Part shown: in pieces, positions 1 through 64,000 of the stretch
How positions within the stretch are numbered: position 1 is the first letter of the stretch
How the letters are laid out: the number at the start of each line of letters is the position of its first letter
From: Vagococcus hydrophili
GTDB taxonomy: Bacteria > Bacillota > Bacilli > Lactobacillales > Vagococcaceae
Length of the DNA stretch: 64,000 nucleotides
Direction of reading: 5' to 3'
NCBI RefSeq assembly: GCF_011304195.1
Contig: NZ_CP049887.1
Coordinates: 2,666,001-2,730,000, forward strand
Translations under genes and position numbers: made by a program
Notes under the pieces: generated by a model
Databases searched by the model: none
Told to the model about the DNA's origin: nothing
The model's input: the letters and a program-made list of their open reading frames with translations, nothing else

Positions 1-344
1 ATCGTCATACCTGTAACCAAATTTTTATTACTCGTTTCTTTTTTCATCATTAGGTAGATTGGTAACAGCATAATAACTGATGCTAAAAAGCCGGTTATAT
101 TTCCAATCAAACTCAAAATGTCTCCACCACGCAATACAAAATTAAGCGTTGAGCGAATGAAAGCTATCACAATTCCTCCTATCGGTCCTAATACAAACGT
201 TCCAATCAAAATTGGAACATCGCTGAAATCTAGTTTTAACCAGTTAAATCCTGGTAAAACAGGTATTTCTACCAATAATAATAAATACGAAAATGAAGCT
301 AATAACGCTGCGACCACCATTTTTTCTGTCTTGCTTTTTCTCAT
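1..344 (-). CDS. ribU: Riboflavin ECF transporter S component RibU (C-terminus cut by window edge)
   Basis: About 114 N-terminal residues are present and the rest lies beyond position 1. The fragment begins MRKSKTEKMVVAALLASFSY and continues with a hydrophobic, membrane-spanning pattern (LLLVEIPVLPGFNWLKLDFSDVP) typical of S components of energy-coupling factor vitamin transporters. The ATG at 342-344 follows AGGAGG at ideal spacing. An FMN riboswitch lies directly upstream, which fits a riboflavin uptake gene. In this family RibU binds riboflavin in the membrane and docks onto a shared EcfAA'T module encoded elsewhere. Assignment rests on the fragment plus the riboswitch. Confidence 0.85.
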   Translation of the reverse strand, partial: MRKSKTEKMVVAALLASFSYLLLLVEIPVLPGFNWLKLDFSDVPILIGTFVLGPIGGIVIAFIRSTLNFVLRGGDILSLIGNITGFLASVIMLLPIYLMMKKETSNKNLVTGMT

Positions 345-484
345 GAGAGAATCCTCCTAATCAGGACCATCTTCAGACATTTCCAAGAATTTTTCAAATA
401 AAAAACTGTCCTCTCGTCTTACCTCCCTAAAGAGTATGACAAAAAAACAGTGCATTATCTGATAATATTCTCAAATAAGCCCTA

Positions 485-609
485 TCTTCTTTACTCCAGA
501 CTCTAACTGTCGGTACTGGAATTACACCAGTTCGGCAAAAATGAAATAAATCATTTAAGCTCGTGGACTATAACCACCGGTCGGGAATTACACCCTGCCC
601 GTGAAGACG
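485..609 (-). promoter_or_regulatory. FMN riboswitch (RFN element) upstream of ribU
   Basis: Read on the minus strand, the segment carries the conserved RFN pieces in order: GGGCAGGGTGTAATTCCCGA, CCGGTGGTTATAGTCCACGA, then CTGGTGTAATTCCAG and the closing GAAGAT that pairs with the 5' GTCTTC. These helices form the FMN-binding aptamer. Between the aptamer and the gene (roughly 395-480) are T-rich stretches after GC-containing stems that could serve as terminator and antiterminator. Binding of FMN would be expected to reduce ribU expression. Confidence 0.93.
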
Positions 610-635
610 ACCTTTTTTATTTTTTTTACAACCTA

Positions 636-663
636 ATTATAACTAATTCATTAAAAAATTCAA
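636..663 (-). promoter_or_regulatory. Promoter of the ribU riboswitch transcript
   Basis: On the minus strand TTGAAT (-35) is followed after 16 nt by a perfect TATAAT (-10). The start would fall about 20 nt before the FMN aptamer. It sits immediately downstream of the rluB stop codon. Confidence 0.6.
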
Positions 664-669
664 CTATTT

Positions 670-1389
670 TTAACCTTTAGCTTCTACTAAAATTTGGCTA
701 ACTTCTTTTTTGCTTAGCTCTCTGTATTGACCTGGTCTTAATCCTGTTAACTCTAAGCTACCCATTTTTTCACGCTTTAACTTAATAACTGGGAACTTAA
801 TCATTTCAAACATTTTTTTAACTTGGTGATTACGCCCTTCATGAATAACTAATTCAATAACGCTAGTTTTCTTCACATGATCATTTGAGATTACTTTATA
901 TCTTGCTGGGGCTGTTTTACGTCCATCAATTTTCAACCCTTTTGTTAAAGGTCTAAGCTCTTCTGGTGTAGGGCATCCTTTAATTTTAGCAACATACGTC
1001 TTAGGTACTTCGTGACTTGGGTGGGTTAAAATATTAGCAAATTCACCATCATTGGTTAATAAAAGCAAACCTGATGTGTCATAATCCAAACGTCCTACAG
1101 GGAAAATCCTTTCACTAACACTTGGGAAATAATCAGTTACCACTGTTCTGTCTTTGTCATCTTTTACTGCTGATATAACACCTCTTGGTTTATAAAATAA
1201 GTAGTAAACATGTTGTTCTTGATACACTGGTACGCCATCTACTTCGATTTGATCATTACTTCCAACTTTAACGCCTAATTCAGTCACTCTTTTTCCATTA
1301 ACTGAAACACGACCTTCTTGAATCATTTGCTCTGATTTTCTTCGTGAAGCTACTCCACAATGTGCTAGTACTTTTTGTAATCTTTCCAT
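670..1389 (-). CDS. rluB: 23S rRNA pseudouridine synthase RluB-type
   Basis: The 239-residue protein has an N-terminal S4 RNA-binding domain (about residues 2-60, MERLQKVLAHCGVASRRKSE) and a pseudouridine synthase domain. The family motif GRLDYDTSGLLLLTNDGEF (about residue 100) contains the catalytic Asp. Family members convert a uridine in helix 80/93 of 23S rRNA to pseudouridine. The start codon overlaps the scpB stop (TAATG), so it is translationally coupled as the last gene of the xerD-scpA-scpB-rluB run, an order common in Firmicutes. RsuA/RluF relatives are the alternative, but context and motif favour RluB. Confidence 0.92.
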   Translation of the reverse strand: MERLQKVLAHCGVASRRKSEQMIQEGRVSVNGKRVTELGVKVGSNDQIEVDGVPVYQEQHVYYLFYKPRGVISAVKDDKDRTVVTDYFPSVSERIFPVGRLDYDTSGLLLLTNDGEFANILTHPSHEVPKTYVAKIKGCPTPEELRPLTKGLKIDGRKTAPARYKVISNDHVKKTSVIELVIHEGRNHQVKKMFEMIKFPVIKLKREKMGSLELTGLRPGQYRELSKKEVSQILVEAKG

Positions 1390-1988
1390 TAATTCCCACC
1401 CTGTTCTTCTATTTTTTCAAATTGTTCTTTAAATCGATCAAAAAACAAATCGTTTGGTATTTCTTTTTCTGCATTTACTTCTAATTGATCCACTGTCGGT
1501 AATTCTTCGATTGATTTCAAACCAAAGTAATCAAAAAAGTAGGCTGTTGTGCCATAAAGAATTGCTCGGCCAGGACCTTCAACTCGTCCTTTTTCCTCAA
1601 TTAACTGGCGTGCCACTAATTTTTGGACAGAACCTGAGGATTGAACCCCTCTTAATTCTTCGATTTCAGCTCGTGTTATTGGTTGTTTATAAGCAACTAT
1701 AGATAAACACTCTAACGCTGCTTGCGATAAATTTTGATTGATAGACGACTGTGCAAAAAGCTTCAGTAGTGCTGCATATTCTTTCTTAGTACTTAAAATA
1801 AAATGCTCTCCTACTTCTAATATGGTGATTGCTCGTTGTTCGTCTTTATTATAATTTTCTTTTAAGTCCACTATTAACTGATATGTCGGCGCTGTTTTCT
1901 TATTTAAAATATTGGCTATTTCATTCAAAGTCAACCCTTCGTTTCCAGCGACAAACAGAAGCGCTTCGATTTTACTAAAGACTTCCAT
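1389..1988 (-). CDS. scpB: Segregation and condensation protein ScpB
   Basis: This 199-residue protein is the winged-helix subunit of the SMC-ScpA-ScpB condensin that organises and segregates the nucleoid. The conserved segments KIEALLFVAGNEGLT (first helix) and ALECLSIVAYKQPITRAEIEEIRG-like (here ALECLSIVAYKQPITRAEIE) are clear, followed by GRAILYGTT. The ATG at 1986-1988, preceded by GAAGAGG, is chosen; a longer reading upstream would add 23 residues that match nothing in the family. The gene overlaps scpA by 14 nt. Confidence 0.95.
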   Translation of the reverse strand: MEVFSKIEALLFVAGNEGLTLNEIANILNKKTAPTYQLIVDLKENYNKDEQRAITILEVGEHFILSTKKEYAALLKLFAQSSINQNLSQAALECLSIVAYKQPITRAEIEELRGVQSSGSVQKLVARQLIEEKGRVEGPGRAILYGTTAYFFDYFGLKSIEELPTVDQLEVNAEKEIPNDLFFDRFKEQFEKIEEQGGN

Positions 1989-2751
1989 GACTAACCTCTT
2001 CCATTTCATTTTTTCTAAACAAAATAATTGGTTCTTCTTTACAGGCTTGTTTAGCAATTACTTCTCCTGATTTTACTAATTCTAAGAGCGCTAAAAAAGT
2101 TGTCACAATCTCATTTCGAGTAAACAGGTTGAATAATGATTCAAAACGGACCCCGTCATGACTATTTTGTCTAAATAACTTACCAATAATTTCATTGATT
2201 TTATCTTCTATTGTATACTCTTCCGTTAAAATACTCGCAGTATCTGGTCCCAACTCTTTTTGTCGATTAATAATATCATTAAAGGCTAAGAACAAATCAA
2301 TCGTTGTTATTTCGTTTGGCTCCAGCGGAATTGTTTCTTGACGATAATCTTCTAAATTAGTGGCTTCTTTTGTATAATATTTTCCTCGCTCTACTTCTTT
2401 ATCTTTAAGAAGTGTCGCTGCATATTTAAATTTACGGTACTCTAATAATTGAGCTACTAATTGGTCTCTTGGATCAATTCCATCCTCGTACTCACCCATC
2501 TCAGATAAATCAACTTCCACTTTAGGGAGCAAGGTCTTACTCTTAATCGACATTAAGGTAGCTGCCATGACAATATATTCACCGGCAAGCTCTAAATCTA
2601 ATTCCTGCATCGACCTGATATAAATCATGTATTGCTCTGTTATTTCAGAGATAGGGATATCATAGATATCAATCTCCAATGTTTTAATTAAATGAAGTAA
2701 TAAATCCAATGGACCTTCAAATATTTCTAATTTTACGTTTAATTCTTTCAT
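1975..2751 (-). CDS. scpA: Segregation and condensation protein ScpA (kleisin)
   Basis: At 258 residues this is the kleisin subunit that bridges SMC heads and binds a ScpB dimer. The hallmark N-terminus EIFEGPLDLLLHLIKTLEIDIYDIPI is present, followed by EYIVMAATLMSIKSKTLLP and a C-terminal winged helix (VTTFLALLELVKSGEV). It lies between xerD and scpB in the usual chromosome-maintenance cluster, with a ribosome site AAGAAGGATTGGGA before ATG. Confidence 0.95.
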   Translation of the reverse strand: MKELNVKLEIFEGPLDLLLHLIKTLEIDIYDIPISEITEQYMIYIRSMQELDLELAGEYIVMAATLMSIKSKTLLPKVEVDLSEMGEYEDGIDPRDQLVAQLLEYRKFKYAATLLKDKEVERGKYYTKEATNLEDYRQETIPLEPNEITTIDLFLAFNDIINRQKELGPDTASILTEEYTIEDKINEIIGKLFRQNSHDGVRFESLFNLFTRNEIVTTFLALLELVKSGEVIAKQACKEEPIILFRKNEMEEVSHGSL

Positions 2752-2775
2752 TTCCCAATCCTTCTTACGTTCATC

Positions 2776-3672
2776 CTATGCTCTTGGAAAGTGCATTTTG
2801 TAAACGTCAGCCATTCTTTTTTTACTAATATGCGTATATATTTGCGTCGTTGAAATATCGGCATGACCCAATAACTCTTGGACAACTCTTAAATCTGCCC
2901 CATTCTCTAATAGATGAGTAGCAAAGCTGTGTCTCAATGTATGAGGGGTTACTTCTTTTTCAATGCCTGCTTGTGTCACATAAACCTTTAAATTCTTCCA
3001 AATACCTTGTCTTGAAAAACCTTCACCCTTATAATTCAAAAAGAGGACAGTTGGTTTTTCCTTTGTATTTTTAGCTAGTAATTCTGGTCTTGATTTTTCT
3101 AAATAAATTTCAATCCATTTAATCGCAACGTCCCCTAAAGGTATAATGCGTTCTTTATCACCTTTACCAATGGTTTGAAGTAACCCCAATGATAGATGCA
3201 AATCATCTAATTTAAGAGAAATTAATTCCGTTACCCTAAGCCCTGTGGCGTACATTACTTCTAAAATCGCACGGTCGCGAATACCAAGACAAGTTGTTGT
3301 GTCTGGTGCTTCGATTATTTTTTCTACTTCTTTAATCGAGAGCGTCTTAGGTAATTTTTGCGCTTTTTTAGGTGTATCAATATGCTGCATCGGGTCATTA
3401 TCGGTAAATCGTTCTTGTCTTAAAAACTGATGGTATTTTCTCAAAGTAGAAACCATTCGTATAATCGTAGCTGATGATTTTCCTGTATTTTTAAGCTGTT
3501 CTAAAAAATCAAGGACAGTATATCTATCAATAGCATCTAGAGAATCGATTTGTCTCTCATTTATAAAAAAAGCGTATTGATTCAAATCTCTTTGATAGCT
3601 CTGGATGGTATTTTCAGATAGACCTCTTTCAATTTTTAAATAATGCAGATACTCTTGTATTTCGTCTTTCAT
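2776..3672 (-). CDS. xerD: Site-specific tyrosine recombinase XerD
   Basis: The 298-residue enzyme has an N-terminal SAM-like core-binding domain (residues 1-90, LHYLKIERGLSENTIQSYQRDL) and a C-terminal catalytic domain. Catalytic residues are visible: Arg in ATGLRVTELISL, His-x-x-Arg in TPHTLRHSFATHLLENGADL, His in ELLGHADISTT, and Tyr in QIYTHISKKRM. XerD with a partner recombinase resolves chromosome dimers at dif near the terminus. The length and the scpA neighbour distinguish it from integrases of mobile elements. Confidence 0.93.
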   Translation of the reverse strand: MKDEIQEYLHYLKIERGLSENTIQSYQRDLNQYAFFINERQIDSLDAIDRYTVLDFLEQLKNTGKSSATIIRMVSTLRKYHQFLRQERFTDNDPMQHIDTPKKAQKLPKTLSIKEVEKIIEAPDTTTCLGIRDRAILEVMYATGLRVTELISLKLDDLHLSLGLLQTIGKGDKERIIPLGDVAIKWIEIYLEKSRPELLAKNTKEKPTVLFLNYKGEGFSRQGIWKNLKVYVTQAGIEKEVTPHTLRHSFATHLLENGADLRVVQELLGHADISTTQIYTHISKKRMADVYKMHFPRA

Positions 3673-3829
3673 CTGTACACCCCACTTACCGTTTCCTATT
3701 TTAGCAGTTTTTACTACTTAATACTATTATTATGTAAACTATTTTTATTTTTATTCAAATAGGAATAGACTTTTTTTTCTCTAGAATATACAATGGACAT
3801 ATTGCTAAAAAGAAGGGATGTGATAGTCG

Positions 3830-4579
3830 TTGTTACCTAGTCAATCTGACTATAAAAATCTTCACTTGTTTAATATAATAAATGTAAATAATGATAGTTA
3901 TTACCAAAAATTAACCACTTATTATGAAGAAAAGAAAAGCTTTTTCAAAATCTCTATTATTTTAGATATACCCATTGTTTTTGTCCTAGCTTTGTTCAGC
4001 ACTATTCACTTTAAATCTTCTTGGTGGCTATTTTTTATCTACTTTTTTATCATATTTGTTATAAGTTTTTTTATTATTTGCTTACCAGTTTACTCATCAT
4101 TGGTCAAAACAACGAACGAAAAAGAAAAAATACTTTTTCAAGAAGTTGATGAACACTTAACTGAATTAGCCAATCAAAATTATTTTTCTAAAGAAGCCAA
4201 AGCAAAGAGATTATTAAATCAAGAATTTGAATTAATCAAAATTCAGCCTTTATCTTCTTCAAGAATCAATTTAATTTTAAATAATCAAAAACTGGCTTCA
4301 CAAGCAGTTGATTTTTACGATAAGAAAAAAAATGAAATACACTCTTCAACGACAATTTTCTTTGAACAACAACCTTTAAAACCTGTAGCACTTGCTACGA
4401 TTAATTTTTTAGGTCCAGATAAGAGCTTTTCAATTCAAGCTCAAATCCCTATTGAATACGAATTAGTTAACGGTCTTGTCAGTGAGCAAATTGTTTATTT
4501 TGACAAAACTGATTACATCGTTAATCCAAATATTTATATTGATCGACAACATTTTAATGATATATATAAAATGAATTAA
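3830..4579 (+). CDS. Two-helix membrane protein of unknown function
   Basis: I do not recognise the family. The 249-residue product has two adjacent hydrophobic helices (about residues 39-60 and 65-88: IILDIPIVFVLALF and WWLFFIYFFIIFVISFFIIC) and a long soluble C-terminal part of about 160 residues rich in Asn, Gln and Lys. Initiation must be at TTG 3830: there is no in-frame ATG or GTG before the membrane helices, stops lie just upstream, and AGAAGGG precedes it. It is 12 nt upstream of tag on the same strand, so they are probably cotranscribed. Confidence 0.7.
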   Translation: MLPSQSDYKNLHLFNIINVNNDSYYQKLTTYYEEKKSFFKISIILDIPIVFVLALFSTIHFKSSWWLFFIYFFIIFVISFFIICLPVYSSLVKTTNEKEKILFQEVDEHLTELANQNYFSKEAKAKRLLNQEFELIKIQPLSSSRINLILNNQKLASQAVDFYDKKKNEIHSSTTIFFEQQPLKPVALATINFLGPDKSFSIQAQIPIEYELVNGLVSEQIVYFDKTDYIVNPNIYIDRQHFNDIYKMN

Positions 4580-4591
4580 TCGAGGTGACTT

Positions 4592-5179
4592 ATGGATAAT
4601 TTGAAATGTTCCTGGGCAACGCGAAGTGAATTAGAACTAATTTATCATGATGAGCAGTGGGGATTTCCTCTTCTTGATGATGACTTACTTTTTGAAATGT
4701 TAATTCTTGAAACGATGCAAGCAGGACTTAGTTGGACAACCATTTTAAATAAACGAGCTGGTATGAAACTAGCTTTTGATAATTTTGATCCTAAAATCAT
4801 TCAAAACTATGATGATCAAAAAATCGAAGCCTTACTTTCTAATGAAATGATTATTCGAAATAAATTAAAAGTTAAAGCGACTGTTTCCAATGCTACTGCT
4901 TTTTTAAAAATTGTTGAAGAATATGGTAGTTTTAATCAGTTCATTTGGGCATATGTTAACTTTACACCAATTCAAACGACTGCCAAAACAATGAGTGATG
5001 TCCCAAACTTTACACCACTTGCTGAAAAAATATCAAAAGACTTAAAAAAAAAAGGCTTTAAATTTATTGGACCAACTACAGTCTATGCGTTCATGCAAAG
5101 TATTGGCATGGTGAATGACCACGTTATCACCTGTCCTATTCATGAAAAAGCAAAAAAAGCAGCAACTCACTTAAACTGA
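4592..5179 (+). CDS. tag: DNA-3-methyladenine glycosylase I
   Basis: This 195-residue base-excision repair enzyme removes 3-methyladenine from alkylated DNA. Family signatures are CSWATRSELELIYHDEQWG at the N-terminus, ILETMQAGLSWTTILNKR (helix-hairpin-helix entry with the substrate-pocket residues) and the C-terminal CPIH, which with the N-terminal Cys and His forms the zinc snap of Tag proteins. A GAGGTG ribosome site precedes the ATG. It is probably in a short operon with the membrane protein before it. Confidence 0.94.
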   Translation: MDNLKCSWATRSELELIYHDEQWGFPLLDDDLLFEMLILETMQAGLSWTTILNKRAGMKLAFDNFDPKIIQNYDDQKIEALLSNEMIIRNKLKVKATVSNATAFLKIVEEYGSFNQFIWAYVNFTPIQTTAKTMSDVPNFTPLAEKISKDLKKKGFKFIGPTTVYAFMQSIGMVNDHVITCPIHEKAKKAATHLN

Positions 5180-5192
5180 GTTGTTGCTTTTT
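5154..5192. terminator. Bidirectional terminator between tag and fur
   Basis: A near-perfect inverted repeat, AGCAACTCA ... TGAGTTGTTGCT, is flanked by A-runs on the left and T-runs on the right, so it can end transcription from both converging genes. It overlaps the last codons of tag and reaches the fur stop codon. Confidence 0.85.
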
Positions 5193-5649
5193 ATTTTTTA
5201 TCTAGACAGCGATGACAAACACCATGGAACGTTAATCGGTGATCTGTTACTTTGAATTTAAAGCGATCTTCGACAACTTGTTCTACTTCAATAAGCAAAT
5301 CATCTTCTACTTCTTCGATATCTCCGCATTCCAAACATAATAAATGATGATGAAAATGCTTTGCACCTTCTTTTCTCATATCATATCGGGCAAGCCCATC
5401 TGTAAAGCTGATCTTATCTAATATTTTTAATTCTGTCAGCATTTCTAATGTTCTATAGACTGTGGCAAGACCAATATCTGGTGCTTTTAACTTAGCTAAC
5501 ATATAAATTTCTTCTGCTGATAGATGGTCTTTCTCATTTTCTAATAAAACTAGCACAGTTGTTTCTCTTTGCGGTGTCAACTTGTAACTCGCTTCGTGTA
5601 GTTTTTTCTTAATTCTAATTAATGACTCCATAGTATTTTCCATGGGCAC
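5191..5649 (-). CDS. fur: Ferric uptake regulator Fur
   Basis: The protein (about 152 residues) closely resembles Bacillus Fur: the winged-helix DNA-binding domain (YKLTPQRETTVLVLLENEKDH, recognition helix IGLATVYRTLEML), the metal-site motif HFHHHLLCLECGDIEE, and a C-terminal CHRC that completes the structural zinc site with CLEC. It does not carry PerR's sensing pattern as closely. The start is uncertain: the longest reading begins at 5673, inside an operator, which is unlikely. GTG at 5649 lies 6 nt after AAGGAAG; ATG codons at 5643 and 5631 are alternatives. It presumably represses iron-uptake genes when Fe(II) is plentiful. Confidence 0.9.
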   Translation of the reverse strand: MPMENTMESLIRIKKKLHEASYKLTPQRETTVLVLLENEKDHLSAEEIYMLAKLKAPDIGLATVYRTLEMLTELKILDKISFTDGLARYDMRKEGAKHFHHHLLCLECGDIEEVEDDLLIEVEQVVEDRFKFKVTDHRLTFHGVCHRCLDKK

Positions 5650-5663
5650 CTGGCACTTCCTTT

Positions 5664-5678
5664 TTATAATCATTATAA
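5664..5678. promoter_or_regulatory. Per-box-type operator before fur
   Basis: TTATAATCATTATAA is a perfect 7-1-7 inverted repeat and an exact match to the Bacillus PerR consensus TTATAATNATTATAA. The Fur consensus differs from it by one base per half-site. It lies 15 nt upstream of the probable fur start. In B. subtilis, fur is a PerR target, so peroxide control of fur is a reasonable inference. Confidence 0.7.
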
Positions 5679-5738
5679 TTTATTCTTAATTTTATAAAAC
5701 CACTTTGTATAAATTATAATTTATATAAAACATAAAAG

Positions 5739-5754
5739 CAATGATTCTCAATTA
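5739..5754. promoter_or_regulatory. Possible Fur-box half-match upstream of fur
   Basis: On the minus strand TTGAGAATCATTG resembles the core TGATAATCATT of classical Fur boxes with one mismatch. Between it and the Per-box lies a perfect palindrome TATAAATTATAATTTATA (5708-5725), which probably includes the promoter -10 region. Autoregulation is possible but not certain. Confidence 0.35.
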
Positions 5755-5759
5755 GATTT

Positions 5760-6620
5760 TTATTTTTTAACTAAAATTGTCCATCCGTCTTCTTGAGTAA
5801 TCATTCTAGCTTTCATTAACGATCCTAATGCTCGCTTAAATTGACCCTTACTAATCGCAAAAGTTGTTTGAATTTCTTCAGGCGTTGATTTATCTGAGAA
5901 ATTAATTTTGCCTTCTTCTGATCTTTCTAAGAAAGTTAAAATCATTTGAGCATCTGAAGAGATAACTTCATGTGATCTTGGCTTTAACGACACATTAATC
6001 ACACCATCAGGCCTAACACCAATCACACGTCCTGTAACACGTTCGCCCAATCTAGGCTCTTCAAAACGCTCAGAGGGATGTATAAAGCCGATGTGTTTCT
6101 CATCCGTAATAAAGAATGTTCCCACTAATTTAAGACGGTAAACAATCCCTGTGACATTTTTATTGTGCATTTCTTCCGCTGTTCCCGCATGAGACATTGC
6201 TAAAAATTCAACATCATCAGCAATAGTTGCCCATAAGCGATCTTTTTCGTCTACTTTTAATGAAACTAATAGTTGATCTCCTTTTTTAGGCCATAAATTT
6301 CTCATTTCTGGTAGTTCATCTAAAGAAACAACAATTTCTTTGTCTTTTAAGCCTATATCAACAAACACACCTAAGTCTTTTCTTGAAGCAATAACTTCGG
6401 CAAATTCTTGATGGTCTTTTCTAACTGAAGGAAGTGTTGTTGTAAATACATTTTGTTGTTTTTGATTTTGATAAGCAAATCCTTCTACCATGTCACCAAT
6501 TTCTCTTTGGCCTTCTTCTTTAGCGAGTAAAAAAGTAATCCCATTTTTTTGGACAAAATAACTATGATCGTTTTCATCAAAAATCATCCCTAGCCAGACA
6601 CTACCTATTAATTCATTCAT
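5760..6620 (-). CDS. cvfB: CvfB-type S1 RNA-binding protein
   Basis: The 286-residue protein has the CvfB/YitL layout: tandem S1-like OB-fold domains (about residues 5-65, 75-135 with GVFVDIGLKDKEIVVSLDELP, and 140-215 with GFIHPSERFEEPRLGERVTGRV) followed by a winged-helix domain (about 225-285, ISKGQFKRALGSLMKARMI). In staphylococci CvfB binds RNA and affects virulence gene expression; no enzymatic activity is known. AAAGGATGAGGGA precedes the ATG. Confidence 0.87.
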   Translation of the reverse strand: MNELIGSVWLGMIFDENDHSYFVQKNGITFLLAKEEGQREIGDMVEGFAYQNQKQQNVFTTTLPSVRKDHQEFAEVIASRKDLGVFVDIGLKDKEIVVSLDELPEMRNLWPKKGDQLLVSLKVDEKDRLWATIADDVEFLAMSHAGTAEEMHNKNVTGIVYRLKLVGTFFITDEKHIGFIHPSERFEEPRLGERVTGRVIGVRPDGVINVSLKPRSHEVISSDAQMILTFLERSEEGKINFSDKSTPEEIQTTFAISKGQFKRALGSLMKARMITQEDGWTILVKK

Positions 6621-6682
6621 TATTCCCTCATCCTTTCAAAGTCAATTTAGTATACCATAATCCTCACTATCAAAATATAATT

Positions 6683-7234
6683 TTAATAGCTTTCAATCGA
6701 TAAATTCGGTGTAATATGATGATAAATTTGACTGATTTCTTTAATTAAACTTTCTTCACTCAGAACACTAGCCTCAAATGTAAATAATGCGAATTCAACG
6801 TCACTTAATTTCATGTTAGTTTTTCTTCTAACAAATCCATTTTTTTCATAAAATGCAATTCTTCTTTGTCTAATAATCAGCTCTTTTTGACTGTCTGCAA
6901 AGTCTGGATCTTCGGATTCTATTAATAATTCAGAAATCATGTCATTATTCTTAATCCACGCAAGCATTTTACTGCCATAACCAGAACCTCGTAAATGGCT
7001 AGTTACAGCAAAATAATCCAAAATCTTAATCTCCTCAGAGTACCAAGAAAAACATGCGTAGGCTTTAATTTCAGACGCTTCTTCCATAATAAAACAAGCA
7101 TACTTCTCTTGATCGTAGGCAGTTAGAATCGTCTCGAGGGTTTTTAATTCATTTTCAGGAAAATCATGAATCATAAACTGATTGTAGATATCAGCAAAGT
7201 CTTCTTTTTTAATTTGTTTAAATAGTATTGTCAT
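6683..7234 (-). CDS. GNAT family N-acetyltransferase
   Basis: The 183-residue protein has the GNAT core: LDYFAVTSHLRGSGYGSKMLAWI carries the acetyl-CoA pyrophosphate-binding pattern (R-G-x-G-x-G), followed by RIAFYEKNGFVRRKT. The ATG at 7234 lies 5 nt after AGGAGG and is preferred over a GTG at 7258 that would overlap azlD. It is the third gene after azlC-azlD on the same transcript. The substrate cannot be told from sequence. Confidence 0.85.
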   Translation of the reverse strand: MTILFKQIKKEDFADIYNQFMIHDFPENELKTLETILTAYDQEKYACFIMEEASEIKAYACFSWYSEEIKILDYFAVTSHLRGSGYGSKMLAWIKNNDMISELLIESEDPDFADSQKELIIRQRRIAFYEKNGFVRRKTNMKLSDVEFALFTFEASVLSEESLIKEISQIYHHITPNLSIESY

Positions 7235-7254
7235 CTGTTCCTCCTGTTTTTCAA

Positions 7255-7584
7255 TCACATTAAATATCTAATAAGTCCCATAGTAACAATCCCAGTCACA
7301 ACTGTCCAGATTAAACTTTTAGTCCAAAATCCGATGATGATGGTTGGAATACTTGCTAATAAATTTTCTGTGTTGATCCCCGTCATTTCGCTATTTTTTG
7401 ACACAAATAAGGTTTGAGCAAACAGTGCCGTCAAAATACACATTGGAATATAGGACATAAATTTTTTAGTTCGTGTTGAAAATACCATTTTTTTACTAAA
7501 AATAAAGGGAATCACTCTCGGAAGCCACGTTACAATGCCGCATCCTATGATTGTTAGGATGATGAGCCAATTATCGTTTATCAT
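7255..7584 (-). CDS. azlD: Branched-chain amino acid exporter small subunit AzlD
   Basis: A 109-residue membrane protein with three to four hydrophobic helices (WLIILTIIGCGIVTWLPRVIPFIF, IPMCILTALFAQTLF, LIWTVVTGIVTMGLIRYLM). The TWLPRVIPF segment is typical of AzlD. It overlaps azlC by 14 nt. AzlC and AzlD together form a branched-chain amino acid efflux system. Confidence 0.9.
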   Translation of the reverse strand: MINDNWLIILTIIGCGIVTWLPRVIPFIFSKKMVFSTRTKKFMSYIPMCILTALFAQTLFVSKNSEMTGINTENLLASIPTIIIGFWTKSLIWTVVTGIVTMGLIRYLM

Positions 7585-8284
7585 CTGTCATAACCCCCAC
7601 TCCACACCCTATTATTGTTGCAATTAAAACACTCATTTCCATTGAAATAATATGAGACAGTAAGTATAAACTAAGCACGATGACACCTAAAATAAGCAGC
7701 GTTTGTCCTGTTTTATTTTTTAATGGATAGTCTATTTGTAAAATAATTAAACCAATGAACATCGCTACTAAAGCATAATCTAAGCCAATTAAATTAGGAT
7801 CAGGAATCAAGTTACCTAGAACAGCTCCTAACAACGTTGAAAGAATCCACGTTAGATAAGCGGTTATATTTAACCCATTTGACCATTGAAAAGAGACTTT
7901 CTTTTTATTTGAAACAGCCGTCATTAAAACACCGTAGGACTCATCTGTAAGTAGGGTGCCTATTCCCATTGATTTTGGAATCGATAAGTCATTAAAATAG
8001 TCTGACACAGAAAAGCTCATTAAAAAATGTCTGAGATTGACTAAGAATGTCGTAAAAATAATAGCAGAAATCGGCGTACCTGTAACAAGCATTCCTGTAA
8101 TAATAAATTGAGAACTACCTCCATAAACAATGACGGACATTAAAACAACCATCCAAATAGATAATCCAGAACTCTTCCCTACTACTCCCGCTGCAATACC
8201 AATCCCTAAGTAACCTAAAATAGTTGGTACACAAGCAATAACACCTTCTTTAAAGGTTTCATACCCTTTTGAATAATCAGTCAT
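7571..8284 (-). CDS. azlC: Branched-chain amino acid exporter large subunit AzlC
   Basis: The 237-residue protein has six to seven predicted membrane helices and the AzlC core IGIAAGVVGKSSGLSIWMVVLMSVIVYGGSSQFI followed by NLRHFLMS. The ATG at 8284 is 7 nt after GGGAGGG; an ATG six bases earlier is too close to that site. In B. subtilis the homologue confers azaleucine resistance by exporting branched-chain amino acids. No Lrp-type regulator is adjacent. Confidence 0.9.
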   Translation of the reverse strand: MTDYSKGYETFKEGVIACVPTILGYLGIGIAAGVVGKSSGLSIWMVVLMSVIVYGGSSQFIITGMLVTGTPISAIIFTTFLVNLRHFLMSFSVSDYFNDLSIPKSMGIGTLLTDESYGVLMTAVSNKKKVSFQWSNGLNITAYLTWILSTLLGAVLGNLIPDPNLIGLDYALVAMFIGLIILQIDYPLKNKTGQTLLILGVIVLSLYLLSHIISMEMSVLIATIIGCGVGVMTDDKR

Positions 8285-8313
8285 ACTCATTCCCTCCCTT
8301 TTTGATTATAATA

Positions 8314-8351
8314 AAACACGAGCAATCTCATTTTTGAAATTGTTCGTGTTT
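8314..8351 (-). terminator. Terminator after the NorA-like gene
   Basis: The stem AAACACGAACAAT ... ATTGCTCGTGTTT, with one mismatch, is followed on the minus strand by a T-rich tract. It separates the efflux gene from azlC. Confidence 0.75.
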
Positions 8352-8360
8352 GTCATTCAT

Positions 8361-9533
8361 TTATTCGGTTGCATCTTTTGAAACAGGTTCTTTTTTCCAT
8401 CTTAATGATAAGAAACTCGTGATTAATAAAACGAGAGCTGAGACATAGTATGGGTAGAAATGATTTACATCAAATAAAAATCCAGATGCCATTGGTCCCA
8501 ATATATTTCCAAAACTAGTAAATGTTGAGTTTAGTCCATTAATCGTTCCTTGTCTATCACCTGCATGTCGTGAAAGATACGTTGTAATGGCAGGTCTGAC
8601 TAAATCAAATGCTAGAAAGACAATAAACGTTGAAATAATAACGACCCAATTATTATCAGTAAAGGCAATCACCCCAACAAAGATGGAACTTGCGAAGAAT
8701 GAAATTCGAATTAAACCAACTTCTCCAACCATACGAATCATCCCGTCAAAAAAGACGACTTGGCAAATCAACGCTAAAACCCCACTAACCATAATAATTA
8801 TCGCAATTTCAGTTGTATTGAAACCAAAGTTAATAACCGCCATGATGCTATAAATAGACTCAAATGCTTGCAATCCAAAAGAAGAAATCAAGATAATAAC
8901 AAAGGGAAACGTATAAATAGGATTCTTTATAATTTCTTTGAATGATCCTTCATTAGTTACTTGCCCATGCATAATTTTTTTCTCTGGTTCCTTTAAAACC
9001 ATAATCGTTAGGATACAACCTAGAAATCCTAAAATTGCTGCTGCAAAAAAAGGAACTCTCATACCAAAGTGAGCGATAAGACCGCCTAATCCAGGACCAA
9101 TAATAAAACCACCACTAATCGCAGCAGAAACTAATCCCATTGACTTAGGACGCTCCTCAATGGTTGTCACATCGGCAACATATGCTGTGACAGAAGGCAT
9201 AATTAAAGCGGCTCCAATTCCACCTAAAGCACGTGACACATACAACCAACTAACAACATGTCCTAAACCAAAAATCAGCTCAGACACACCAAAAATAAAC
9301 ATTCCAGCTGCAATTAACTTCTTGCGCCCAAATTTATCAGACATGTGCCCAGCGATTGGAGAAGCAATTAACTGGGCTATCGCAAATACAGAGACTAATG
9401 TTCCCATCGTTGCCCCTGATAAGTTCATAGAATCTTTTAATAATGGCATGACAGGAATAACTAAACCAACGCCCATAAAAACAATAAATAGATTGGCGAT
9501 TGCTAAATACAACATCCTATTTCTATTTTTCAT
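8361..9533 (-). CDS. NorA/Bmr-like multidrug efflux MFS transporter
   Basis: A 390-residue, 12-helix major facilitator of the DHA1 drug-proton antiporter group. Motif A is GHMSDKFGRKK after helix 2 and motif C (antiporter signature) is GGFIIGPGLGGLIA in helix 5, as in NorA, Bmr and EmeA. It probably exports hydrophobic cations or quinolones with proton import. The ribosome site AGGAGG precedes ATG 9533. No regulator is adjacent. Confidence 0.85.
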   Translation of the reverse strand: MKNRNRMLYLAIANLFIVFMGVGLVIPVMPLLKDSMNLSGATMGTLVSVFAIAQLIASPIAGHMSDKFGRKKLIAAGMFIFGVSELIFGLGHVVSWLYVSRALGGIGAALIMPSVTAYVADVTTIEERPKSMGLVSAAISGGFIIGPGLGGLIAHFGMRVPFFAAAILGFLGCILTIMVLKEPEKKIMHGQVTNEGSFKEIIKNPIYTFPFVIILISSFGLQAFESIYSIMAVINFGFNTTEIAIIIMVSGVLALICQVVFFDGMIRMVGEVGLIRISFFASSIFVGVIAFTDNNWVVIISTFIVFLAFDLVRPAITTYLSRHAGDRQGTINGLNSTFTSFGNILGPMASGFLFDVNHFYPYYVSALVLLITSFLSLRWKKEPVSKDATE

Positions 9534-9615
9534 ATACTACCTCCTTTTCCATTCAGTCCAGATTATTCTACACTATCTAATCAGATAAAAGCTAATATTT
9601 TAGATTAAAAAAAAA

Positions 9616-9640
9616 GAAAAAGGGATAAATTCCCTTTTTC
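9616..9640 (-). terminator. Terminator after pyk
   Basis: A perfect 10-bp stem, GAAAAAGGGA ... TCCCTTTTTC, sits 20 nt past the pyk stop codon, followed by a long T-run on the minus strand. Confidence 0.85.
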
Positions 9641-9659
9641 TTTATACATAAGCTACTAA

Positions 9660-11414
9660 TTAAAATGCAGTTTCGCCTTCGTAGATAGTTCCTTGACGTG
9701 GGTCAACAGTGATTGTTGAGCCATTTTTGATTGAACTTACTGCGTCAACTGCTCCAACGATAACTGGAATTCCTTCAGCGATTGCTACAACAGCAGCATG
9801 AGAAGTTAATCCACCTTCTTCAACAACAAGTGCAGAAGCTTTTTCGATAGCTGGCATGTAATCTTTATCTGTTGTTTTAACAACTAAGACTGAACCAACT
9901 TCCATCATGTTAACAGCATCTTTAGCAGATGATGCCACAACAGCTTTTGCTGAAACTGGTGTATCACCAATTCCTTGTCCTGCAGTTAATTTAGAACCAA
10001 TTAATTGAATTTTCATCAAGTTAGTTGTTCCTTTTTCTCCAATTGGAGCTCCTGCAGTGATTAAGATTAAATCGCCATCTTTAGCAAATCCTGTTTCTTT
10101 AGAAACTTTAGTTGCTAGAGTGAACATATCATCTGTTGAAGATGGTTTTTCAGTTACTTGTGGGAATACTCCCCAGTTAAGAGCTAAGCTTCTTGCATTT
10201 CTTTCGCTAAATGTAACAGCAACAATGTGTGCTTTTGGACGGTATTTAGAAATCATACGAGCTGTGTGACCTGAGTCAGTAGCTGCAACGATTGTTTGAA
10301 TACTTAAGTTTTTAGCTGTATGTCCTACGGCTTGACCAATTGATTCTGTCATATCTGCTTTTTTATATAATTTAAGGGCATAAGCATCTCTGTCGACTAA
10401 AACTCCCTCAGTACGAACAGCAATGTTGTGCATTGTTTTAACGGCTTCAACTGGGTAATCACCAGCAGCTGTTTCACCTGATAACATGATAGCGTCTGTA
10501 CCATCATAGATAGCGTTAGCCACATCACTTGCTTCAGCACGTGTTGGACGTGGGTTATGTTGCATTGAGTCTAACATTTGAGTTGCTGTAATAACTGGTT
10601 TACCTAAAGCGTTACATTTTTTGATCATTTCTTTTTGAACAACAGGTACATCCTCAGTTGGAATCTCAACACCCATGTCACCACGAGCTACCATTAAACC
10701 AGCAGATACTGTTAAGATATCGTCTAAGTTATCAATACCTTCTTGGTTTTCAATTTTAGAGATGATTTGGATGTGAGTCGCATTTTCTTCTTCTAAAATT
10801 TTTGTAATTTCTAAAACATCACTTGTACGACGAACGAAACTTGCAGCGATGAAGTCAACATCGTTTTCAATACCAAAACGGATATCAGCAGCGTCTTTTT
10901 CAGTGATACCTGGTAAGTTAATACTTACGTTAGGAACGTTAACACCTTTTTTGTTTTTAAGAACGCCTTCGTTTAATACTTTAGTAACGATTTCGCCATT
11001 AGCAGTATCTAATTCAAGAACTTCTAAGTCGATTAAACCGTCATCTAATAGAATATGATCTCCAACAACCACGTCTTTGATTAAGTCTGGATAAGTAACA
11101 GAGAATTTTTCTTTTGTTCCTTCGACTTCTTTCATTGAGATTCTAGTAATATCTCCTGTTGAAAGTTCAACGATACCGTCTTTCATATTGTTTGTTCTGA
11201 TTTCAGGACCTTTAGTATCTAATAAAAGTGCTACTGTTTTACCAGTAATTTTTGATGCTTCACGAATATTTTTGATACGTGCTCCGTGCTCTTCAAAATC
11301 CCCATGTGAGAAGTTTAAACGAGCCACGTTCATCCCATTATTAATTAACTCAACTAACGTTTCAAGAGATTCACTAGCTGGTCCGATTGTACAAACAATT
11401 TTTGTTTTTTTCAT
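9660..11414 (-). CDS. pyk: Pyruvate kinase
   Basis: This 584-residue enzyme converts phosphoenolpyruvate and ADP to pyruvate and ATP, the last step of glycolysis. The N-terminal [13 protein letters not shown], the active-site region [20 protein letters not shown] and [12 protein letters not shown] are clear. The extra C-terminal domain (about residues 475-584) carries [11 protein letters not shown], a PEP-utiliser swivelling-domain motif found in Bacillales and enterococcal enzymes. It follows pfkA by 56 nt with no terminator, so the two glycolytic control enzymes share an operon. Confidence 0.97.
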
Positions 11415-11470
11415 TACAAAACGCTCCTTAGTATTTTTATTTTATTTTAAAGATTAAAGAAATTAACTCA

Positions 11471-12445
<975 letters not shown>

Positions 12446-12543
12446 TCACTTCAACTAATTTGTATGTTCTGTATTTTAATTATGTATAAAATACTTAAAT
12501 CCAAAAATCATTTTACCATTTTTTGAAAGAAAAGTCTTTCGAT

Positions 12544-12580
12544 ATCCGAAAAAACTATTGAAAAAGTTTTGAAAACGGAT
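12544..12580 (-). terminator. Stem-loop between dnaE and pfkA, possible terminator
   Basis: On the minus strand ATCCG ... CGGAT closes an extended stem with AAAACT pairing AGTTTT inside. The T-run lies within the 3' arm rather than after it, so termination is less certain. The pfkA promoter (an extended -10, TGGTAAAAT, near 12510) lies just downstream. Confidence 0.4.
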
Positions 12581-12636
12581 AATTTATTCACCTTGACAAA
12601 TAAATGAGCCTTTCATTGAGCGATTTGCCTAACTTT

Positions 12637-15600
12637 TTATTGAAAAACAACCGTATTATTCCCAAGAATCATGAAAACAGCCTCCATAAATTCCTGATTT
12701 TCATTGATCCAAAAAACTTCATCTAATAAAACATTCTTTTGGTCAAATACTAAAATCACAGGCAAATCACCTTTATTATTTTTTAAAAGGCGTTTAACTT
12801 TATTTAAATTAACAGGTGTATCGTTTTCTTGCGTCACTTTAATGTAACATTTTTTACTACTCTCGAAGGAAGGAATATCTTTAGCAGATTTCATGGATTC
12901 AGCTAAAATTTGAGGCATTTGGTTAAATTTACTCGCTTCTATTTTCCCACCAATGAGATATACATTATTTTCTAACACGTCTTGATTTAATTGTCTAAAA
13001 AGTTGGGGAAACAGTGTGATGTCCATTTCTTTAGAGCCGTCATTTCCGGAAAGAAATGCCATGGACTCCCCTTTTTTAGTTCTAATTTTTTTTACACTTG
13101 TTATATAGAGTAAAAATTGCCCGGTGTCTCCAATCTCACTGTCAGAAAGATCTTTAATTTGACGTCCTTTTTTTAAGTAATGATAGGCATCAATCGGATG
13201 ACCTGAAACATAGCTTCCTAGATATTCAGCCTCTTGATTCAACTTTTCTTCCAAAGTAAAATCTGGCACATCTTCTTTTTTTAAACTAAGAACTTCTAAT
13301 AAATCAATACTTCCACCACTGTACTCTATGTTTCTAATCATGCTGTCTAAATCCGTGATCAGCTGCTTTCGATTTCTATGTAGTGAGTCAAAGGCACCAA
13401 TATAAATCAATGGTAAGATATTAGCTTCTTTTAACCATTTGCCATTTATTCTAATTAAAAAATTTTCTAAAGAGGAATAATTACCATCTTTTTTTCTGAC
13501 ATTGATGATATGTTGAATAAAATCTTTTCGAATGCCTTTTAAACTAGAAAAACCAAATAGAATATTCCCTTTATTCAAATTAAAACTATACTCACTTTTA
13601 TTTATATCTGGTGGTAAAATAGCCACACCGTATTTTTTCGCTTCCGTGATGTATTCATTTATCTTGGTTGGATTGTTTTTAACTGAGTGCAGTAAAGCTG
13701 AAAAAAAGCATTCTGGATAATGAACTTTTAAGTACGCCATTTGATAGGCTACCACAGCATAAACAACAGCATGAGATCGGTTAAAGCCGTAATTAGCAAA
13801 ATGTTCGATATAATCATAAACTTCGCTGGCAACCTCTTCTGTGTACCCTTGTTCCTTAGACCCTTTAATAAAATGTGCTCTTTCTATATCAATGACATCT
13901 TTTTTCTTTTTACTAATGGCACGTCTTAAAATATCTGCTTGTCCTAAAGAAAAACCAGCCATCAGAGAAGCGACTTGCATAATTTGTTCCTGATACACAA
14001 TAATTCCGTATGTATAATTGAGTATTTTATCTAAATTATCATGAGGGTAGCTGATTTTTTCTTTTCCTTTTTTTCTAGCGACGAACAAATCAATATTTTG
14101 CATGGGTCCTGGACGATACAAAGCATTCACAGAAGCGATATCTTCTATGGATGTCGGTCCTAATTTTCTCAAAACTTTCTTGATACCTTCTGATTCAAAT
14201 TGAAAAATCCCAACTGTGTTGCCCGTTCTAAATACCTCTAAGGTCGCCTCATCATCTAAAGGAATTCCTTCTAAATCGATGGTTTCTTTATGTAAGTATT
14301 TGATTGAATCAAGTGTATTGCCGATAATTGATAAATTACGTAACCCTAAAAAATCCATTTTCAACAAGCCAATTTCTTCCACTTCACCCATTGCCATTTG
14401 TGTTAATGGAATCCCATTTGAACCTTGTTGCAGTGGGATAATATTCGTTAAATCTTGATCACTAATCACAACTCCTGCAGCATGTGTGGAAACGTGTCTT
14501 GGTAAGCCTTCAATTTTTTTAGCTGTTTCAAATAATAAAGTATTTTTTTCAGAATAAGCTACTAAGTCTCGTAATTTATGTGACTTTTTATATGCTTCGT
14601 CCAAGGTTATTTTTAACACATTTGGAATTGTATTGGACCAAGTATTCGCTTCATTAGGTCTTAAGCCAAACACACGGCTTACATCTCTTAAAGCCATCTT
14701 AGCTGCTAAAGTTCCAAAGGTCGCAATCTGAGCTACTCGGTGGTAACCATATTTTTGATTCACATATTGTAATACTTCTTCACGTTTGTTATCAGGAATA
14801 TCCATATCGATATCAGGCATTGTGTACCGTTCTTTATTTAAGAAACGCTCAAAAAGCAACCCATATTCGATTGGATCCACATTGGTAATGCGCAAAACAT
14901 AAGAAACGAGAGAACCAGCTGCTGAACCACGACAGGCAGTGACAATGTTATGGTCTCTGGCGTACTTCATCACATCCCAAACGATTAGAAAGTAATCATC
15001 GTAGCCCATATCATGAATGACAGACAGCTCCATCGATAAACGCTCCAAATACTGATTGTCGTTTTCTAAATTTCTTTCAGACAACCCTGCAAAACACAAT
15101 TGTTTTAGAACACTTTGAGCATCCTCTGATTCTTCTAAAGGAAACGCTGGTAATAACTTTTGTTGAAGTAACATCTCAAATTGGCACATCGCTCCAATTT
15201 TCTCATTGTTTATTAGCGCTTCTTTAAAAGCAGAGGCTTCAAAACTTGCTTCAAAACTCTTTTTTTCAGGTAAATAATAAGAGCCTGAAATTTGTTCGAA
15301 GTCTATATCGATCTGTTCGCCACTTTCGATGTGCTTTAAGACCTCCACAGAAAAATGATCACTAGGCGCTAGGTATCTGACGTCTTGAAGCGCAACTAAT
15401 GGAATTTCTTGTGTTTGGCAAATGGATAGACACTCTAGATGATTATCTTGTAAGACAACACCTTGATAAAGAGCATCCGGAAATTTAATTTTTAACTCAC
15501 GGATGTACTCAAACAGTAAATCTGATTTATTTTCATTGATAGCGATTAATTCATTTTGTTGTGACGGTAAAATAGCAATCAAATCGTTCGTTAAACCTTC

Positions 15601-15939
15601 AATCTGATTCAATGAAATAAGTTGCTCGTTCTCCATTCTCATTGAAGAAATCTTAACTAAATTTTGATAGCCTACTTGAGTCTTGGCAATCAAAATTAAG
15701 GGATAACTCTTCTCTTCTATTAGTTCGCTCTGATAGGTTAACGTCATTCCAATCAAAGGTTTAATATTTTTTTTGCGACATGTTTTATAAAAATCGACCA
15801 CACCATGCATCGTGTCGATATCTGTAATTGCTAAATAGGAATATCCCAGTTCTTGACTCTTTGAGACCAAATGATCAATTTGATTGGTACTTTTTAACAA
15901 TGAATATGAAGTTAATACTTGAAGTTGACCTAATTCCAC
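12637..15939 (-). CDS. dnaE: DNA polymerase III subunit alpha DnaE
   Basis: At 1100 residues this is the DnaE-type replicative or lesion-tolerant polymerase of Firmicutes, which also have PolC. The order is an N-terminal PHP domain (about 1-200, LAITDIDTMHGVVDFYKTC), the polymerase core with CRGSAAGSLVSYVL and PDIDMDIPDNKREEV (catalytic acidic residues), HVSTHAAGVVIS, YRPGPMQNIDLFVARK, a helix-hairpin-helix region and an OB-fold near 960-1040. Initiation is at GTG 15939 after GGGGGAAGAG. DnaE extends RNA primers before hand-over to PolC. Confidence 0.95.
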   Translation of the reverse strand: MELGQLQVLTSYSLLKSTNQIDHLVSKSQELGYSYLAITDIDTMHGVVDFYKTCRKKNIKPLIGMTLTYQSELIEEKSYPLILIAKTQVGYQNLVKISSMRMENEQLISLNQIEGLTNDLIAILPSQQNELIAINENKSDLLFEYIRELKIKFPDALYQGVVLQDNHLECLSICQTQEIPLVALQDVRYLAPSDHFSVEVLKHIESGEQIDIDFEQISGSYYLPEKKSFEASFEASAFKEALINNEKIGAMCQFEMLLQQKLLPAFPLEESEDAQSVLKQLCFAGLSERNLENDNQYLERLSMELSVIHDMGYDDYFLIVWDVMKYARDHNIVTACRGSAAGSLVSYVLRITNVDPIEYGLLFERFLNKERYTMPDIDMDIPDNKREEVLQYVNQKYGYHRVAQIATFGTLAAKMALRDVSRVFGLRPNEANTWSNTIPNVLKITLDEAYKKSHKLRDLVAYSEKNTLLFETAKKIEGLPRHVSTHAAGVVISDQDLTNIIPLQQGSNGIPLTQMAMGEVEEIGLLKMDFLGLRNLSIIGNTLDSIKYLHKETIDLEGIPLDDEATLEVFRTGNTVGIFQFESEGIKKVLRKLGPTSIEDIASVNALYRPGPMQNIDLFVARKKGKEKISYPHDNLDKILNYTYGIIVYQEQIMQVASLMAGFSLGQADILRRAISKKKKDVIDIERAHFIKGSKEQGYTEEVASEVYDYIEHFANYGFNRSHAVVYAVVAYQMAYLKVHYPECFFSALLHSVKNNPTKINEYITEAKKYGVAILPPDINKSEYSFNLNKGNILFGFSSLKGIRKDFIQHIINVRKKDGNYSSLENFLIRINGKWLKEANILPLIYIGAFDSLHRNRKQLITDLDSMIRNIEYSGGSIDLLEVLSLKKEDVPDFTLEEKLNQEAEYLGSYVSGHPIDAYHYLKKGRQIKDLSDSEIGDTGQFLLYITSVKKIRTKKGESMAFLSGNDGSKEMDITLFPQLFRQLNQDVLENNVYLIGGKIEASKFNQMPQILAESMKSAKDIPSFESSKKCYIKVTQENDTPVNLNKVKRLLKNNKGDLPVILVFDQKNVLLDEVFWINENQEFMEAVFMILGNNTVVFQ

Positions 15940-16011
15940 TTGATCTCTTCCCCCTACTTTTTATAGACAGTATAACATAAAAATTTTAAGGCATAAAAGA
16001 CCAGGATCCGC

Positions 16012-16040
16012 TTTACTTTTAAGTTTAAGCTTGGTAAAAT
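16012..16040 (+). promoter_or_regulatory. Promoter of the DUF2929 gene
   Basis: TTTACT, a 17-nt spacer, and TAAAAT with an upstream TGG (extended -10) precede the gene by about 25 nt. Confidence 0.6.
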
Positions 16041-16064
16041 TACTCTGAAAAGAGGTGCAGATAC

Positions 16065-16253
16065 ATGAGTAAATTAATTGTTCTTTTTTGGACATTTATT
16101 TTAGGACAAGTTGTAGGTTATATCGGTGGAGCATTGACACAAGGTACATATAATTTTGTCCAAGTAACGATTGTCTCTCTTATCGTCGGCGTTATTATTA
16201 TGCTTATCGGTGAAGTTGCTTTACCTAAAAAAGAAAAAACAACTGCAAAATAA
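16065..16253 (+). CDS. Small DUF2929 (YjzD-like) membrane protein
   Basis: A 62-residue protein with two hydrophobic helices (LIVLFWTFILGQVVGYIGGAL and VTIVSLIVGVIIMLIGEVAL) and a short basic tail ending KKEKTTAK. Size and the GQVVGYIGGAL pattern fit DUF2929, of unknown role. It is divergent from dnaE and is followed at once by a terminator, so it is a single-gene transcript. Confidence 0.8.
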   Translation: MSKLIVLFWTFILGQVVGYIGGALTQGTYNFVQVTIVSLIVGVIIMLIGEVALPKKEKTTAK

Positions 16254-16280
16254 AAAAACAGACTCTTTAGTCTGTTTTTT
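16254..16280. terminator. Bidirectional terminator
   Basis: AAAACAGACT, a 4-nt loop (CTTT), and AGTCTGTTTT with a long T-run. It serves the small membrane gene on the plus strand and the converging MFS gene on the minus strand. Confidence 0.88.
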
Positions 16281-17501
16281 TTATTTTTTAAACAGGTTTT
16301 TAAAAGCAAGTTCTCCTCTAAAATTAAATAAAGTTAAACAAATATTTATCATTATTAATATACTGGTTGCAACAAAAACAGAACGATAACCATATCCATT
16401 AGCCACGGTTGAACCCACAAGAGGTCCCATTACTTGTCCAAAATTAGTAAACATGTTGTTAAAACTAAAAATACGACTAACCCCTTCTGGTGGCGTCAGT
16501 TTACTGATCAACGTATTAATTGAAGGCATCAAAGCTCCTGTTGAGAATCCCATGAAGAACCGTAACACCCCTAGTTGAAAAGGGGATTCAACCATTGACA
16601 TTGGAAACACGCAAATAACTGATAGGATCAATCCTGCTAGAAGTATTCGTTGATTCCCAATCCGATCTCCAATCTTCCCTAAAATAGGTGAAGATATAAA
16701 AGTTGAGACACCTGCTACTGAAACAATCAAGCCACTAACAAACAGAATATTTTCTGTCCCACCACCTAAATCTCTAATGTATAAGGTTAAAATTGGACTA
16801 ATACTTGTAATTCCAATTTGTAGGATGAGAGATGTAACAAATAAACCGATGAGTACAGAAGGTTTTTTGACTAATTTAAAGACTTCTTTGGTCGATAACA
16901 TATTTTTCTTCTCAATTGGTTGGAAATCTTCTTTAACAAAGAAAATCGTTAAAATGGTATTGATTAAAAGGATCGTCCCTGTCACAATAAACACATTTTT
17001 AATTCCCACTGTCTGAGCAAGAAAGCCCCCAATAGAAGGTCCAATCAAACTACCGGCCACGGCACCAGTTGCAAGCGTTCCTAGTGCCCAACCACTTTTT
17101 TCTCTTGGTGCTTGGGAGGCGATCATTGCTGTTGCATTAGGAATATATCCTGCTAACACTCCGTTAAAAAAGCGCATAACGAGTAACCAAAACACATTAG
17201 GAACAAAAGCAAGTGACCCCATCGTGATAGCCATTCCAGCAGCTGCCCTAATCATCATCAACTTACGACCACGTCTATCTGCCAAATTCCCCCAAATCGG
17301 TGAAAAAATAGCAGCAGATAAAGCTGTTACGCTAATTGATAAGCCAGCATAAAATTCAATTTTATCTTTTGGTGCCCCTAATTGCTCAATATATATCGGA
17401 ATAAATGGCATTACTAAACTAAAACTGGCTCCCGTAAAGAAACATCCAATCCAAGCGATGTACATATTCTTTTTCCAGTCTATTTCCATTAAATGAATCA
17501 T
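16281..17501 (-). CDS. PmrA-like multidrug efflux MFS transporter
   Basis: A 12-helix transporter of about 406 residues. It closely follows the pneumococcal PmrA pattern: IDWKKNMYIAWIGCFFTGAS at the N-terminus, motif A GNLADRRGRKLMMIR, FVPNVFWLLVMRFFNGVLAGYIPNA, and a C-terminal half of the same type. PmrA-type pumps expel fluoroquinolones and dyes. The start is uncertain: GTG 17504 and ATG 17501 lie very close to AGAAGGG, and ATG 17489 is 14 nt from it. Confidence 0.85.
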   Translation of the reverse strand: MIHLMEIDWKKNMYIAWIGCFFTGASFSLVMPFIPIYIEQLGAPKDKIEFYAGLSISVTALSAAIFSPIWGNLADRRGRKLMMIRAAAGMAITMGSLAFVPNVFWLLVMRFFNGVLAGYIPNATAMIASQAPREKSGWALGTLATGAVAGSLIGPSIGGFLAQTVGIKNVFIVTGTILLINTILTIFFVKEDFQPIEKKNMLSTKEVFKLVKKPSVLIGLFVTSLILQIGITSISPILTLYIRDLGGGTENILFVSGLIVSVAGVSTFISSPILGKIGDRIGNQRILLAGLILSVICVFPMSMVESPFQLGVLRFFMGFSTGALMPSINTLISKLTPPEGVSRIFSFNNMFTNFGQVMGPLVGSTVANGYGYRSVFVATSILIMINICLTLFNFRGELAFKNLFKK

Positions 17502-17561
17502 CACCCTTCTATAATGAAATTAAGTATATACTATAATTAGAATAAGAACACCCTAAACTAC

Positions 17562-17738
17562 TTATTTTTGCTCTCTCATTTCTTTTAAAATAATAGAAAT
17601 TTCTTTCCTTTGATTGTCTAATCGCTCTTGAAAACGATTCATTCGATAGTCCCAATCATAGTCATTCATTCGACTCTTTACACTTCTTAGTTCAAACAAG
17701 ATATGTTCTTTGTTTGTTACTTGATTCTCTCCACTCAT
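17562..17738 (-). CDS. Small charged protein of unknown function
   Basis: A complete 58-residue reading frame starts MSGENQVTNKEHILFELRSV and ends LKEMREQK. It is highly charged and probably helical, with a patch rich in Tyr, Trp, Asn and Arg (residues 22-34), and has no membrane segment. It starts at ATG 17738 about 8 nt after GGGG, and is in a gap of 360 nt between two transporter genes on the same strand. Codon use looks like that of its neighbours. I do not recognise the family. Confidence 0.5.
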   Translation of the reverse strand: MSGENQVTNKEHILFELRSVKSRMNDYDWDYRMNRFQERLDNQRKEISIILKEMREQK

Positions 17739-17809
17739 TCTAAAACCCCAATCATCTTTTATATTAAGTTTACCCTATTTAAAAGATATTATCTATTGGC
17801 AACATATAA

Positions 17810-17844
17810 AAAGTGAGCACACATAAGTTCTGCGTACTCACTTT
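17810..17844 (-). terminator. Terminator after the purine permease
   Basis: The stem AAAGTGAG ... CTCACTTT with an extended loop lies 18 nt past the stop codon and is followed by a T-run on the minus strand. Confidence 0.75.
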
Positions 17845-17861
17845 AAAGGAATTCTCTATTT

Positions 17862-19298
17862 TTATAAAGTTGCCATAACGATAAAGTTGATTAAGAATAA
17901 TCCTGTTACAATCCAAAGGACCGGAGAAATTTCTTTTGATTTTCCTTTAACCACTTTAATGATAACAAAGAAGATAAATCCTGCAGCAATTCCGTATGAA
18001 ATACTATAACAGAATCCCATAAATACTGAGGTAAAGAAGGCTGGAATCGCATCTTCAAGTTCTGTCCAGTTGATTTCTTTAAATGAAGACATCATCATAA
18101 TACCAACTAAGATTAAGGCTGGCGCTGTTGCTTGCGCTGGAACGATGGCAACGATTGGTGATAAGAAGCTACTTAATAAGAATAAAACAGCGACAACAAC
18201 TGACGTTAACCCAGTTCGACCACCTGCACCAATGCCAGCCGCACTTTCCACAAAAGTCGTTACATTAGATGTTCCGAATATAGCACCCATTGTTGTAGCG
18301 ATGGCATCTGAAAATAGAGCTTTATCCATTTTTGATTTGAAGCCTCTACTATTTTCAACAGCTTCTTCATCTTCTTTAGTAAAGATGCCTGTTCTTCTTC
18401 CTGTTCCAATAAACGTTCCGATTGTATCAAAAATATCAGATAAACTAAACGCCAGAATCGTTAATAAAACCTGTGGAATTTTTGATGCATCAGAAAACAA
18501 TGAAGGTAAACCATTTGGACCAAAAGCCGCACCAAATGTTGTTCCCAGTTCTTTAAATGAATTACCTAAAGAATTTTCTTGGAAGTTAACTTGACTTAAA
18601 TCAATCACACCCATTGGAATTGCCAATAGTGATGTGCTTAAAATACCAATTAAAATAGCCCCTTTAACTTGTTTAACCACTAAAATACTTGTAATAACTA
18701 AGCCGATAATCGCAAGAATGATTGCTGGGTTATTAAAGTTAGCCAATGCTGGGACAATTCCACCATTAGAGATAACATGCGTTGCTTTGTCTCCCTCAAC
18801 ACTTGACGCAACAATACTGTTCGCATCTGATGTAAATTGTAAAAAGCCTGCATTTTTAATTCCTACGTAGGCCACAAAAATCCCAATTCCTCCACCAATC
18901 GCATGTTGTAAACTCTCTGGAATTGATTTGATAATTAGTTTTCTAAATTTAGTGACTGTAATAATAATGTTAATAATACCGCATAGAAAAACCATTGCCA
19001 AAGCTTGTTCCCATGAATAACCTAATCCCATGACCACTGTAAAGGTGAAAAAGGCGTTAAGTCCCATACCAGGAGCTTGTGCGTAAGGAACATTGGCAAA
19101 TAATCCCATAATTAATGTTCCAATTGCTGAACTGATGATTGTCGCTAAAAAGACTGCTTGAAACGGCATCCCAGATAACGACAGGATCGACGGATTAACG
19201 AATAATATATAACTCATTGCAAAGAAGGTTGTTAATCCTGCAACTATTTCTGTTGAAACTGTGGTTCCATTTTCCTTTAACTTAAAAAACTTTTCCAT
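17862..19298 (-). CDS. NCS2 family guanine/hypoxanthine or adenine permease
   Basis: The 478-residue, 12-14-helix protein belongs to the AzgA/PbuG branch of NCS2 purine permeases: TTFFAMSYILFVNPSILSLSGMP near the N-terminus, PGMGLNAFFTF, GIGIFVAYVGIKNAGF, SDIFDTIGTFIGTGRRTG and ESAAGIGAGGRTGLTS. It imports nucleobases by proton symport. Whether the substrate is guanine/hypoxanthine (PbuG, PbuO) or adenine cannot be decided. No purine riboswitch is visible upstream, but two CGAAC motifs are. Confidence 0.88.
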   Translation of the reverse strand: MEKFFKLKENGTTVSTEIVAGLTTFFAMSYILFVNPSILSLSGMPFQAVFLATIISSAIGTLIMGLFANVPYAQAPGMGLNAFFTFTVVMGLGYSWEQALAMVFLCGIINIIITVTKFRKLIIKSIPESLQHAIGGGIGIFVAYVGIKNAGFLQFTSDANSIVASSVEGDKATHVISNGGIVPALANFNNPAIILAIIGLVITSILVVKQVKGAILIGILSTSLLAIPMGVIDLSQVNFQENSLGNSFKELGTTFGAAFGPNGLPSLFSDASKIPQVLLTILAFSLSDIFDTIGTFIGTGRRTGIFTKEDEEAVENSRGFKSKMDKALFSDAIATTMGAIFGTSNVTTFVESAAGIGAGGRTGLTSVVVAVLFLLSSFLSPIVAIVPAQATAPALILVGIMMMSSFKEINWTELEDAIPAFFTSVFMGFCYSISYGIAAGFIFFVIIKVVKGKSKEISPVLWIVTGLFLINFIVMATL

Positions 19299-19358
19299 TT
19301 CTTAATTATCCACCCTTTTTATATACTTTTTGTTCGCTTTTAACGAATTACAAAATTG

Positions 19359-19387
19359 ATTATAGTCTTAGGTAACTATTTAATCAA
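19359..19387 (-). promoter_or_regulatory. Promoter of the purine permease, flanked by CGAAC motifs
   Basis: On the minus strand TTGATT, a 17-nt spacer and TATAAT form a good promoter. Motifs ACACGAACATTC (about 19420-19432, upstream) and AAGCGAACAAAA (about 19327-19339, downstream) resemble PurR-box halves (CCGAAC core) of Firmicutes. Purine regulation is a weak inference. Confidence 0.5.
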
Positions 19388-19439
19388 GAATTAACTTAGT
19401 TTTTTTGTTAAATTTCTGTTGAATGTTCGTGTTTATTGA

Positions 19440-19475
19440 TTGACAAAAAAAAGTGTCCTAGTTAAAATAGGACAC
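19440..19475 (+). promoter_or_regulatory. Promoter with overlapping GntR-type operator
   Basis: TTGACA (19440-19445), a 17-nt spacer and TAAAAT (19463-19468) form a near-consensus promoter. An 8-bp perfect inverted repeat GTGTCCTA-7-TAGGACAC (19453-19475) covers the -10 element, so a dimeric repressor bound there would block polymerase. The adjacent YtrA-type regulator is the obvious candidate. Confidence 0.8.
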
Positions 19476-19501
19476 ATAGAATATTAAATGGAGGTAAAAC
19501 T

Positions 19502-19882
19502 ATGTTGATTAACGAACTTGATTCAACTCCTTTATATGAACAAATTATTATTTACATCAAGAAACAAATAAAAGACGGCGTTCTCTCTCCCGGAGACAGA
19601 CTCCTCTCAGTTAGAGAGATGGCAAACAGCTTAAAGATTAATCCAAATACGGTTAACCGAGCTTACAAAGTACTGGAGCAGGAAGAGTTTATTATTGTTC
19701 TTCATGGTAAAGGAACTTTTGTGAAAAACATTAGCCAACATCAACCAACTAGCTTTAAAAAGAATGAACTTAAAACTGAATTAGAGTTACTGCTCTTGAG
19801 TATTCACTATCAAAATATTTCAAAAGAAGAAACAGCTGAATGGATCACTCAATTCTACCAAAAGGTTGGACTAGATCTATGA
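19502..19882 (+). CDS. YtrA-type GntR family transcriptional regulator
   Basis: The 126-residue protein has a GntR winged helix at the N-terminus (STPLYEQIIIYIKKQIKDGVLSPGDRLLSVREMANSLKINPNTVNRAYKVLEQ) and only a short helical tail of about 50 residues, which is the YtrA subfamily layout. YtrA regulators usually sit first in ABC-transporter operons and repress them. The stop codon overlaps the next gene's start (ATGA), so translation is coupled. GGAGG precedes the ATG. Confidence 0.9.
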   Translation: MLINELDSTPLYEQIIIYIKKQIKDGVLSPGDRLLSVREMANSLKINPNTVNRAYKVLEQEEFIIVLHGKGTFVKNISQHQPTSFKKNELKTELELLLLSIHYQNISKEETAEWITQFYQKVGLDL

Positions 19883-20766
19883 AAATCAAACAATTAAAAA
19901 AAGTAATTAATAAAAAAATCATTCTTGATGACATTAATTTTGAACTGAACCCTGGGGAAATAATCGGATTAGTCGGAAGAAATGGAACAGGTAAAACCAC
20001 TCTTTTTAGAACTATGGCAGAATATTATAAAAAAGATGGTGGCGATATTTTAATCGACAACCAGTCACTCACAGAAAATCAATTACTAAAAGAGCAACTT
20101 TTTTATATTGATGACCAATTTAATTATTTGGCGAGCCAAACACCTAAAACTCTAGAATTCTACTATAAAGAGTTATATTCGGCCTTTGATTCTGAAAAAT
20201 ATTACAGTTTACTAAAAAAATATCAATTTGATATTAATTATAAAATTAGTAACTACTCAAAGGGCTTTCAAGCGCTGTTTAAAGTTATTTTGGCATTTTC
20301 TTGTCAGGCGAGATATTATATTTTAGATGAACCTTTTGATGGACTTGATCTTATTATTCGAAAAAAGGTTATCACTCTTATTCTTAATGAAGTCAGCGTT
20401 AATCGATGTGGGGTTATCATCTCTTCTCACAATTTATTAGAATTGGAAAACATTATTGACCGTGCTCTGATTATCCAGAATGGTTCGATTACGAAAGAAT
20501 TTAATTTAGAAACCATTAATCGGGATTTCAAAAAAATCCAAATGGTTTTTAGAAAAAAAGACATTCCTAAATTAGTCAAAGACAATTGTAAAATCATCCA
20601 AGTTCAAGGGCGTGTTTTGATTGGCATTTTTGAATCTTTAGATGAACAGCTTTATGAAGAAATTTTAGCCTTAGATCCCGTTCTTTTTGATGAAGTCCAA
20701 ATGAACTTAGAAGATCTTTATTCTTCTCAATTTACAGATGAATCAGATTATCAATTATTTAACTAA
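19879..20766 (+). CDS. ABC transporter ATP-binding protein
   Basis: A 295-residue nucleotide-binding protein with Walker A GLVGRNGTGKTTLF, a degenerate signature (NYSKGFQALFK in place of LSGGQ), and Walker B YYILDEPFDGLD followed by the H-loop IISSHNLLELE. The ABC-2 exporter type fits its regulator and permease neighbours. The start ATG 19879 overlaps the regulator's stop; a longer upstream frame lies inside the regulator gene and is rejected. Confidence 0.9.
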   Translation: MKIKQLKKVINKKIILDDINFELNPGEIIGLVGRNGTGKTTLFRTMAEYYKKDGGDILIDNQSLTENQLLKEQLFYIDDQFNYLASQTPKTLEFYYKELYSAFDSEKYYSLLKKYQFDINYKISNYSKGFQALFKVILAFSCQARYYILDEPFDGLDLIIRKKVITLILNEVSVNRCGVIISSHNLLELENIIDRALIIQNGSITKEFNLETINRDFKKIQMVFRKKDIPKLVKDNCKIIQVQGRVLIGIFESLDEQLYEEILALDPVLFDEVQMNLEDLYSSQFTDESDYQLFN

Positions 20767-20781
20767 AGGAGGCTTATCGTC

Positions 20782-21981
20782 ATGAACCGTTCATTGAAAA
20801 GACTAATGTTACACCGCTATAAACGCTTAATGATTTTTTTATTCTTAATTATTTCAGGAATTTATTTTTTCCAAACCATATCCGGTATTTCTTCTTGGAA
20901 GACTGATTTTAATTACTTTTCGAGTCATGAGTCTTTGGAGCATTTTAATCAACAGATTGAAGATTCCTATGAATTCGAAGATTCTGAAGCAGGTAAAGTT
21001 TTTCTTTATTACGATTTAAAACATGATAAATCAATCTATACAGATGACTTTGAGGACTACAAAAAATATAGTCTAACGATGTTTAATCCTAATTCCGATG
21101 CGAATCAACAATCATTTAATTCCTATCCCTATTATAACGAGCATTTTTTACAAATCGCTATTATCTTTGGTGTTGTTGGGATTCTTTTATTCTTACTGGA
21201 TTTAAAAACGAACTTTAATGCCTTAATTTTTACAAGTAAGTTTAAACGCTCTGCTGTTTATTGGTATAAATACTATTTTATTGGTGACACACTCGCTTTC
21301 ACTCTATTTTTTAGTAAATTAATATCGATTGCTGCTTATCGATTTTTTATTCCTAGTGAGTATTTAAATATTTCTTTACCGCAACAACTTGCTTCATCAT
21401 TTTCTGGTTGGCTCTTTCTCCTGTCTTTATTCTTAATTTGTAGTTTTTTAGGACTTATTATTGGCGATTGGTTTTTAGGTATAGCTGCAACGTTGACCGT
21501 ATTCTTTACCATTCAGCCGTTTCTAGCTAACATTGAGTACATACATCAAACATTTTTTGTGAAGGAATCAGAAGCAACATCCGTTGTTACCGCTACAGCC
21601 TTAGATAATTTACTACCTGTTGCCCAAACAACTACTCAGTCGATTAACTATTTACCAATCTTTATTTTTCTGATAATTGCTTTGTCGTCTCTGTTTTTTG
21701 GTCAATATATCTTCAACAATATCTCTTTAGAAGAAAAAAACAACTTTATCATGGTATCTAGATTCAAACGTTTATTCCAATTATTCATCATGATTTATGG
21801 TCTAATCACAACGTGTACTGGGTTATTTATTATGACTGTTTTCCCCGTCGAAAAACTCAATATGAGTAGTTTAGTTTTGAATTGGTCAAAAATGATTTTA
21901 ATCTTTTTTATCCTATTTTTTGTTTCAGAGTATGTTTTATTTAACAAAAAACCTAAACTTTTAGAAAAATTATTGTTTTAA
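20782..21981 (+). CDS. ABC transporter membrane protein
   Basis: The 399-residue protein has a first helix at residues 16-32 (LMIFLFLIISGIYFFQTI), an extracellular loop of about 90 residues, then six or so further helices (for example IAIIFGVVGILLFLLDL, GWLFLLSLFLICSFLGLIIGDWFLGIAATLTVFF, LPIFIFLIIALSSLFFGQYIF). It is an ABC-2-like permease with no specific substrate assignment. It follows the ATPase gene by 15 nt with an AAAGGAGG ribosome site, so the three genes form one operon, possibly for peptide or antibiotic export. Confidence 0.8.
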   Translation: MNRSLKRLMLHRYKRLMIFLFLIISGIYFFQTISGISSWKTDFNYFSSHESLEHFNQQIEDSYEFEDSEAGKVFLYYDLKHDKSIYTDDFEDYKKYSLTMFNPNSDANQQSFNSYPYYNEHFLQIAIIFGVVGILLFLLDLKTNFNALIFTSKFKRSAVYWYKYYFIGDTLAFTLFFSKLISIAAYRFFIPSEYLNISLPQQLASSFSGWLFLLSLFLICSFLGLIIGDWFLGIAATLTVFFTIQPFLANIEYIHQTFFVKESEATSVVTATALDNLLPVAQTTTQSINYLPIFIFLIIALSSLFFGQYIFNNISLEEKNNFIMVSRFKRLFQLFIMIYGLITTCTGLFIMTVFPVEKLNMSSLVLNWSKMILIFFILFFVSEYVLFNKKPKLLEKLLF

Positions 21982-22086
21982 GGAAACTACTGTATCACTG
22001 TTCTTTGAACGACTTATTTTTCTAATAGCCATTAAACGAACGATAATGAAAAGAGCATTTTTGAGTAACTTTAGTTATTTATATGG

Positions 22087-22172
22087 TATAATTATATTTA
22101 CGAACTAGCCATCAAAGAAAGATCCCCATTTCCCTTCTTTCTTTAGATTCCCAACTAGTTCGTTATTTTATT
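22087..22172 (+). ncRNA. Possible small RNA with its own promoter and terminator-like stem
   Basis: An extended -10 promoter, TGGTATAAT (TATAAT at 22087-22092), would start transcription at about 22099. From 22100 the RNA folds into a two-part hairpin: ACGAACTAG (22100-22108) with CTAGTTCGT (22155-22163), and inside it AAAGAAAG (22114-22121) with CTTTCTTT (22137-22144). The stem is followed by TATTTTATT. The terminal loop is C-rich (ATCCCCATTTCCCTT), and a second CCC lies in the internal loop. There is no reading frame. A separate promoter serves the next gene, so it does not look like a simple leader. Confidence 0.45.
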
Positions 22173-22246
22173 ACTTATTCTTTGAATTATCCCCTACTAT
22201 ACAGTTATAATAGGTTAAATCTTTTGCAAAAGGAGGACTCTTTTAA

Positions 22247-22507
22247 ATGGATAAGAAAAAAATCTTACTAACAATCATTATTGGCTTGCTTTCTATTTCA
22301 ACCATTATCGGTTTTGGTATGTTAAAAAGTACTAAAAGTAAATTGGATGAAGAAACACAAGCGAATACTAAATTAGTTGAACAAAACAAAAAATTGATAG
22401 ATGCTAATACAAAAGCGGATAAAAAAATAGATGATCTAGCTAAGAAATACGATGGTATCAATAAGGAATTAGAAAAAATTAAATCCGAAACAGGAACTGT
22501 CGAGTAA
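22247..22507 (+). CDS. Small membrane-anchored coiled-coil protein of unknown function
   Basis: An 86-residue protein with one N-terminal helix (ILLTIIIGLLSISTIIGFGML) followed by about 60 residues of charged, heptad-like sequence (LDEETQANTKLVEQNKKLIDANTKADKKIDDLAKKYD). It may be anchored in the membrane with the coiled coil outside. It has its own promoter (TTGAAT-18-TATAAT just upstream), the ribosome site AAAGGAGG and a terminator right after. No family recognised. Confidence 0.65.
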   Translation: MDKKKILLTIIIGLLSISTIIGFGMLKSTKSKLDEETQANTKLVEQNKKLIDANTKADKKIDDLAKKYDGINKELEKIKSETGTVE

Positions 22508-22511
22508 ACTC

Positions 22512-22546
22512 AACACCTAACTTACCTTAAAGTTAGGTGTTTTTTG
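22512..22546 (+). terminator. Terminator after the coiled-coil gene
   Basis: A perfect 12-bp stem AACACCTAACTT ... AAGTTAGGTGTT followed by TTTTT. Confidence 0.88.
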
Positions 22547-22575
22547 TTGACTTCTTATGAAAAAACACTTATTAT
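22547..22575 (+). promoter_or_regulatory. Promoter of a short possible transcript
   Basis: TTGACT (22547-22552), a 17-nt spacer, then TATTAT (22570-22575), directly after the preceding terminator. The transcript would begin near 22582 with a hairpin CATGTAA ... TTACATG (22593-22618) and end at the stem at 22764-22810. Confidence 0.5.
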
Positions 22576-22668
22576 ATTGAACTGTTGGCTATCATGTAAG
22601 TTTTCAGAAAATTACATGTCAGTTAATTTAGGGACAAGAAACAAACGTAAGGGAGAACATGTAGCACA

Positions 22669-22755
22669 ATGAAAATTAATTTCAAAAAATTAGTACAGCA
22701 CCTATCTTTAGACCACAGCTTTGATTTCATCATGGGCAAAGGTTTAAACGATTAG
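22669..22755 (+). CDS. Possible 28-residue peptide gene
   Basis: A short frame encodes MKINFKKLVQHLSLDHSFDF followed by IMGKGLND. It is the most plausible coding content of the short transcript between 22582 and 22810. The nearest Shine-Dalgarno-like AAGGGAG is 13 nt away, too far for efficient initiation. However, a preceding 18-codon frame (22616-22672) ends in an ATGA overlap with this start, which could allow coupled re-initiation. That upstream ATG lies in the 3' arm of the 22593-22618 hairpin. Nothing is known of such a peptide. Confidence 0.25.
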   Translation: MKINFKKLVQHLSLDHSFDFIMGKGLND

Positions 22756-22763
22756 AAAATAGT

Positions 22764-22810
22764 AATAAAACATCAACTCCAGATCAATGATTGTGATTTG
22801 ATGTTTTATT
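22764..22810 (+). terminator. Long stem ending the short transcript
   Basis: AATAAAACATCAA pairs perfectly (13 bp) with TTGATGTTTTATT across a 21-nt loop. The T-rich 3' arm makes it terminator-like, though it has no separate T-tail. Confidence 0.55.
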
Positions 22811-22848
22811 GGTATTTCTTTAAAAAAACACTACAGGAGGCTCAAAAA

Positions 22849-23277
22849 ATGGAACTAATTATTTCTAACCAAAATAAGACTTTTTCTAATTTTCTACCTA
22901 GCTTTATTTTAGGGAAAAAAATATTCTTTGATGACTTCAACGAAGTACTTAAAACTAATTTTAGTTTAAGCACTCGTACAAGCGAAGCAATTAACTATTC
23001 TCAAATAAAAGCAATCACACCATCTGAAACAACCAGTCAAGTTGAAACCATGACGAATCGATTGACGCTAAAAAATACGACGCATGATAATACCATGACG
23101 TTAGTAACAAATAGCTTAAAAATCACGTTAGAACTAATCAACGGTGACTCTAAAACAATCTATTTTATCACAAGTAAAACCTCTCAAGATTCTTTCTACT
23201 ATGAGGCTAAGTACCAAGCTTATCTAAATACGATTGATAAAATAAATCAAATTATCTTAAATAATGAAAAAAACTAA
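22849..23277 (+). CDS. Protein of unknown function
   Basis: A 142-residue soluble protein beginning MELIISNQNKTFSNFLPSFI. It is rich in Thr, Asn and Ser with alternating hydrophobic beta-strand-like stretches (TNRLTLKNTTHDNTMTLVTN, SLKITLELINGDSKTIYFIT) and a C-terminal helix (YQAYLNTIDKINQIILNN). No signal peptide or membrane segment. ATG 22849 is 8 nt after AGGAGG, preferred over an upstream ATG inside the terminator stem. The beta-rich pattern with a final helix recalls PH-like domains, but this is only an impression. Confidence 0.65.
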   Translation: MELIISNQNKTFSNFLPSFILGKKIFFDDFNEVLKTNFSLSTRTSEAINYSQIKAITPSETTSQVETMTNRLTLKNTTHDNTMTLVTNSLKITLELINGDSKTIYFITSKTSQDSFYYEAKYQAYLNTIDKINQIILNNEKN

Positions 23278-23283
23278 TAACTA

Positions 23284-23321
23284 AAGCACGCTGGAAAATG
23301 ATATCATTTTCCAGCGTGCTT
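23284..23321. terminator. Perfect 38-bp palindromic bidirectional terminator
   Basis: AAGCACGCTGGAAAATGAT is followed directly by its exact reverse complement, with A- and T-rich flanks. It sits between converging genes and can end both transcripts. Confidence 0.85.
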
Positions 23322-23342
23322 ATTTTTTAGATATTCCCATTG

Positions 23343-24089
23343 CTATAACAATGATAAGAAAAATCGGTTTAGATCTGTCCATTCAGTTTGAGTAATGGTC
23401 ATTTCCTTAGCCCTTTCTTCCATCTCTAATAAATTCTTTTCGATATATTCGCTTAGTGTATCAATACGAGGAACTAAATCTAATTCTTTGACTTCTTTTT
23501 TCTTTTCTAACAAATCATAAACAACTGGTTTCAACTCACCAGGCAATTCGATTTCCACAAGAGTTTCAAATAAAATCGGCGGATTACTTTGATGCTTCAA
23601 TACCCATGTTGACGCCAAGATTGGACGAAGCACATAAAAATATTTTTTAGCTTTAACTGTCTCACCTGTTAAATGCTCTTGATAATTCGTTTTTGCCATA
23701 TGCCAATAGTGGTATAAACTTTTTTTAGGTGAAAAATAAATCGGTAAAAGTTGACGTAATTGATTTGCTTCTTCTGTTTCTCGGTAAACGATTGGTGAAG
23801 AACACCATTCAAAGAGGGTTGGGTTCGACTTATAAAGCAGTCTCAGAGCCTTTTGAATATCCCAACCATTAATATCTAACGTTTCGTCTAACTGCCATTC
23901 AACGACGTCTCTAATGCCATCAAGCTTTAAATAGTCCTCTTTTGAGCGAATATAGACAAATCTGACATCATAGTCACTGTCACTGGATTCAAATCCCCAC
24001 GCACGACTACCTGACTCTACAGCTAAAATAATTTTGATATTTTCTTTTAGTTCAATTTCTTTTAGTTTTTGTTGGATGATTTTTTTCAT
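23343..24089 (-). CDS. YcgL-type predicted nucleotidyltransferase
   Basis: The 248-residue protein has the polymerase-beta-like nucleotidyltransferase signature GSRAWGFESSDSDYDVRFVY (residues 27-46; Gly-Ser and the two Asp residues that bind metal), then a helical domain typical of COG3541/YcgL proteins (LFEWCSSPIVYRE). The biochemical target is unknown. It is monocistronic, converging on the palindromic terminator. Confidence 0.85.
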   Translation of the reverse strand: MKKIIQQKLKEIELKENIKIILAVESGSRAWGFESSDSDYDVRFVYIRSKEDYLKLDGIRDVVEWQLDETLDINGWDIQKALRLLYKSNPTLFEWCSSPIVYRETEEANQLRQLLPIYFSPKKSLYHYWHMAKTNYQEHLTGETVKAKKYFYVLRPILASTWVLKHQSNPPILFETLVEIELPGELKPVVYDLLEKKKEVKELDLVPRIDTLSEYIEKNLLEMEERAKEMTITQTEWTDLNRFFLSLL

Positions 24090-24190
24090 GGTGGTGGACT
24101 TCTTTTACTAAGTTTAATCTTTCTTACTATTATTAACATATCATCTATAAATTAGGTAGCATAATTTATTACATTTCAGTAAAATAACAG

Positions 24191-24213
24191 TATATATATA
24201 TATATATATATAT
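24191..24213. repeat. (TA)n dinucleotide tract in a promoter region
   Basis: Eleven and a half TA units lie between 24191 and 24213, ending just before TTGGAGGAG, the ribosome site of the next gene. The tract probably overlaps the -10 region or transcription start. Confidence 0.9.
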
Positions 24214-24228
24214 TGGAGGAGAAAAAAT

Positions 24229-24624
24229 ATGATAAAGCAAAAAGAAGTTATTATGGATGATGAAAGTAAGGGGTTAATATTTTTCTTTAAAAAGTTAAAT
24301 ATCGTATTACTCATAATTAGTTTAATAGGTTCATGCGTCATTTCATTTGGTATTAGTAAGAATATTAAGCAGCAACAACAGATAGGAGAAATAAGAGAAG
24401 GTATCGTTTATGACGACCTGCATAAAGAATATAATTTTGAAGAAGATGAACCTAAGAATAACGATTCTAACACTTCATATGATGGAATGTCTCTATTCCT
24501 AACTCTTATTTTCAGTCTTTTTATTTCAATCTTTAACTATAATTTGGTTTTGATTTTACTTAAACATTTCAGTAATTTAGCAGAATTGAAAGAGATTAAG
24601 AAGATTGAGTATTTAAATAAATAA
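24229..24624 (+). CDS. Two-helix membrane protein of unknown function
   Basis: A 131-residue protein with a helix at about residues 20-42 (LNIVLLIISLIGSCVISFGI), a polar middle region rich in Asp, Glu and Asn, and a second helix at about 88-112 (MSLFLTLIFSLFISIFNYNLVLILL). The layout resembles small DUF-type membrane proteins of enterococci, but I cannot name a family. Its ribosome site (GGAGGAG) abuts the (TA)n tract. Confidence 0.6.
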   Translation: MIKQKEVIMDDESKGLIFFFKKLNIVLLIISLIGSCVISFGISKNIKQQQQIGEIREGIVYDDLHKEYNFEEDEPKNNDSNTSYDGMSLFLTLIFSLFISIFNYNLVLILLKHFSNLAELKEIKKIEYLNK

Positions 24625-24750
24625 GTTAAAAAAGAATACACACAGAATAATAGAATAAAAAACACCACTCTCCCCTACCAAGTTTGAATGATGTTTTGTG
24701 ATAGAACTCTATCCAGTATAAAATTATACCATATTGGAGGATTTAAATTA

Positions 24751-25633
24751 ATGAAAAAAGTTATGTTACTCTCTTCTTTACTATTATTATTTGCTGGGTG
24801 TCAAAATAATACGTTAGATAATAATAAAGATTCGAGCGTATCAAGTGAAAATTCTGTCAAAGCAACTTCTGAAAGTACTGACAGTAAAAAAACATGGTTA
24901 AGTATTAATGGGGCTACACCAAAATATCTTGAAAGAAATAAAATTGAGTTAACTGGAAAAGGAAAGCCAAATACTAAATTGGTCATAAGTTTAGAAAAGG
25001 ACCAATCTAATGTTGCAACTACCGAAATAAATAGTCAAGGGGATTTTACAGTTCGTTTTAATGCCCCTGAATCTAAAGAAAGCTACTTATTTGAAAACCA
25101 AGACAAAAAAACTTTTATTTATTTGTACTCCGAATCAAATTTCGCTAAAAAAGATGAAATAGCTAATAAAGAAAAGGAAGATAAAGAAAAAGCCGAAAAA
25201 GATAAGCAAGAGGCTGAAGAATTAAAAAAGAAAAAAATAGTAGAAGAAAATAGAATAAAAAATGAAAAAGAAACCGCGCGACTTGAAGAGATAAAGAAAA
25301 AAGAAGAAGAAAAACGCCAAGAAGAAAAACAAAAACAAGATATGCTTAATAATGCGTCCAGAGAACAGAAAAATGCATTAAGATTATATAAATTATACAG
25401 CCTTCTCCAAATCTAATTTGTATGATCAATTACTTTTTGAAAAATCCTCTGAAGATTCTGCGCAATTTGCGATAGATAACATTGAAGTAGACTGGAATCA
25501 ACAAGCTCTAAAAAAAGCAAAATCATATCTAGAATATTCTTCTTTTTCTGATGCAGGATTATATGATCAGTTAATTTTTGAAAAATTTACTGAAGAACAA
25601 GCTAGATATGCGATGGATAACTTACCAAAATAA
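24751..25633 (+). pseudogene. Ltp-family lipoprotein gene broken by a frameshift
   Basis: The 5' part (24751-25416) encodes a lipoprotein: signal peptide MKKVMLLSSLLLLFAGC with lipobox LFAGC, a linker, a beta-rich domain (about 50-125, GKGKPNTKLVISLEKDQSNV) and a long Lys/Glu-rich helix. It ends abruptly at REQKNALRLYKLYSLLQI. A second frame encodes the expected continuation: DYINYTAFSKSNLYDQLLFE and a further repeat, ALKKAKSYLEYSSFSDAGLY then EEQARYAMDN, typical of the host-cell surface-exposed lipoprotein (Ltp) domain. Joining the frames near 25386 restores one domain lacking about four residues, so an 11-bp deletion is likely. Read through or inactive, it could still give a shortened lipoprotein. 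Confidence 0.8.
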
Positions 25634-25671
25634 AATATATAGATTATAACGATTAACCAACAGCACAAAAA

Positions 25672-25713
25672 AAGGTCTTATAAACATTGATGTATCAACG
25701 TTTATAAGACCTT
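25672..25713. terminator. Bidirectional terminator between the lipoprotein gene and ssrA
   Basis: AAGGTCTTATAAAC ... GTTTATAAGACCTT with inner TTGAT/ATCAA gives an almost perfect 42-nt stem flanked by A- and T-rich sequence. Confidence 0.85.
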
Positions 25714-25728
25714 ACTTAATTATTACTA

Positions 25729-26092
25729 TGGAGGCGGCGGGAGTCGAACCCGCGTCCAAACACATTGCCACTTAAACTTCTACGCTCATAGTTATACCAT
25801 TTAAAGATTCGCTTTGTTTCATGCCGTATAACAGGCCCTAAACTTCGCTAGTCTGATGAGCTCTTTTAACTTTTACAGACGGAAAAAGTTAATGTATCCC
25901 ACTTAGTTTGAGACCCTTACTCGAGCACATGGGCGATGCCGAGAGGATCTTTGCTAACTGTTTTTAGGCAGCTAAAGCAAAAGTGTTATTTTGATTTTTA
26001 GCAGTTATATTTAACTGTAACGTTTTTACGTAGTCGTAACCTACGAAGCGCAATTCAAGCTCAACTATGCCTGTCGAATCCGTAACGCCCCC
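25729..26092 (-). ncRNA. ssrA: Transfer-messenger RNA (tmRNA)
   Basis: The 364-nt gene begins GGGGGCGTTACGGATTCGAC (26092 downward) and ends with the T-arm GGTTCGACTCCCGCC and acceptor strand CGCCTCC plus A73. The seven acceptor pairs form, including the conserved G3-U70 wobble. CCA is not encoded. The tag frame (25964-26002) reads AKNQNNTFALAA then stop, the usual ALAA degradation tag. tmRNA with SmpB rescues stalled ribosomes and marks the products for proteolysis. Confidence 0.96.
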
Positions 26093-26112
26093 TTATTTTT
26101 TTAACAGATATT

Positions 26113-26121
26113 AGTATAACA
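26113..26121 (-). promoter_or_regulatory. Extended -10 promoter of ssrA
   Basis: TGTTATACT on the minus strand lies about 21 nt before the mature tmRNA 5' end. No strong -35 is visible, as expected for an extended -10 promoter. Confidence 0.55.
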
Positions 26122-26162
26122 TATTTATTCAAAAGATAAAACAAAATAATCTACGCCTTTAA

Positions 26163-26622
26163 CAACTTCAGTCACACCACTCAATCCTAAACCCGTGGAT
26201 TGAATGATCTGACTTCCAGTTGCTCGGAGCTAATCCCTTGTCTCACCTTTCTATTTTAGTCCAGCTTCTACAAGCAACTCCTTCGGCAACTTCAGTCACA
26301 CCACTCAATCCTAAACCCGTGGATTGAATGATCTGACTTCCAGTTGCTCGGAGCTAATCGCTTGTCTCAGCTTTCTATTTTAGTCCAGCTTCTACAAGCA
26401 ACTCCTTCGGCAACTTCAGTCACACCACCCAATCCCAAACCCATGGATTGAATGATCTGACTTCCAGTTGCTTGGAGCTAATCGCTTGTCTCAGCTTTCT
26501 ATTTTAGTCCAGCTTCTACAAGCAACTCCTTCGGCAACTTCAGTCACACCACTCAATCCTAAACCCGTGGATTGAATGATCTGACTTCCAGTTGCTCGGA
26601 GCTAATCGCTTGTCTCACCTTT
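26163..26622. repeat. 124-bp tandem repeat, about 3.7 copies
   Basis: Units begin with CAACTTCAGTCACACCAC at 26163, 26287, 26411 and 26535, exactly 124 bp apart. The last copy stops after about 88 bp, near the end of the neighbouring ABC permease gene. Copies are nearly identical, with the third most diverged. Each unit contains an imperfect hairpin on the minus strand: CTCC-GAG-CAACT at one end pairs with AGTTG-CCGAA-GGAG at the other, AAGTC with GACT, and ATTCAATCC with GGATTGAGT. It holds no reading frame and no T-tails. Single diverged copies occur at 31741, 51699 and 62284. Confidence 0.92.
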
Positions 26623-26628
26623 CTATGT

Positions 26629-28755
26629 TCATCGTTTTATGTTTTCTGCGTATTTTTTTAAGTGACTTAAATACTGCTTACGGCATATGATGAAGAATAG
26701 TAGTTGGAAGACAATATACACGCTTAAAATTTGGAACACGTAGTGATAAACAGGTAGTTCAATTAAAATCCTTAGCGCGCTCATTGCCGCTACAAAATGA
26801 AGGGTGGATATAACGAAGGGAATGAAAAACATAATCAACATTTCGATGGTAACCATTTTTTCGCGTCTCTTCTCTGTTACACCTAATATATACAGTGACC
26901 GATGATACTTCCCGTCTTTTTCTAGTTCGCCAAATAGCTTGAAGTAAATGATACTGCATGAAAAAGTGAAGAACACTGATCCTAGTAAAACACTGATTAA
27001 AAGGATTGTTCCATTTGATTGTTTGGTCTTTAACCATGTTTCATACATGGATGAATAGTAAAAGCTGTCGTAATTAATGGCAACAAACTCTTTAACTTCC
27101 TCTTCCGTCAAATCATCATAAGGTTCTTTCTTAATTCTCTTATAAAATTCTGTAACTTCCTTTTCTGCCTCTTTTAATTCTCTTTTTAAGAACAGATTGA
27201 CCTCTTTATTAAGTTCTTTATCTTCATTCCATTCGTTAAAATGGATAATGTGAGTTGAAGGATAAACATGGCTTTGTTTTTCTTTCAATTCTTGATACTT
27301 TTCATCTGTCACGACACCAAAACCTGCAAAGTTTCCCAGAGACATTTGTATGTCTGATTGTTTTATCTTAATTTTCTCCCTGGTTTCTTTTTCATCTTTA
27401 TAAAAAACAAGGTCTGTTTCATAAGTTGTATCAGCTAACTGTTTCACTTTTACTTCTTGCATCTCAGAATTCGTTGAGACTAATTTCAATATTTCATCTT
27501 TTTTAGTAAGTTTTACAGTCTCTTTTTTCATAAACGTCATAATGCGATTAAAGTCACTTTCTTTCAGCACACTCATGGATAATAACCCTGTCATTTGATT
27601 TCCAGTTTCAACTTCCACCATCAAATCAACTAAATTCAAATCAAGTGAAAGATAGTCATATCCTGCTTCTTTAATTGTATCTTCAATTTCTTCAATATTT
27701 TTTTGATGGATGTCACTTGATTTTTTATCATCCTCTAAAGACATAGGGTTATAAACAAAGGCAAAAGAGGCACCTTGTGTTCGACCAAAATCATGACTTC
27801 CAATTGATTTAGCCACTCCTATTCCGACAAAAGCAATTGCTCCTACAATAGAAATAAGAAAATACATCATGGCATTAGTTTTCATACGCTGAACTAAATT
27901 ACTAACGGTCAACATATTACCATTCTTAAAGTACATTGGTTTTATTTTTATCCGTTGAAATATATTAACACTTGAAAATTTAAAGAACAGAAAAGTTCCT
28001 AGTATCGTGATTAACACGCACAGTAAAAGAACCAGTAAATCTGCATTAAAGGGAAGTCTAATATAACCAGTCACACCGTAGGAAAAAGCAAATGCTAAAC
28101 TGTAACCTAACAAAATCAAAAATATTCCTAGCACTGTGTAAAGTTTACTTTTCTTAGGTTCTATAAACACATCTTCCTTTGTTTCTCTCATTTCGAGTAA
28201 AGACATTTTTCTTAATTTAAGGACAGTGAAGAAAGAGATTAAAACAAATATTAAGCCATAAACTAACCACGTTACAGCAATTGCTTTTAATGGAAAATAA
28301 AATGGCAAGCCTTCCTCTAAATACAAAATATTTTGTGTAATAAGTAAAATAAGCTTAGAAAATAAAATACCCACAACGGTTCCTGTTACAATTGAAGTAA
28401 AACCTAGTAGAATATTTTCATAAATAACCATTTGTTTCAGTTTTTTCTCTGACATTCCTAAAGTTAAATAAACTGATAACTGCTTTTTTCGTCCCTTTAA
28501 GAACGTATTAAAGGCGTACCACAAAAAAACAAAAGACATTAAAGCAATCACCACTTCTGCCACTTGGATGCCAAAATTTGCCATTTCTGAGACACCATCG
28601 CTACTCCCTTTTAAGTTATCCCCTAAATCTGGATGGAAGTAAAGTAAAGAGAAAACAAAGAAAACCATCACTGAGAATAAACTACTTAAAAAGTAAGTGG
28701 CATATTCACGACCATTTCTTGTCACATTACGAAGGACGAGTTGCTTGAAATTCAT
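26629..28755 (-). CDS. BceB-like ABC transporter permease (FtsX domain)
   Basis: The 708-residue protein has the BceB layout: N-terminal helix (residues 18-40), three helices in an FtsX unit (about 55-180, with KGRKKQLSVYLTLGMSEKKLKQMVIYENILLG), more helices to about 310, a large extracellular domain (about 330-590), and a C-terminal three-helix FtsX unit. BceAB-type pumps protect against cell-wall peptides such as bacitracin or signal to a histidine kinase. The gene overlaps the ATPase gene by 29 nt. No BceRS-type two-component system is adjacent. Confidence 0.9.
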   Translation of the reverse strand: MNFKQLVLRNVTRNGREYATYFLSSLFSVMVFFVFSLLYFHPDLGDNLKGSSDGVSEMANFGIQVAEVVIALMSFVFLWYAFNTFLKGRKKQLSVYLTLGMSEKKLKQMVIYENILLGFTSIVTGTVVGILFSKLILLITQNILYLEEGLPFYFPLKAIAVTWLVYGLIFVLISFFTVLKLRKMSLLEMRETKEDVFIEPKKSKLYTVLGIFLILLGYSLAFAFSYGVTGYIRLPFNADLLVLLLCVLITILGTFLFFKFSSVNIFQRIKIKPMYFKNGNMLTVSNLVQRMKTNAMMYFLISIVGAIAFVGIGVAKSIGSHDFGRTQGASFAFVYNPMSLEDDKKSSDIHQKNIEEIEDTIKEAGYDYLSLDLNLVDLMVEVETGNQMTGLLSMSVLKESDFNRIMTFMKKETVKLTKKDEILKLVSTNSEMQEVKVKQLADTTYETDLVFYKDEKETREKIKIKQSDIQMSLGNFAGFGVVTDEKYQELKEKQSHVYPSTHIIHFNEWNEDKELNKEVNLFLKRELKEAEKEVTEFYKRIKKEPYDDLTEEEVKEFVAINYDSFYYSSMYETWLKTKQSNGTILLISVLLGSVFFTFSCSIIYFKLFGELEKDGKYHRSLYILGVTEKRREKMVTIEMLIMFFIPFVISTLHFVAAMSALRILIELPVYHYVFQILSVYIVFQLLFFIICRKQYLSHLKKYAENIKR

Positions 28756-29500
28756 GGTTGGTTCCTCCTAAATGAGCTAAAACATCTAAAATATTTTGAT
28801 AAAACAACTCTTTCTTCTCTCCAGAATAAATCTCATTATAAAAACATCCATCTTTAATAAAAACGACACGGTTAGAATAACTTGCTGAGATGGCGTCATG
28901 AGTTACCATGATGGTTGTCACATTTCTCAATTTATTTATTTCTGACAAGATAGACATCACATCTCCCGCCGATTTAGAATCTAAATTCCCTGTGGGTTCA
29001 TCCGCTAAAATAATATCTGGATCATTAATAAGCGCTCTAGCAATCGCAATCCGTTGCTTTTCGCCACCTGACGCTTCATGAATTCTATTTTTCGCCAGAT
29101 GAGAAATACCCAATTCATCCATTATTTTCTTAACTTTCTGTTTCATTAATTTTTCTGGTTGATTATCTAAGGTTAGTGGCAACATAATATTTTCCTCAAC
29201 TGTAAGTGGTGGTAACAAGTTAAAATCTTGGAAAACAAAACCAATTTTTTTGAGCCTAAACAAACTTAGTTCATCTTTAGATAATTGACTCACATCGCCT
29301 CCTTTAATTTCAATTAAGCCACTTGTTGCCTTATCTAGGGTGGCGATAATATTAAGTAGCGTTGTTTTTCCACTACCTGATGGCCCCATGATACTTAAAA
29401 ACTCACCTTCTTCAACACTTAAATCAATCTTTTTTAAGGCTTCATAGGGAACGACACCTTGATATATTTTAGAGACTGTTTCTAAATTAATAATTGTCAT
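28727..29500 (-). CDS. BceA-like ABC transporter ATP-binding protein
   Basis: A 257-residue MacB/BceA-type ATPase with Walker A GPSGSGKTTLLN, Q-loop FVFQDFNLLPPLTVEENI, signature EASGGEKQRIAIARAL, Walker B DIILADEPTGNLD and H-loop TIMVTHD. It powers the FtsX-type permease that follows and overlaps. A strong ribosome site AAGGAGG precedes ATG 29500. Confidence 0.92.
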   Translation of the reverse strand: MTIINLETVSKIYQGVVPYEALKKIDLSVEEGEFLSIMGPSGSGKTTLLNIIATLDKATSGLIEIKGGDVSQLSKDELSLFRLKKIGFVFQDFNLLPPLTVEENIMLPLTLDNQPEKLMKQKVKKIMDELGISHLAKNRIHEASGGEKQRIAIARALINDPDIILADEPTGNLDSKSAGDVMSILSEINKLRNVTTIMVTHDAISASYSNRVVFIKDGCFYNEIYSGEKKELFYQNILDVLAHLGGTNHEFQATRPS

Positions 29501-29599
29501 CTTTTTTCCTCCTTGTTTGAACTTCTTAACTATTAGTTTACCTGTTCTAAATAAAAAAGGTATTGTTATTAATGACAGTTTTCTTACAACCTTGTCACA

Positions 29600-29634
29600 A
29601 AAGCCCCCTAGATTAATTCATCTAGGAGGGCTTT
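29600..29634 (-). terminator. Terminator after the LPXTG protein gene
   Basis: AAAGCCC..CCTAGAT ... ATCTAGG..GGGCTTT forms a 15-bp stem with one mismatch and a 6-nt loop. On the minus strand it is followed by TTGTGACAAGG, so the T-tail is short. Confidence 0.65.
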
Positions 29635-29651
29635 GAGTTAATTCTATTTAG

Positions 29652-30866
29652 TTAGTGAGTTTTTCTTTTTTTAATAACTAGGATAATAAATACCAACGGG
29701 ATCAATAGCGCGCCTACTGCAAACATGATTGTTGATAAATATGTTTTTTCACCGGTTTGAGGAAGGATTTTCTTACTTGTGACCGTAATAGTCGCTGTTG
29801 CTTCTTTATCTTCTAATTTGTAAGTAACCTTATAAACTCCTTCTTTATTTACATCCACAGTTCCTTCGATTTTCATATCTTTAGAAATATCAGCCCATGT
29901 TCGTTCAGTTCCATCTGACATTTTCACTGTGATAAAGTTATCTGAGGTATTCCATTTACTACCTAATGGGATGGTCGTATTTTTAACTAAAATTTGTTGA
30001 ACTTTTACTACTTCAAAAATCCCTACTGTTACGTTTACTGTGACACTTTGACCATCATAAGTATAGGTAACTTTATGTGTTCCTGGTTTAGAAGTATCAA
30101 TCATTTGAGCATTGTCATCTATAGTCACTACTAAATCATTCACAACATCTTTCCAGTATAATTTGATGCCGTTAGATAAGAGGATATAATTAAAATTTTG
30201 AGAAGCATCCCATTTTTCACCTAATGGTAAATTGATATCTTTGACTGAAATTTCTTGAACTTTAATCACTTCCATATCTTTGACAGTGACTGTCGCTACT
30301 GCTTGTTTATCTTCATATTGATACGTTACTTTATAGGTACCTTGTTGACGAGAATCAACTGCACCAGTTACTTTTATCTCATTAGCAACTTCTGCCCACT
30401 CTTTTTTGGTACCGTTAGTCAATTCTACATAATTAAAACTATCTGAAGCTTTCCACTCAATACCAAGTGGTAAATTAATATCTTTCACTGATATGTTTTG
30501 AACTTTTGTTACTTCCATATTTTTAACAGTGACATTCATGTTTGCTTGCTTGCCTCCATAAGTATAAGTAAGTGGATAAACACCTGGCACATCAACATTT
30601 ACTTGGCCTGTTATTTGGATATCATTCACAACATTTTGCCATGATAAAGTTGATCCATCTGCCAACTCAACACTAAGGAAACCATAAGAATTGTCCCATT
30701 TTGTGCCAGTTGGTAAATTGACATCTTTCACTGCAATCGATTTGACATCCACAATCGGAGAAACATTTTCTACGTCAGTTGTTGACTGTTCATCGGCAAA
30801 AGAGACGATAGGAGCTGAGAATGACAATAAGAGAAGAGCAACCATCATACCTCTATACTTTTTCAT
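29652..30866 (-). CDS. LPXTG-anchored surface protein with four Ig-like repeats
   Basis: The 404-residue precursor has a signal peptide (MKKYRGMMVALLLLSFSAPI, then VSFADE), four repeats of about 78-86 residues built as NLPLGxxWxxSxxFxxVxLxxG...W...V...G.Y.VTY...K.A...VTV (roughly 43-118, 121-200, 203-286, 289-367), and a C-terminal sorting signal LPQTG followed by a hydrophobic helix and KKRKTH. The repeats fit bacterial Ig-like group 3 domains. Sortase A would attach it to peptidoglycan. ATG 30866 is 8 nt after AAAGGG. A role in adhesion is plausible but not shown. Confidence 0.88.
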   Translation of the reverse strand: MKKYRGMMVALLLLSFSAPIVSFADEQSTTDVENVSPIVDVKSIAVKDVNLPTGTKWDNSYGFLSVELADGSTLSWQNVVNDIQITGQVNVDVPGVYPLTYTYGGKQANMNVTVKNMEVTKVQNISVKDINLPLGIEWKASDSFNYVELTNGTKKEWAEVANEIKVTGAVDSRQQGTYKVTYQYEDKQAVATVTVKDMEVIKVQEISVKDINLPLGEKWDASQNFNYILLSNGIKLYWKDVVNDLVVTIDDNAQMIDTSKPGTHKVTYTYDGQSVTVNVTVGIFEVVKVQQILVKNTTIPLGSKWNTSDNFITVKMSDGTERTWADISKDMKIEGTVDVNKEGVYKVTYKLEDKEATATITVTSKKILPQTGEKTYLSTIMFAVGALLIPLVFIILVIKKRKTH

Positions 30867-30991
30867 TTCAAACACCCTTTCTTTTTCCTTTTGTTTTCCT
30901 TTTTACACTTATAGTTTACTATGTTTTATGACAAAAAAGCAACTTATATTACAAAAATATTACAAAAGTTACATAACTCTTAATAAATTCT

Positions 30992-31663
30992 TTATTCTTT
31001 TGCTTGAGAGAAGACTTGTTTCATAAACTCTATTGTTAAAACGGACATATCTGTGATAATTTCATCAGCTTCTTTAATGTCAATTGGTGGGTAATTCAAG
31101 TTATTAAAACCAATGCACGTCATTCCTGCTGCTTTTGCTGCTAGGACACCATTCCTTGAATCCTCAATCACTAAACAATTTTTAGGATCAACATTTAAGA
31201 CTTCTGCTGCTTTTAAAAAGACATCTGGTGCCGGTTTAGAATTTGCAACTTCTTCTCCAGATTGGAGGGTGTCAAAACAAGAAGCAATTCCTAACCCTGT
31301 CAAATGCTCTTTAATCAAGACTTTACCAGTTGATGAAGCAACAGCTGTCTTTAGAGGTGATTTAGCTAAATTAGTTACTAGTTTTTCAACTCCAGGTATT
31401 AATTCTACTCCTTTTTCTTTAAACAACTTCAACAAATACACAGGTGCCATTTCTTTTAATTCTTCCAAGCTGACAGGTAAATCAAATTCCTCTTTAATGT
31501 GACTCCATATATAATCTTGTGTGGTTCCACAATACTTCCTAAAATGAAGAGCTTCCACTTCAATACCAAAAGATTTTAAAATAAGCTGTTCTGATTCCAT
31601 GTAAAATTTTTCAGAATCAATCAACACCCCATCCATATCAAAAATAATCGCTTCTAAAGTCAT
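30992..31663 (-). CDS. HAD-superfamily phosphatase, beta-phosphoglucomutase-like
   Basis: At 223 residues with motif I DMDGVLIDSEKFY (nucleophile Asp), a helical cap, motif II VASSTGK, and motif III/IV KPAPDVFLKAAEVL with VIEDSRNGVLAAKAAGM. It belongs to the subfamily containing beta-phosphoglucomutase and small phosphosugar phosphatases. No sugar gene cluster is nearby to fix the substrate. TAGGAGG precedes the ATG. Confidence 0.87.
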   Translation of the reverse strand: MTLEAIIFDMDGVLIDSEKFYMESEQLILKSFGIEVEALHFRKYCGTTQDYIWSHIKEEFDLPVSLEELKEMAPVYLLKLFKEKGVELIPGVEKLVTNLAKSPLKTAVASSTGKVLIKEHLTGLGIASCFDTLQSGEEVANSKPAPDVFLKAAEVLNVDPKNCLVIEDSRNGVLAAKAAGMTCIGFNNLNYPPIDIKEADEIITDMSVLTIEFMKQVFSQAKE

Positions 31664-31683
31664 AAATATCCTCCTAGATAAAA

Positions 31684-31711
31684 AAGGAGATGACTAAAAA
31701 ATCATCTCCTT
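31684..31711 (-). terminator. Terminator after alaS
   Basis: AAGGAGATGA ... TCATCTCCTT is a perfect 10-bp stem followed by T-rich sequence on the minus strand, immediately before the HAD gene's ribosome site. It lies 132 nt past the alaS stop, beyond a repeat element. Confidence 0.85.
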
Positions 31712-31740
31712 AGTATTTTATTTTCAGTTTGGTAAAAACA

Positions 31741-31828
31741 GGCAACTCCTTCGGTAACTTCAAAACTACTAAGCAACCCAAAGAGCGGATTGTTTAGTAG
31801 TTCCTCCAATTACTCGGAGCTAACCGCC
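31741..31828. repeat. Single dispersed hairpin repeat downstream of alaS
   Basis: The ends GGCAACTCCTTCGGTAACTTC and TTACTCGGAGCTAACCGCC match the 124-bp tandem unit, while the middle differs (ACTACTAA with TTAGTAGT and CAACC with GGATTG) but still pairs. Conserved ends with a compensating core suggest selection on structure, not on sequence. Confidence 0.7.
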
Positions 31829-31842
31829 TTTTTTACACCCTA

Positions 31843-34485
31843 TTATTTACTTTCAATCCAAGCTGTAACTGCTGCTAGAGCGTCTTTCATGCCTGCTGGG
31901 TTTTTACCACCGGCTTGAGCCATGTCTGGACGTCCACCACCGCCACCACCTACTAGAGGAGCGATTTCTTTGATTAAATCACCAGCTTTTAAGCCTTTCC
32001 CATTCATCTCTTTATTCATAGCTACTAGTAAGCTCACTTTTTCATCTTGAGCCGTTCCAAGAACTAAGATATCTGAATAACTGTTTTGTTTCCATTGATC
32101 AGCTAATTGACGCAATTGGTTCATGTCTTTAACGTTAACTTCTGCAGCAATGACAGTTGCACCGTTAACAGTTTGAATATCTTTAAAGATTTGGTCACCT
32201 TCAGCGTTCGCTAATTTAGAAGATAATGCTTCGTTTTCTTTTTGTAATTCTCTTAGTTGTTCTTGTAGTGAACCAACTTTAGAGACAGCTTCTTTTAGTT
32301 GTGGTGCTTTTACCATATGAGCAATTTCTTTTAAAGCCATTTCTTCTGTATGTAATAATTCAAAGGCTTCTTTACTTGTAACAGCTTCGATACGTCTTAC
32401 GCCTGCACCAATTCCTGATTCAGAAACGATTTTGAAGATACCAATATCAGATGTATTTCTAACATGAACCCCACCACATAATTCAACAGAGTAATCAGAA
32501 ACACTCACAACACGGACAACTTTACCGTATTTTTCACCGAATAATGCCATAGCGCCCATTTCTTTAGCTGTTGCTACGTCTGTTTCGATGGTTGTTACTG
32601 GAATACTTTCCCAGATTTTTTCATTTACTTTACGTTCCATTTCAGCTAATTCTTCTGCTGTTACTTGCTCAAAGTGAGTGAAGTCAAAACGTAAGTTACC
32701 TGAAGCAACTAATGATCCAGCTTGGTTCGCATGCTCGCCTAATACATCTTTTAAGGCACGATGTAAAAGATGGGTTGCTGTATGGTTTTTAATAATTTTA
32801 TTTCTTAACATTTCATCAACAACTAGTTCATAAGTTTGACCTAAAACTAATTCACCAACAACCTCTACTAAATGAAGCGGTTGACCATTTGGTGCTTTTT
32901 TAACATTTAAGACATTCGCTACAATTTCACCTGACGCTGTTTGAATCGTTCCTTTATCTGCAACTTGTCCACCCATTTCAGCATAGAAAGGTGTGATGTC
33001 AAAGACAAGTTGTGCATCATTTTGAGATACTTTTTCTTGGATAGCATCCTCTTGAACGATTGCCACTAATTTAGCACTTGCTTTTGTTTCAGTGTATCCC
33101 ATGAATTCACTCTCAGCTTTAAGTTCTGATAAAACAGCTGATTGAACATTCATTGAGCTTTCTGTTGAACGAGCAGCACGAGCACGTTCTCTTTGAGCTG
33201 TCATTTCAACTTCAAAACCTTCATGATCAACTTTAAGACCTTGTTCTTCAGCCATTTCTTCTGTTAATTCAACTGGGAAGCCATATGTATCATATAATTT
33301 GAAGATATCTTTTCCAGCAAGTGTGTCTTTGCCTTCCGATTTTAATGAAGCAATTAAATCAGTAATGATTTGTAAACCGTCATTAATTGTTTCATGGAAT
33401 CTTTCTTCTTCTGTACGAATAATTTTTTGGATAAACGCTTGTTTTTCAACAACTTCTGGATAGTAACTTTCCATAATCCCTCCAACAACTGGGACTAATT
33501 TATAAAGGAACGCTTCATCAATTCCTAATTTTTTACCATGCATGACAGCACGACGTAGTAAACGACGTAAGACATAGCCACGACCTTCATTAGATGGTAA
33601 AGCACCATCACCAATTGCAAATGATACCGCACGAACGTGGTCTGCGATCACTTTAAAGGATGTTTTTGTTGCTAAATCATCATCATATTTTTTACTTGCT
33701 GACATTTCTTCAGTTGCATGAATAATCGGCAAGAATAGATCTGTTTCAAAGTTAGTTGGTGCGTCTTGGAAAATCGATACCATACGTTCTAAGCCCATAC
33801 CTGTATCAATATTTTTTTGTGGTAATGGCTCATATTCATGATTTTCAGTATGATTGAATTCAGAGAATACTAAATTCCAAATTTCTAAGTAACGTTCATT
33901 TTCTCCACCAGGGTAGTTTTCTGGATCATCTTCTGCCACATCGTTAAAGGCTTGTCCACGGTCATAGAAAATTTCAGAGTCCGGTCCACATGGGCCTGCA
34001 CCAATATCCCAGAAATTATCTTTGATATCAATAATTGATTCATGTGGTAAGCCAATTTCTTCATGCCAAATACGACGAGCGTCTGTATCTTCTGGATAAA
34101 CTGTGACATACAATTTTGATTTGTCTAATGCAAACCATTCTTCGCTTGTTAATAATTCCCAAGCCCAATGAATCGCTTCTTTTTTAAAGTAATCACCAAT
34201 CGAAAAGTTTCCTAACATTTCAAACATGGTATGGTGACGGGCTGTTTTACCAACATTTTCAATATCGTTAGTACGGATACTTTTTTGTGAATTGGTAATT
34301 CTTGGGTTTTCTGGAATCACAGTGCCATCAAAATATTTTTTTAATGTGGCAACACCTGAATTGATCCATAGTAAACTTGGGTCTTCAATCGGAACAAGAG
34401 ACGCACTTGGCTCTACTTGGTGTCCTTTTGCTTTAAAGAAATCTAAATACATTTGTCTTACTTCAACACTTGTTAATGGTTTCAT
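31843..34485 (-). CDS. alaS: Alanine-tRNA ligase
   Basis: The 880-residue enzyme contains the class II catalytic domain ([21 protein letters not shown] ... [25 protein letters not shown]), an anticodon-independent tRNA-recognition region, the editing domain with [11 protein letters not shown] (HxxxH) and CGGVHVRNT, and a C-terminal oligomerisation domain with [19 protein letters not shown] 34485 follows AGGAGG; upstream in-frame codons fall inside the T-box leader. Expression is controlled by the T-box. Confidence 0.97.
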
Positions 34486-34499
34486 CTTTTTTCCTCCTA

Positions 34500-34727
34500 A
34501 AAATAGAAAAAAGCACCTTGCAGTCAAGGACGATTTACGCGGTACCACCTTGATTGCAACGATGCTTTAGCATTCATTACCTCTTAAGTACTTTTTAACG
34601 CAAAGTAAGTCGTGATAATTTCTTATCAATTATTGGTAAAGTAGCCAATATTTTTACACAGTCTTTCTTTTCACCTAACAGAAAGCTCTCTAAACTGTGA
34701 ACCAAATTTGTTCTTTACTAGCCTATT
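34500..34727 (-). promoter_or_regulatory. T-box riboswitch of alaS (alanine specifier GCU)
   Basis: The invariant T-box AAGGTGGTACCGCG is at 34538-34551 (minus strand). Stem I is closed by GTAAAG/CTTTAC, contains the AGAGAG motif, and has GCT (34643-34645) in the specifier position just inside that helix. The terminator stem TTGCAATCAAGG ... CCTTGACTGCAA ends in TGCTTTTTT. Uncharged tRNA-Ala would stabilise the antiterminator and switch alaS on. Confidence 0.94.
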
Positions 34728-34847
34728 AAATTATAATGAAAAGTTGTTATTATGTCAACTAGCTTCTACTTTTTAATAGGTTTTTAGATTAAAAAAATAA
34801 AATATCATTAATTATTTTTTAATATTAATATTATTTTATAAAAAACA

Positions 34848-35768
34848 TCATTCATTTATATATTTCTTCAAAAAATCACCAATCGTCTTTTCGTATTTTT
34901 GAGGATTCGAATAATAACTTGTAGCATGTTTCGCTCCCTTAAAAATAACAACCTCTTTAGGACCGCTTGTTGCTTTCTCCAAATTATAAACAAATTTAGT
35001 GGGCACAAAATCATCTTTGTCTCCATGAATTAAAAGTAATGGTAGCTTATTTTTCTTCAACTGATTCACTGCACTGGCTTCTTTAAAAGAATAGCCTGCT
35101 CTTACTTTAGTATAAACGGACGTTAAAGGAATTAAGGGGAAAGTTGGCAAACCAAACATATCATCTATTTGAAAAGATAACTCATTTTGTACAGTATCAT
35201 AGCCGCAATCAGCAATCACTGCTTTAACTTGAGGTGGTAATTTTTCACCGCTTGTCATCATCACGGTAGAAGCTCCCATGCTAACACCAAATAACACGAT
35301 CTCTTCTTGCGCTCCTTGTTTCTTTAACACTTCATCTATCCATTTCACATAATCCTTACGATCTAACCAACCAAAGCCCGTATATTTTCCTTCACTTTTA
35401 CCATGTCCCCTGTTATCAGGAACCAGAACATCATAGCCTGATTCATAGAAATACTTGGCATAATCTCCCATAGCAAGCCCCTCACTCATATAACCATGAG
35501 CAATAATCACTGTTTTATTATCTTTCTTCTGATGAGTTAACCACTTAGCTTTTAACTGTAACTTATCCTCTGATTGAATTATTAGTTCTTCTGAAGAATC
35601 GGTTTCAAATTGCCATTTTTTATGCATTTTCTCATGACTTTCTGCTTGGATAAACTCTTTATCACCTGCGACGATGGCATAATTAAATAAATAATTAACA
35701 GCAAAACCTAATACCACAATAACAAGTAGTAATATAAGACTACTTATAATTATTAACTTTTTTTTCAT
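34848..35768 (-). CDS. Membrane-anchored alpha/beta hydrolase (YqkD-like)
   Basis: The 306-residue protein starts with a membrane helix (LIIISSLILLLVIVVLGFAV) and continues with an alpha/beta-hydrolase fold: VIIAHGYMSEG oxyanion region, DNRGHGKSEGKYTGFGWLDR, nucleophile elbow GVSMGAST, acid GDKDDFVP and catalytic His GAKHATSY. The order and spacing fit the YqkD/CocE-NonD-like esterase group facing outward. The natural substrate is unknown. Confidence 0.85.
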   Translation of the reverse strand: MKKKLIIISSLILLLVIVVLGFAVNYLFNYAIVAGDKEFIQAESHEKMHKKWQFETDSSEELIIQSEDKLQLKAKWLTHQKKDNKTVIIAHGYMSEGLAMGDYAKYFYESGYDVLVPDNRGHGKSEGKYTGFGWLDRKDYVKWIDEVLKKQGAQEEIVLFGVSMGASTVMMTSGEKLPPQVKAVIADCGYDTVQNELSFQIDDMFGLPTFPLIPLTSVYTKVRAGYSFKEASAVNQLKKNKLPLLLIHGDKDDFVPTKFVYNLEKATSGPKEVVIFKGAKHATSYYSNPQKYEKTIGDFLKKYINE

Positions 35769-35830
35769 ATTTTCCCTCCCTAAACATGTTATGATTATAG
35801 TGTAAATAAAAATTGGAAAGGATGGTTTTC

Positions 35831-36265
35831 ATGATCTCAATTGTTTTTGATAACAAACAATGGGTGAAAGCGGCATCTTATTATCTAAGAACGCTGGTTT
35901 TCGTTCAAGAACAAAAAATATCTCCAAAAGCGGAGTTTGATGTTTACGATTCGGATCAAACAAACTATCTGGTTATCTTTTATGATCAAACACCGATTGC
36001 AACGGGTCGTTACCAACAAGATGATTTACTAACTGTTCGACCTGACCGGGTATGTGTCAAAAGAGAATGGCGTAAAAAAGGGCTTGGTCGCCGTGTTATT
36101 TTAGAAATTGAACAACAAGGACGAAAAAATAATTGTTCACTCTCTCGGATTCATGGAGAAAAACAAGCCGTTCCTTTTTATGAAAAATTAGGCTATCAAG
36201 TTGTCTCCGATGATTTTATTGAAGACGGTATTATTTGTGTGAAATTAGAAAAGAAGCTTTATTAA
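35831..36265 (+). CDS. GNAT family N-acetyltransferase
   Basis: A 144-residue protein with the acetyl-CoA loop VKREWRKKGLGRRVILEIEQQ (R-x-x-G-L-G) and HGEKQAVPFYEKLGYQVVSDDF, typical of ElaA-like acetyltransferases. ATG 35831 lies 9 nt after AAAGG; TTG and ATG codons further upstream overlap the ribosome site. Monocistronic, on the opposite strand to its neighbours. Substrate unknown. Confidence 0.85.
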   Translation: MISIVFDNKQWVKAASYYLRTLVFVQEQKISPKAEFDVYDSDQTNYLVIFYDQTPIATGRYQQDDLLTVRPDRVCVKREWRKKGLGRRVILEIEQQGRKNNCSLSRIHGEKQAVPFYEKLGYQVVSDDFIEDGIICVKLEKKLY

Positions 36266-36270
36266 CTAAA

Positions 36271-36316
36271 AAAAGAGGCAAGTCCAACCTATTTTAGGAT
36301 TGTGCTTGCCTCTTTT
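36271..36316. terminator. Bidirectional terminator
   Basis: AAAAGAGGCAAG ... CTTGCCTCTTTT is a perfect 12-bp stem between converging genes, with further partial pairing inside. Confidence 0.88.
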
Positions 36317-36320
36317 GAAC

Positions 36321-37667
36321 TTAATAATCTTGTTTTCTTGATTTTCTTTTCGCACGATCAGTTTGACGACGATCAATTTTACGTTTTTGTTTTTCATTGT
36401 CATCAATTGCGTATTGTAATTTCTTTTTGTAACCAGGTTTAACTTTTTTCTTTTTCTTTTTAACTAAACCAATCATTGATATGTCTAATTGTTTTTGTGA
36501 TTTATCACGTTTCTCACGACGGTTACGGTCATAAGAATCGATAATTTCTCCACCACGAATTACTTTTGGATGAAACTCAATTCCTAATTTTTCTAACTCA
36601 GCTAGTGAATTTTCATCACTTGGTTGGTACAACGTAATCGCTGTTCCCTCTAAACCGTTTCTGCCAGTACGACCTACACGGTGAATGAAAAATTCTAAAT
36701 CCGTTGGAATTTCTGTATTGATAACATGAGAAACACCTTCAATATCAATCCCACGAGCAGCTAAATCAGTCGCTACCACAAATTGGAAATCTAAATTTTG
36801 GACATTTTTCATGACACGTTTTCTTTCACGTGGCGGAATATCTCCATGAATTGTCGCAACTTTTAAGCCTTGCTCTTTTAAATACGTTGAAATCTCATTC
36901 ACACGTTGTTTCGTATTCGCAAAGACCATCACTAAATACGGTTGACCTATATTTAATAATTGATAGATAACCTTATTAACATCTTGGCCTTTAGTTGAGA
37001 TTGCCCAGTTATCAATTGTATCTGAAATAACTGATGATGGTTTAATATGTTCAACCACTGGATTGTCCATATATTTTTTTAAGAATGGTTTCAATTTAGT
37101 TGGAATAGTTGCTGAGAATACTAGCATTTGTAATCCTTTTGGTAACGTTGCAGCAATTTTATCAACATCTTCTAAAAAGCCCATATCAAGTGTCATATCT
37201 GCCTCATCCACAACAAAGTGATTGGCTGTAAATGTTTTTAGTGACTGATTATTTACTAAATCTAAAATTCGCCCTGGTGTTCCAATCACGATATGTGGTT
37301 GACTTGTTTTTAATTTTTCCATTTGGCGTTTTTTATCTGTTCCCCCAACGTATTGAGAGACTCTGATTTCTTTTTCAGAGTGTTTAGCAAGTTGAACAGC
37401 CGCTTGATAAATTTGTTCCGCTAGCTCACGACTTGGTGTTGTAATAATACCTTGTACTTCATCTTTTTCTGGGTCCACTGCATTCATCATTGGTAGTAAG
37501 AATGTATGTGTTTTACCAGAACCTGTTTGTGATTGTCCTACCACGTTTTTCCCTTGCATGACAACTGGGATTAATTTTTCTTGTACTTCTGTTGGTTTAA
37601 GAAACTTCTTTTCATCTAAAGCGTTCATTATAAATTCTTGAAAATTATATTGTTTAAATAAATTCAT
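36321..37667 (-). CDS. cshB: DEAD-box RNA helicase CshB-like
   Basis: At 448 residues the helicase shows all core motifs: Q motif FLKPTEVQEKLIP, motif I SQTGSGKT, Ia TTPSRELAEQ, GG, Ib TPGRILDL, II VVDEADMTLD, III SATIP, IV VMVFANTK, V ATDLAARGIDIEGV and VI HRVGRTGR. A basic tail (KKKKKKVKPGYKKK) probably binds RNA. Length and tail fit CshB (YqfR) rather than CshA. CshB works in cold adaptation and ribosome or mRNA metabolism. Confidence 0.9.
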   Translation of the reverse strand: MNLFKQYNFQEFIMNALDEKKFLKPTEVQEKLIPVVMQGKNVVGQSQTGSGKTHTFLLPMMNAVDPEKDEVQGIITTPSRELAEQIYQAAVQLAKHSEKEIRVSQYVGGTDKKRQMEKLKTSQPHIVIGTPGRILDLVNNQSLKTFTANHFVVDEADMTLDMGFLEDVDKIAATLPKGLQMLVFSATIPTKLKPFLKKYMDNPVVEHIKPSSVISDTIDNWAISTKGQDVNKVIYQLLNIGQPYLVMVFANTKQRVNEISTYLKEQGLKVATIHGDIPPRERKRVMKNVQNLDFQFVVATDLAARGIDIEGVSHVINTEIPTDLEFFIHRVGRTGRNGLEGTAITLYQPSDENSLAELEKLGIEFHPKVIRGGEIIDSYDRNRREKRDKSQKQLDISMIGLVKKKKKKVKPGYKKKLQYAIDDNEKQKRKIDRRQTDRAKRKSRKQDY

Positions 37668-37716
37668 TCTCTCACCTTCCTTCTCTTTTTTTTACCCTTT
37701 GGCATTATAGCACATT

Positions 37717-38658
37717 TTAAAAGAATAGTTTTAAAATGATTAAGATAAATACAAAATAACTTAAAATCGAGTAAGTTAAACTGCTTGTTGTAAACTCTTC
37801 ATCGGCTCCGTAACTTCTTGCTAAGATTGGCATCGCATTCTGAACTGGCATAGCTGATTGCAATATAAATACATTTAACATTAAAGGTGGTACAGGGAAA
37901 AACAATGATAATGTATAGACCACTAAAGGCGAAACAACGTATCTCCCAAGTAAGACGCCAGCAACATCTTTATTCATTTTTATGTTTTTAATTCCTGTTT
38001 GATAAATGATAATCCCAATCACAAATAAAGAAAGGGCAGTCGTCATGCCACCCACATAGGTTGAAAAATCAAACAATGGTTTTGGGACTTCTTTTCCAGT
38101 GAGTAACCATAAAATACCAATCACAAATCCCATTAATGCAGGAGATAAAAGCTGCTTTAATAATTTTTTAAAACTAAATTTAGCTTGTTTGATATCTATG
38201 GCTGGATTATCATTGGCAATCAACAACACACCAATGGTAAAGAAAAATGTCGTATTACACATATAATAAAGTAACGCATATGGAATTGCCTTTTCTCCAA
38301 ATATCGCCATATTCACAGGCAGTCCCATAAAAATCGTGTTAGCTGCTGTAAACATAGTCATGAAGGCACCTCGTCTAGTGACAGGTACTTTAGTCAATCT
38401 TGCATACACAAAACTAATCCCAAAAGTTATTAAAATAGACATAAACGGAATCGCAATTCCTTTAAATAATTCTAGAAACTCTGATCTCGTAAATTTCTGA
38501 GTCATATTCAGAAACATGCTAAGAGGTAATGTAATATTTAAGACTAACTTAGAAAAAACATCTGCGGTATGATTATCGAACCATTTACGCCAGGTTAGAA
38601 TGTAGCTAAGTAAGATTATGGCAAAAACGACTAAAATATTTAAATAAGCTGCTAACAT
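37717..38658 (-). CDS. AEC family transporter (auxin efflux carrier-like permease)
   Basis: The 313-residue protein has ten predicted helices. The N-terminal helices (AAYLNILVVFAIILLSYILTW), NITLPLSMFLNMTQ and the C-terminal FILQSAMPVQNAMPILARSYG match the AEC family, which includes malate permeases and amino acid exporters. It begins one base after the alr stop codon, so it is cotranscribed with alr. Substrate not assignable. Confidence 0.85.
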   Translation of the reverse strand: MLAAYLNILVVFAIILLSYILTWRKWFDNHTADVFSKLVLNITLPLSMFLNMTQKFTRSEFLELFKGIAIPFMSILITFGISFVYARLTKVPVTRRGAFMTMFTAANTIFMGLPVNMAIFGEKAIPYALLYYMCNTTFFFTIGVLLIANDNPAIDIKQAKFSFKKLLKQLLSPALMGFVIGILWLLTGKEVPKPLFDFSTYVGGMTTALSLFVIGIIIYQTGIKNIKMNKDVAGVLLGRYVVSPLVVYTLSLFFPVPPLMLNVFILQSAMPVQNAMPILARSYGADEEFTTSSLTYSILSYFVFILIILKLFF

Positions 38659-39789
38659 CTATTTATCTAAAACCTCCGACCCATTTTCCCTATACACACG
38701 CGGCAAACGATCCGTCAAACCACAAGTGACTTCATAATTAATGGTCCCTACATACTCAGCTCCCGATTGAACTGAATTAAACCGTTCTTGATTGTGACCA
38801 AAAATGGTTACCTTAGTTCCTACTGGTAATTCTTCTTCCAATCTAATCATACACTGGTCCATACAAACTCGTCCAACAATTGGTGCTTTCTTACCTGAAA
38901 CTAATACCTCAAATCCTTGATAACGTCTGATTAATCCATCGGCATAACCGATAGGAAGTGTCCCAATCCATTCATTTCCTGATGTTTCATAGGTTGCACC
39001 ATAGCCAACTTTTTCACCTTTTTCTAGTTGCTTTATGTGAATGATTTCAGTTTCTAAAGTTAAGGCTTGTTTTAATTCAAAGGGAGATTCTAACTCATTT
39101 CCTGATGGGTTCATTCCGTATAATGCGTCCCCGTAACGAACCAGATTGCTTTCCCAAGCCCCATGCCACAAAGCAGTTGCAGAATTAGAGGTATGGATAT
39201 ACTTCATCTCTCTACCAAAAATATCTAGCGCTTTTGAAAAACGTTCTTGTTGTAAATTCAAGTGACTTTCATCTTTTGAATCAGCCTTTGAAAAATGGGT
39301 AAAGATACCTTCAAAATCAATCAGTGGTTGCTTGTCTAAAATATTTTTTGCTCCAAGCATCTCCTCTTCAGTTCTCAGCCCAATTCGTCCCATCCCTGTA
39401 TCGATCTTCAAATGAATACTAATGGGTGACTGAATCCTTTCATTGACTTCTTTCAACCACTCTAAATTTGTAGCAGTTACTGTTATTTGATTTTTGGCTG
39501 CGATTTCGATATACGCAGAGTTCACATAACCTAGCACTAAGATAGGACCGTTAATGTTAGCTTGTCGTAACTCTAAAGCTTCATCTAGATTAGAAACACA
39601 TAAACCACTTGCTCCTGCGTCTAATGCGGCTTGAGCGGTCTCAACAGCACCATGCCCATAGCCGTTTGCTTTAACAACAGCAAACAGTTCTTTACTCTCA
39701 TCTAAACGTTTTATTTCTTCACGGACATTGTGTTTCACACAATCTAAATCTATCACAACTCGACTTGGTCGATAATTACTTGGTATCAT
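38659..39789 (-). CDS. alr: Alanine racemase
   Basis: The 376-residue PLP enzyme makes D-alanine for peptidoglycan and teichoic acids. VVKANGYGHGA contains the PLP-binding Lys, and GRIGLRTEEE, GRVCMDQCM and VGYGATYETSGNEWIG (catalytic Tyr) are in place. It is followed directly by the AEC transporter gene; in some relatives alr follows acpS, which is not here. Confidence 0.96.
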   Translation of the reverse strand: MIPSNYRPSRVVIDLDCVKHNVREEIKRLDESKELFAVVKANGYGHGAVETAQAALDAGASGLCVSNLDEALELRQANINGPILVLGYVNSAYIEIAAKNQITVTATNLEWLKEVNERIQSPISIHLKIDTGMGRIGLRTEEEMLGAKNILDKQPLIDFEGIFTHFSKADSKDESHLNLQQERFSKALDIFGREMKYIHTSNSATALWHGAWESNLVRYGDALYGMNPSGNELESPFELKQALTLETEIIHIKQLEKGEKVGYGATYETSGNEWIGTLPIGYADGLIRRYQGFEVLVSGKKAPIVGRVCMDQCMIRLEEELPVGTKVTIFGHNQERFNSVQSGAEYVGTINYEVTCGLTDRLPRVYRENGSEVLDK

Positions 39790-39872
39790 TTAACTTCCTT
39801 CTTCCATTTTTCTTGTTCTAATTTATTGTACCATAGTATTTTTTATAACTTTTATTAGTCAATCTATATTAA

Positions 39873-39902
39873 AAAAGACTTAACAAAACTGTTAAGTCTT
39901 TT
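39873..39902 (-). terminator. Terminator after the degV-like gene
   Basis: AAAAGACTTAACA ... TGTTAAGTCTTTT, a perfect 13-bp stem touching the stop codon, with a T-run on the minus strand (TTTTTTAATAT). Confidence 0.88.
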
Positions 39903-39903
39903 C

Positions 39904-40758
39904 CTAATTTTTAGGTGCCACACCGATAGCTACAGCTTTTTCACCGAGATGAGTACCAACAACAGGTCCAAAATCACAAATAACAACATCTAACGTAGGA
40001 TGCTTATCTAATAAACTTTGCTCCACTTGTTTGGCCACTTCTAAGTTATTACAATGAATCACATAAAATGAACTATCTTGTGGTTGGCTTTTTATTTCAT
40101 TTAACACAATATCTTCCACACGATTTAAAGCTTTCTTTTGTGAACGAATCTTTTCACTTAAAATAATGTCCCCATCTCTAAAACAAAGAACAGGCTTAAT
40201 CTTTAGTAACGTTCCAATAATCGCCGCGCCATTTTTTAATCGTCCGCCACGAACTAAATGGTTTAAATCATCTACAACGATATAACCTTCAACTTTTTTT
40301 CTAACTTCTGTTAATTTCTCAATAATGACATCTGGGGTCATTCCGTCTTCTTCAACCATTTCAAGAGCAATTTCGACCATTTTCCCCATCGGACCACTTG
40401 TTAATAAGGAATCAAATGGATATACGTTAACACTCTCAACTTCTTTTGAAATACTTTTTAAGGAACTAATAAAACCAGAGATACCAGATGACATATGAAT
40501 ACTAACTACCGCATCATATCCCTCTTTAGCAATGTTATCGTATAATTCAAAAAGTTCACCAATGGATGGTTGAGATGTTTTCGGAAAAGTCTTTGCGTTG
40601 TTTAATAAATCGTAGAAGCCATCTACATGAATATCTATTCCTTCTTTGTACATCGTATCATCAATAATTAATGGTACTGGGACAATAAATAAATCTTCAC
40701 GACGACGATAGTCATCTTTTAAAAAAACGGTGCTATCAGTGACGACTGCAATTTTCAT
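39904..40758 (-). CDS. DegV family fatty-acid-binding protein
   Basis: A 284-residue DegV protein: VVTDSTVFLKDD near the N-terminus, HMSSGISGF (fatty-acid head-group site) and VDDLNHLVRGGRLKNGAAIIG. Members bind fatty acids, and FakB proteins present them to the kinase FakA; whether this one is a FakB is unknown. A weak hairpin precedes it at about 40832-40852. Confidence 0.88.
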   Translation of the reverse strand: MKIAVVTDSTVFLKDDYRRREDLFIVPVPLIIDDTMYKEGIDIHVDGFYDLLNNAKTFPKTSQPSIGELFELYDNIAKEGYDAVVSIHMSSGISGFISSLKSISKEVESVNVYPFDSLLTSGPMGKMVEIALEMVEEDGMTPDVIIEKLTEVRKKVEGYIVVDDLNHLVRGGRLKNGAAIIGTLLKIKPVLCFRDGDIILSEKIRSQKKALNRVEDIVLNEIKSQPQDSSFYVIHCNNLEVAKQVEQSLLDKHPTLDVVICDFGPVVGTHLGEKAVAIGVAPKN

Positions 40759-40853
40759 CTATAATTCCTCAATTCTTTTGTCTTTCGGGCAAAATATACC
40801 TAGCATCCATTATAGAGTTCTCTTTTCTTAAAGTAAAGAAAAACTATCACAAA

Positions 40854-41909
40854 TTATTTATTAAAAAAGTTTTTAATCGCTTGCCCATTGGCTTGTGTGT
40901 CGATTTCTAACACGCTTCCTGCATGGTCATAGTAACCGTCGCTCCACGTTCCTTCAACAGGTACTGTTAAAATTTCTAATGGTTTGTGTTTACTAAACAA
41001 ATAACTCATTCCTGATTTTGGATAAAAACCAAAAGGGATATCGGTCTGTGTATACCCTTGGACTTTTCCAACTGCCTCTGGGAAACGCCAAGCATTGAGT
41101 GGATTTAGTCCCTGTTGTAATAAAGCAGACATCACTTGTTGCTGACGTCTCACTCGACCAAAATCACTTTCCGCGTCTTTTCTAAATCTGGCATATTGAA
41201 GAGCCTCTTCACCGCTCATTTTTTGAGGGCCTTTTTTAATCACAGTTCCTTCGACTTCCAAATCTTTCTCGGCATCAATTTTTAAACCGGACGGAGCTAG
41301 TGTATCCACAATTTTAGGAAATGATTCAAAATTAACAATCGCATAATACTGAATCGGAATTCCAAAATTATCTTTAATCGTTTTTCGAACTAATTCTGGT
41401 CCACCATAAGAATAAGCCGCATTAATTTTATTATTTTCTGGACCACTATCCGTCGGAATCGTGACAAAAGTATCCCTCATAATAGAAACTAACTTGGGTT
41501 GTTTGGTTTTATTGTCATAATGAGCAATCATAATCGAATCTGAACGACCTTGATCTTCCCCACGAGAATCACTTCCTAATAGAAGAATATTAGTTGAACC
41601 ATCTCCACTTTTTTCACCTGAAAAATGCCCTACATCTGCTTGCTTATTGTTCTTATCAAATTTCGTTGACATTAAACCTTTCATATAACCAAAAGCCGTT
41701 AAACCGATTAGAATTAAAAGAATCCAGACAATAAGTCGTTTCTTTTTTCTTTTCTTTTTCGGTTTATTCTTTTTACCCTTTGGCATTGTTGGTTCTGCTG
41801 TCGTCTTATTTGGTATCACTTGTTGCTTTTTATCATTTGTTTGTTTTTTCTTTGCTTCTTTTTCCTGTTCTTCTTGACGCCTACGGTCCATTCTCGTCAT
41901 ATCAGCCAT
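40854..41909 (-). CDS. LytR-CpsA-Psr (LCP) family cell-wall phosphotransferase
   Basis: The 351-residue protein has a long basic cytoplasmic segment (residues 1-58, rich in Lys, Arg and Gln), one membrane helix (LIVWILLILIGLTAFGYM) and an outer LCP domain with ILLLGSDSRGEDQGRSDSIM, VSIMRDTFV and ARFRKDAESDFGRVRRQQ, the Asp and Arg residues that bind pyrophosphate and polyprenol. LCP enzymes transfer teichoic acid or glycan polymers to peptidoglycan. It lies 77 nt after pheA, beyond a terminator. Confidence 0.92.
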   Translation of the reverse strand: MADMTRMDRRRQEEQEKEAKKKQTNDKKQQVIPNKTTAEPTMPKGKKNKPKKKRKKKRLIVWILLILIGLTAFGYMKGLMSTKFDKNNKQADVGHFSGEKSGDGSTNILLLGSDSRGEDQGRSDSIMIAHYDNKTKQPKLVSIMRDTFVTIPTDSGPENNKINAAYSYGGPELVRKTIKDNFGIPIQYYAIVNFESFPKIVDTLAPSGLKIDAEKDLEVEGTVIKKGPQKMSGEEALQYARFRKDAESDFGRVRRQQQVMSALLQQGLNPLNAWRFPEAVGKVQGYTQTDIPFGFYPKSGMSYLFSKHKPLEILTVPVEGTWSDGYYDHAGSVLEIDTQANGQAIKNFFNK

Positions 41910-41955
41910 AAAAACACCTCTTTATTTATACTCTAAATATAAGGATAAGCTATTT

Positions 41956-41984
41956 TAAAACAATTTAACACTAAAATTGTTTTA
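41956..41984 (-). terminator. Terminator at the end of the aromatic operon
   Basis: TAAAACAATTT ... AAATTGTTTTA forms a stem at the pheA stop codon, followed by TTTTAAAATAG on the minus strand. It is AT-rich, so some read-through into the LCP gene is possible. Confidence 0.6.
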
Positions 41985-41986
41985 TC

Positions 41987-42832
41987 TTATATCTTTTTTA
42001 GATATACATCATAACTACCAAAATTTTTAACAGTTCCGCCTAATGCTTCTATTTCTTGAATCGCCGAATCAATTAGAAAAGAATCTTTAGCCTTAATATC
42101 GAGTAAAAAGAAATAATCCCCTAGTTTTGTTTTTAAAGGACGAGACTCTATTTTGGTTAAATCAATTTCTCGCCAACTGAATGCTGAAAGAATCTTATGT
42201 AAATTACCAGGTTGATTTTGCTTCATGGAAACAGTCATTGTTTGGCGACATAATTCCTTTTTTAATGAACCTTTCTTTAATGCTTCTTTACCTAAAACCC
42301 AAAACCTTGTTTGATTATTAGGAATATCCTGAATTTTTTCTTTCACGATACTCAAACCATACCGCACTGCTGCTTCTTTTGAGGCAATAGCACCCATTTT
42401 TTTATTAGGATTGTCATAAAGCCATTCTGCTGCTTGAGTCGTTGAATCACTCACTTCTTGTTTTGCTTCTGGCAACCATTCACTTAAAAACTCTTGCGTC
42501 TGGGCTAATGCTTGGGGATGAGATCTGACTGTATCAATCCCTCTCCATTCCTCACTGAAATTTGGATGAACCATCAAATTTTGGTTTATCGGAAGAATCA
42601 CTTCTGCTTGAATCAAATGAGTTGAATGATGGAAAATGAAATCTAATGTTTGATTGACCGTTCCTTCAATACTATTTTCAATAGGAACCACTGCATAATC
42701 AATATTGCCTGATTCTAAATTCTTGAGACAAGAGACAATGGTTGGATATGCTGCAGTGGTTTCTTTATCAAAAAGAAAGGTTGTCGCTGAGTAGGTAAAT
42801 GAATCAACTGGACCTAAATAACCAACTTTCAT
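41987..42832 (-). CDS. pheA: Prephenate dehydratase
   Basis: At 281 residues the enzyme converts prephenate to phenylpyruvate. It has the periplasmic-binding-like catalytic domain (VGYLGPVDSFTYSA, VVPIENSIEGTVNQTLD) with NNQTRFWVLG, the conserved Thr-Arg-Phe, and a C-terminal ACT domain (about 200-275, ESRPLKTKLGDYFFLLDI) that binds phenylalanine for feedback inhibition. It is the last gene of the operon, with no fused chorismate mutase. Confidence 0.95.
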   Translation of the reverse strand: MKVGYLGPVDSFTYSATTFLFDKETTAAYPTIVSCLKNLESGNIDYAVVPIENSIEGTVNQTLDFIFHHSTHLIQAEVILPINQNLMVHPNFSEEWRGIDTVRSHPQALAQTQEFLSEWLPEAKQEVSDSTTQAAEWLYDNPNKKMGAIASKEAAVRYGLSIVKEKIQDIPNNQTRFWVLGKEALKKGSLKKELCRQTMTVSMKQNQPGNLHKILSAFSWREIDLTKIESRPLKTKLGDYFFLLDIKAKDSFLIDSAIQEIEALGGTVKNFGSYDVYLKKI

Positions 42833-42837
42833 ATCTA

Positions 42838-43343
42838 TTACCTCCCGACTTTGTTTAAAATTTCTTGAGCAATTTGCGTAATTGATTTGTGCGTCACATC
42901 GATGACATAGTTAGCGGCATCATGGTAAGACTGTTCTCTAATTTTATATAAACTAATAATTTCTGATTCTTTTTTTTGATTAGCTAAGGGCCTTTGATTT
43001 GTTTTATCCCTCGATATTCGCTCAATTAACACATTAATATCACCTTTTAGAAAAAAAACGTTAGATTGACGATTAATTAGTTCTGCACTTTTAGGATAAG
43101 TTAATATACCGCCACCTGTTGCGATGATTTGATTAGACAAGAGATTCTCTTTAAGAACTTCAAATTCTCGTTCTCTAAAACCAGCTTCGCCTTCCTCTTC
43201 AAAAATTTCAGGGATACTTTTCCCTGCAACATCAGCAATTAACTGATCTACTTCTACCAAGTTAATGTTTAACAGTTTACTTAATTCTTTACCCACACTC
43301 GATTTTCCAGAACCCATAAAACCAATTAAGATAATGGATTCCA

Positions 43344-43344
<1 letters not shown>
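42838..43344 (-). CDS. aroK: Shikimate kinase
   Basis: A 168-residue kinase with Walker A GFMGSGKSSVGKEL, the shikimate-binding DQLI and GREREFE (here GFREREFEVL), GGGILTYPKS and the lid RP (QRPLANQ). It phosphorylates shikimate at the 3 position. Its start overlaps the aroA stop (TAATG), so the two are translationally coupled. Confidence 0.95.
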
Positions 43345-45741
<2,397 letters not shown>

Positions 45742-45759
45742 TATCCTATACTCCTTTCT

Positions 45760-46926
45760 TTAGTAATTTAGAGTATAGTCGCGATAACGTTTAACCTCCT
45801 GCTTCATTCTCTCAAATGAATCACTTTCAAATTTATCCAACATGGCTTTAGCAATCTCAATCGTTACCATGGCTTCTGCTACAACACATGCTGCTGGAAC
45901 AGCCGAACTATCTGAACGCTCTACACTCGCTTTGTAAGGTTCTTTTGTGTCAATATTTACCGATTGAAGTGGTTTATATAGCGTTGGAATTGGTTTCATT
46001 ACCCCACGAACAACCACTGGCATCCCATTTGTCATACCGCCTTCAAAGCCACCTAAATTATTGCTTGTTCTGGTATAACCTGTTTCTTTACTCCAGACAA
46101 TTTCATCCATCACTTCACTACCATAAAGTCTAGCAGCTTCAAAACCGACACCAAACTCAACTCCTTTAAAGGCATTGATTGAAACGACAGCTTGAGCAAT
46201 TTTCCCGTCTAATTTTTGATCCCATTGAGTATAGCTACCTAATCCAATTGGCACGCCTCCGACAACGACTTCAACAACGCCACCAATGGTATTCCCTTCT
46301 TTTTTCGTTGCATCAATTTTTTCTTTCATGGCTTCTTCAATTTTAGGATCCACACATCTCACAGCTGAACTTTCAGCTTTATCTCTAATTTCAGCAACAG
46401 TCATTGTTTCTGGTATTTCACCACGAACACCACCGATTTCTAACACATGCCCTGCTACATCAATCTCTAATTCTTTCAACATTTGCTTACAAATAGCTGC
46501 AATAGCCACGCGCATGGTTGTTTCTCTAGCTGATGATCTCTCTAAAACATTTCTTAAATCGTCATGTTCATATTTAATTCCACCAACCAAATCCGCATGT
46601 CCCGGTCTAGGTTTAGCTAAACGACGCATTTTTTTTGCTCGGTCATCGACTGGTTCAATGCCCATAACCGTTTCCCAATTTTTAAAATCATCATTTTTCA
46701 CGATTAAGGTCACAGGTGAACCCAGTGTTTTTCCATGTCTAATTCCCGAAGTGATTTCGACTGTATCTGTTTCAATCAACATGCGACCACCACGTCCGTA
46801 GCCACCTTGTCTTCTTTTTAATTCATGATTAATTTCTTCAACTGAAATACTAATCCCCGCTGGTAGACCATCAATAATCGCTGTTAATTCTGGTCCATGT
46901 GATTCTCCTGCTGTAAAATAACGCAT
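45760..46926 (-). CDS. aroC: Chorismate synthase
   Basis: At 388 residues it shows the three signatures: [36 protein letters not shown] and [31 protein letters not shown], plus [20 protein letters not shown]. The enzyme needs reduced FMN and converts EPSP to chorismate. ATG 46926 lies 6 nt after GGGGGA and gives the family's normal [11 protein letters not shown] start; an ATG two codons earlier is too close to that site. Confidence 0.97.
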
Positions 46927-46941
46927 ACTCATTCCCCCAAT

Positions 46942-48006
46942 TTATTTTTCTAAGTACTGTTTCATTTCTTCTATTCTAATGGTCTCTATTTTAGCTTGTC
47001 CGATTTTTTCTAATAGAATAATCCGAATGTTGGAACCCTGTGTTTTTTTGTCATGAGTTAAGGCTTCATACAATTTTTCTTCTTCCCACTCTTCTAAACT
47101 CGTGGGTAAATTAAATTTAGCCAACATTTCCACTAGCTCAGATAAAATTCCTGCTGGCATTGTTTTTAGTTTCTCTGCCTGTTTGGTCATTTGACACATC
47201 CCTATGGCCACAGCTTCACCGTGAGTCACAACCCCAAAACCTTTTGTTTGTTCCACAGCATGCCCGATTGTATGCCCAAAGTTTAAAATCAGACGATTCC
47301 CTGTATCAAATTCATCTTCTTCTACCACTTTTCGTTTAACCTGACAACAGGCATAAATGATTTCTTCTGAATAATTTAAAACATCTTGATCGTCTTTTAT
47401 TTTTTCTAATAAATGCCATAAATTAATATCTGCAATCGCAGCTGATTTCACCACTTCTGCCATACCTTCTCGGACTCTTCGATCTTCTAAAGTTAATAAA
47501 GTATTAGGGTCAATCAACACCCCATCTGGTTGAGCAAATGTCCCTACTAGATTTTTAGCGACACTCGTGTTAACTGCTGTTTTACCACCAATACTACTAT
47601 CAACTTGCGCCAAAAGTGTTGTTGGTATTTGTAAAAAATGAAGTCCCCTCATATATGTTGATGCTACAAACGCTCCTAAATCGCCTATCACACCACCGCC
47701 AAGAATAATGACACCATCTCTTCTCGTCATTCCTTTTTCTGCTAGATAGTGATAGATTTTTTCAGCCGTCGCTAAATTCTTACTCGTTTCTCCTGGCGGA
47801 ACTGTTATTAAAGAGACATCAAAACCAGCTTCACGGATTGATTTTCCAACTTGTTCTCCGTAAAGTCCTGCCACTGTCTCGTCTGAAATAATCACTATTT
47901 TTTGAGGTTCCCAAAGTGATTTAACCCATGTCCCGACATGAGCTAAACCTCCTTTTTCAATTAATAAATCATACATCTTATTTGGTAATGTCACACTTAA
48001 CTTCAT
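46942..48006 (-). CDS. aroB: 3-dehydroquinate synthase
   Basis: The 354-residue NAD- and zinc-dependent enzyme cyclises DAHP. GGGVIGDLGAFVASTYMRGL, QIPTTLLAQVDSSIGGKTAVN and FGHTIGHAVEQTKGFGVVTHGEAVAIGM carry the NAD site, substrate lysines and zinc-binding His. GAGGTG precedes the ATG. Confidence 0.96.
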   Translation of the reverse strand: MKLSVTLPNKMYDLLIEKGGLAHVGTWVKSLWEPQKIVIISDETVAGLYGEQVGKSIREAGFDVSLITVPPGETSKNLATAEKIYHYLAEKGMTRRDGVIILGGGVIGDLGAFVASTYMRGLHFLQIPTTLLAQVDSSIGGKTAVNTSVAKNLVGTFAQPDGVLIDPNTLLTLEDRRVREGMAEVVKSAAIADINLWHLLEKIKDDQDVLNYSEEIIYACCQVKRKVVEEDEFDTGNRLILNFGHTIGHAVEQTKGFGVVTHGEAVAIGMCQMTKQAEKLKTMPAGILSELVEMLAKFNLPTSLEEWEEEKLYEALTHDKKTQGSNIRIILLEKIGQAKIETIRIEEMKQYLEK

Positions 48007-48017
48007 TTTTTACACCT

Positions 48018-49052
48018 CTAGATTTTTTCTCTAATTTTTTTGATTTCTTTCATGGTATTTTCCATCACATGAATTTGTTCCATCATATTCATGTAACGTT
48101 TTTCGTTTAGAGATTGTTGTCCATCTGACCAAGCGTTGTTTGGATCTGGATGAATCTCAACAATCATACCTGAAGCGCCTGCCGCAATTCCTGCAACAGC
48201 CATTGGTGTCACGTAATCCCAAACACCTACACCGTGACTTGGGTCTACAATAATTGGGAAGTGGCTTAATTTTTGAATGACTGGTACTGCACTTAAATCC
48301 ATTGTATTACGAGTCGCTGTTTCGTAAGTTCTAATCCCACGTTCAACGAAAATAACTTTTTGATTACCTGTTGCTGCAATGTATTCAGCTGCGTTTAACC
48401 ATTCATCAATCGTTCCTGAAATACCACGTTTTAAAGCAACGGGTAGACCTGTTTTACCGACTGCTTGAAGTAATTTGAAGTTTTGCATGTTACGCGCACC
48501 AATTTGTAAAATATCTGTGTATTTAGCCACTAATTCTAAATTCGCTTCGTCCATGACTTCTGTAATGACTTTCATATCGTATTTATCTGCTGCTTGACGA
48601 ATGTATTTTAATCCTTCTTCTTCTAATCCTTGGAAAGCGTATGGAGATGTTCTTGGTTTAAAGGCCCCACCTCTTAAAATAGTTGCACCGCCATTTTTAG
48701 CAATTCTAGCACATTCCATGATTTGTTCTAACCCTTCAATCGAGCAAGGTCCTGCCATTGTGACAAAGTTTTCTTCTCCACCGATTTTTACACCATCCAC
48801 GTCCACCACTGTATCAGTTGGATGAAACTCACGACTCGTTAATTTGTAAGAACTTGTGATTTTAACTGTATCTGAAACTCCGTCATAACTTCTAAAAGGC
48901 ACATCAATCATTTTTTCCACATCTCCAACTAAACCAATAACAGTATGGTCTTTTCCTTCACTTAAATGGACTTCTAATCCTTCTTGCTTAATTCGATCAA
49001 TCACTGCGTTCACTTGTTCTTTGGTTGCTTCTGGTTTCATTATTACGATCAT
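48018..49052 (-). CDS. aroF: 3-deoxy-7-phosphoheptulonate synthase, KDOPS-like (AroF/AroG)
   Basis: The first enzyme of the pathway, 344 residues. The N-terminal ferredoxin-like regulatory domain (about 1-70, MIVIMKPEATKEQVNAVIDR) is the type found in Thermotoga DAHP synthase, where tyrosine and phenylalanine inhibit. The barrel shows MAGPCSIEGLEQ, RGGAFKPRTSPYAFQGLEEEGL, QIGARNMQNF and VDPSHGVG. Feedback by Tyr/Phe is inferred from this architecture. Confidence 0.95.
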   Translation of the reverse strand: MIVIMKPEATKEQVNAVIDRIKQEGLEVHLSEGKDHTVIGLVGDVEKMIDVPFRSYDGVSDTVKITSSYKLTSREFHPTDTVVDVDGVKIGGEENFVTMAGPCSIEGLEQIMECARIAKNGGATILRGGAFKPRTSPYAFQGLEEEGLKYIRQAADKYDMKVITEVMDEANLELVAKYTDILQIGARNMQNFKLLQAVGKTGLPVALKRGISGTIDEWLNAAEYIAATGNQKVIFVERGIRTYETATRNTMDLSAVPVIQKLSHFPIIVDPSHGVGVWDYVTPMAVAGIAAGASGMIVEIHPDPNNAWSDGQQSLNEKRYMNMMEQIHVMENTMKEIKKIREKI

Positions 49053-49940
49053 TTATTTTTCCTCTTTCCTATTAAGTTCCGTTATTAAAAATTCTTCTAT
49101 TTTTTTAGTGGGCATTTTTTTAGTTGTCATTAATTCAAACGCAATTGCCGCTTGATGAATTAACATGCCTAAACCATTGAAACTTACAGCACCTCTAGTT
49201 TTACTTTGTTTTAAAAATTCAGTTTCTAATGGATGATAAATTAAATCTACCACGACTTTTGATTCATCGATTGAACTCAAATCTTCGATAGGTAATTCTT
49301 GATTTTCTCCCATTCCAACTTGTGTTCCATTAACAATAATATCACTTCTTTTTAATATTTTGTTCCGATTTGTTTGGTCATGATAGTCATGAATCTCAAT
49401 GTTAACACCAGTTTGTTTCTCCACGACTTTTAGTTCTGTTCTAACTTCTTCAAATGTTTCATTTTTCCTTTTAAACACATGAATCTCTTGCGCTTTTTCT
49501 ATGGCAGATTGGCATATGACTGCTCTGGCAGCTCCACCTGCACCTAAAATTGAAATAATTTTATTTTCAATCTCAATGTTGCTTTCTCTTAAACTAGCAG
49601 TAAATCCCAAACCATCCGTATTATGACCGATCAAACGATTATTTTTAAGGATGACGGTATTCACAACACCTATTAATTCTGCTGAAGGAGAAACCTCATC
49701 GCAAGCTTGATATGCTTGTTTTTTATAGGGCATAGAGATATTAACACCTAACATATCTAATGCTTTAACAGATTGAATGGCTTGATTAAATGTTGCTTGA
49801 TCCACTTCAAAAGCTAAATAAACAGCATCTGTATGAGTTAATTCATAGGCTTTATTATGAATACTAGGTGACAAGCTATGCTTGATTGGATTGGCGATAA
49901 CACCTGCTAATTTTGTATATCCCGAAATTTTATTTTCCAT
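49053..49940 (-). CDS. aroE: Shikimate dehydrogenase
   Basis: At 295 residues the NADP enzyme reduces 3-dehydroshikimate. GVIANPIKHSLSPSIHNKAY (shikimate site with Ser pairs), VNISMPYKKQAYQACDEV (catalytic Lys), NTDGLGF and ILGAGGAARAV (dinucleotide loop) are clear. It is the first structural gene, preceded by AGGAGGGAG and a 300-nt leader with attenuator features. Confidence 0.95.
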   Translation of the reverse strand: MENKISGYTKLAGVIANPIKHSLSPSIHNKAYELTHTDAVYLAFEVDQATFNQAIQSVKALDMLGVNISMPYKKQAYQACDEVSPSAELIGVVNTVILKNNRLIGHNTDGLGFTASLRESNIEIENKIISILGAGGAARAVICQSAIEKAQEIHVFKRKNETFEEVRTELKVVEKQTGVNIEIHDYHDQTNRNKILKRSDIIVNGTQVGMGENQELPIEDLSSIDESKVVVDLIYHPLETEFLKQSKTRGAVSFNGLGMLIHQAAIAFELMTTKKMPTKKIEEFLITELNRKEEK

Positions 49941-49964
49941 TTTTTCTCCCTCCTAATTACAAAT

Positions 49965-50022
49965 AAAAGACGATAACTCGACATAGATTGATTAAACAAA
50001 TCTATAGTAGTTACCGTCTTTT
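49965..50022 (-). terminator. Second hairpin in the aro leader, terminator-like
   Basis: On the minus strand AAAAGACG pairs with CGTCTTTT, with further pairing inside (TAACT/AGTTA and ATAGATT/AATCTAT). It ends in TTTTATTTG about 10 nt before the aroE ribosome site. It may be a second attenuator or a structure that hides translation signals. Confidence 0.55.
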
Positions 50023-50050
50023 GAATAAAATTATTCAACGTATAAGAAAA

Positions 50051-50082
50051 AGCCACTATAGATTTTAATCATCTATGTGGCT
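50051..50082 (-). terminator. Attenuator terminator of the aro operon leader
   Basis: AGCCACATAGAT (50082-50071) pairs with ATCTATAGTGGCT, followed on the minus strand by TTTTCTTATA, giving a typical intrinsic terminator before any structural gene. Its 5' arm can instead pair with ATCTATGAGGGCT (50120-50108), an antiterminator-like alternative. Confidence 0.8.
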
Positions 50083-50117
50083 CTTTAAAGTCAATTTAAA
50101 GATCTCTAGCCCTCATA

Positions 50118-50161
50118 GATACAAACTGTCTTTGTTTGTATCCAAGAATATGGGTACAAAC
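50118..50161 (-). promoter_or_regulatory. Mutually exclusive hairpins of the aro leader
   Basis: Hairpin A pairs GTTTGTACCC (50161-50152) with GGATACAAAC (50143-50134). Hairpin B pairs GATACAAAC (50142-50134) with GTTTGTATC (50126-50118). Both need 50134-50142, so they cannot coexist. B also touches the first three bases of the antiterminator arm (50118-50120). Confidence 0.75.
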
Positions 50162-50162
50162 A

Positions 50163-50228
50163 CTATCTATAATAGCTAAAGTAAAAGTTATTCAGTTGTG
50201 AGGTAAGACGGATATTATTTTTATTCAT
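50163..50228 (-). CDS. Phe/Tyr-rich leader peptide of the aro operon
   Basis: A 21-residue frame reads MNKNNIRLTSQLNNFYFSYY then R and TAG. Five of six consecutive codons near its end specify Phe or Tyr (TTT TAC TTT AGC TAT TAT). The ATG at 50228 follows GGAG with 8-nt spacing, and a strong promoter lies 40 nt upstream. It resembles the leader peptides PheL and TrpL of classical attenuation: a ribosome slowed for lack of charged tRNA-Phe or tRNA-Tyr would leave the first arm of hairpin A free. Confidence 0.8.
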   Translation of the reverse strand: MNKNNIRLTSQLNNFYFSYYR

Positions 50229-50268
50229 GTCATTCACTCCAACGTTTCTTTATTTAATAATTGTTCAC

Positions 50269-50297
50269 AGTATACCCATATTTTTTTTCCTTGTCAA
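50269..50297 (-). promoter_or_regulatory. Promoter of the aro operon
   Basis: TTGACA (50297-50292), exactly 17 nt, then TATACT (50274-50269) on the minus strand. This is the best consensus match near the operon. Start would be near 50262, some 34 nt before the leader peptide ATG. Confidence 0.85.
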
Positions 50298-50354
50298 TTT
50301 ATTTTTTTAATTTTATTTTTTTTGGTATAATAACAAAAAAGGACGGTGACAACT

Positions 50355-51644
50355 GTGACACATAAACTAATCATTATATCTATTGATGCCTTAGGTGCTG
50401 TAGATATTGAACGACATAAAGATAAACTACCTACTTTAGCATCATTGATTGATAATGGGACTCATGTAAAAAAAATAAAGGGAATCTATCCCACGTTAAC
50501 TTACCCATCACATGTCACGTTAATGACAGGCATGTACCCAATCCATCACGGAATTATTAACAATACCAAAACACAAGCAACACGGATTTCTCCAGATTGG
50601 TTCTGGTATGATAAAGAAATCAAGACACCTACTGTTTATGACATGGCAAAAAAAGAAGGCTTCAAAACAGCTGCCTTTTTATGGCCGGTAACAGCTAGTA
50701 GCGCTATTGATTATAATATTGCAGAAATTTTTCCTAATCGAATTTGGACGAATCAAGTCATGATTTCCTTAAAAGCAAGCTCGCCTCTTTTCTTACTACA
50801 AATGAATCAAAAATACGGTAAATTGAGAAAAGGCATCATGCAACCTTACTTAGATGATTTTATTACCGCTTGCGCTATTGATACGATTACTAATAAAAAA
50901 CCTGATTTAACTTTGATTCATTTAGTCGATATGGATTCTATGCGTCATGCGTTCGGGGTTCAATCAGAAGAAGCGATTCACGCTTTGGAAAGACAAGACG
51001 CAAGACTCAAAAAAATTATTCAAGCGACCAAAGATAACGGTACTTTTGAAGAGACTAATTTTGTCGTTTTAGGGGATCATTATCAAATCGATGTCTCTAC
51101 AATGATCAAATTAAATGCTTTGTTCGTCAAAAAAGGCTGGGCTGAAATGAAACCAGATGGTACCGTTAAAAATAATTGGCAAGTTTATGCTAAAAGTTGT
51201 GATGGGTCTACTTATATTTACACCAGTAAGTCATGCAAAATAGCTAAAGAATTAATTCGGGAGACTATTTCTCCTATAAAGGGTGTTGAAACGATTTATT
51301 CTCAACCAGAAATCAGTGAGATGGGTGCTGATCCTAACGCGACATTCATGGTTGAAGCAGAACCAGGATTTTACTTCAACGATGAAGCAAATGGCGGACT
51401 ATTCGAACAAGTAACGTCTAAAGACATTGGAAAGCCAAATCGTTATTTAGGTGTTCATGGATTTCATCCGAACAAGCCTAATTACGAGACAACAGTCTGT
51501 TTTTACGGTCCTGATGTTAAGTGTGGTCATTCTGTTGAATCTGCTAACCTTATCGATGAAGCGCCAACTTTCGCTAAATTGCTTAACTTGAAGACTTTTC
51601 CTAAAAATACTGATGGGAATATTATTGAAGAAATTTTTAAATGA
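50355..51644 (+). CDS. Nucleotide pyrophosphatase/phosphodiesterase-type alkaline phosphatase family protein
   Basis: About 429 residues of the NPP group. IISIDALGAVD supplies the first metal Asp, GIYPTLTYPSHVTLMTGMYP the Thr nucleophile, HLVDMDSMRHAFG an Asp and His, LGDHYQ an Asp-His pair and GVHGFHPNKP the last His. Family members hydrolyse nucleotide or phosphodiester bonds with two zinc ions. No signal peptide is visible, so it is probably cytoplasmic. GTG 50355 has GGTGA at good spacing; GTG 50346 is an alternative. Substrate unknown. Confidence 0.85.
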   Translation: MTHKLIIISIDALGAVDIERHKDKLPTLASLIDNGTHVKKIKGIYPTLTYPSHVTLMTGMYPIHHGIINNTKTQATRISPDWFWYDKEIKTPTVYDMAKKEGFKTAAFLWPVTASSAIDYNIAEIFPNRIWTNQVMISLKASSPLFLLQMNQKYGKLRKGIMQPYLDDFITACAIDTITNKKPDLTLIHLVDMDSMRHAFGVQSEEAIHALERQDARLKKIIQATKDNGTFEETNFVVLGDHYQIDVSTMIKLNALFVKKGWAEMKPDGTVKNNWQVYAKSCDGSTYIYTSKSCKIAKELIRETISPIKGVETIYSQPEISEMGADPNATFMVEAEPGFYFNDEANGGLFEQVTSKDIGKPNRYLGVHGFHPNKPNYETTVCFYGPDVKCGHSVESANLIDEAPTFAKLLNLKTFPKNTDGNIIEEIFK

Positions 51645-51647
51645 TAG

Positions 51648-51689
51648 AAAAAGCAAGATTGACTTTGATCGAAGTCAATCTTGCTTTTT
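51648..51689 (+). terminator. Terminator after the phosphodiesterase gene
   Basis: AAAAAGCAAGATTGACTT, a 5-nt loop, and its complement ending in TTTTT: an 18-bp perfect stem that can act on both strands. Confidence 0.9.
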
Positions 51690-51698
51690 CATTATTTA

Positions 51699-51763
51699 TT
51701 CCAGATTCAAAAGGTGGATTGTTTCTAATTACCTCCATTTGCTTGGTGCTATACGCCTTTTTC
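51699..51763. repeat. Degenerate hairpin repeat overlapping the 3' end of the phosphatase gene
   Basis: On the minus strand GGCGTATAGCACCAAGCAAA then TGGAGG and CAATCC parallels the element after alaS (GGCGGTTAGCTCCGAGTAAT, TGGAGG, CAATCC). The TAG here is the stop codon of the gene, so the element provides its last residues. Confidence 0.5.
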
Positions 51764-52375
51764 GTCTTTATTATTATAATGTGAGATATCACTATAAAAC
51801 TCTACGTCTTGTTTCCCTTCGTCAAAAACAATCTTAGTTAAACTATTGGGAAGAACGTCTTCTAATTCATTCAGTGGTTTCCCTAATATTTCTGAAACCA
51901 TTGTTTTAATCGTGATCCGATGCGAAACAATCGCAACTGTTTTTCCTTCGAGAACCTCTAGTATTTCGTTTATACTGTTAGTCGATCTTTCACCTAATTC
52001 TTTGAATGTCTCACCGTGATTTTCTCCTTTAAATTTCAATGGTTCATGCCAAAATAGTTCCCATTCTTCAGGATATTTACGACTGATTTCATCATAAGTT
52101 TTTCCTTCCCAATCTCCCATATCAATTTCTTGGAAACCATCGTCCTTCATGACTGGAACATTTAAAGATCGATTGATTAACTCACTTGTTTTTACAGCTC
52201 TAATACTCGGGCTTGTACAAATTATATCAACTTTTTCAGTTACTAGTTTTTCCCCAAGTAACGTCGCTTGCTCTACACCTTTATCTGTTAATTCGGAATT
52301 TTTCAATCCTTGCATTTTTTTCATTTGATTCCAAACAGTTTCCCCGTGTCTAATAAAATAAATCGTTGTTTTCAT
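51749..52375 (-). CDS. Histidine phosphatase (phosphoglycerate mutase-like, GpmB type)
   Basis: The 208-residue protein has FIRHGETVWNQMKKMQG (catalytic His in RHG), CTSPSIRAVKTSELI, EIDMGDWEGKTYDEI and VSHRITIKTM (second His). These fit the cofactor-dependent mutase/phosphatase family, COG0406; most small members are phosphatases. Divergent from the LysR gene. The C-terminus ends within a repeat element. Confidence 0.87.
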   Translation of the reverse strand: MKTTIYFIRHGETVWNQMKKMQGLKNSELTDKGVEQATLLGEKLVTEKVDIICTSPSIRAVKTSELINRSLNVPVMKDDGFQEIDMGDWEGKTYDEISRKYPEEWELFWHEPLKFKGENHGETFKELGERSTNSINEILEVLEGKTVAIVSHRITIKTMVSEILGKPLNELEDVLPNSLTKIVFDEGKQDVEFYSDISHYNNKDEKGV

Positions 52376-52485
52376 TTTCCTCTTCCCTTCTCACTTGAAC
52401 CTACTTATTAGTTTAAAAGAAAAGCTATTTGATTTATAATACCAATAGTGTGTCGATTAATAACAAAAAGTTATAGGAGGATTCT

Positions 52486-53343
52486 ATGAACCTACATTCT
52501 TTACGCTATTTTTATGAAGCGACTAAATATTCTAGCTTAACTGAAGCTAGTCATTATTTACATATCAGCCAACCTGCTTTAACTAAGCACATCAAAAATT
52601 TAGAAGAAGAATACGGCGTCCGACTTGTTGAAAAAAATGGACGACTGCTTTCTTTAACCGATTTAGGAGAAGAATTAATTAAGGAGTGCGATTTTCTTTT
52701 TCAACAATCAGAAAAAATTGAGCAGTTGTTAAAACAAAAAAGCTCTCATATACCATTAAAAGTGGGCGTCACTCAATTAAATAGTGAGGAATTCATCAAA
52801 CACATCCTCGTGAATGATAAATTTAAAGACATTCAAATTGAACTAACCACTGACAATACACAAAAAATTAGCCAACTTTTAATTAATCACTTTATTGACG
52901 TAGCTCTACTTCCTGATACACCGACTCTTGTTGATTTCAAGCGAGAGAAAATATTTTCAGATAAATTAATTTTTGTAGCACACCCTGATTATTGTAAAAG
53001 TAATATTTCTTTAAAAGAATTAGATAGCTATAGTTTTATCAAACGAGAAGATGGCAGTTTTATTCAAGATACACTCGACAATTGGCAAACTGATGGCTTA
53101 TATTTTTCAAATCAAGTTGCCACTCATAACGAAGCACTACTTTTGGCTCAATATAAAAATGGCATCTATCTATGTTCTAGTATGCAAGCTCAGACAATGA
53201 TTAAATCAAATAAACTAAAAAAAGTAACCATTGAAAGTTTTCCTGTTTTCTCACGTGATTTCTACCTTTACTTTAATAAAAATAAACAAGTAAAATATTT
53301 CAAACGATATGTTAAAGAGATAATTGATGAAATAAAGCATTAA
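52486..53343 (+). CDS. LysR family transcriptional regulator
   Basis: A 285-residue LysR protein: N-terminal helix-turn-helix (SLRYFYEATKYSSLTEASHYLHISQPALTKHIKNLEEEYGV) and an effector-binding domain from about residue 88 (PLKVGVTQLNSEEF). It is divergent from the histidine phosphatase across a 110-nt gap. The regulator may control that gene or itself; the effector is unknown. Confidence 0.9.
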   Translation: MNLHSLRYFYEATKYSSLTEASHYLHISQPALTKHIKNLEEEYGVRLVEKNGRLLSLTDLGEELIKECDFLFQQSEKIEQLLKQKSSHIPLKVGVTQLNSEEFIKHILVNDKFKDIQIELTTDNTQKISQLLINHFIDVALLPDTPTLVDFKREKIFSDKLIFVAHPDYCKSNISLKELDSYSFIKREDGSFIQDTLDNWQTDGLYFSNQVATHNEALLLAQYKNGIYLCSSMQAQTMIKSNKLKKVTIESFPVFSRDFYLYFNKNKQVKYFKRYVKEIIDEIKH

Positions 53344-53363
53344 TTGTTAGACAATACTAAATA

Positions 53364-53401
53364 AAAAACTTCCTTTATCCATAAAAATAAAGGAAGTTTT
53401 T
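53364..53401. terminator. Bidirectional terminator after the LysR gene
   Basis: AAAAACTTCCTTTA ... TAAAGGAAGTTTTT is a perfect 14-bp stem between converging genes. Confidence 0.88.
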
Positions 53402-53464
53402 ATAATAATGAATCACATAGATTTTATATCAAACCAATACATTGAAAACATTTTACTAAAGTTA

Positions 53465-55159
53465 TTAATTTTTATCTAAATACTTTATTGCGTATTCCAT
53501 CTCTACATCTTTTTTATCTACATATTTCTTAAAAAATGTATCTTCATTCAATGGAATTAAACTATCTGGAGATACCCCTCCATTCCCATTAGCATCTGTA
53601 TCTACTTGGACTTTTTTGTATTGATCCAATGAGCGACCATCAGGAATTTGAATATTATACCCTTCAGGCATTTTAACTTTAATTGGACTCGTTACAACAC
53701 CAAAAGAGCCATTAGTTGATGAGAAACCGATGATATTAACATTTTTCATTCCTTTTAGAGCAAGAGGAAGTCCTTCACCCGAACTTATTGTTCGGTTATT
53801 TATCAAAACTGCTATGTTCCCTTTATAAGATGGGTTTTTAGCTTTTATTTTATAAGTCTCTTCATTGTTAATTTCAAATTTTTTGGTATTATGGTTATAA
53901 TAACTTACGTATTCATATAACCTATTTTCATCAGCCAATTGACTGGCCATACCTACCACCATTTCATCCTCTCCACCAGGATTATCTCTTAGATCAATAA
54001 TTATCCCCTTAACATTTTTATCATGAAAACTTTTTAATTCATTACTAAAAAATTCAACTGGGTCTTTAACTTTATCATTAGATAGAAAATATCTTATTTT
54101 TATATAACCATAATTATTTTCTAATATTTTTGACTCAATAGGCGATTGACTTTCTTTTGGCTTAACTCTAGTTCTCTTTAGACTTTCAAAATTATCATCA
54201 TAAGCAGTTACTACTTTCTCTTGAACATTCTCTTCATTTGGATTTTTAAACTTGATAGACACGTTTTCGCCATTTTTAGCTCGTGCCATAAAACGTCCTT
54301 TATAGTAATTCTGATCATTTTTGGTCGTCATTGCCACTTCACTCCACGTGATGTTTTCGTAAACTTCCTTAGCAGATTCATTTCCCCAAGATACTATCTC
54401 TGCTCCTAATTTAATACCGTTCCGATCTGCAGGACTATCTTTAATGAGATCACTGACCATTACCTTACCATCATCAAGTTTTATTGTGCTGATTCCAAAA
54501 CCACCACCAACTTCATCCTTAAATATTGGATTATTGGTAAATAAATCATCGTTAACAATTTCTATATGACTATCCCTAAAAGAATAAAGATAATCTCTTA
54601 ATGTTTTATAGTATAAACTTTGATTTTTTGTTTCCTCTGCTTTTTTCATGAGCGGTAAGTATTTGTTTTCTAAATCATCCCAGTCCACTTTCTTCAATTG
54701 ACCAAAAGGATATTCCTTTTTCATTCTTTCATTTAGTAAATGAAAGGATTCTGAGTAAGTTTTTTCACTAAAATCACTTTTGGGATTGTATCTTAATTGA
54801 CCAGCGGACATTAAAGCTATCGTCATAATCCCCATTCCAACTAAAGATAAAATAGATTTTATAACTCTTAAAAAAAGTTTATCTTCTTTATTTTTATGTT
54901 TAAATAGATTCTTTAGAGTACTTAAAAATAAAACTATTGTTAGAAAATAAAGTGAGATACCTAACAAAGATTTATCTCCTAAAAATATACCAACACTCGC
55001 TATTATCATTCCCACAGAAGGAAGATAATCTATTATTTTAAATTTCTTTTTATGAGGTATCAAATACCATATTAGTAAACAAGCATTTAAAACAAATAAA
55101 GTAATTTGAATTTCGGTAAACCATTTAAATGAGCTTAATATTGAGATGAATGAATTCAT
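53465..55159 (-). CDS. S41 family C-terminal processing-type peptidase with membrane anchor
   Basis: The 564-residue protein has four N-terminal membrane helices (about 10-125), then an outer region. A PDZ-like part (GGGFGISTIKLDDGKVMVSDLIKDSPADRNGIKLG) is followed by the tail-specific protease domain: KGIIIDLRDNPGGEDEMV, VLINNRTISSGEGLPLALKG (Ser nucleophile) and GFSSTNGSFG; the general-base Lys lies nearby. Peptidases of this type cleave hydrophobic C-termini of secreted proteins. ATG 55159 follows GGAGGGG at 7 nt. Confidence 0.85.
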   Translation of the reverse strand: MNSFISILSSFKWFTEIQITLFVLNACLLIWYLIPHKKKFKIIDYLPSVGMIIASVGIFLGDKSLLGISLYFLTIVLFLSTLKNLFKHKNKEDKLFLRVIKSILSLVGMGIMTIALMSAGQLRYNPKSDFSEKTYSESFHLLNERMKKEYPFGQLKKVDWDDLENKYLPLMKKAEETKNQSLYYKTLRDYLYSFRDSHIEIVNDDLFTNNPIFKDEVGGGFGISTIKLDDGKVMVSDLIKDSPADRNGIKLGAEIVSWGNESAKEVYENITWSEVAMTTKNDQNYYKGRFMARAKNGENVSIKFKNPNEENVQEKVVTAYDDNFESLKRTRVKPKESQSPIESKILENNYGYIKIRYFLSNDKVKDPVEFFSNELKSFHDKNVKGIIIDLRDNPGGEDEMVVGMASQLADENRLYEYVSYYNHNTKKFEINNEETYKIKAKNPSYKGNIAVLINNRTISSGEGLPLALKGMKNVNIIGFSSTNGSFGVVTSPIKVKMPEGYNIQIPDGRSLDQYKKVQVDTDANGNGGVSPDSLIPLNEDTFFKKYVDKKDVEMEYAIKYLDKN

Positions 55160-55282
55160 GTGGATCCCCTCCAAATGTATTAGTAAGAGAAAATTTAATA
55201 TTTCTTATACTTATTGTCTACCAATAATACGAAAATACATATAAAAAGACATCAGTCCGTAGACCTATTCAGCAAATAAAAA

Positions 55283-55306
55283 AAGCGTGACTTTTCGTCA
55301 CACTCC
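55283..55306 (-). terminator. Terminator downstream of pcp
   Basis: AGTGTGAC, a short loop and GTCACGCT followed by TTTTTTTATTT on the minus strand. A stronger T-tail than the stem right after pcp. Confidence 0.75.
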
Positions 55307-55341
55307 CTTAATTATAAATAAGTACTGTCAAAGACCTAGCT

Positions 55342-55375
55342 AAAAAAGAAGAGATTTTTTAATTTCTTCTTTTTT
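55342..55375 (-). terminator. Stem directly after the pcp stop codon
   Basis: AAAAAAGAAGA ... TCTTCTTTTTT, an AT-rich stem with a T-tail on the minus strand. Together with the next stem it makes a double terminator. Confidence 0.6.
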
Positions 55376-55376
55376 A

Positions 55377-56024
55377 TTAGTGTGTTTGTCCACCAACGAT
55401 TGTTAAATCGTCTTTGCCATCGAATTCAACAATTGCTTCTAAAGCAGCAACGATTCCTCTTGTGATATCTTCTAAACTCATTGCAGGCATGCCTGGTCTT
55501 TCTAAGACTTGTTCTGGTAAGAACGGCACGTGCATGAATCCTGCTTTAACTTTTGGAAACTCAGTATGAGCCATATATAAACATTGGTACATGATGTGGT
55601 TACATACAAACGTTCCTGCTGTATTAGAAACAGATGCTGGTAAACCAACATTTTTCATTGCTGTTACCATTGCTTTAACTGGGTGTTGCGTAAAGTACGC
55701 ACTTTCTCCATCAGCTTTGATTGCAACATCAATTGGTTGATTACCATCATTATCAGGGATACGAGCGTCATCTAAATTGATTGCCACTCGCTCAGGTGTT
55801 AAATCAAAGCGTCCACCTGCTTGACCAATATTTAACACATAATCCACATCATGTTTCACTAAAGCTTCGCGCGTTACTTCAGCGCTCTTTCCAAAAACAG
55901 TTGGAATTTCTAATTTAATAATTTCGGCACCCACAATAGTATTAGGCAAACGTTTCACTGCCTCAATAGCAGGATTCATTGTGTCTGTTCCAAATGGATC
56001 GAAACCAGTGACTAAAATTTTCAT
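55377..56024 (-). CDS. pcp: Pyroglutamyl-peptidase I
   Basis: The 215-residue cysteine peptidase removes N-terminal pyroglutamate. [39 protein letters not shown] (catalytic Glu), [14 protein letters not shown] (catalytic Cys) and [10 protein letters not shown] (catalytic His) are in order. It is the last gene of a DUF969-DUF979-pcp operon, suggesting use of pyroglutamyl peptides or 5-oxoproline. Confidence 0.96.
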
Positions 56025-56043
56025 TTTTTTCTTCCTCTCTTAA

Positions 56044-56967
56044 TTAAAATGCCCAGAAATACATTAAGGCAATGTGTACGATAATCATAATAACAGCAAC
56101 TGGAACTTGCTCTTTGATCACACCATGCGGATTTTTCATTTCAAGCAGTGATGCTGGTAACGCATTAAAGTTGGCTGCCATCGGTGTTAATAACGTCCCA
56201 CAATAACCAGCAGTTAAAGCTAAAGCTCCAGCAATCGCAGGATCAGCTCCTTGCATAATCACAAAAGGCACACCCACACCGGCTGTAATCACAGTAAATG
56301 CTGCAAAACCATTCCCCATAATGACCGTAAAAATAACCATACCTAATACATAAGCAATAGAACCTGCTAAACGATTACCTTCTGGCACGAAGCCACCAAT
56401 CATTTGAGCAATCACATCTCCCACACCAGCAATCGTAAAAATAGCACCTAAAGCTGCTAATAACTGAGGTAAAATACCAGAAGTTCCCATGGCTTGCATC
56501 ATGCGATCACTTTCATAAGCTACTTCTTTTGGTTTAGATTTGAAAATTCCCATAGCTAATAAAATACCAATTACAGCAGCAACACCAATCGCCGCCTTAC
56601 TTGATTCTTTAATCGCAAAAGCTAATAAAACAGAAATAATCGCTAACGCCAATACTGGAATAAAAATAGCATTCCCATATTTCTTAGCGTCCGCTTCTAA
56701 TTTTTCTTGTTTAACTGGTGTAAATTTACTAATTTCAAATTGTTTGAATAAAGAAATAACACCTAAAAAGGCTACTAAGCCACCGCTGACAACCGCTGGC
56801 ATTACTTTTCCAAACATGAAGAGAATTCCTAAATCTAACCAAAAAAGAGAAGTTCCAATTCTTTTTGAGTTATTAACGTCTTTAAACACTTTAAAAGCAG
56901 TATAAACTAATTGTAACCCAATTAAAATAAAGAAGAATTCTAATAAATTATTAAAAAATGTTTCCAT
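56044..56967 (-). CDS. DUF979 family membrane protein, possible 5-oxoproline transporter subunit
   Basis: A 307-residue protein with about eight helices and the family features FWLDLGILFMFGKVMPAVVSGGLVAFLG, GVGDVIAQMIGGFVPEGNRLAGSIAYVLGMVIFTVIMGNGFAAFTVI and GGTLLTPMAANFNALPASLLEMK-like (here YCGTLLTPMAANFNALPASL). It overlaps the DUF969 gene by one base. DUF969/DUF979 pairs are repeatedly found next to pcp or 5-oxoprolinase genes, so a role in pyroglutamate transport is a context-based inference. Confidence 0.82.
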   Translation of the reverse strand: METFFNNLLEFFFILIGLQLVYTAFKVFKDVNNSKRIGTSLFWLDLGILFMFGKVMPAVVSGGLVAFLGVISLFKQFEISKFTPVKQEKLEADAKKYGNAIFIPVLALAIISVLLAFAIKESSKAAIGVAAVIGILLAMGIFKSKPKEVAYESDRMMQAMGTSGILPQLLAALGAIFTIAGVGDVIAQMIGGFVPEGNRLAGSIAYVLGMVIFTVIMGNGFAAFTVITAGVGVPFVIMQGADPAIAGALALTAGYCGTLLTPMAANFNALPASLLEMKNPHGVIKEQVPVAVIMIIVHIALMYFWAF

Positions 56968-57653
56968 TATTTTTGTTCTCCTTTATTTCCATATTTTCTA
57001 GCTAATTTTTTATCAAAATAAATATTTGACACAATACCGATTAAAATCATAATCAAAGCAACTGGAATTGAAGCTTTAGCGATATCTAAACTAGTAACTT
57101 TATATCCCATTGAATCTAGTGTTCCAACGATTAATAAAACACCACCGGCACTCAAGAAAGTGTTTTGACCAAAGAAGTTACCATAGTTATCCATCGCAGC
57201 TGATTTAGCTTTGATTAACTCTTTATCTTTTTCTTCAAGTTCTCCGTATTTAGCTTCTGCAGATGCTTCTGCCATTGGTTGAACTAAAGGTCTTACAAAT
57301 TGTGGATGTCCTCCTAAACGAATAGAGAATGCTCCAGCAATTTCTCTAATAATTAAGTAAATTGATAAGAACCAACCTGTGGTCAAACCGCTTACTTTTT
57401 TTATTAGATTAACTGCTTGTTCCTTTAATCCGTGCGACTCTGCCAAACCAATTAATGGTAACGTGATGAAGAAAATTGTTACGATTCGTTGATCCACAAA
57501 AGCCTTTCCTAATGCTTCTAAAAATTCTACAGGGGTAATCCCTGAAACTAGTGCTGTCGCTAAACCTGCCACAACGACTACGGCAATCGTATCGAACTTA
57601 AAAATAAACCCTAAAACGATGATAGCGATTCCGATTAATTTAATCCACTCCAC
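56967..57653 (-). CDS. DUF969 family membrane protein, partner of DUF979
   Basis: At 228 residues, with six or so helices: IGIAIIVLGFIFKFDTIAVVVVAGLATALVSGITP at the N-terminus and REIAGAFSIRLGGHPQFVRPLVQPMAEASAEAKYGEL, the hallmark DUF969 loop, followed by SAAMDNYGNFFGQNTFLS. Start is GTG 57653 after AAAGGGGAG. First gene of the operon. Confidence 0.82.
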   Translation of the reverse strand: MEWIKLIGIAIIVLGFIFKFDTIAVVVVAGLATALVSGITPVEFLEALGKAFVDQRIVTIFFITLPLIGLAESHGLKEQAVNLIKKVSGLTTGWFLSIYLIIREIAGAFSIRLGGHPQFVRPLVQPMAEASAEAKYGELEEKDKELIKAKSAAMDNYGNFFGQNTFLSAGGVLLIVGTLDSMGYKVTSLDIAKASIPVALIMILIGIVSNIYFDKKLARKYGNKGEQK

Positions 57654-57830
57654 TTATTTTATCTCCCCTTTATCTATATTTGCTAAATTGTAAACTTAGC
57701 TAAAATAAGTAACGCTATCTATTTTACTATACTTTTTCACAAAAACAAATTTCTAAAGATTAATTTATTTTTACAATCCAGTTCATTTTCTGTTCAATTA
57801 GCTATAAAATAACTGGGAAAATCAAAATAA

Positions 57831-57860
57831 AAAAGACTAACAATCAAATGTCAGTCTTTT
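57831..57860 (-). terminator. Terminator of the glycine cleavage operon
   Basis: AAAAGACTGAC ... GTTAGTCTTTT with one mismatch lies at the gcvPB stop codon with T-rich sequence after it on the minus strand. Confidence 0.8.
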
Positions 57861-57866
57861 CTTGAT

Positions 57867-59297
57867 TTAAAATTGATACGTCAATATAGGGTTTCTGGCT
57901 GCGGTTGTTTCATCCACACGACCAATTAAGGTTTGACTTGGTGCGTCTTTAATAAGTTGTGGATTTTTGTAAGCTTGCTCGTGAATTTGTTTAAAGACTC
58001 GGATCACTTTATCAAGCGTTTCTTTACTTTCTGTTTCTGTTGGTTCTAGCATCAACGCTTCTTTCACCACATCTGGGAAATACATGGTTGGTGGATGCAT
58101 GCCGTTATCTAATAAAGCTTTAGAAACATCTAATGCTGTCACGCCTGTTTCTTTTTTCAGCGTATCCAAACTCATAACAAATTCATGCATACATGGACCT
58201 TCATAAGCCATTTCAAAGTTATCTTTCAATTGTTCTCGCATATAATTAGCATTTAAAACAGCTGTTTGAGAAGCTTGTGGGATACCTTCTTTTCCTAAGA
58301 ATAGGATATAAGTTACTGCACGAAGTACCACTGCAAAGTGACCATAAAATGTTTTGACCTGTCCAATTGATTTTTCAGGTGTATCAAAAACCAATTGGCC
58401 GTCTTTTTCAATTACGTGATAATTTGGTAAGTATGGTTTTAAGAATTCTTTACAGCCAATTGGTCCTGCTCCTGGTCCACCGCCACCATGAGGGGTTGAA
58501 AATGTTTTATGAATATTCAAATGAACCACGTCAAATCCCATATCTCCAGGTCTTACCGTTCCCATAATGGCATTTAAATTAGCGCCATCATAGTAACACA
58601 AGCCACCTGCATCATGAATGATTTTCGTAATTTCGATAATATCATGTTCAAACAACCCAACTGTACTTGGATTTGTTAGCATTAATCCTGCTGTATCATC
58701 TCCAACCACTTCTCTTAATTTATCTAAATCAACGCGACCGTTTTCTTTTGAAGGAATATTAATCGTATCATAATTAACCATGGACGCTGTCGCTGGATTA
58801 GTGCCATGGGCTGAATCAGGAACAATAATCTTATTTCGTTTAAAGTCTTGATTATTTTCATGATAGGCTTTAATTAGCATAATCCCTGTTAATTCACCTT
58901 GCGCTCCTGCTGCTGGTTGGAAAGTCATGGCATCCATTCCAGTAATTTCTGCCAGTAATTCTTCTGCTAAGTGATAAATCTTCATAGAGCCTTGAGCGGT
59001 TTCAATAGGTTGCATCGGATGAATTTGAGAAAATCCAGGAAGTTGTGTCATTTCATCATTAATCTTTGGATTATATTTCATCGTACAAGAACCGAGTGGA
59101 TAGAATCCGTTATTAACACCAAAACTATTATCCGCTAATTCTGTGTAGTGGCGACTCATATCAACTTGAGAAATTTCTGGTAAACGTAACTCCTGTTTTC
59201 TTGAAAATTTATCAGGTAAAACAGTTTCTTCAACTTCAAGTTTCGGAATAAAATCATTTTTACGACCTTTAACACTTCTTTCAAAGACTAATTTCAT
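57867..59297 (-). CDS. gcvPB: Glycine dehydrogenase (decarboxylating) subunit 2
   Basis: The 476-residue PLP subunit of split P-protein. NNGFYPLGSCTMKYNPKIND, FQPAAGAQGELTGIMLIKAYH and HLNIHKTFSTPHGGGGPGAGPIG, with the PLP-binding Lys, are conserved. Its start overlaps the gcvPA stop by 4 nt (ATGA). With gcvPA it decarboxylates glycine and loads the aminomethyl group on GcvH. Confidence 0.96.
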   Translation of the reverse strand: MKLVFERSVKGRKNDFIPKLEVEETVLPDKFSRKQELRLPEISQVDMSRHYTELADNSFGVNNGFYPLGSCTMKYNPKINDEMTQLPGFSQIHPMQPIETAQGSMKIYHLAEELLAEITGMDAMTFQPAAGAQGELTGIMLIKAYHENNQDFKRNKIIVPDSAHGTNPATASMVNYDTINIPSKENGRVDLDKLREVVGDDTAGLMLTNPSTVGLFEHDIIEITKIIHDAGGLCYYDGANLNAIMGTVRPGDMGFDVVHLNIHKTFSTPHGGGGPGAGPIGCKEFLKPYLPNYHVIEKDGQLVFDTPEKSIGQVKTFYGHFAVVLRAVTYILFLGKEGIPQASQTAVLNANYMREQLKDNFEMAYEGPCMHEFVMSLDTLKKETGVTALDVSKALLDNGMHPPTMYFPDVVKEALMLEPTETESKETLDKVIRVFKQIHEQAYKNPQLIKDAPSQTLIGRVDETTAARNPILTYQF

Positions 59298-60616
59298 GCC
59301 TCACAAGCCTCCTTCACTAAACTAACGAGTGTATCCATCTCTTCTTTCGTGTTCATTTCTGTAACGCACCATAGAATATTTTCTTCGATTGGTAAGCCAC
59401 CTAAGATACCTTTTTCTTGCAATTTTTGATTTAAAATTTCTGGTTTAATCGGTGAAGTTGTTACAAATTCATGGAAAAATTCACTCGTATTTACTAAATC
59501 AAATCCTGAAATTTTAGCTAATTCTTTTTGTAAATAATGAGCGTTACTGTAACAGTGCGTTGCAACGTCTCGTAATCCTTCTGGCCCCATTGCTGATAAG
59601 TAAACACTTGCTGTTAGGGCACAATGCGCTTGATTGGAACAAATATTAGAGGATGCTTTTTCTCTTCTAATATGTTGTTCTCTGGCTTGAAGGGTTAATA
59701 CAAATGCTCTTTCCCCATGCTTATCTGTTGTTTGTCCTACAATACGCCCTGGTAATTTTCTCGTTAATTTTTCAGTTGTTGCCATAAATCCAAGGTAAGG
59801 ACCACCAAAATTCATCGCAAGTCCTAAGGGTTGTCCCTCACCTGTCGCAATATCTGCCCCATACTCAAAAGGTGTTTTTAGAATTGAGGTAGCCATTGGA
59901 TTGATACCCATAATTAATTTAGATTTAGAAGCATGAACTAATTTTTCAATTGATTCCATATCCTCTAAGCAACCAAAATAGTTGGGATGTTGCACATAAA
60001 AACAAGCAATTGATTCATCCATCATTTCTTCCAATGCATCTAAATCTGTTTGCCCATTAATTGTTGGCACAATTTCAACTTCTGTTCCCATACCATGACA
60101 ATAGGTTTTAATCGTTTCAATTGTCATTGGGTGAGTAGTACCAGAAATCAGTGCTTTTTTTCGTTTCTTATCTAAACACATATTCACCGCTTCTGCTGCT
60201 GCGTTTGATCCATCATACACGGAAGCATTGGAAACTGGCATCCCAGTTATTTCTGAAACCATGGTTTGAAATTCAAATATGGATTGCAAAATCCCTTGAC
60301 TGATTTCAGCTTGATATGGTGTATAGGCTGTTAAAAATTCTTCTTTCATGGTAATTTGTTTAACAATAGAAGGAATATAGTGATTGTAAGAACCTGCACC
60401 TCTAAAAACACTCGTAAACACTTGATTCTTACGCGCGATTGCTTCGATAATTCGGCGAACCTCTACTTCTGATTTACCACTAGGAATATTTAATTCATCT
60501 ATTTTCAAATCACTTGGGATATCTTTAAACAAATCATCAATGCTCTCTAATCCTAAAATTTCTAGTAATTCTTCTTGTTCTCTCGAACTTGAAGGAATGT
60601 AGTTATAGTTCCCCAT
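59294..60616 (-). CDS. gcvPA: Glycine dehydrogenase (decarboxylating) subunit 1
   Basis: The 440-residue partner of gcvPB. Characteristic segments are NYIPSSSREQEELLEILGLESIDDLF, YTPYQAEISQGILQSIFEFQTMVSEITGMPVSNASVYDG and GMGTEVEIVP. The split two-gene P-protein is the usual form in Firmicutes. GGAGG precedes the ATG, 6 nt after gcvH. Confidence 0.96.
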   Translation of the reverse strand: MGNYNYIPSSSREQEELLEILGLESIDDLFKDIPSDLKIDELNIPSGKSEVEVRRIIEAIARKNQVFTSVFRGAGSYNHYIPSIVKQITMKEEFLTAYTPYQAEISQGILQSIFEFQTMVSEITGMPVSNASVYDGSNAAAEAVNMCLDKKRKKALISGTTHPMTIETIKTYCHGMGTEVEIVPTINGQTDLDALEEMMDESIACFYVQHPNYFGCLEDMESIEKLVHASKSKLIMGINPMATSILKTPFEYGADIATGEGQPLGLAMNFGGPYLGFMATTEKLTRKLPGRIVGQTTDKHGERAFVLTLQAREQHIRREKASSNICSNQAHCALTASVYLSAMGPEGLRDVATHCYSNAHYLQKELAKISGFDLVNTSEFFHEFVTTSPIKPEILNQKLQEKGILGGLPIEENILWCVTEMNTKEEMDTLVSLVKEACEA

Positions 60617-60622
60617 GTATTT

Positions 60623-61003
60623 CTAAGCCTCCTCTTCAACTACTTTATTGTAAGCTGCTAAGTCAATTAAATCCTCTTTCTCAGTAATATCTTTGACTTC
60701 AAATAACCAGTTTTCAAAAGGTGCTTCATTCACGCTTTCGGGAGCGTCATCTAAATCTTCATTTATTCTTGAAATAACACCAGTAAAAGGTGTATAAATA
60801 TCAGAAACAGTTTTCACTGATTCCACTTCAGCCACTTGATCTCCTTTGGTTACTTCTTGTCCTACTTCAGGAAGTTCCACAAAAACAATGTCTCCCAGTT
60901 GATCTTGAGCAAAATCTGTAATCCCTACAATAGCAGTCGTTTCATCAATAAATTTTACCCATTCGTGTGTTTCTAAGTAATTAATATCAGTTGGTCTTGT
61001 CAT
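60623..61003 (-). CDS. gcvH: Glycine cleavage system H protein
   Basis: The lipoyl carrier, 126 residues. VESVKTVSDIYTPFTG holds the lipoylated Lys, and HEWVKFIDETTAIVGITDFAQDQLGDIVFVELPE the barrel. ATG 61003 is 8 nt after AGGAGGAA; an ATG at 61009 is almost adjacent to it. Besides glycine cleavage, GcvH can be the donor for lipoyl transfer in Firmicutes. Confidence 0.95.
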   Translation of the reverse strand: MTRPTDINYLETHEWVKFIDETTAIVGITDFAQDQLGDIVFVELPEVGQEVTKGDQVAEVESVKTVSDIYTPFTGVISRINEDLDDAPESVNEAPFENWLFEVKDITEKEDLIDLAAYNKVVEEEA

Positions 61004-61022
61004 ATTCATTTCCTCCTAGAAT

Positions 61023-62105
61023 CTATTTTTTATAAAAAGGCATGGGAGTCACTTCGGCTAAAATTCTCCGCCCTCTAACTTCTACTTCTACTTGTTGACC
61101 TAGTTCTGTAAATTCTTGATCAATATAAGCCATAGCTATCGCATACCCTAAATGAGGTGCGTGAGTCCCTGATGTACTAAGTCCCACTTCCTCGTCTCCA
61201 ATAAAAACAGGGGCATTTTCACGAACAATTCCCTTACCTAAAATTTTCAAACCGACTCTCTTACGTTTATTTTCAGCATTTTCGATTGCTTCTTTTCCTA
61301 TAAATTCTGGCTTATTTAACTTCACAGCAAATTTCAATCCTGCTTGAATTGGATTGATTGTCTCGCTCATTTCATGTCCATAAAGCGGCATACCAGCTTC
61401 TAAACGCAAGGTATCACGAGCACCTAATCCACATGGTGTTATGCCAAATTCTCGACCTGCTTCCATGAGTAAATTCCAAATAGCAACAACATCTTCTGAA
61501 CGCGTGTATAGTTCATATCCTTCCTCACCTGTGTATCCAGTTTCAGAAAGATCGATAATCATATCATTGACTTTAACTTTTGATTTAAATGTATAATATT
61601 TTTCAGGAAAATCAGCTGAATCAATTATTTTAAGAAGTGTTGCTTTGGCTTTTGGTCCTTGGATGGCAATCAAACCAATTCCTTCTGAATAATCAATAAC
61701 CTCAACTTCTCCTGTAACGTGTTCCTTAATCCATTGATAGTCTTTTTCTTTATTGGCTGCGTTCACAACTCCCATGTACATATCTTCTTCGTACTTATAA
61801 AGAATTAAATCATCAATGATACCACCATCCTCTTGGCACATTAAGGTGTACTTAATTTGACCTTGTTTCATTGTTTCAAAATCATTTGTGAACAAATTTT
61901 GAACATTTTTTAAAGCATCTTTACCTTGAATAACGATTTCTCCCATATGAGACACATCAAACATTCCAACTGCTTCTCTCACAGCTAAATGCTCTTTTAC
62001 TAATCCTGTTTCTTGATACTGAACAGGTAGTAAATAACCTCCAAAAGGAACAATCTTCCCTTTTAAAGCCACATGAGTCTCATAAAGTGGTGTTTTTTTA
62101 TCCAT
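61023..62105 (-). CDS. gcvT: Aminomethyltransferase (glycine cleavage T protein)
   Basis: The 360-residue enzyme passes the methylene group to tetrahydrofolate. MDKKTPLYETHVALKGKIVPF (first part), GMFDVSHMGEIVIQGKDAL, TGYTGEEGYELY and ARDTLRLEAGMPLYGHEM are typical. ATG 62105 is 8 nt after GAGAGGA; in-frame codons further upstream lie in the promoter region and are not used. First gene of the operon. Confidence 0.95.
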   Translation of the reverse strand: MDKKTPLYETHVALKGKIVPFGGYLLPVQYQETGLVKEHLAVREAVGMFDVSHMGEIVIQGKDALKNVQNLFTNDFETMKQGQIKYTLMCQEDGGIIDDLILYKYEEDMYMGVVNAANKEKDYQWIKEHVTGEVEVIDYSEGIGLIAIQGPKAKATLLKIIDSADFPEKYYTFKSKVKVNDMIIDLSETGYTGEEGYELYTRSEDVVAIWNLLMEAGREFGITPCGLGARDTLRLEAGMPLYGHEMSETINPIQAGLKFAVKLNKPEFIGKEAIENAENKRKRVGLKILGKGIVRENAPVFIGDEEVGLSTSGTHAPHLGYAIAMAYIDQEFTELGQQVEVEVRGRRILAEVTPMPFYKK

Positions 62106-62141
62106 GACATCCATCCTCTCCATCTTAAAACATAAAAAGTA

Positions 62142-62158
62142 ATGTAACCGCTTTACAT
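62142..62158. promoter_or_regulatory. cre-like palindrome upstream of gcvT
   Basis: ATGTAACCGCTTTACAT is a dyad (ATGTAA/TTTACAT around CCGC) resembling a CcpA cre site (TGNAANCGNTNNCA) but one base longer in the right half. It lies 37 nt upstream of the gcvT start. No glycine riboswitch is visible in this leader, so a protein-mediated control is possible. Confidence 0.35.
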
Positions 62159-62232
62159 TTAAATGATAACACACTTTTAAGAGAGATAAATTAAAATTCA
62201 TAAAGAATTCACACTATTTTTTCACAAAAAAA

Positions 62233-62270
62233 CAGAATAAACTTACCTTTAAAAAAGGGAGTTTATTCTG
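62233..62270 (-). terminator. Terminator after the DHA2 transporter gene
   Basis: CAGAATAAACT ... AGTTTATTCTG, an 11-bp perfect stem, with CCTTT/AAAGG inside. It is followed by TTTTTTTGTG on the minus strand. Confidence 0.82.
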
Positions 62271-62283
62271 CTTAGATTATTTA

Positions 62284-62310
62284 TAAGTTGCTCGGAGTTA
62301 AGCGCTCTTT
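62284..62310. repeat. Half copy of the hairpin repeat at the end of the DHA2 gene
   Basis: AGTTGCTCGGAGTTAAGCGC matches the right end of the 124-bp unit (AGTTGCTCGGAGCTAATCGC) with two differences. The gene's TAA stop and last two codons lie within it. The rest of the element is not recognisable here. Confidence 0.55.
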
Positions 62311-63668
62311 GTACCACTTTTACTTGAAAATGTTTTAATTACTGCTAGACCACTTAAGACAAGTAAAACGAATAGACAAATCAATGCAACTTTAGAGCCT
62401 GTACTTGTTCCTGCTTGATAATCTGTCGCATTACTTTGGAAGACACCAACAATAATCGCAACAAACGATGTTGACACAGCACCCATAAATTGTTGTAAGG
62501 TACTAAAAATGGCATTTCCATCATCTTGTAAAGAGGTATCAATCGATGACAAGCCTACTGTCATGACATTACTATAAGATAATCCGACCCCAATCATAAA
62601 AATTACATGAGACATTGTAATTAATGTCATGTTGCCCGTTTGAACAACTAAAATTAAACTTAACCAACCCACAACAGAAAATAGTATTCCTAGACCAATT
62701 GGTTTTTTAAAGCCCATTTTATCTAATATTTTCCCTGAAACAGGGGCGAATAACGCACCAACTAATGCACCTGGGAACATCATTAAACCTGCTCTTGAAG
62801 CTGGAACATCACTCACGATTTGAATAAAGTTAGGTAACACAAATGAAACACCTAATAATAATACTTGATAAACCAAGAAAGATACTAAGTAAATAGTAAA
62901 CATTTTATTAGAGAATACTGATAAATTAAGTAATTCTTTTTGTTTGTTAGACCCGTAGAAAAGATATCCTGCTATTAAACCAACTGCTAGAGATCCCCAA
63001 CCAATTGGTGATTGTAAATAACTAAAGAAGAATAATAAACCTGTAAACATCACTGACAAGTAACCAGCTGCTTTAATATTGATTCGATCTGTTTTACCTT
63101 GCTCTTCTTTTGGAATCGCATATAAACCAACAACTGTTGAAACAATTAAAACTGGAATTAAAAACTTATAAATATAAGTCCAATCTAAACTAGTTGTTAA
63201 AATCCCGCCATACGTTGGACCCATGGCTGGGGCAATGGATGTGGTTAAGTTACCAATACCAATCATCATCCCGCGTTTCTTAATCGGAACTTTTGTTAAA
63301 ATAATATTAAACATTAATGGTAATGCGATACCCGTTGCTACCCCTTGAAGCAAGCGTCCAATAAGTAACATACTATAAGTAATTGAGAAGGCATCCACTG
63401 CCACACCTGCTAAAAAGAATAAACTTGAAGCAATAAATAATTGACGTTTACTATAGTTTTTCATTAAATACGATGATAAGGGAACGACGATTGAAATCAT
63501 TAATAGATAGATCGTTGTCACCCATTGTACTTGACTTGTTGTAATGTCAAATTGTTTCATTAATGTTGGGAAGGTCACATTCATAGCGGTTTCAATTAAC
63601 ACCCCTGAAAAAGCCATCATCCCTGTTGCTAGTACTGCTAAATTAACATGAAATTTCTTTGTCTCCAT
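62298..63668 (-). CDS. DHA2-type multidrug efflux MFS transporter
   Basis: A 456-residue transporter with 13-14 helices. FHVNLAVLATGMMAFSGVLIETAMNVTFPTLMKQF with QVQWVTTIYLLM, and MGPTYGGILTTSLDWTYIYKFLIP (motif C region), match the EmrB/LmrB/QacA drug:H+ antiporter group. ATG 63668 is 7 nt after AGGAG; the GTG five codons earlier overlaps the site. It follows a leader with terminator-like structure and a promoter with an operator-like dyad, but no regulator is adjacent. Confidence 0.88.
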   Translation of the reverse strand: METKKFHVNLAVLATGMMAFSGVLIETAMNVTFPTLMKQFDITTSQVQWVTTIYLLMISIVVPLSSYLMKNYSKRQLFIASSLFFLAGVAVDAFSITYSMLLIGRLLQGVATGIALPLMFNIILTKVPIKKRGMMIGIGNLTTSIAPAMGPTYGGILTTSLDWTYIYKFLIPVLIVSTVVGLYAIPKEEQGKTDRINIKAAGYLSVMFTGLLFFFSYLQSPIGWGSLAVGLIAGYLFYGSNKQKELLNLSVFSNKMFTIYLVSFLVYQVLLLGVSFVLPNFIQIVSDVPASRAGLMMFPGALVGALFAPVSGKILDKMGFKKPIGLGILFSVVGWLSLILVVQTGNMTLITMSHVIFMIGVGLSYSNVMTVGLSSIDTSLQDDGNAIFSTLQQFMGAVSTSFVAIIVGVFQSNATDYQAGTSTGSKVALICLFVLLVLSGLAVIKTFSSKSGTKSA

Positions 63669-63690
63669 TTTTCCACTCCTCACATAAAAA

Positions 63691-63726
63691 AGAGACGAAA
63701 CTTATCTAATGATAAATTTCGCCTCT
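63691..63726 (-). terminator. Terminator-like hairpin in the DHA2 gene leader
   Basis: On the minus strand AGAGGCGAAATTTATC pairs with GATAAGTTTCGTCTCT (two mismatches), followed by TTTTTT only a few bases before the ribosome site. A second hairpin, ACACAAA/TTTGTGT, lies at about 63733-63750. It could end transcription of the oligopeptide-binding gene or act as an attenuator. Confidence 0.65.
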
Positions 63727-63774
63727 ATCTCGACACAAATTTCTTTGTGTTATCTGTACGATTTATTCTATTAC

Positions 63775-63803
63775 ATTTTATGTAAGTTTTACTTAAATGT
63801 CAA
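63775..63803 (-). promoter_or_regulatory. Promoter with dyad before the DHA2 transporter gene
   Basis: TTGACA (63803-63798), exactly 17 nt, then TAAAAT (63780-63775) on the minus strand. The spacer region reads TTTAAGTAAAACTTACATAAA, an imperfect dyad (TTTA-GTAA ... TTAC-TAAA) typical of TetR or MarR operators. Confidence 0.65.
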
Positions 63804-63832
63804 GAAAATAAAAGTATTTTTTACTTTAACGT

Positions 63833-64000
63833 TTATTTTACATAAGCTAATCGATACGAAACTGTTCGACCAAATGGGAAAACTTGAATCCCTTCTAAAC
63901 GGTCCGATTTTAAATAACCAACTGCTCCTTGATATAAAGGAAGAACAGCCGCATCTTCTTTAACTAATGTCTTTTCTAAATCACGTAGTTTTTCCCAACG
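63833..64000 (-). CDS. Peptide ABC transporter substrate-binding protein (C-terminal end only)
   Basis: Only the last 55 residues are in the window: EKLRDLEKTLVKEDAAVLPL then YQGAVGYLKSDRLEGIQVFPFG and RTVSYRLAYVK. This resembles the C-terminus of OppA-type oligopeptide-binding lipoproteins (SBP family 5), which ends with a hydrophobic PLYQ strand. The remainder and operon partners lie beyond position 64000. Confidence 0.75.
   Translation of the reverse strand, partial: RWEKLRDLEKTLVKEDAAVLPLYQGAVGYLKSDRLEGIQVFPFGRTVSYRLAYVK

Follow-up and report, generated by a model that had tools for sequence, protein, structure and literature searches.

The locus and its leader peptide

Eight genes on the minus strand of the 64,000-nucleotide stretch of Vagococcus hydrophili DNA analysed here (the window) form a run in the order aroE, DAHP synthase, aroB, aroC, tyrA, aroA, aroK and pheA, with aroK identified only below the cut-offs of its models. 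None of the eight is a trp gene, and the tyrA and pheA products lead to the same two amino acids that are coded in a leader peptide upstream of aroE. A sequence-only reading had placed a TTGACA-17-TATACT promoter and a 21-codon peptide with a ribosome site here, and both are present (Table 1). The ATG at 50228 is preceded by TTGGAGTG, and the short reading frame contains FYFSYY, with five Phe/Tyr codons in a run of six (50186–50169), ahead of a stop codon at 50165–50163. This density is unique to the leader peptide among the 256 small ORFs of the window (10–45 amino acids with a ribosome-site-like sequence; 83 on the plus and 173 on the minus strand), and was reached by 3 of 2,713 ORFs from ten shuffled windows. 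A promoter-like pair with at least 9 of 12 matches, taken as the best of several, lies within 190 nt upstream of the core in 131/145 relatives.

Table 1 Features of the leader and the operon, with folding energies and z-scores against shuffled sequences
Feature	Position	Strand	Support
Promoter, TTGACA, 17-nt spacer, TATACT	50297–50292 and 50274–50269	minus	sequence
Leader peptide ORF, MNKNNIRLTSQLNNFYFSYYR and stop	50163–50228	minus	sequence; homologous peptides in relatives
Region 1, last part of the peptide-coding strand, partner of region 2	50164–50181	minus	minimum-energy fold, compensatory changes, cross-pairing test
Hairpin A	50134–50161	minus	−9.6 kcal/mol, z −5.0
Hairpin B, mutually exclusive with A and overlapping region 2	50118–50142	minus	−8.6 kcal/mol, z −5.5
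Region 2, partner of region 1 or region 3	50104–50121	minus	fold, covariation, cross-pairing
Antiterminator (2:3), inner CUUUAAA/UUUAAAG helix	50071–50120	minus	−14.3 kcal/mol, z −2.8
Terminator T1 (3:4), then TTTTTCTT	50051–50082	minus	−14.4 kcal/mol, z −5.7
Region 4 (3' arm of T1), possible partner of region 5 (12 bp, −14.2 kcal/mol)	50053–50064	minus	
Region 5, within the 5' arm of T2	49999–50010	minus	cross-pairing test
Second terminator T2, hairpin with T-tract	49965–50022	minus	−21.6 kcal/mol, z −6.8
aroE, first gene of the run	49053–49940	minus	NCBIfam TIGR00507, above cut-off
DAHP synthase, aroB, aroC, tyrA, aroA, aroK, pheA	41987–49052	minus	NCBIfam

Other RNA elements of the window are an FMN riboswitch (480–612) and a tmRNA (25726–26092), both minus-strand Rfam matches, and a T-box-like match at 34523–34724 of the minus strand (72.3 bits, cut-off 93), where an alanyl-tRNA synthetase-like ORF begins. 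Rfam at gathering threshold gives no match at the leader locus. A T-box (RF00230) was considered for the leader and rejected, none of its 21 matches in the genome falling there.

Alternative folds of the leader

The energy of each element was compared with that of shuffled sequences. Hairpins A and B, the antiterminator and the terminator of the sequence-only reading all withstand this comparison, the antiterminator fold being equalled by 4 of 200 shuffles. The whole stretch from peptide start to terminator folds with a z-score of −4.8. Every part of the earlier list is thus present; what had been overlooked is the pairing of region 1 with region 2, which is the one chosen by the minimum-energy fold, and the second terminator T2.

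Distribution among relatives

We compared the leaders upstream of aroE in the genus. All 14 genomes searched contain an aroE match, and 13 of them carry a homologous leader upstream. One genus relative (G006) has lost the leader before aroE, where a different-looking leader is found in its place (L016), and has a weak leader copy elsewhere (L047).

A covariance model of the core, built from 11 sequences, gave a single match in the own genome. It matched 23/29 genomes of the family, 238/395 sampled genomes of the order (58/80 genera) and 35/398 genomes of the class, five of those outside the order. A peptide-based switch had earlier been thought unusual at such an operon; these counts show the leader to be common in the order, where the peptide, the hairpins and the placement ahead of aromatic genes are all retained. 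Up to five copies per genome were found in the order sample, and an E. gallinarum plasmid carries one upstream of an ABC transporter (L024). The 172 leader records were reduced to 149 by dropping 22 near-duplicates and one short record. All frames were examined for these 149, with the peptides of L041, L098, L099 and L157 read by eye.

Six short leaders (L128, L130, L131, L170, L171 and L173) are without hairpins A and B, and their peptide frame passes region 2 before the stop. This layout is closer to the classic four-segment trp arrangement.

Control codons and downstream genes

The typical peptide ends in QLNN-F/Y-Y-F-S-Y-F/Y-R. At least four F/Y/W in seven codons are found in 138/149 leaders (all frames), two have three Phe only (L093 and L098), and nine carry a branched-chain (Ile/Leu/Val) run, such as IIISIIIR, TIISIIR, NLLISVIR or LVIISIVIR. 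Downstream genes were assigned by Pfam on the first long ORF after each of the 149 leaders. The main classes are PF04392 transporter proteins (80), aroE (34) and DAHP synthase (9), followed by family 3 solute-binding proteins (7), class IV aminotransferases (3), class I/II aminotransferases (2) and singles. Enzyme singles behind non-branched-chain leaders are chorismate synthase, dehydroquinate synthase, transketolase and a D-lactate-dehydrogenase-like enzyme; transporter singles are a DASS/citrate-type transporter, a transporter ATPase (L047) and a BPD_transp_2 permease (L104), and the ORF behind L130 is without a Pfam match. One PF04392 protein tested with NCBIfam was nearest to TrpX, below cut-off.

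The codon run follows the downstream pathway. Behind the nine branched-chain leaders lie livJ-like genes (4), ilvE (3), an ilvA-like gene (1) and acetolactate synthase (1), families that are found behind none of the other 140, while aromatic runs stand before mainly aromatic genes and transporters. One case counts against this matching: the aromatic codons of L104 precede a permease from a Pfam family with 'branched-chain' in its name, to which the transporter permease of the E. gallinarum plasmid copy also belongs. The leaders are related by descent, so the 9/9 agreement does not represent nine independent events; offsetting this kinship, four branched-chain gene families are involved and one genome (G219) has both kinds of leader. 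An Ile pattern scan of named genomes gave eight matches, five of which are Ile leaders (Fundicoccus ignavus, Dolosicoccus paucivorans, Falseniella ignava, Ruoffia tabacinasalis and R. halotolerans); the other three, in proteobacteria, were judged to be chance. In a genome outside the order, a YYYFGWF leader (L202) lies upstream of a transketolase gene, whose product feeds erythrose 4-phosphate into the pathway.

Ribosome-mediated attenuation predicts that codon identity follows the downstream pathway, and its observation therefore supports this reading. Codon swapping is the strongest evidence for an attenuator, and we consider it very likely that the element is a ribosome-mediated transcription attenuator sensing Phe and Tyr. 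One feature of the peptide counts against the model. The Gln-Leu-Asn before the aromatic run (50190–50198 in the window) is kept despite synonymous change, with Leu in 68/113 anchored leaders written with four codons and Asn in 79/113 with two, and attenuation does not require such retention at the amino-acid level. It favours a nascent-peptide arrest leader, in which the ribosome would sense the peptide and not scarce tRNA. Nevertheless QLN is absent from many leaders, the run switches to Ile/Leu/Val or Trp with the genes, and Ser and Arg give way to Gly at places where the RNA pairing has altered as well, which leaves peptide arrest very improbable.

Compensatory changes and cross-pairing

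Covariation was assessed on 101 cores aligned with MAFFT independently of the structure. In helices 1:2 and A taken together, 73 cells are changed on both sides, compared to 22.3 in shuffles and 12–44 when the pairing was slid, and compensatory changes are present in all nine outer 1:2 pairs; one specified pair fits few sequences, being unpaired in 84/101. Hairpin A is paired in 99.9% of cells. Hairpin B is paired in 94.1% of cells with little covariation, its double-sided changes being matched or exceeded in 117/500 shuffles.

We also compared the mean duplex energy of two regions within a leader to that between leaders. Detection of the first hairpin initially lost 33 of the 149 leaders, of which a relaxed version recovered 29, so that 145 entered the test (L047, L084, L100 and L151 were left out); the T2 assigned to L172 is doubtful. 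The 1:2 duplex averages −18.6 for own and −14.6 for cross pairs, with own better in 140/145. Corresponding values are −14.4 and −12.5 for 2:3 (122/145), and −13.1 and −8.5 for 4:5 (134/145), where the lowest mean of 2,000 permutations is −9.26 against an observed −13.14. Among control pairings own was better in 51 (2:5), 68 (6:1), 82 (6:3) and 98 (4:1) of 145, so that 6:3 and 4:1 are not flat, a point against the model. With own no better than cross (51/145), the idea that regions 2 and 5 pair directly was discarded. Folds, covariation and cross-pairing therefore agree on a terminator and an antiterminator that are mutually exclusive.

The 4:5 pairing bears on the role of T2. At least five T in seven follow the first hairpin in 41/145 leaders and such a U-run is missing from 104/145, where the first hairpin was picked without, and T2 with, a required T-tract. 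Since the first hairpin lacks a U-run in these 104 leaders, a relay from T1 to T2 is likely. Within attenuation, T2 could instead be a mere backup terminator and 4:5 functionless: T1 of the window copy has its own U-run, and fewer than half of the leaders favour 4:5 at equilibrium (see below). Against this stand the 104 first hairpins without five T in seven and the 4:5 complementarity, retained through sequence change in 134/145 leaders compared to 51–98/145 for the controls. We regard a backup role as unlikely, and retain the relay.

Ribosome position and the predicted fold

Leaders were folded with a masked ribosome, whose footprint was assumed to span 17 nt upstream and 13 nt downstream of the first A-site base; these folds are at equilibrium and carry no timing information. 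The analysis used the first 116 leaders and is summarised for the 81 ending in R and for 21 extended ones, in which the stop lies three codons later, with 14 other-ended leaders excluded. Among the 81, the 2:3 pairing is predicted to comprise 9.0–9.6 bp when the A site is at codons −3 to −7 relative to the stop, and 8.9 bp at −8. For the 21 extended leaders this peak shifts to −6 to −10 (8.9–9.8 bp). The peak positions coincide with the aromatic codons and their intervening Ser, with a weaker effect at the last aromatic codon (6.2 and 6.5 bp). A ribosome at the stop lowers 2:3 to 3.8 bp (81 leaders) and 4.2 bp (21 leaders), and with no ribosome it amounts to 2.5 and 2.1 bp, respectively.

The 4:5 pairing is above half in 33–39 of the 81 leaders over the ON range of A-site positions, compared to 20–25 at most other positions and 29 at −8; in the extended leaders the corresponding numbers are 4–8 and 1–4 of 21. 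The equilibrium effect of ribosome position on 4:5 thus appears modest. In the window copy, 4:5 is predicted to replace 3:4 only if codon 18 or 19 occupies the A site. The 2:3 pairing of this copy is also favoured with the ribosome at upstream codons 3, 6–11, 13 and 14, which counts against the model, since these positions are not needed by it. The stall logic put forward previously, in which aromatic codons favour the antiterminator and the stop codon less so, therefore holds as a computed average over 102 leaders, but is not clean for the window copy taken alone.

Relation to described RNA elements

In enteric bacteria, the attenuators of trp, his and pheA combine a leader peptide containing control codons with exclusive hairpins, and transcription ends there if translation of the peptide runs to completion or does not take place; the his leader also links several hairpins in a chain. 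In mechanism, the leader described here resembles them in its control-codon peptide, its exclusive hairpins and its proposed termination when the peptide is completed or untranslated. It differs in an extra hairpin pair leading to a second terminator, and in that a single leader family serves several amino-acid specificities.

A permissive Rfam search matched RF02863 (Enterococcus sRNA 2410) to the window leader at 54.2–54.5 bits, with a gathering cut-off of 61, while 4 of 12 scanned relatives exceed the cut-off (L024 89.5, L055 80.5, L018 66.6 and L116 63.5). By these scores the window leader is homologous to RF02863 without being a formal member. The passages of the source describing this family report an RNA of 195 nt in E. 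faecium that a Northern blot confirmed and that appeared as two transcripts; there it is called a small RNA, with a peptide unmentioned in those passages (PMC5593968), and the Rfam model starts inside the peptide. Taken at face value, this RNA would act in trans, the operon lying downstream by chance. Yet the 149 leaders read precede matching pathway genes in the same orientation, and a terminated leader would resemble such an RNA, so that we give a purely trans-acting RNA hardly any probability; a second role in trans for the leader RNA may exist.

Two S. agalactiae elements (gbs2033 and gbs1262), of 195 and 270 nt, have been described before paralogous ABC transporters. The relevant passages report short and long transcripts from one start, conservation in Lactobacillales and the presence of one element before the E. 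faecium aro operon, and the elements were proposed in 2015 to be riboswitches (PMC4448216). From genes and lengths they would be of RF02863 and RF04312 type, and they appear to be the same as the leader family here. In seven leaders of the genus g11, presumably Streptococcus, with gbs2033 presumably carrying this element, the predicted start lies 253–283 nt from T2 and 186–207 nt from the first hairpin; the published 270 nt agrees with the distance to T2. A riboswitch that binds a metabolite, either an aromatic amino acid or a precursor, would fit the premature termination seen in RNA-seq (PMC4448216) and the strong sequence conservation (of 98 positions in the first sequence, 57 do not vary among the first 11 cores). 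These conserved letters are, in fact, largely in pairing strands and codons, the codon runs vary with the downstream pathway, and a fixed unpaired core was not seen by eye in the 101-sequence alignment. A riboswitch is for these reasons highly improbable.

The trpB motif (RF04312) likewise has a terminator and an antiterminator, with TrpX-like transporters or trpB downstream. Its published description calls it a strong riboswitch candidate, the authors leaving room for a classic attenuator (PMC11109978). The window scores 40 bits with this model, short of its gathering cut-off of 59. Matches occur in 10/40 genomes of g11 (3 over cut-off) and in 160/295 genomes of the order (52 over cut-off). 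Some of the weaker ones are the Phe/Tyr leaders themselves, including that of the own genome, so that the Trp branch is smaller than this count. We read 39 trpB-motif loci of related genomes (L203–L241), picking for each the nearby small ORF richest in Trp. A Trp-containing small ORF directly precedes the motif in 38/39 (none was found for L211), and W..W occurs in 35/39, as in QLNSWQNWRR; the three single-W cases are weak because the Trp-richest ORF was chosen. The trpB motif is thus probably a Trp attenuator. It shares QLN, the AGATA stop region and the TATCTATG arm with the Phe/Tyr leaders, which suggests that the two form one family.

Ribosome-mediated attenuation has been reported in Firmicutes before, for other leaders, namely branched-chain leaders of S. 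aureus and L. monocytogenes and His leaders of bacilli (PMC6123439, PMC2965389, as stated in the passages concerned). The uORFC-13-1 motif of Acholeplasma resembles the present leader, having a Phe-coding leader before aroF and a terminator; its entry gives 24 representatives in Acholeplasma and environmental sequences (PMC8632094). The kind of mechanism is an established one, and the element itself has already been recorded under other names. The selected papers covered by our literature searches, mostly as passages, contain no description of the element as a leader-peptide attenuator, and likewise none of its codon-swapped relatives or the relay.

Proposed mechanism and implications

The proposed mechanism builds on computed parts, conservation, compensatory changes, codon–gene matching and energetics. 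RNA polymerase would transcribe the leader while a ribosome translates the peptide. When charged tRNA-Phe or tRNA-Tyr is scarce, the ribosome would halt on the Phe/Tyr codons and mask region 1; hairpin A could then form and region 2, left free, would pair with region 3. T1 could not form because region 2 pairs with region 3, and the freed region 4 would pair with region 5, blocking T2 too, so that the operon is read. Once the peptide is completed, a ribosome at the stop codon would mask the first arm of A and allow B to form, and B would take the start of region 2, whereupon both terminators form. In the absence of a ribosome, region 1 would capture region 2, with termination likewise. The peptide-coding strand accordingly competes for the antiterminator strand, giving an OFF state without translation. 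For this organism we infer that the peptide is translated, that ribosomes stall on it, that transcription ends at both sites and that folding proceeds in this order. The attenuator proposed by the sequence-only reading is in essence supported, with three corrections: region 1 is a further competitor, there are two terminators, probably acting in relay, and the system is widespread in its order.

With somewhat less assurance than the relay itself, we favour a broader reading in which a single portable attenuator, programmable by its codons (Phe/Tyr, Trp or branched-chain), serves the order with an exclusive pairing chain to a distal terminator, sRNA 2410 and the trpB motif being branches of it. 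In other bacteria such genes are often preceded by T-boxes or different leaders. Here, ribosome position would be relayed via 1:2, 2:3, 3:4, 4:5 and 5:6, and the first hairpin in the chain would often be unable to terminate.

If this is true, one testable mechanism replaces the riboswitch and small-RNA readings of widespread RNA elements. It would yield substrate predictions for PF04392 transporters, namely Phe/Tyr where the leader codes Phe/Tyr and Trp for the paralogues behind the trpB motif. The naturally occurring codon swaps and hairpin losses in the leader family would provide a series of variants for tests of attenuation and, if the relay is real, the family would show how a ribosome can influence a terminator more than 150 nt distant.
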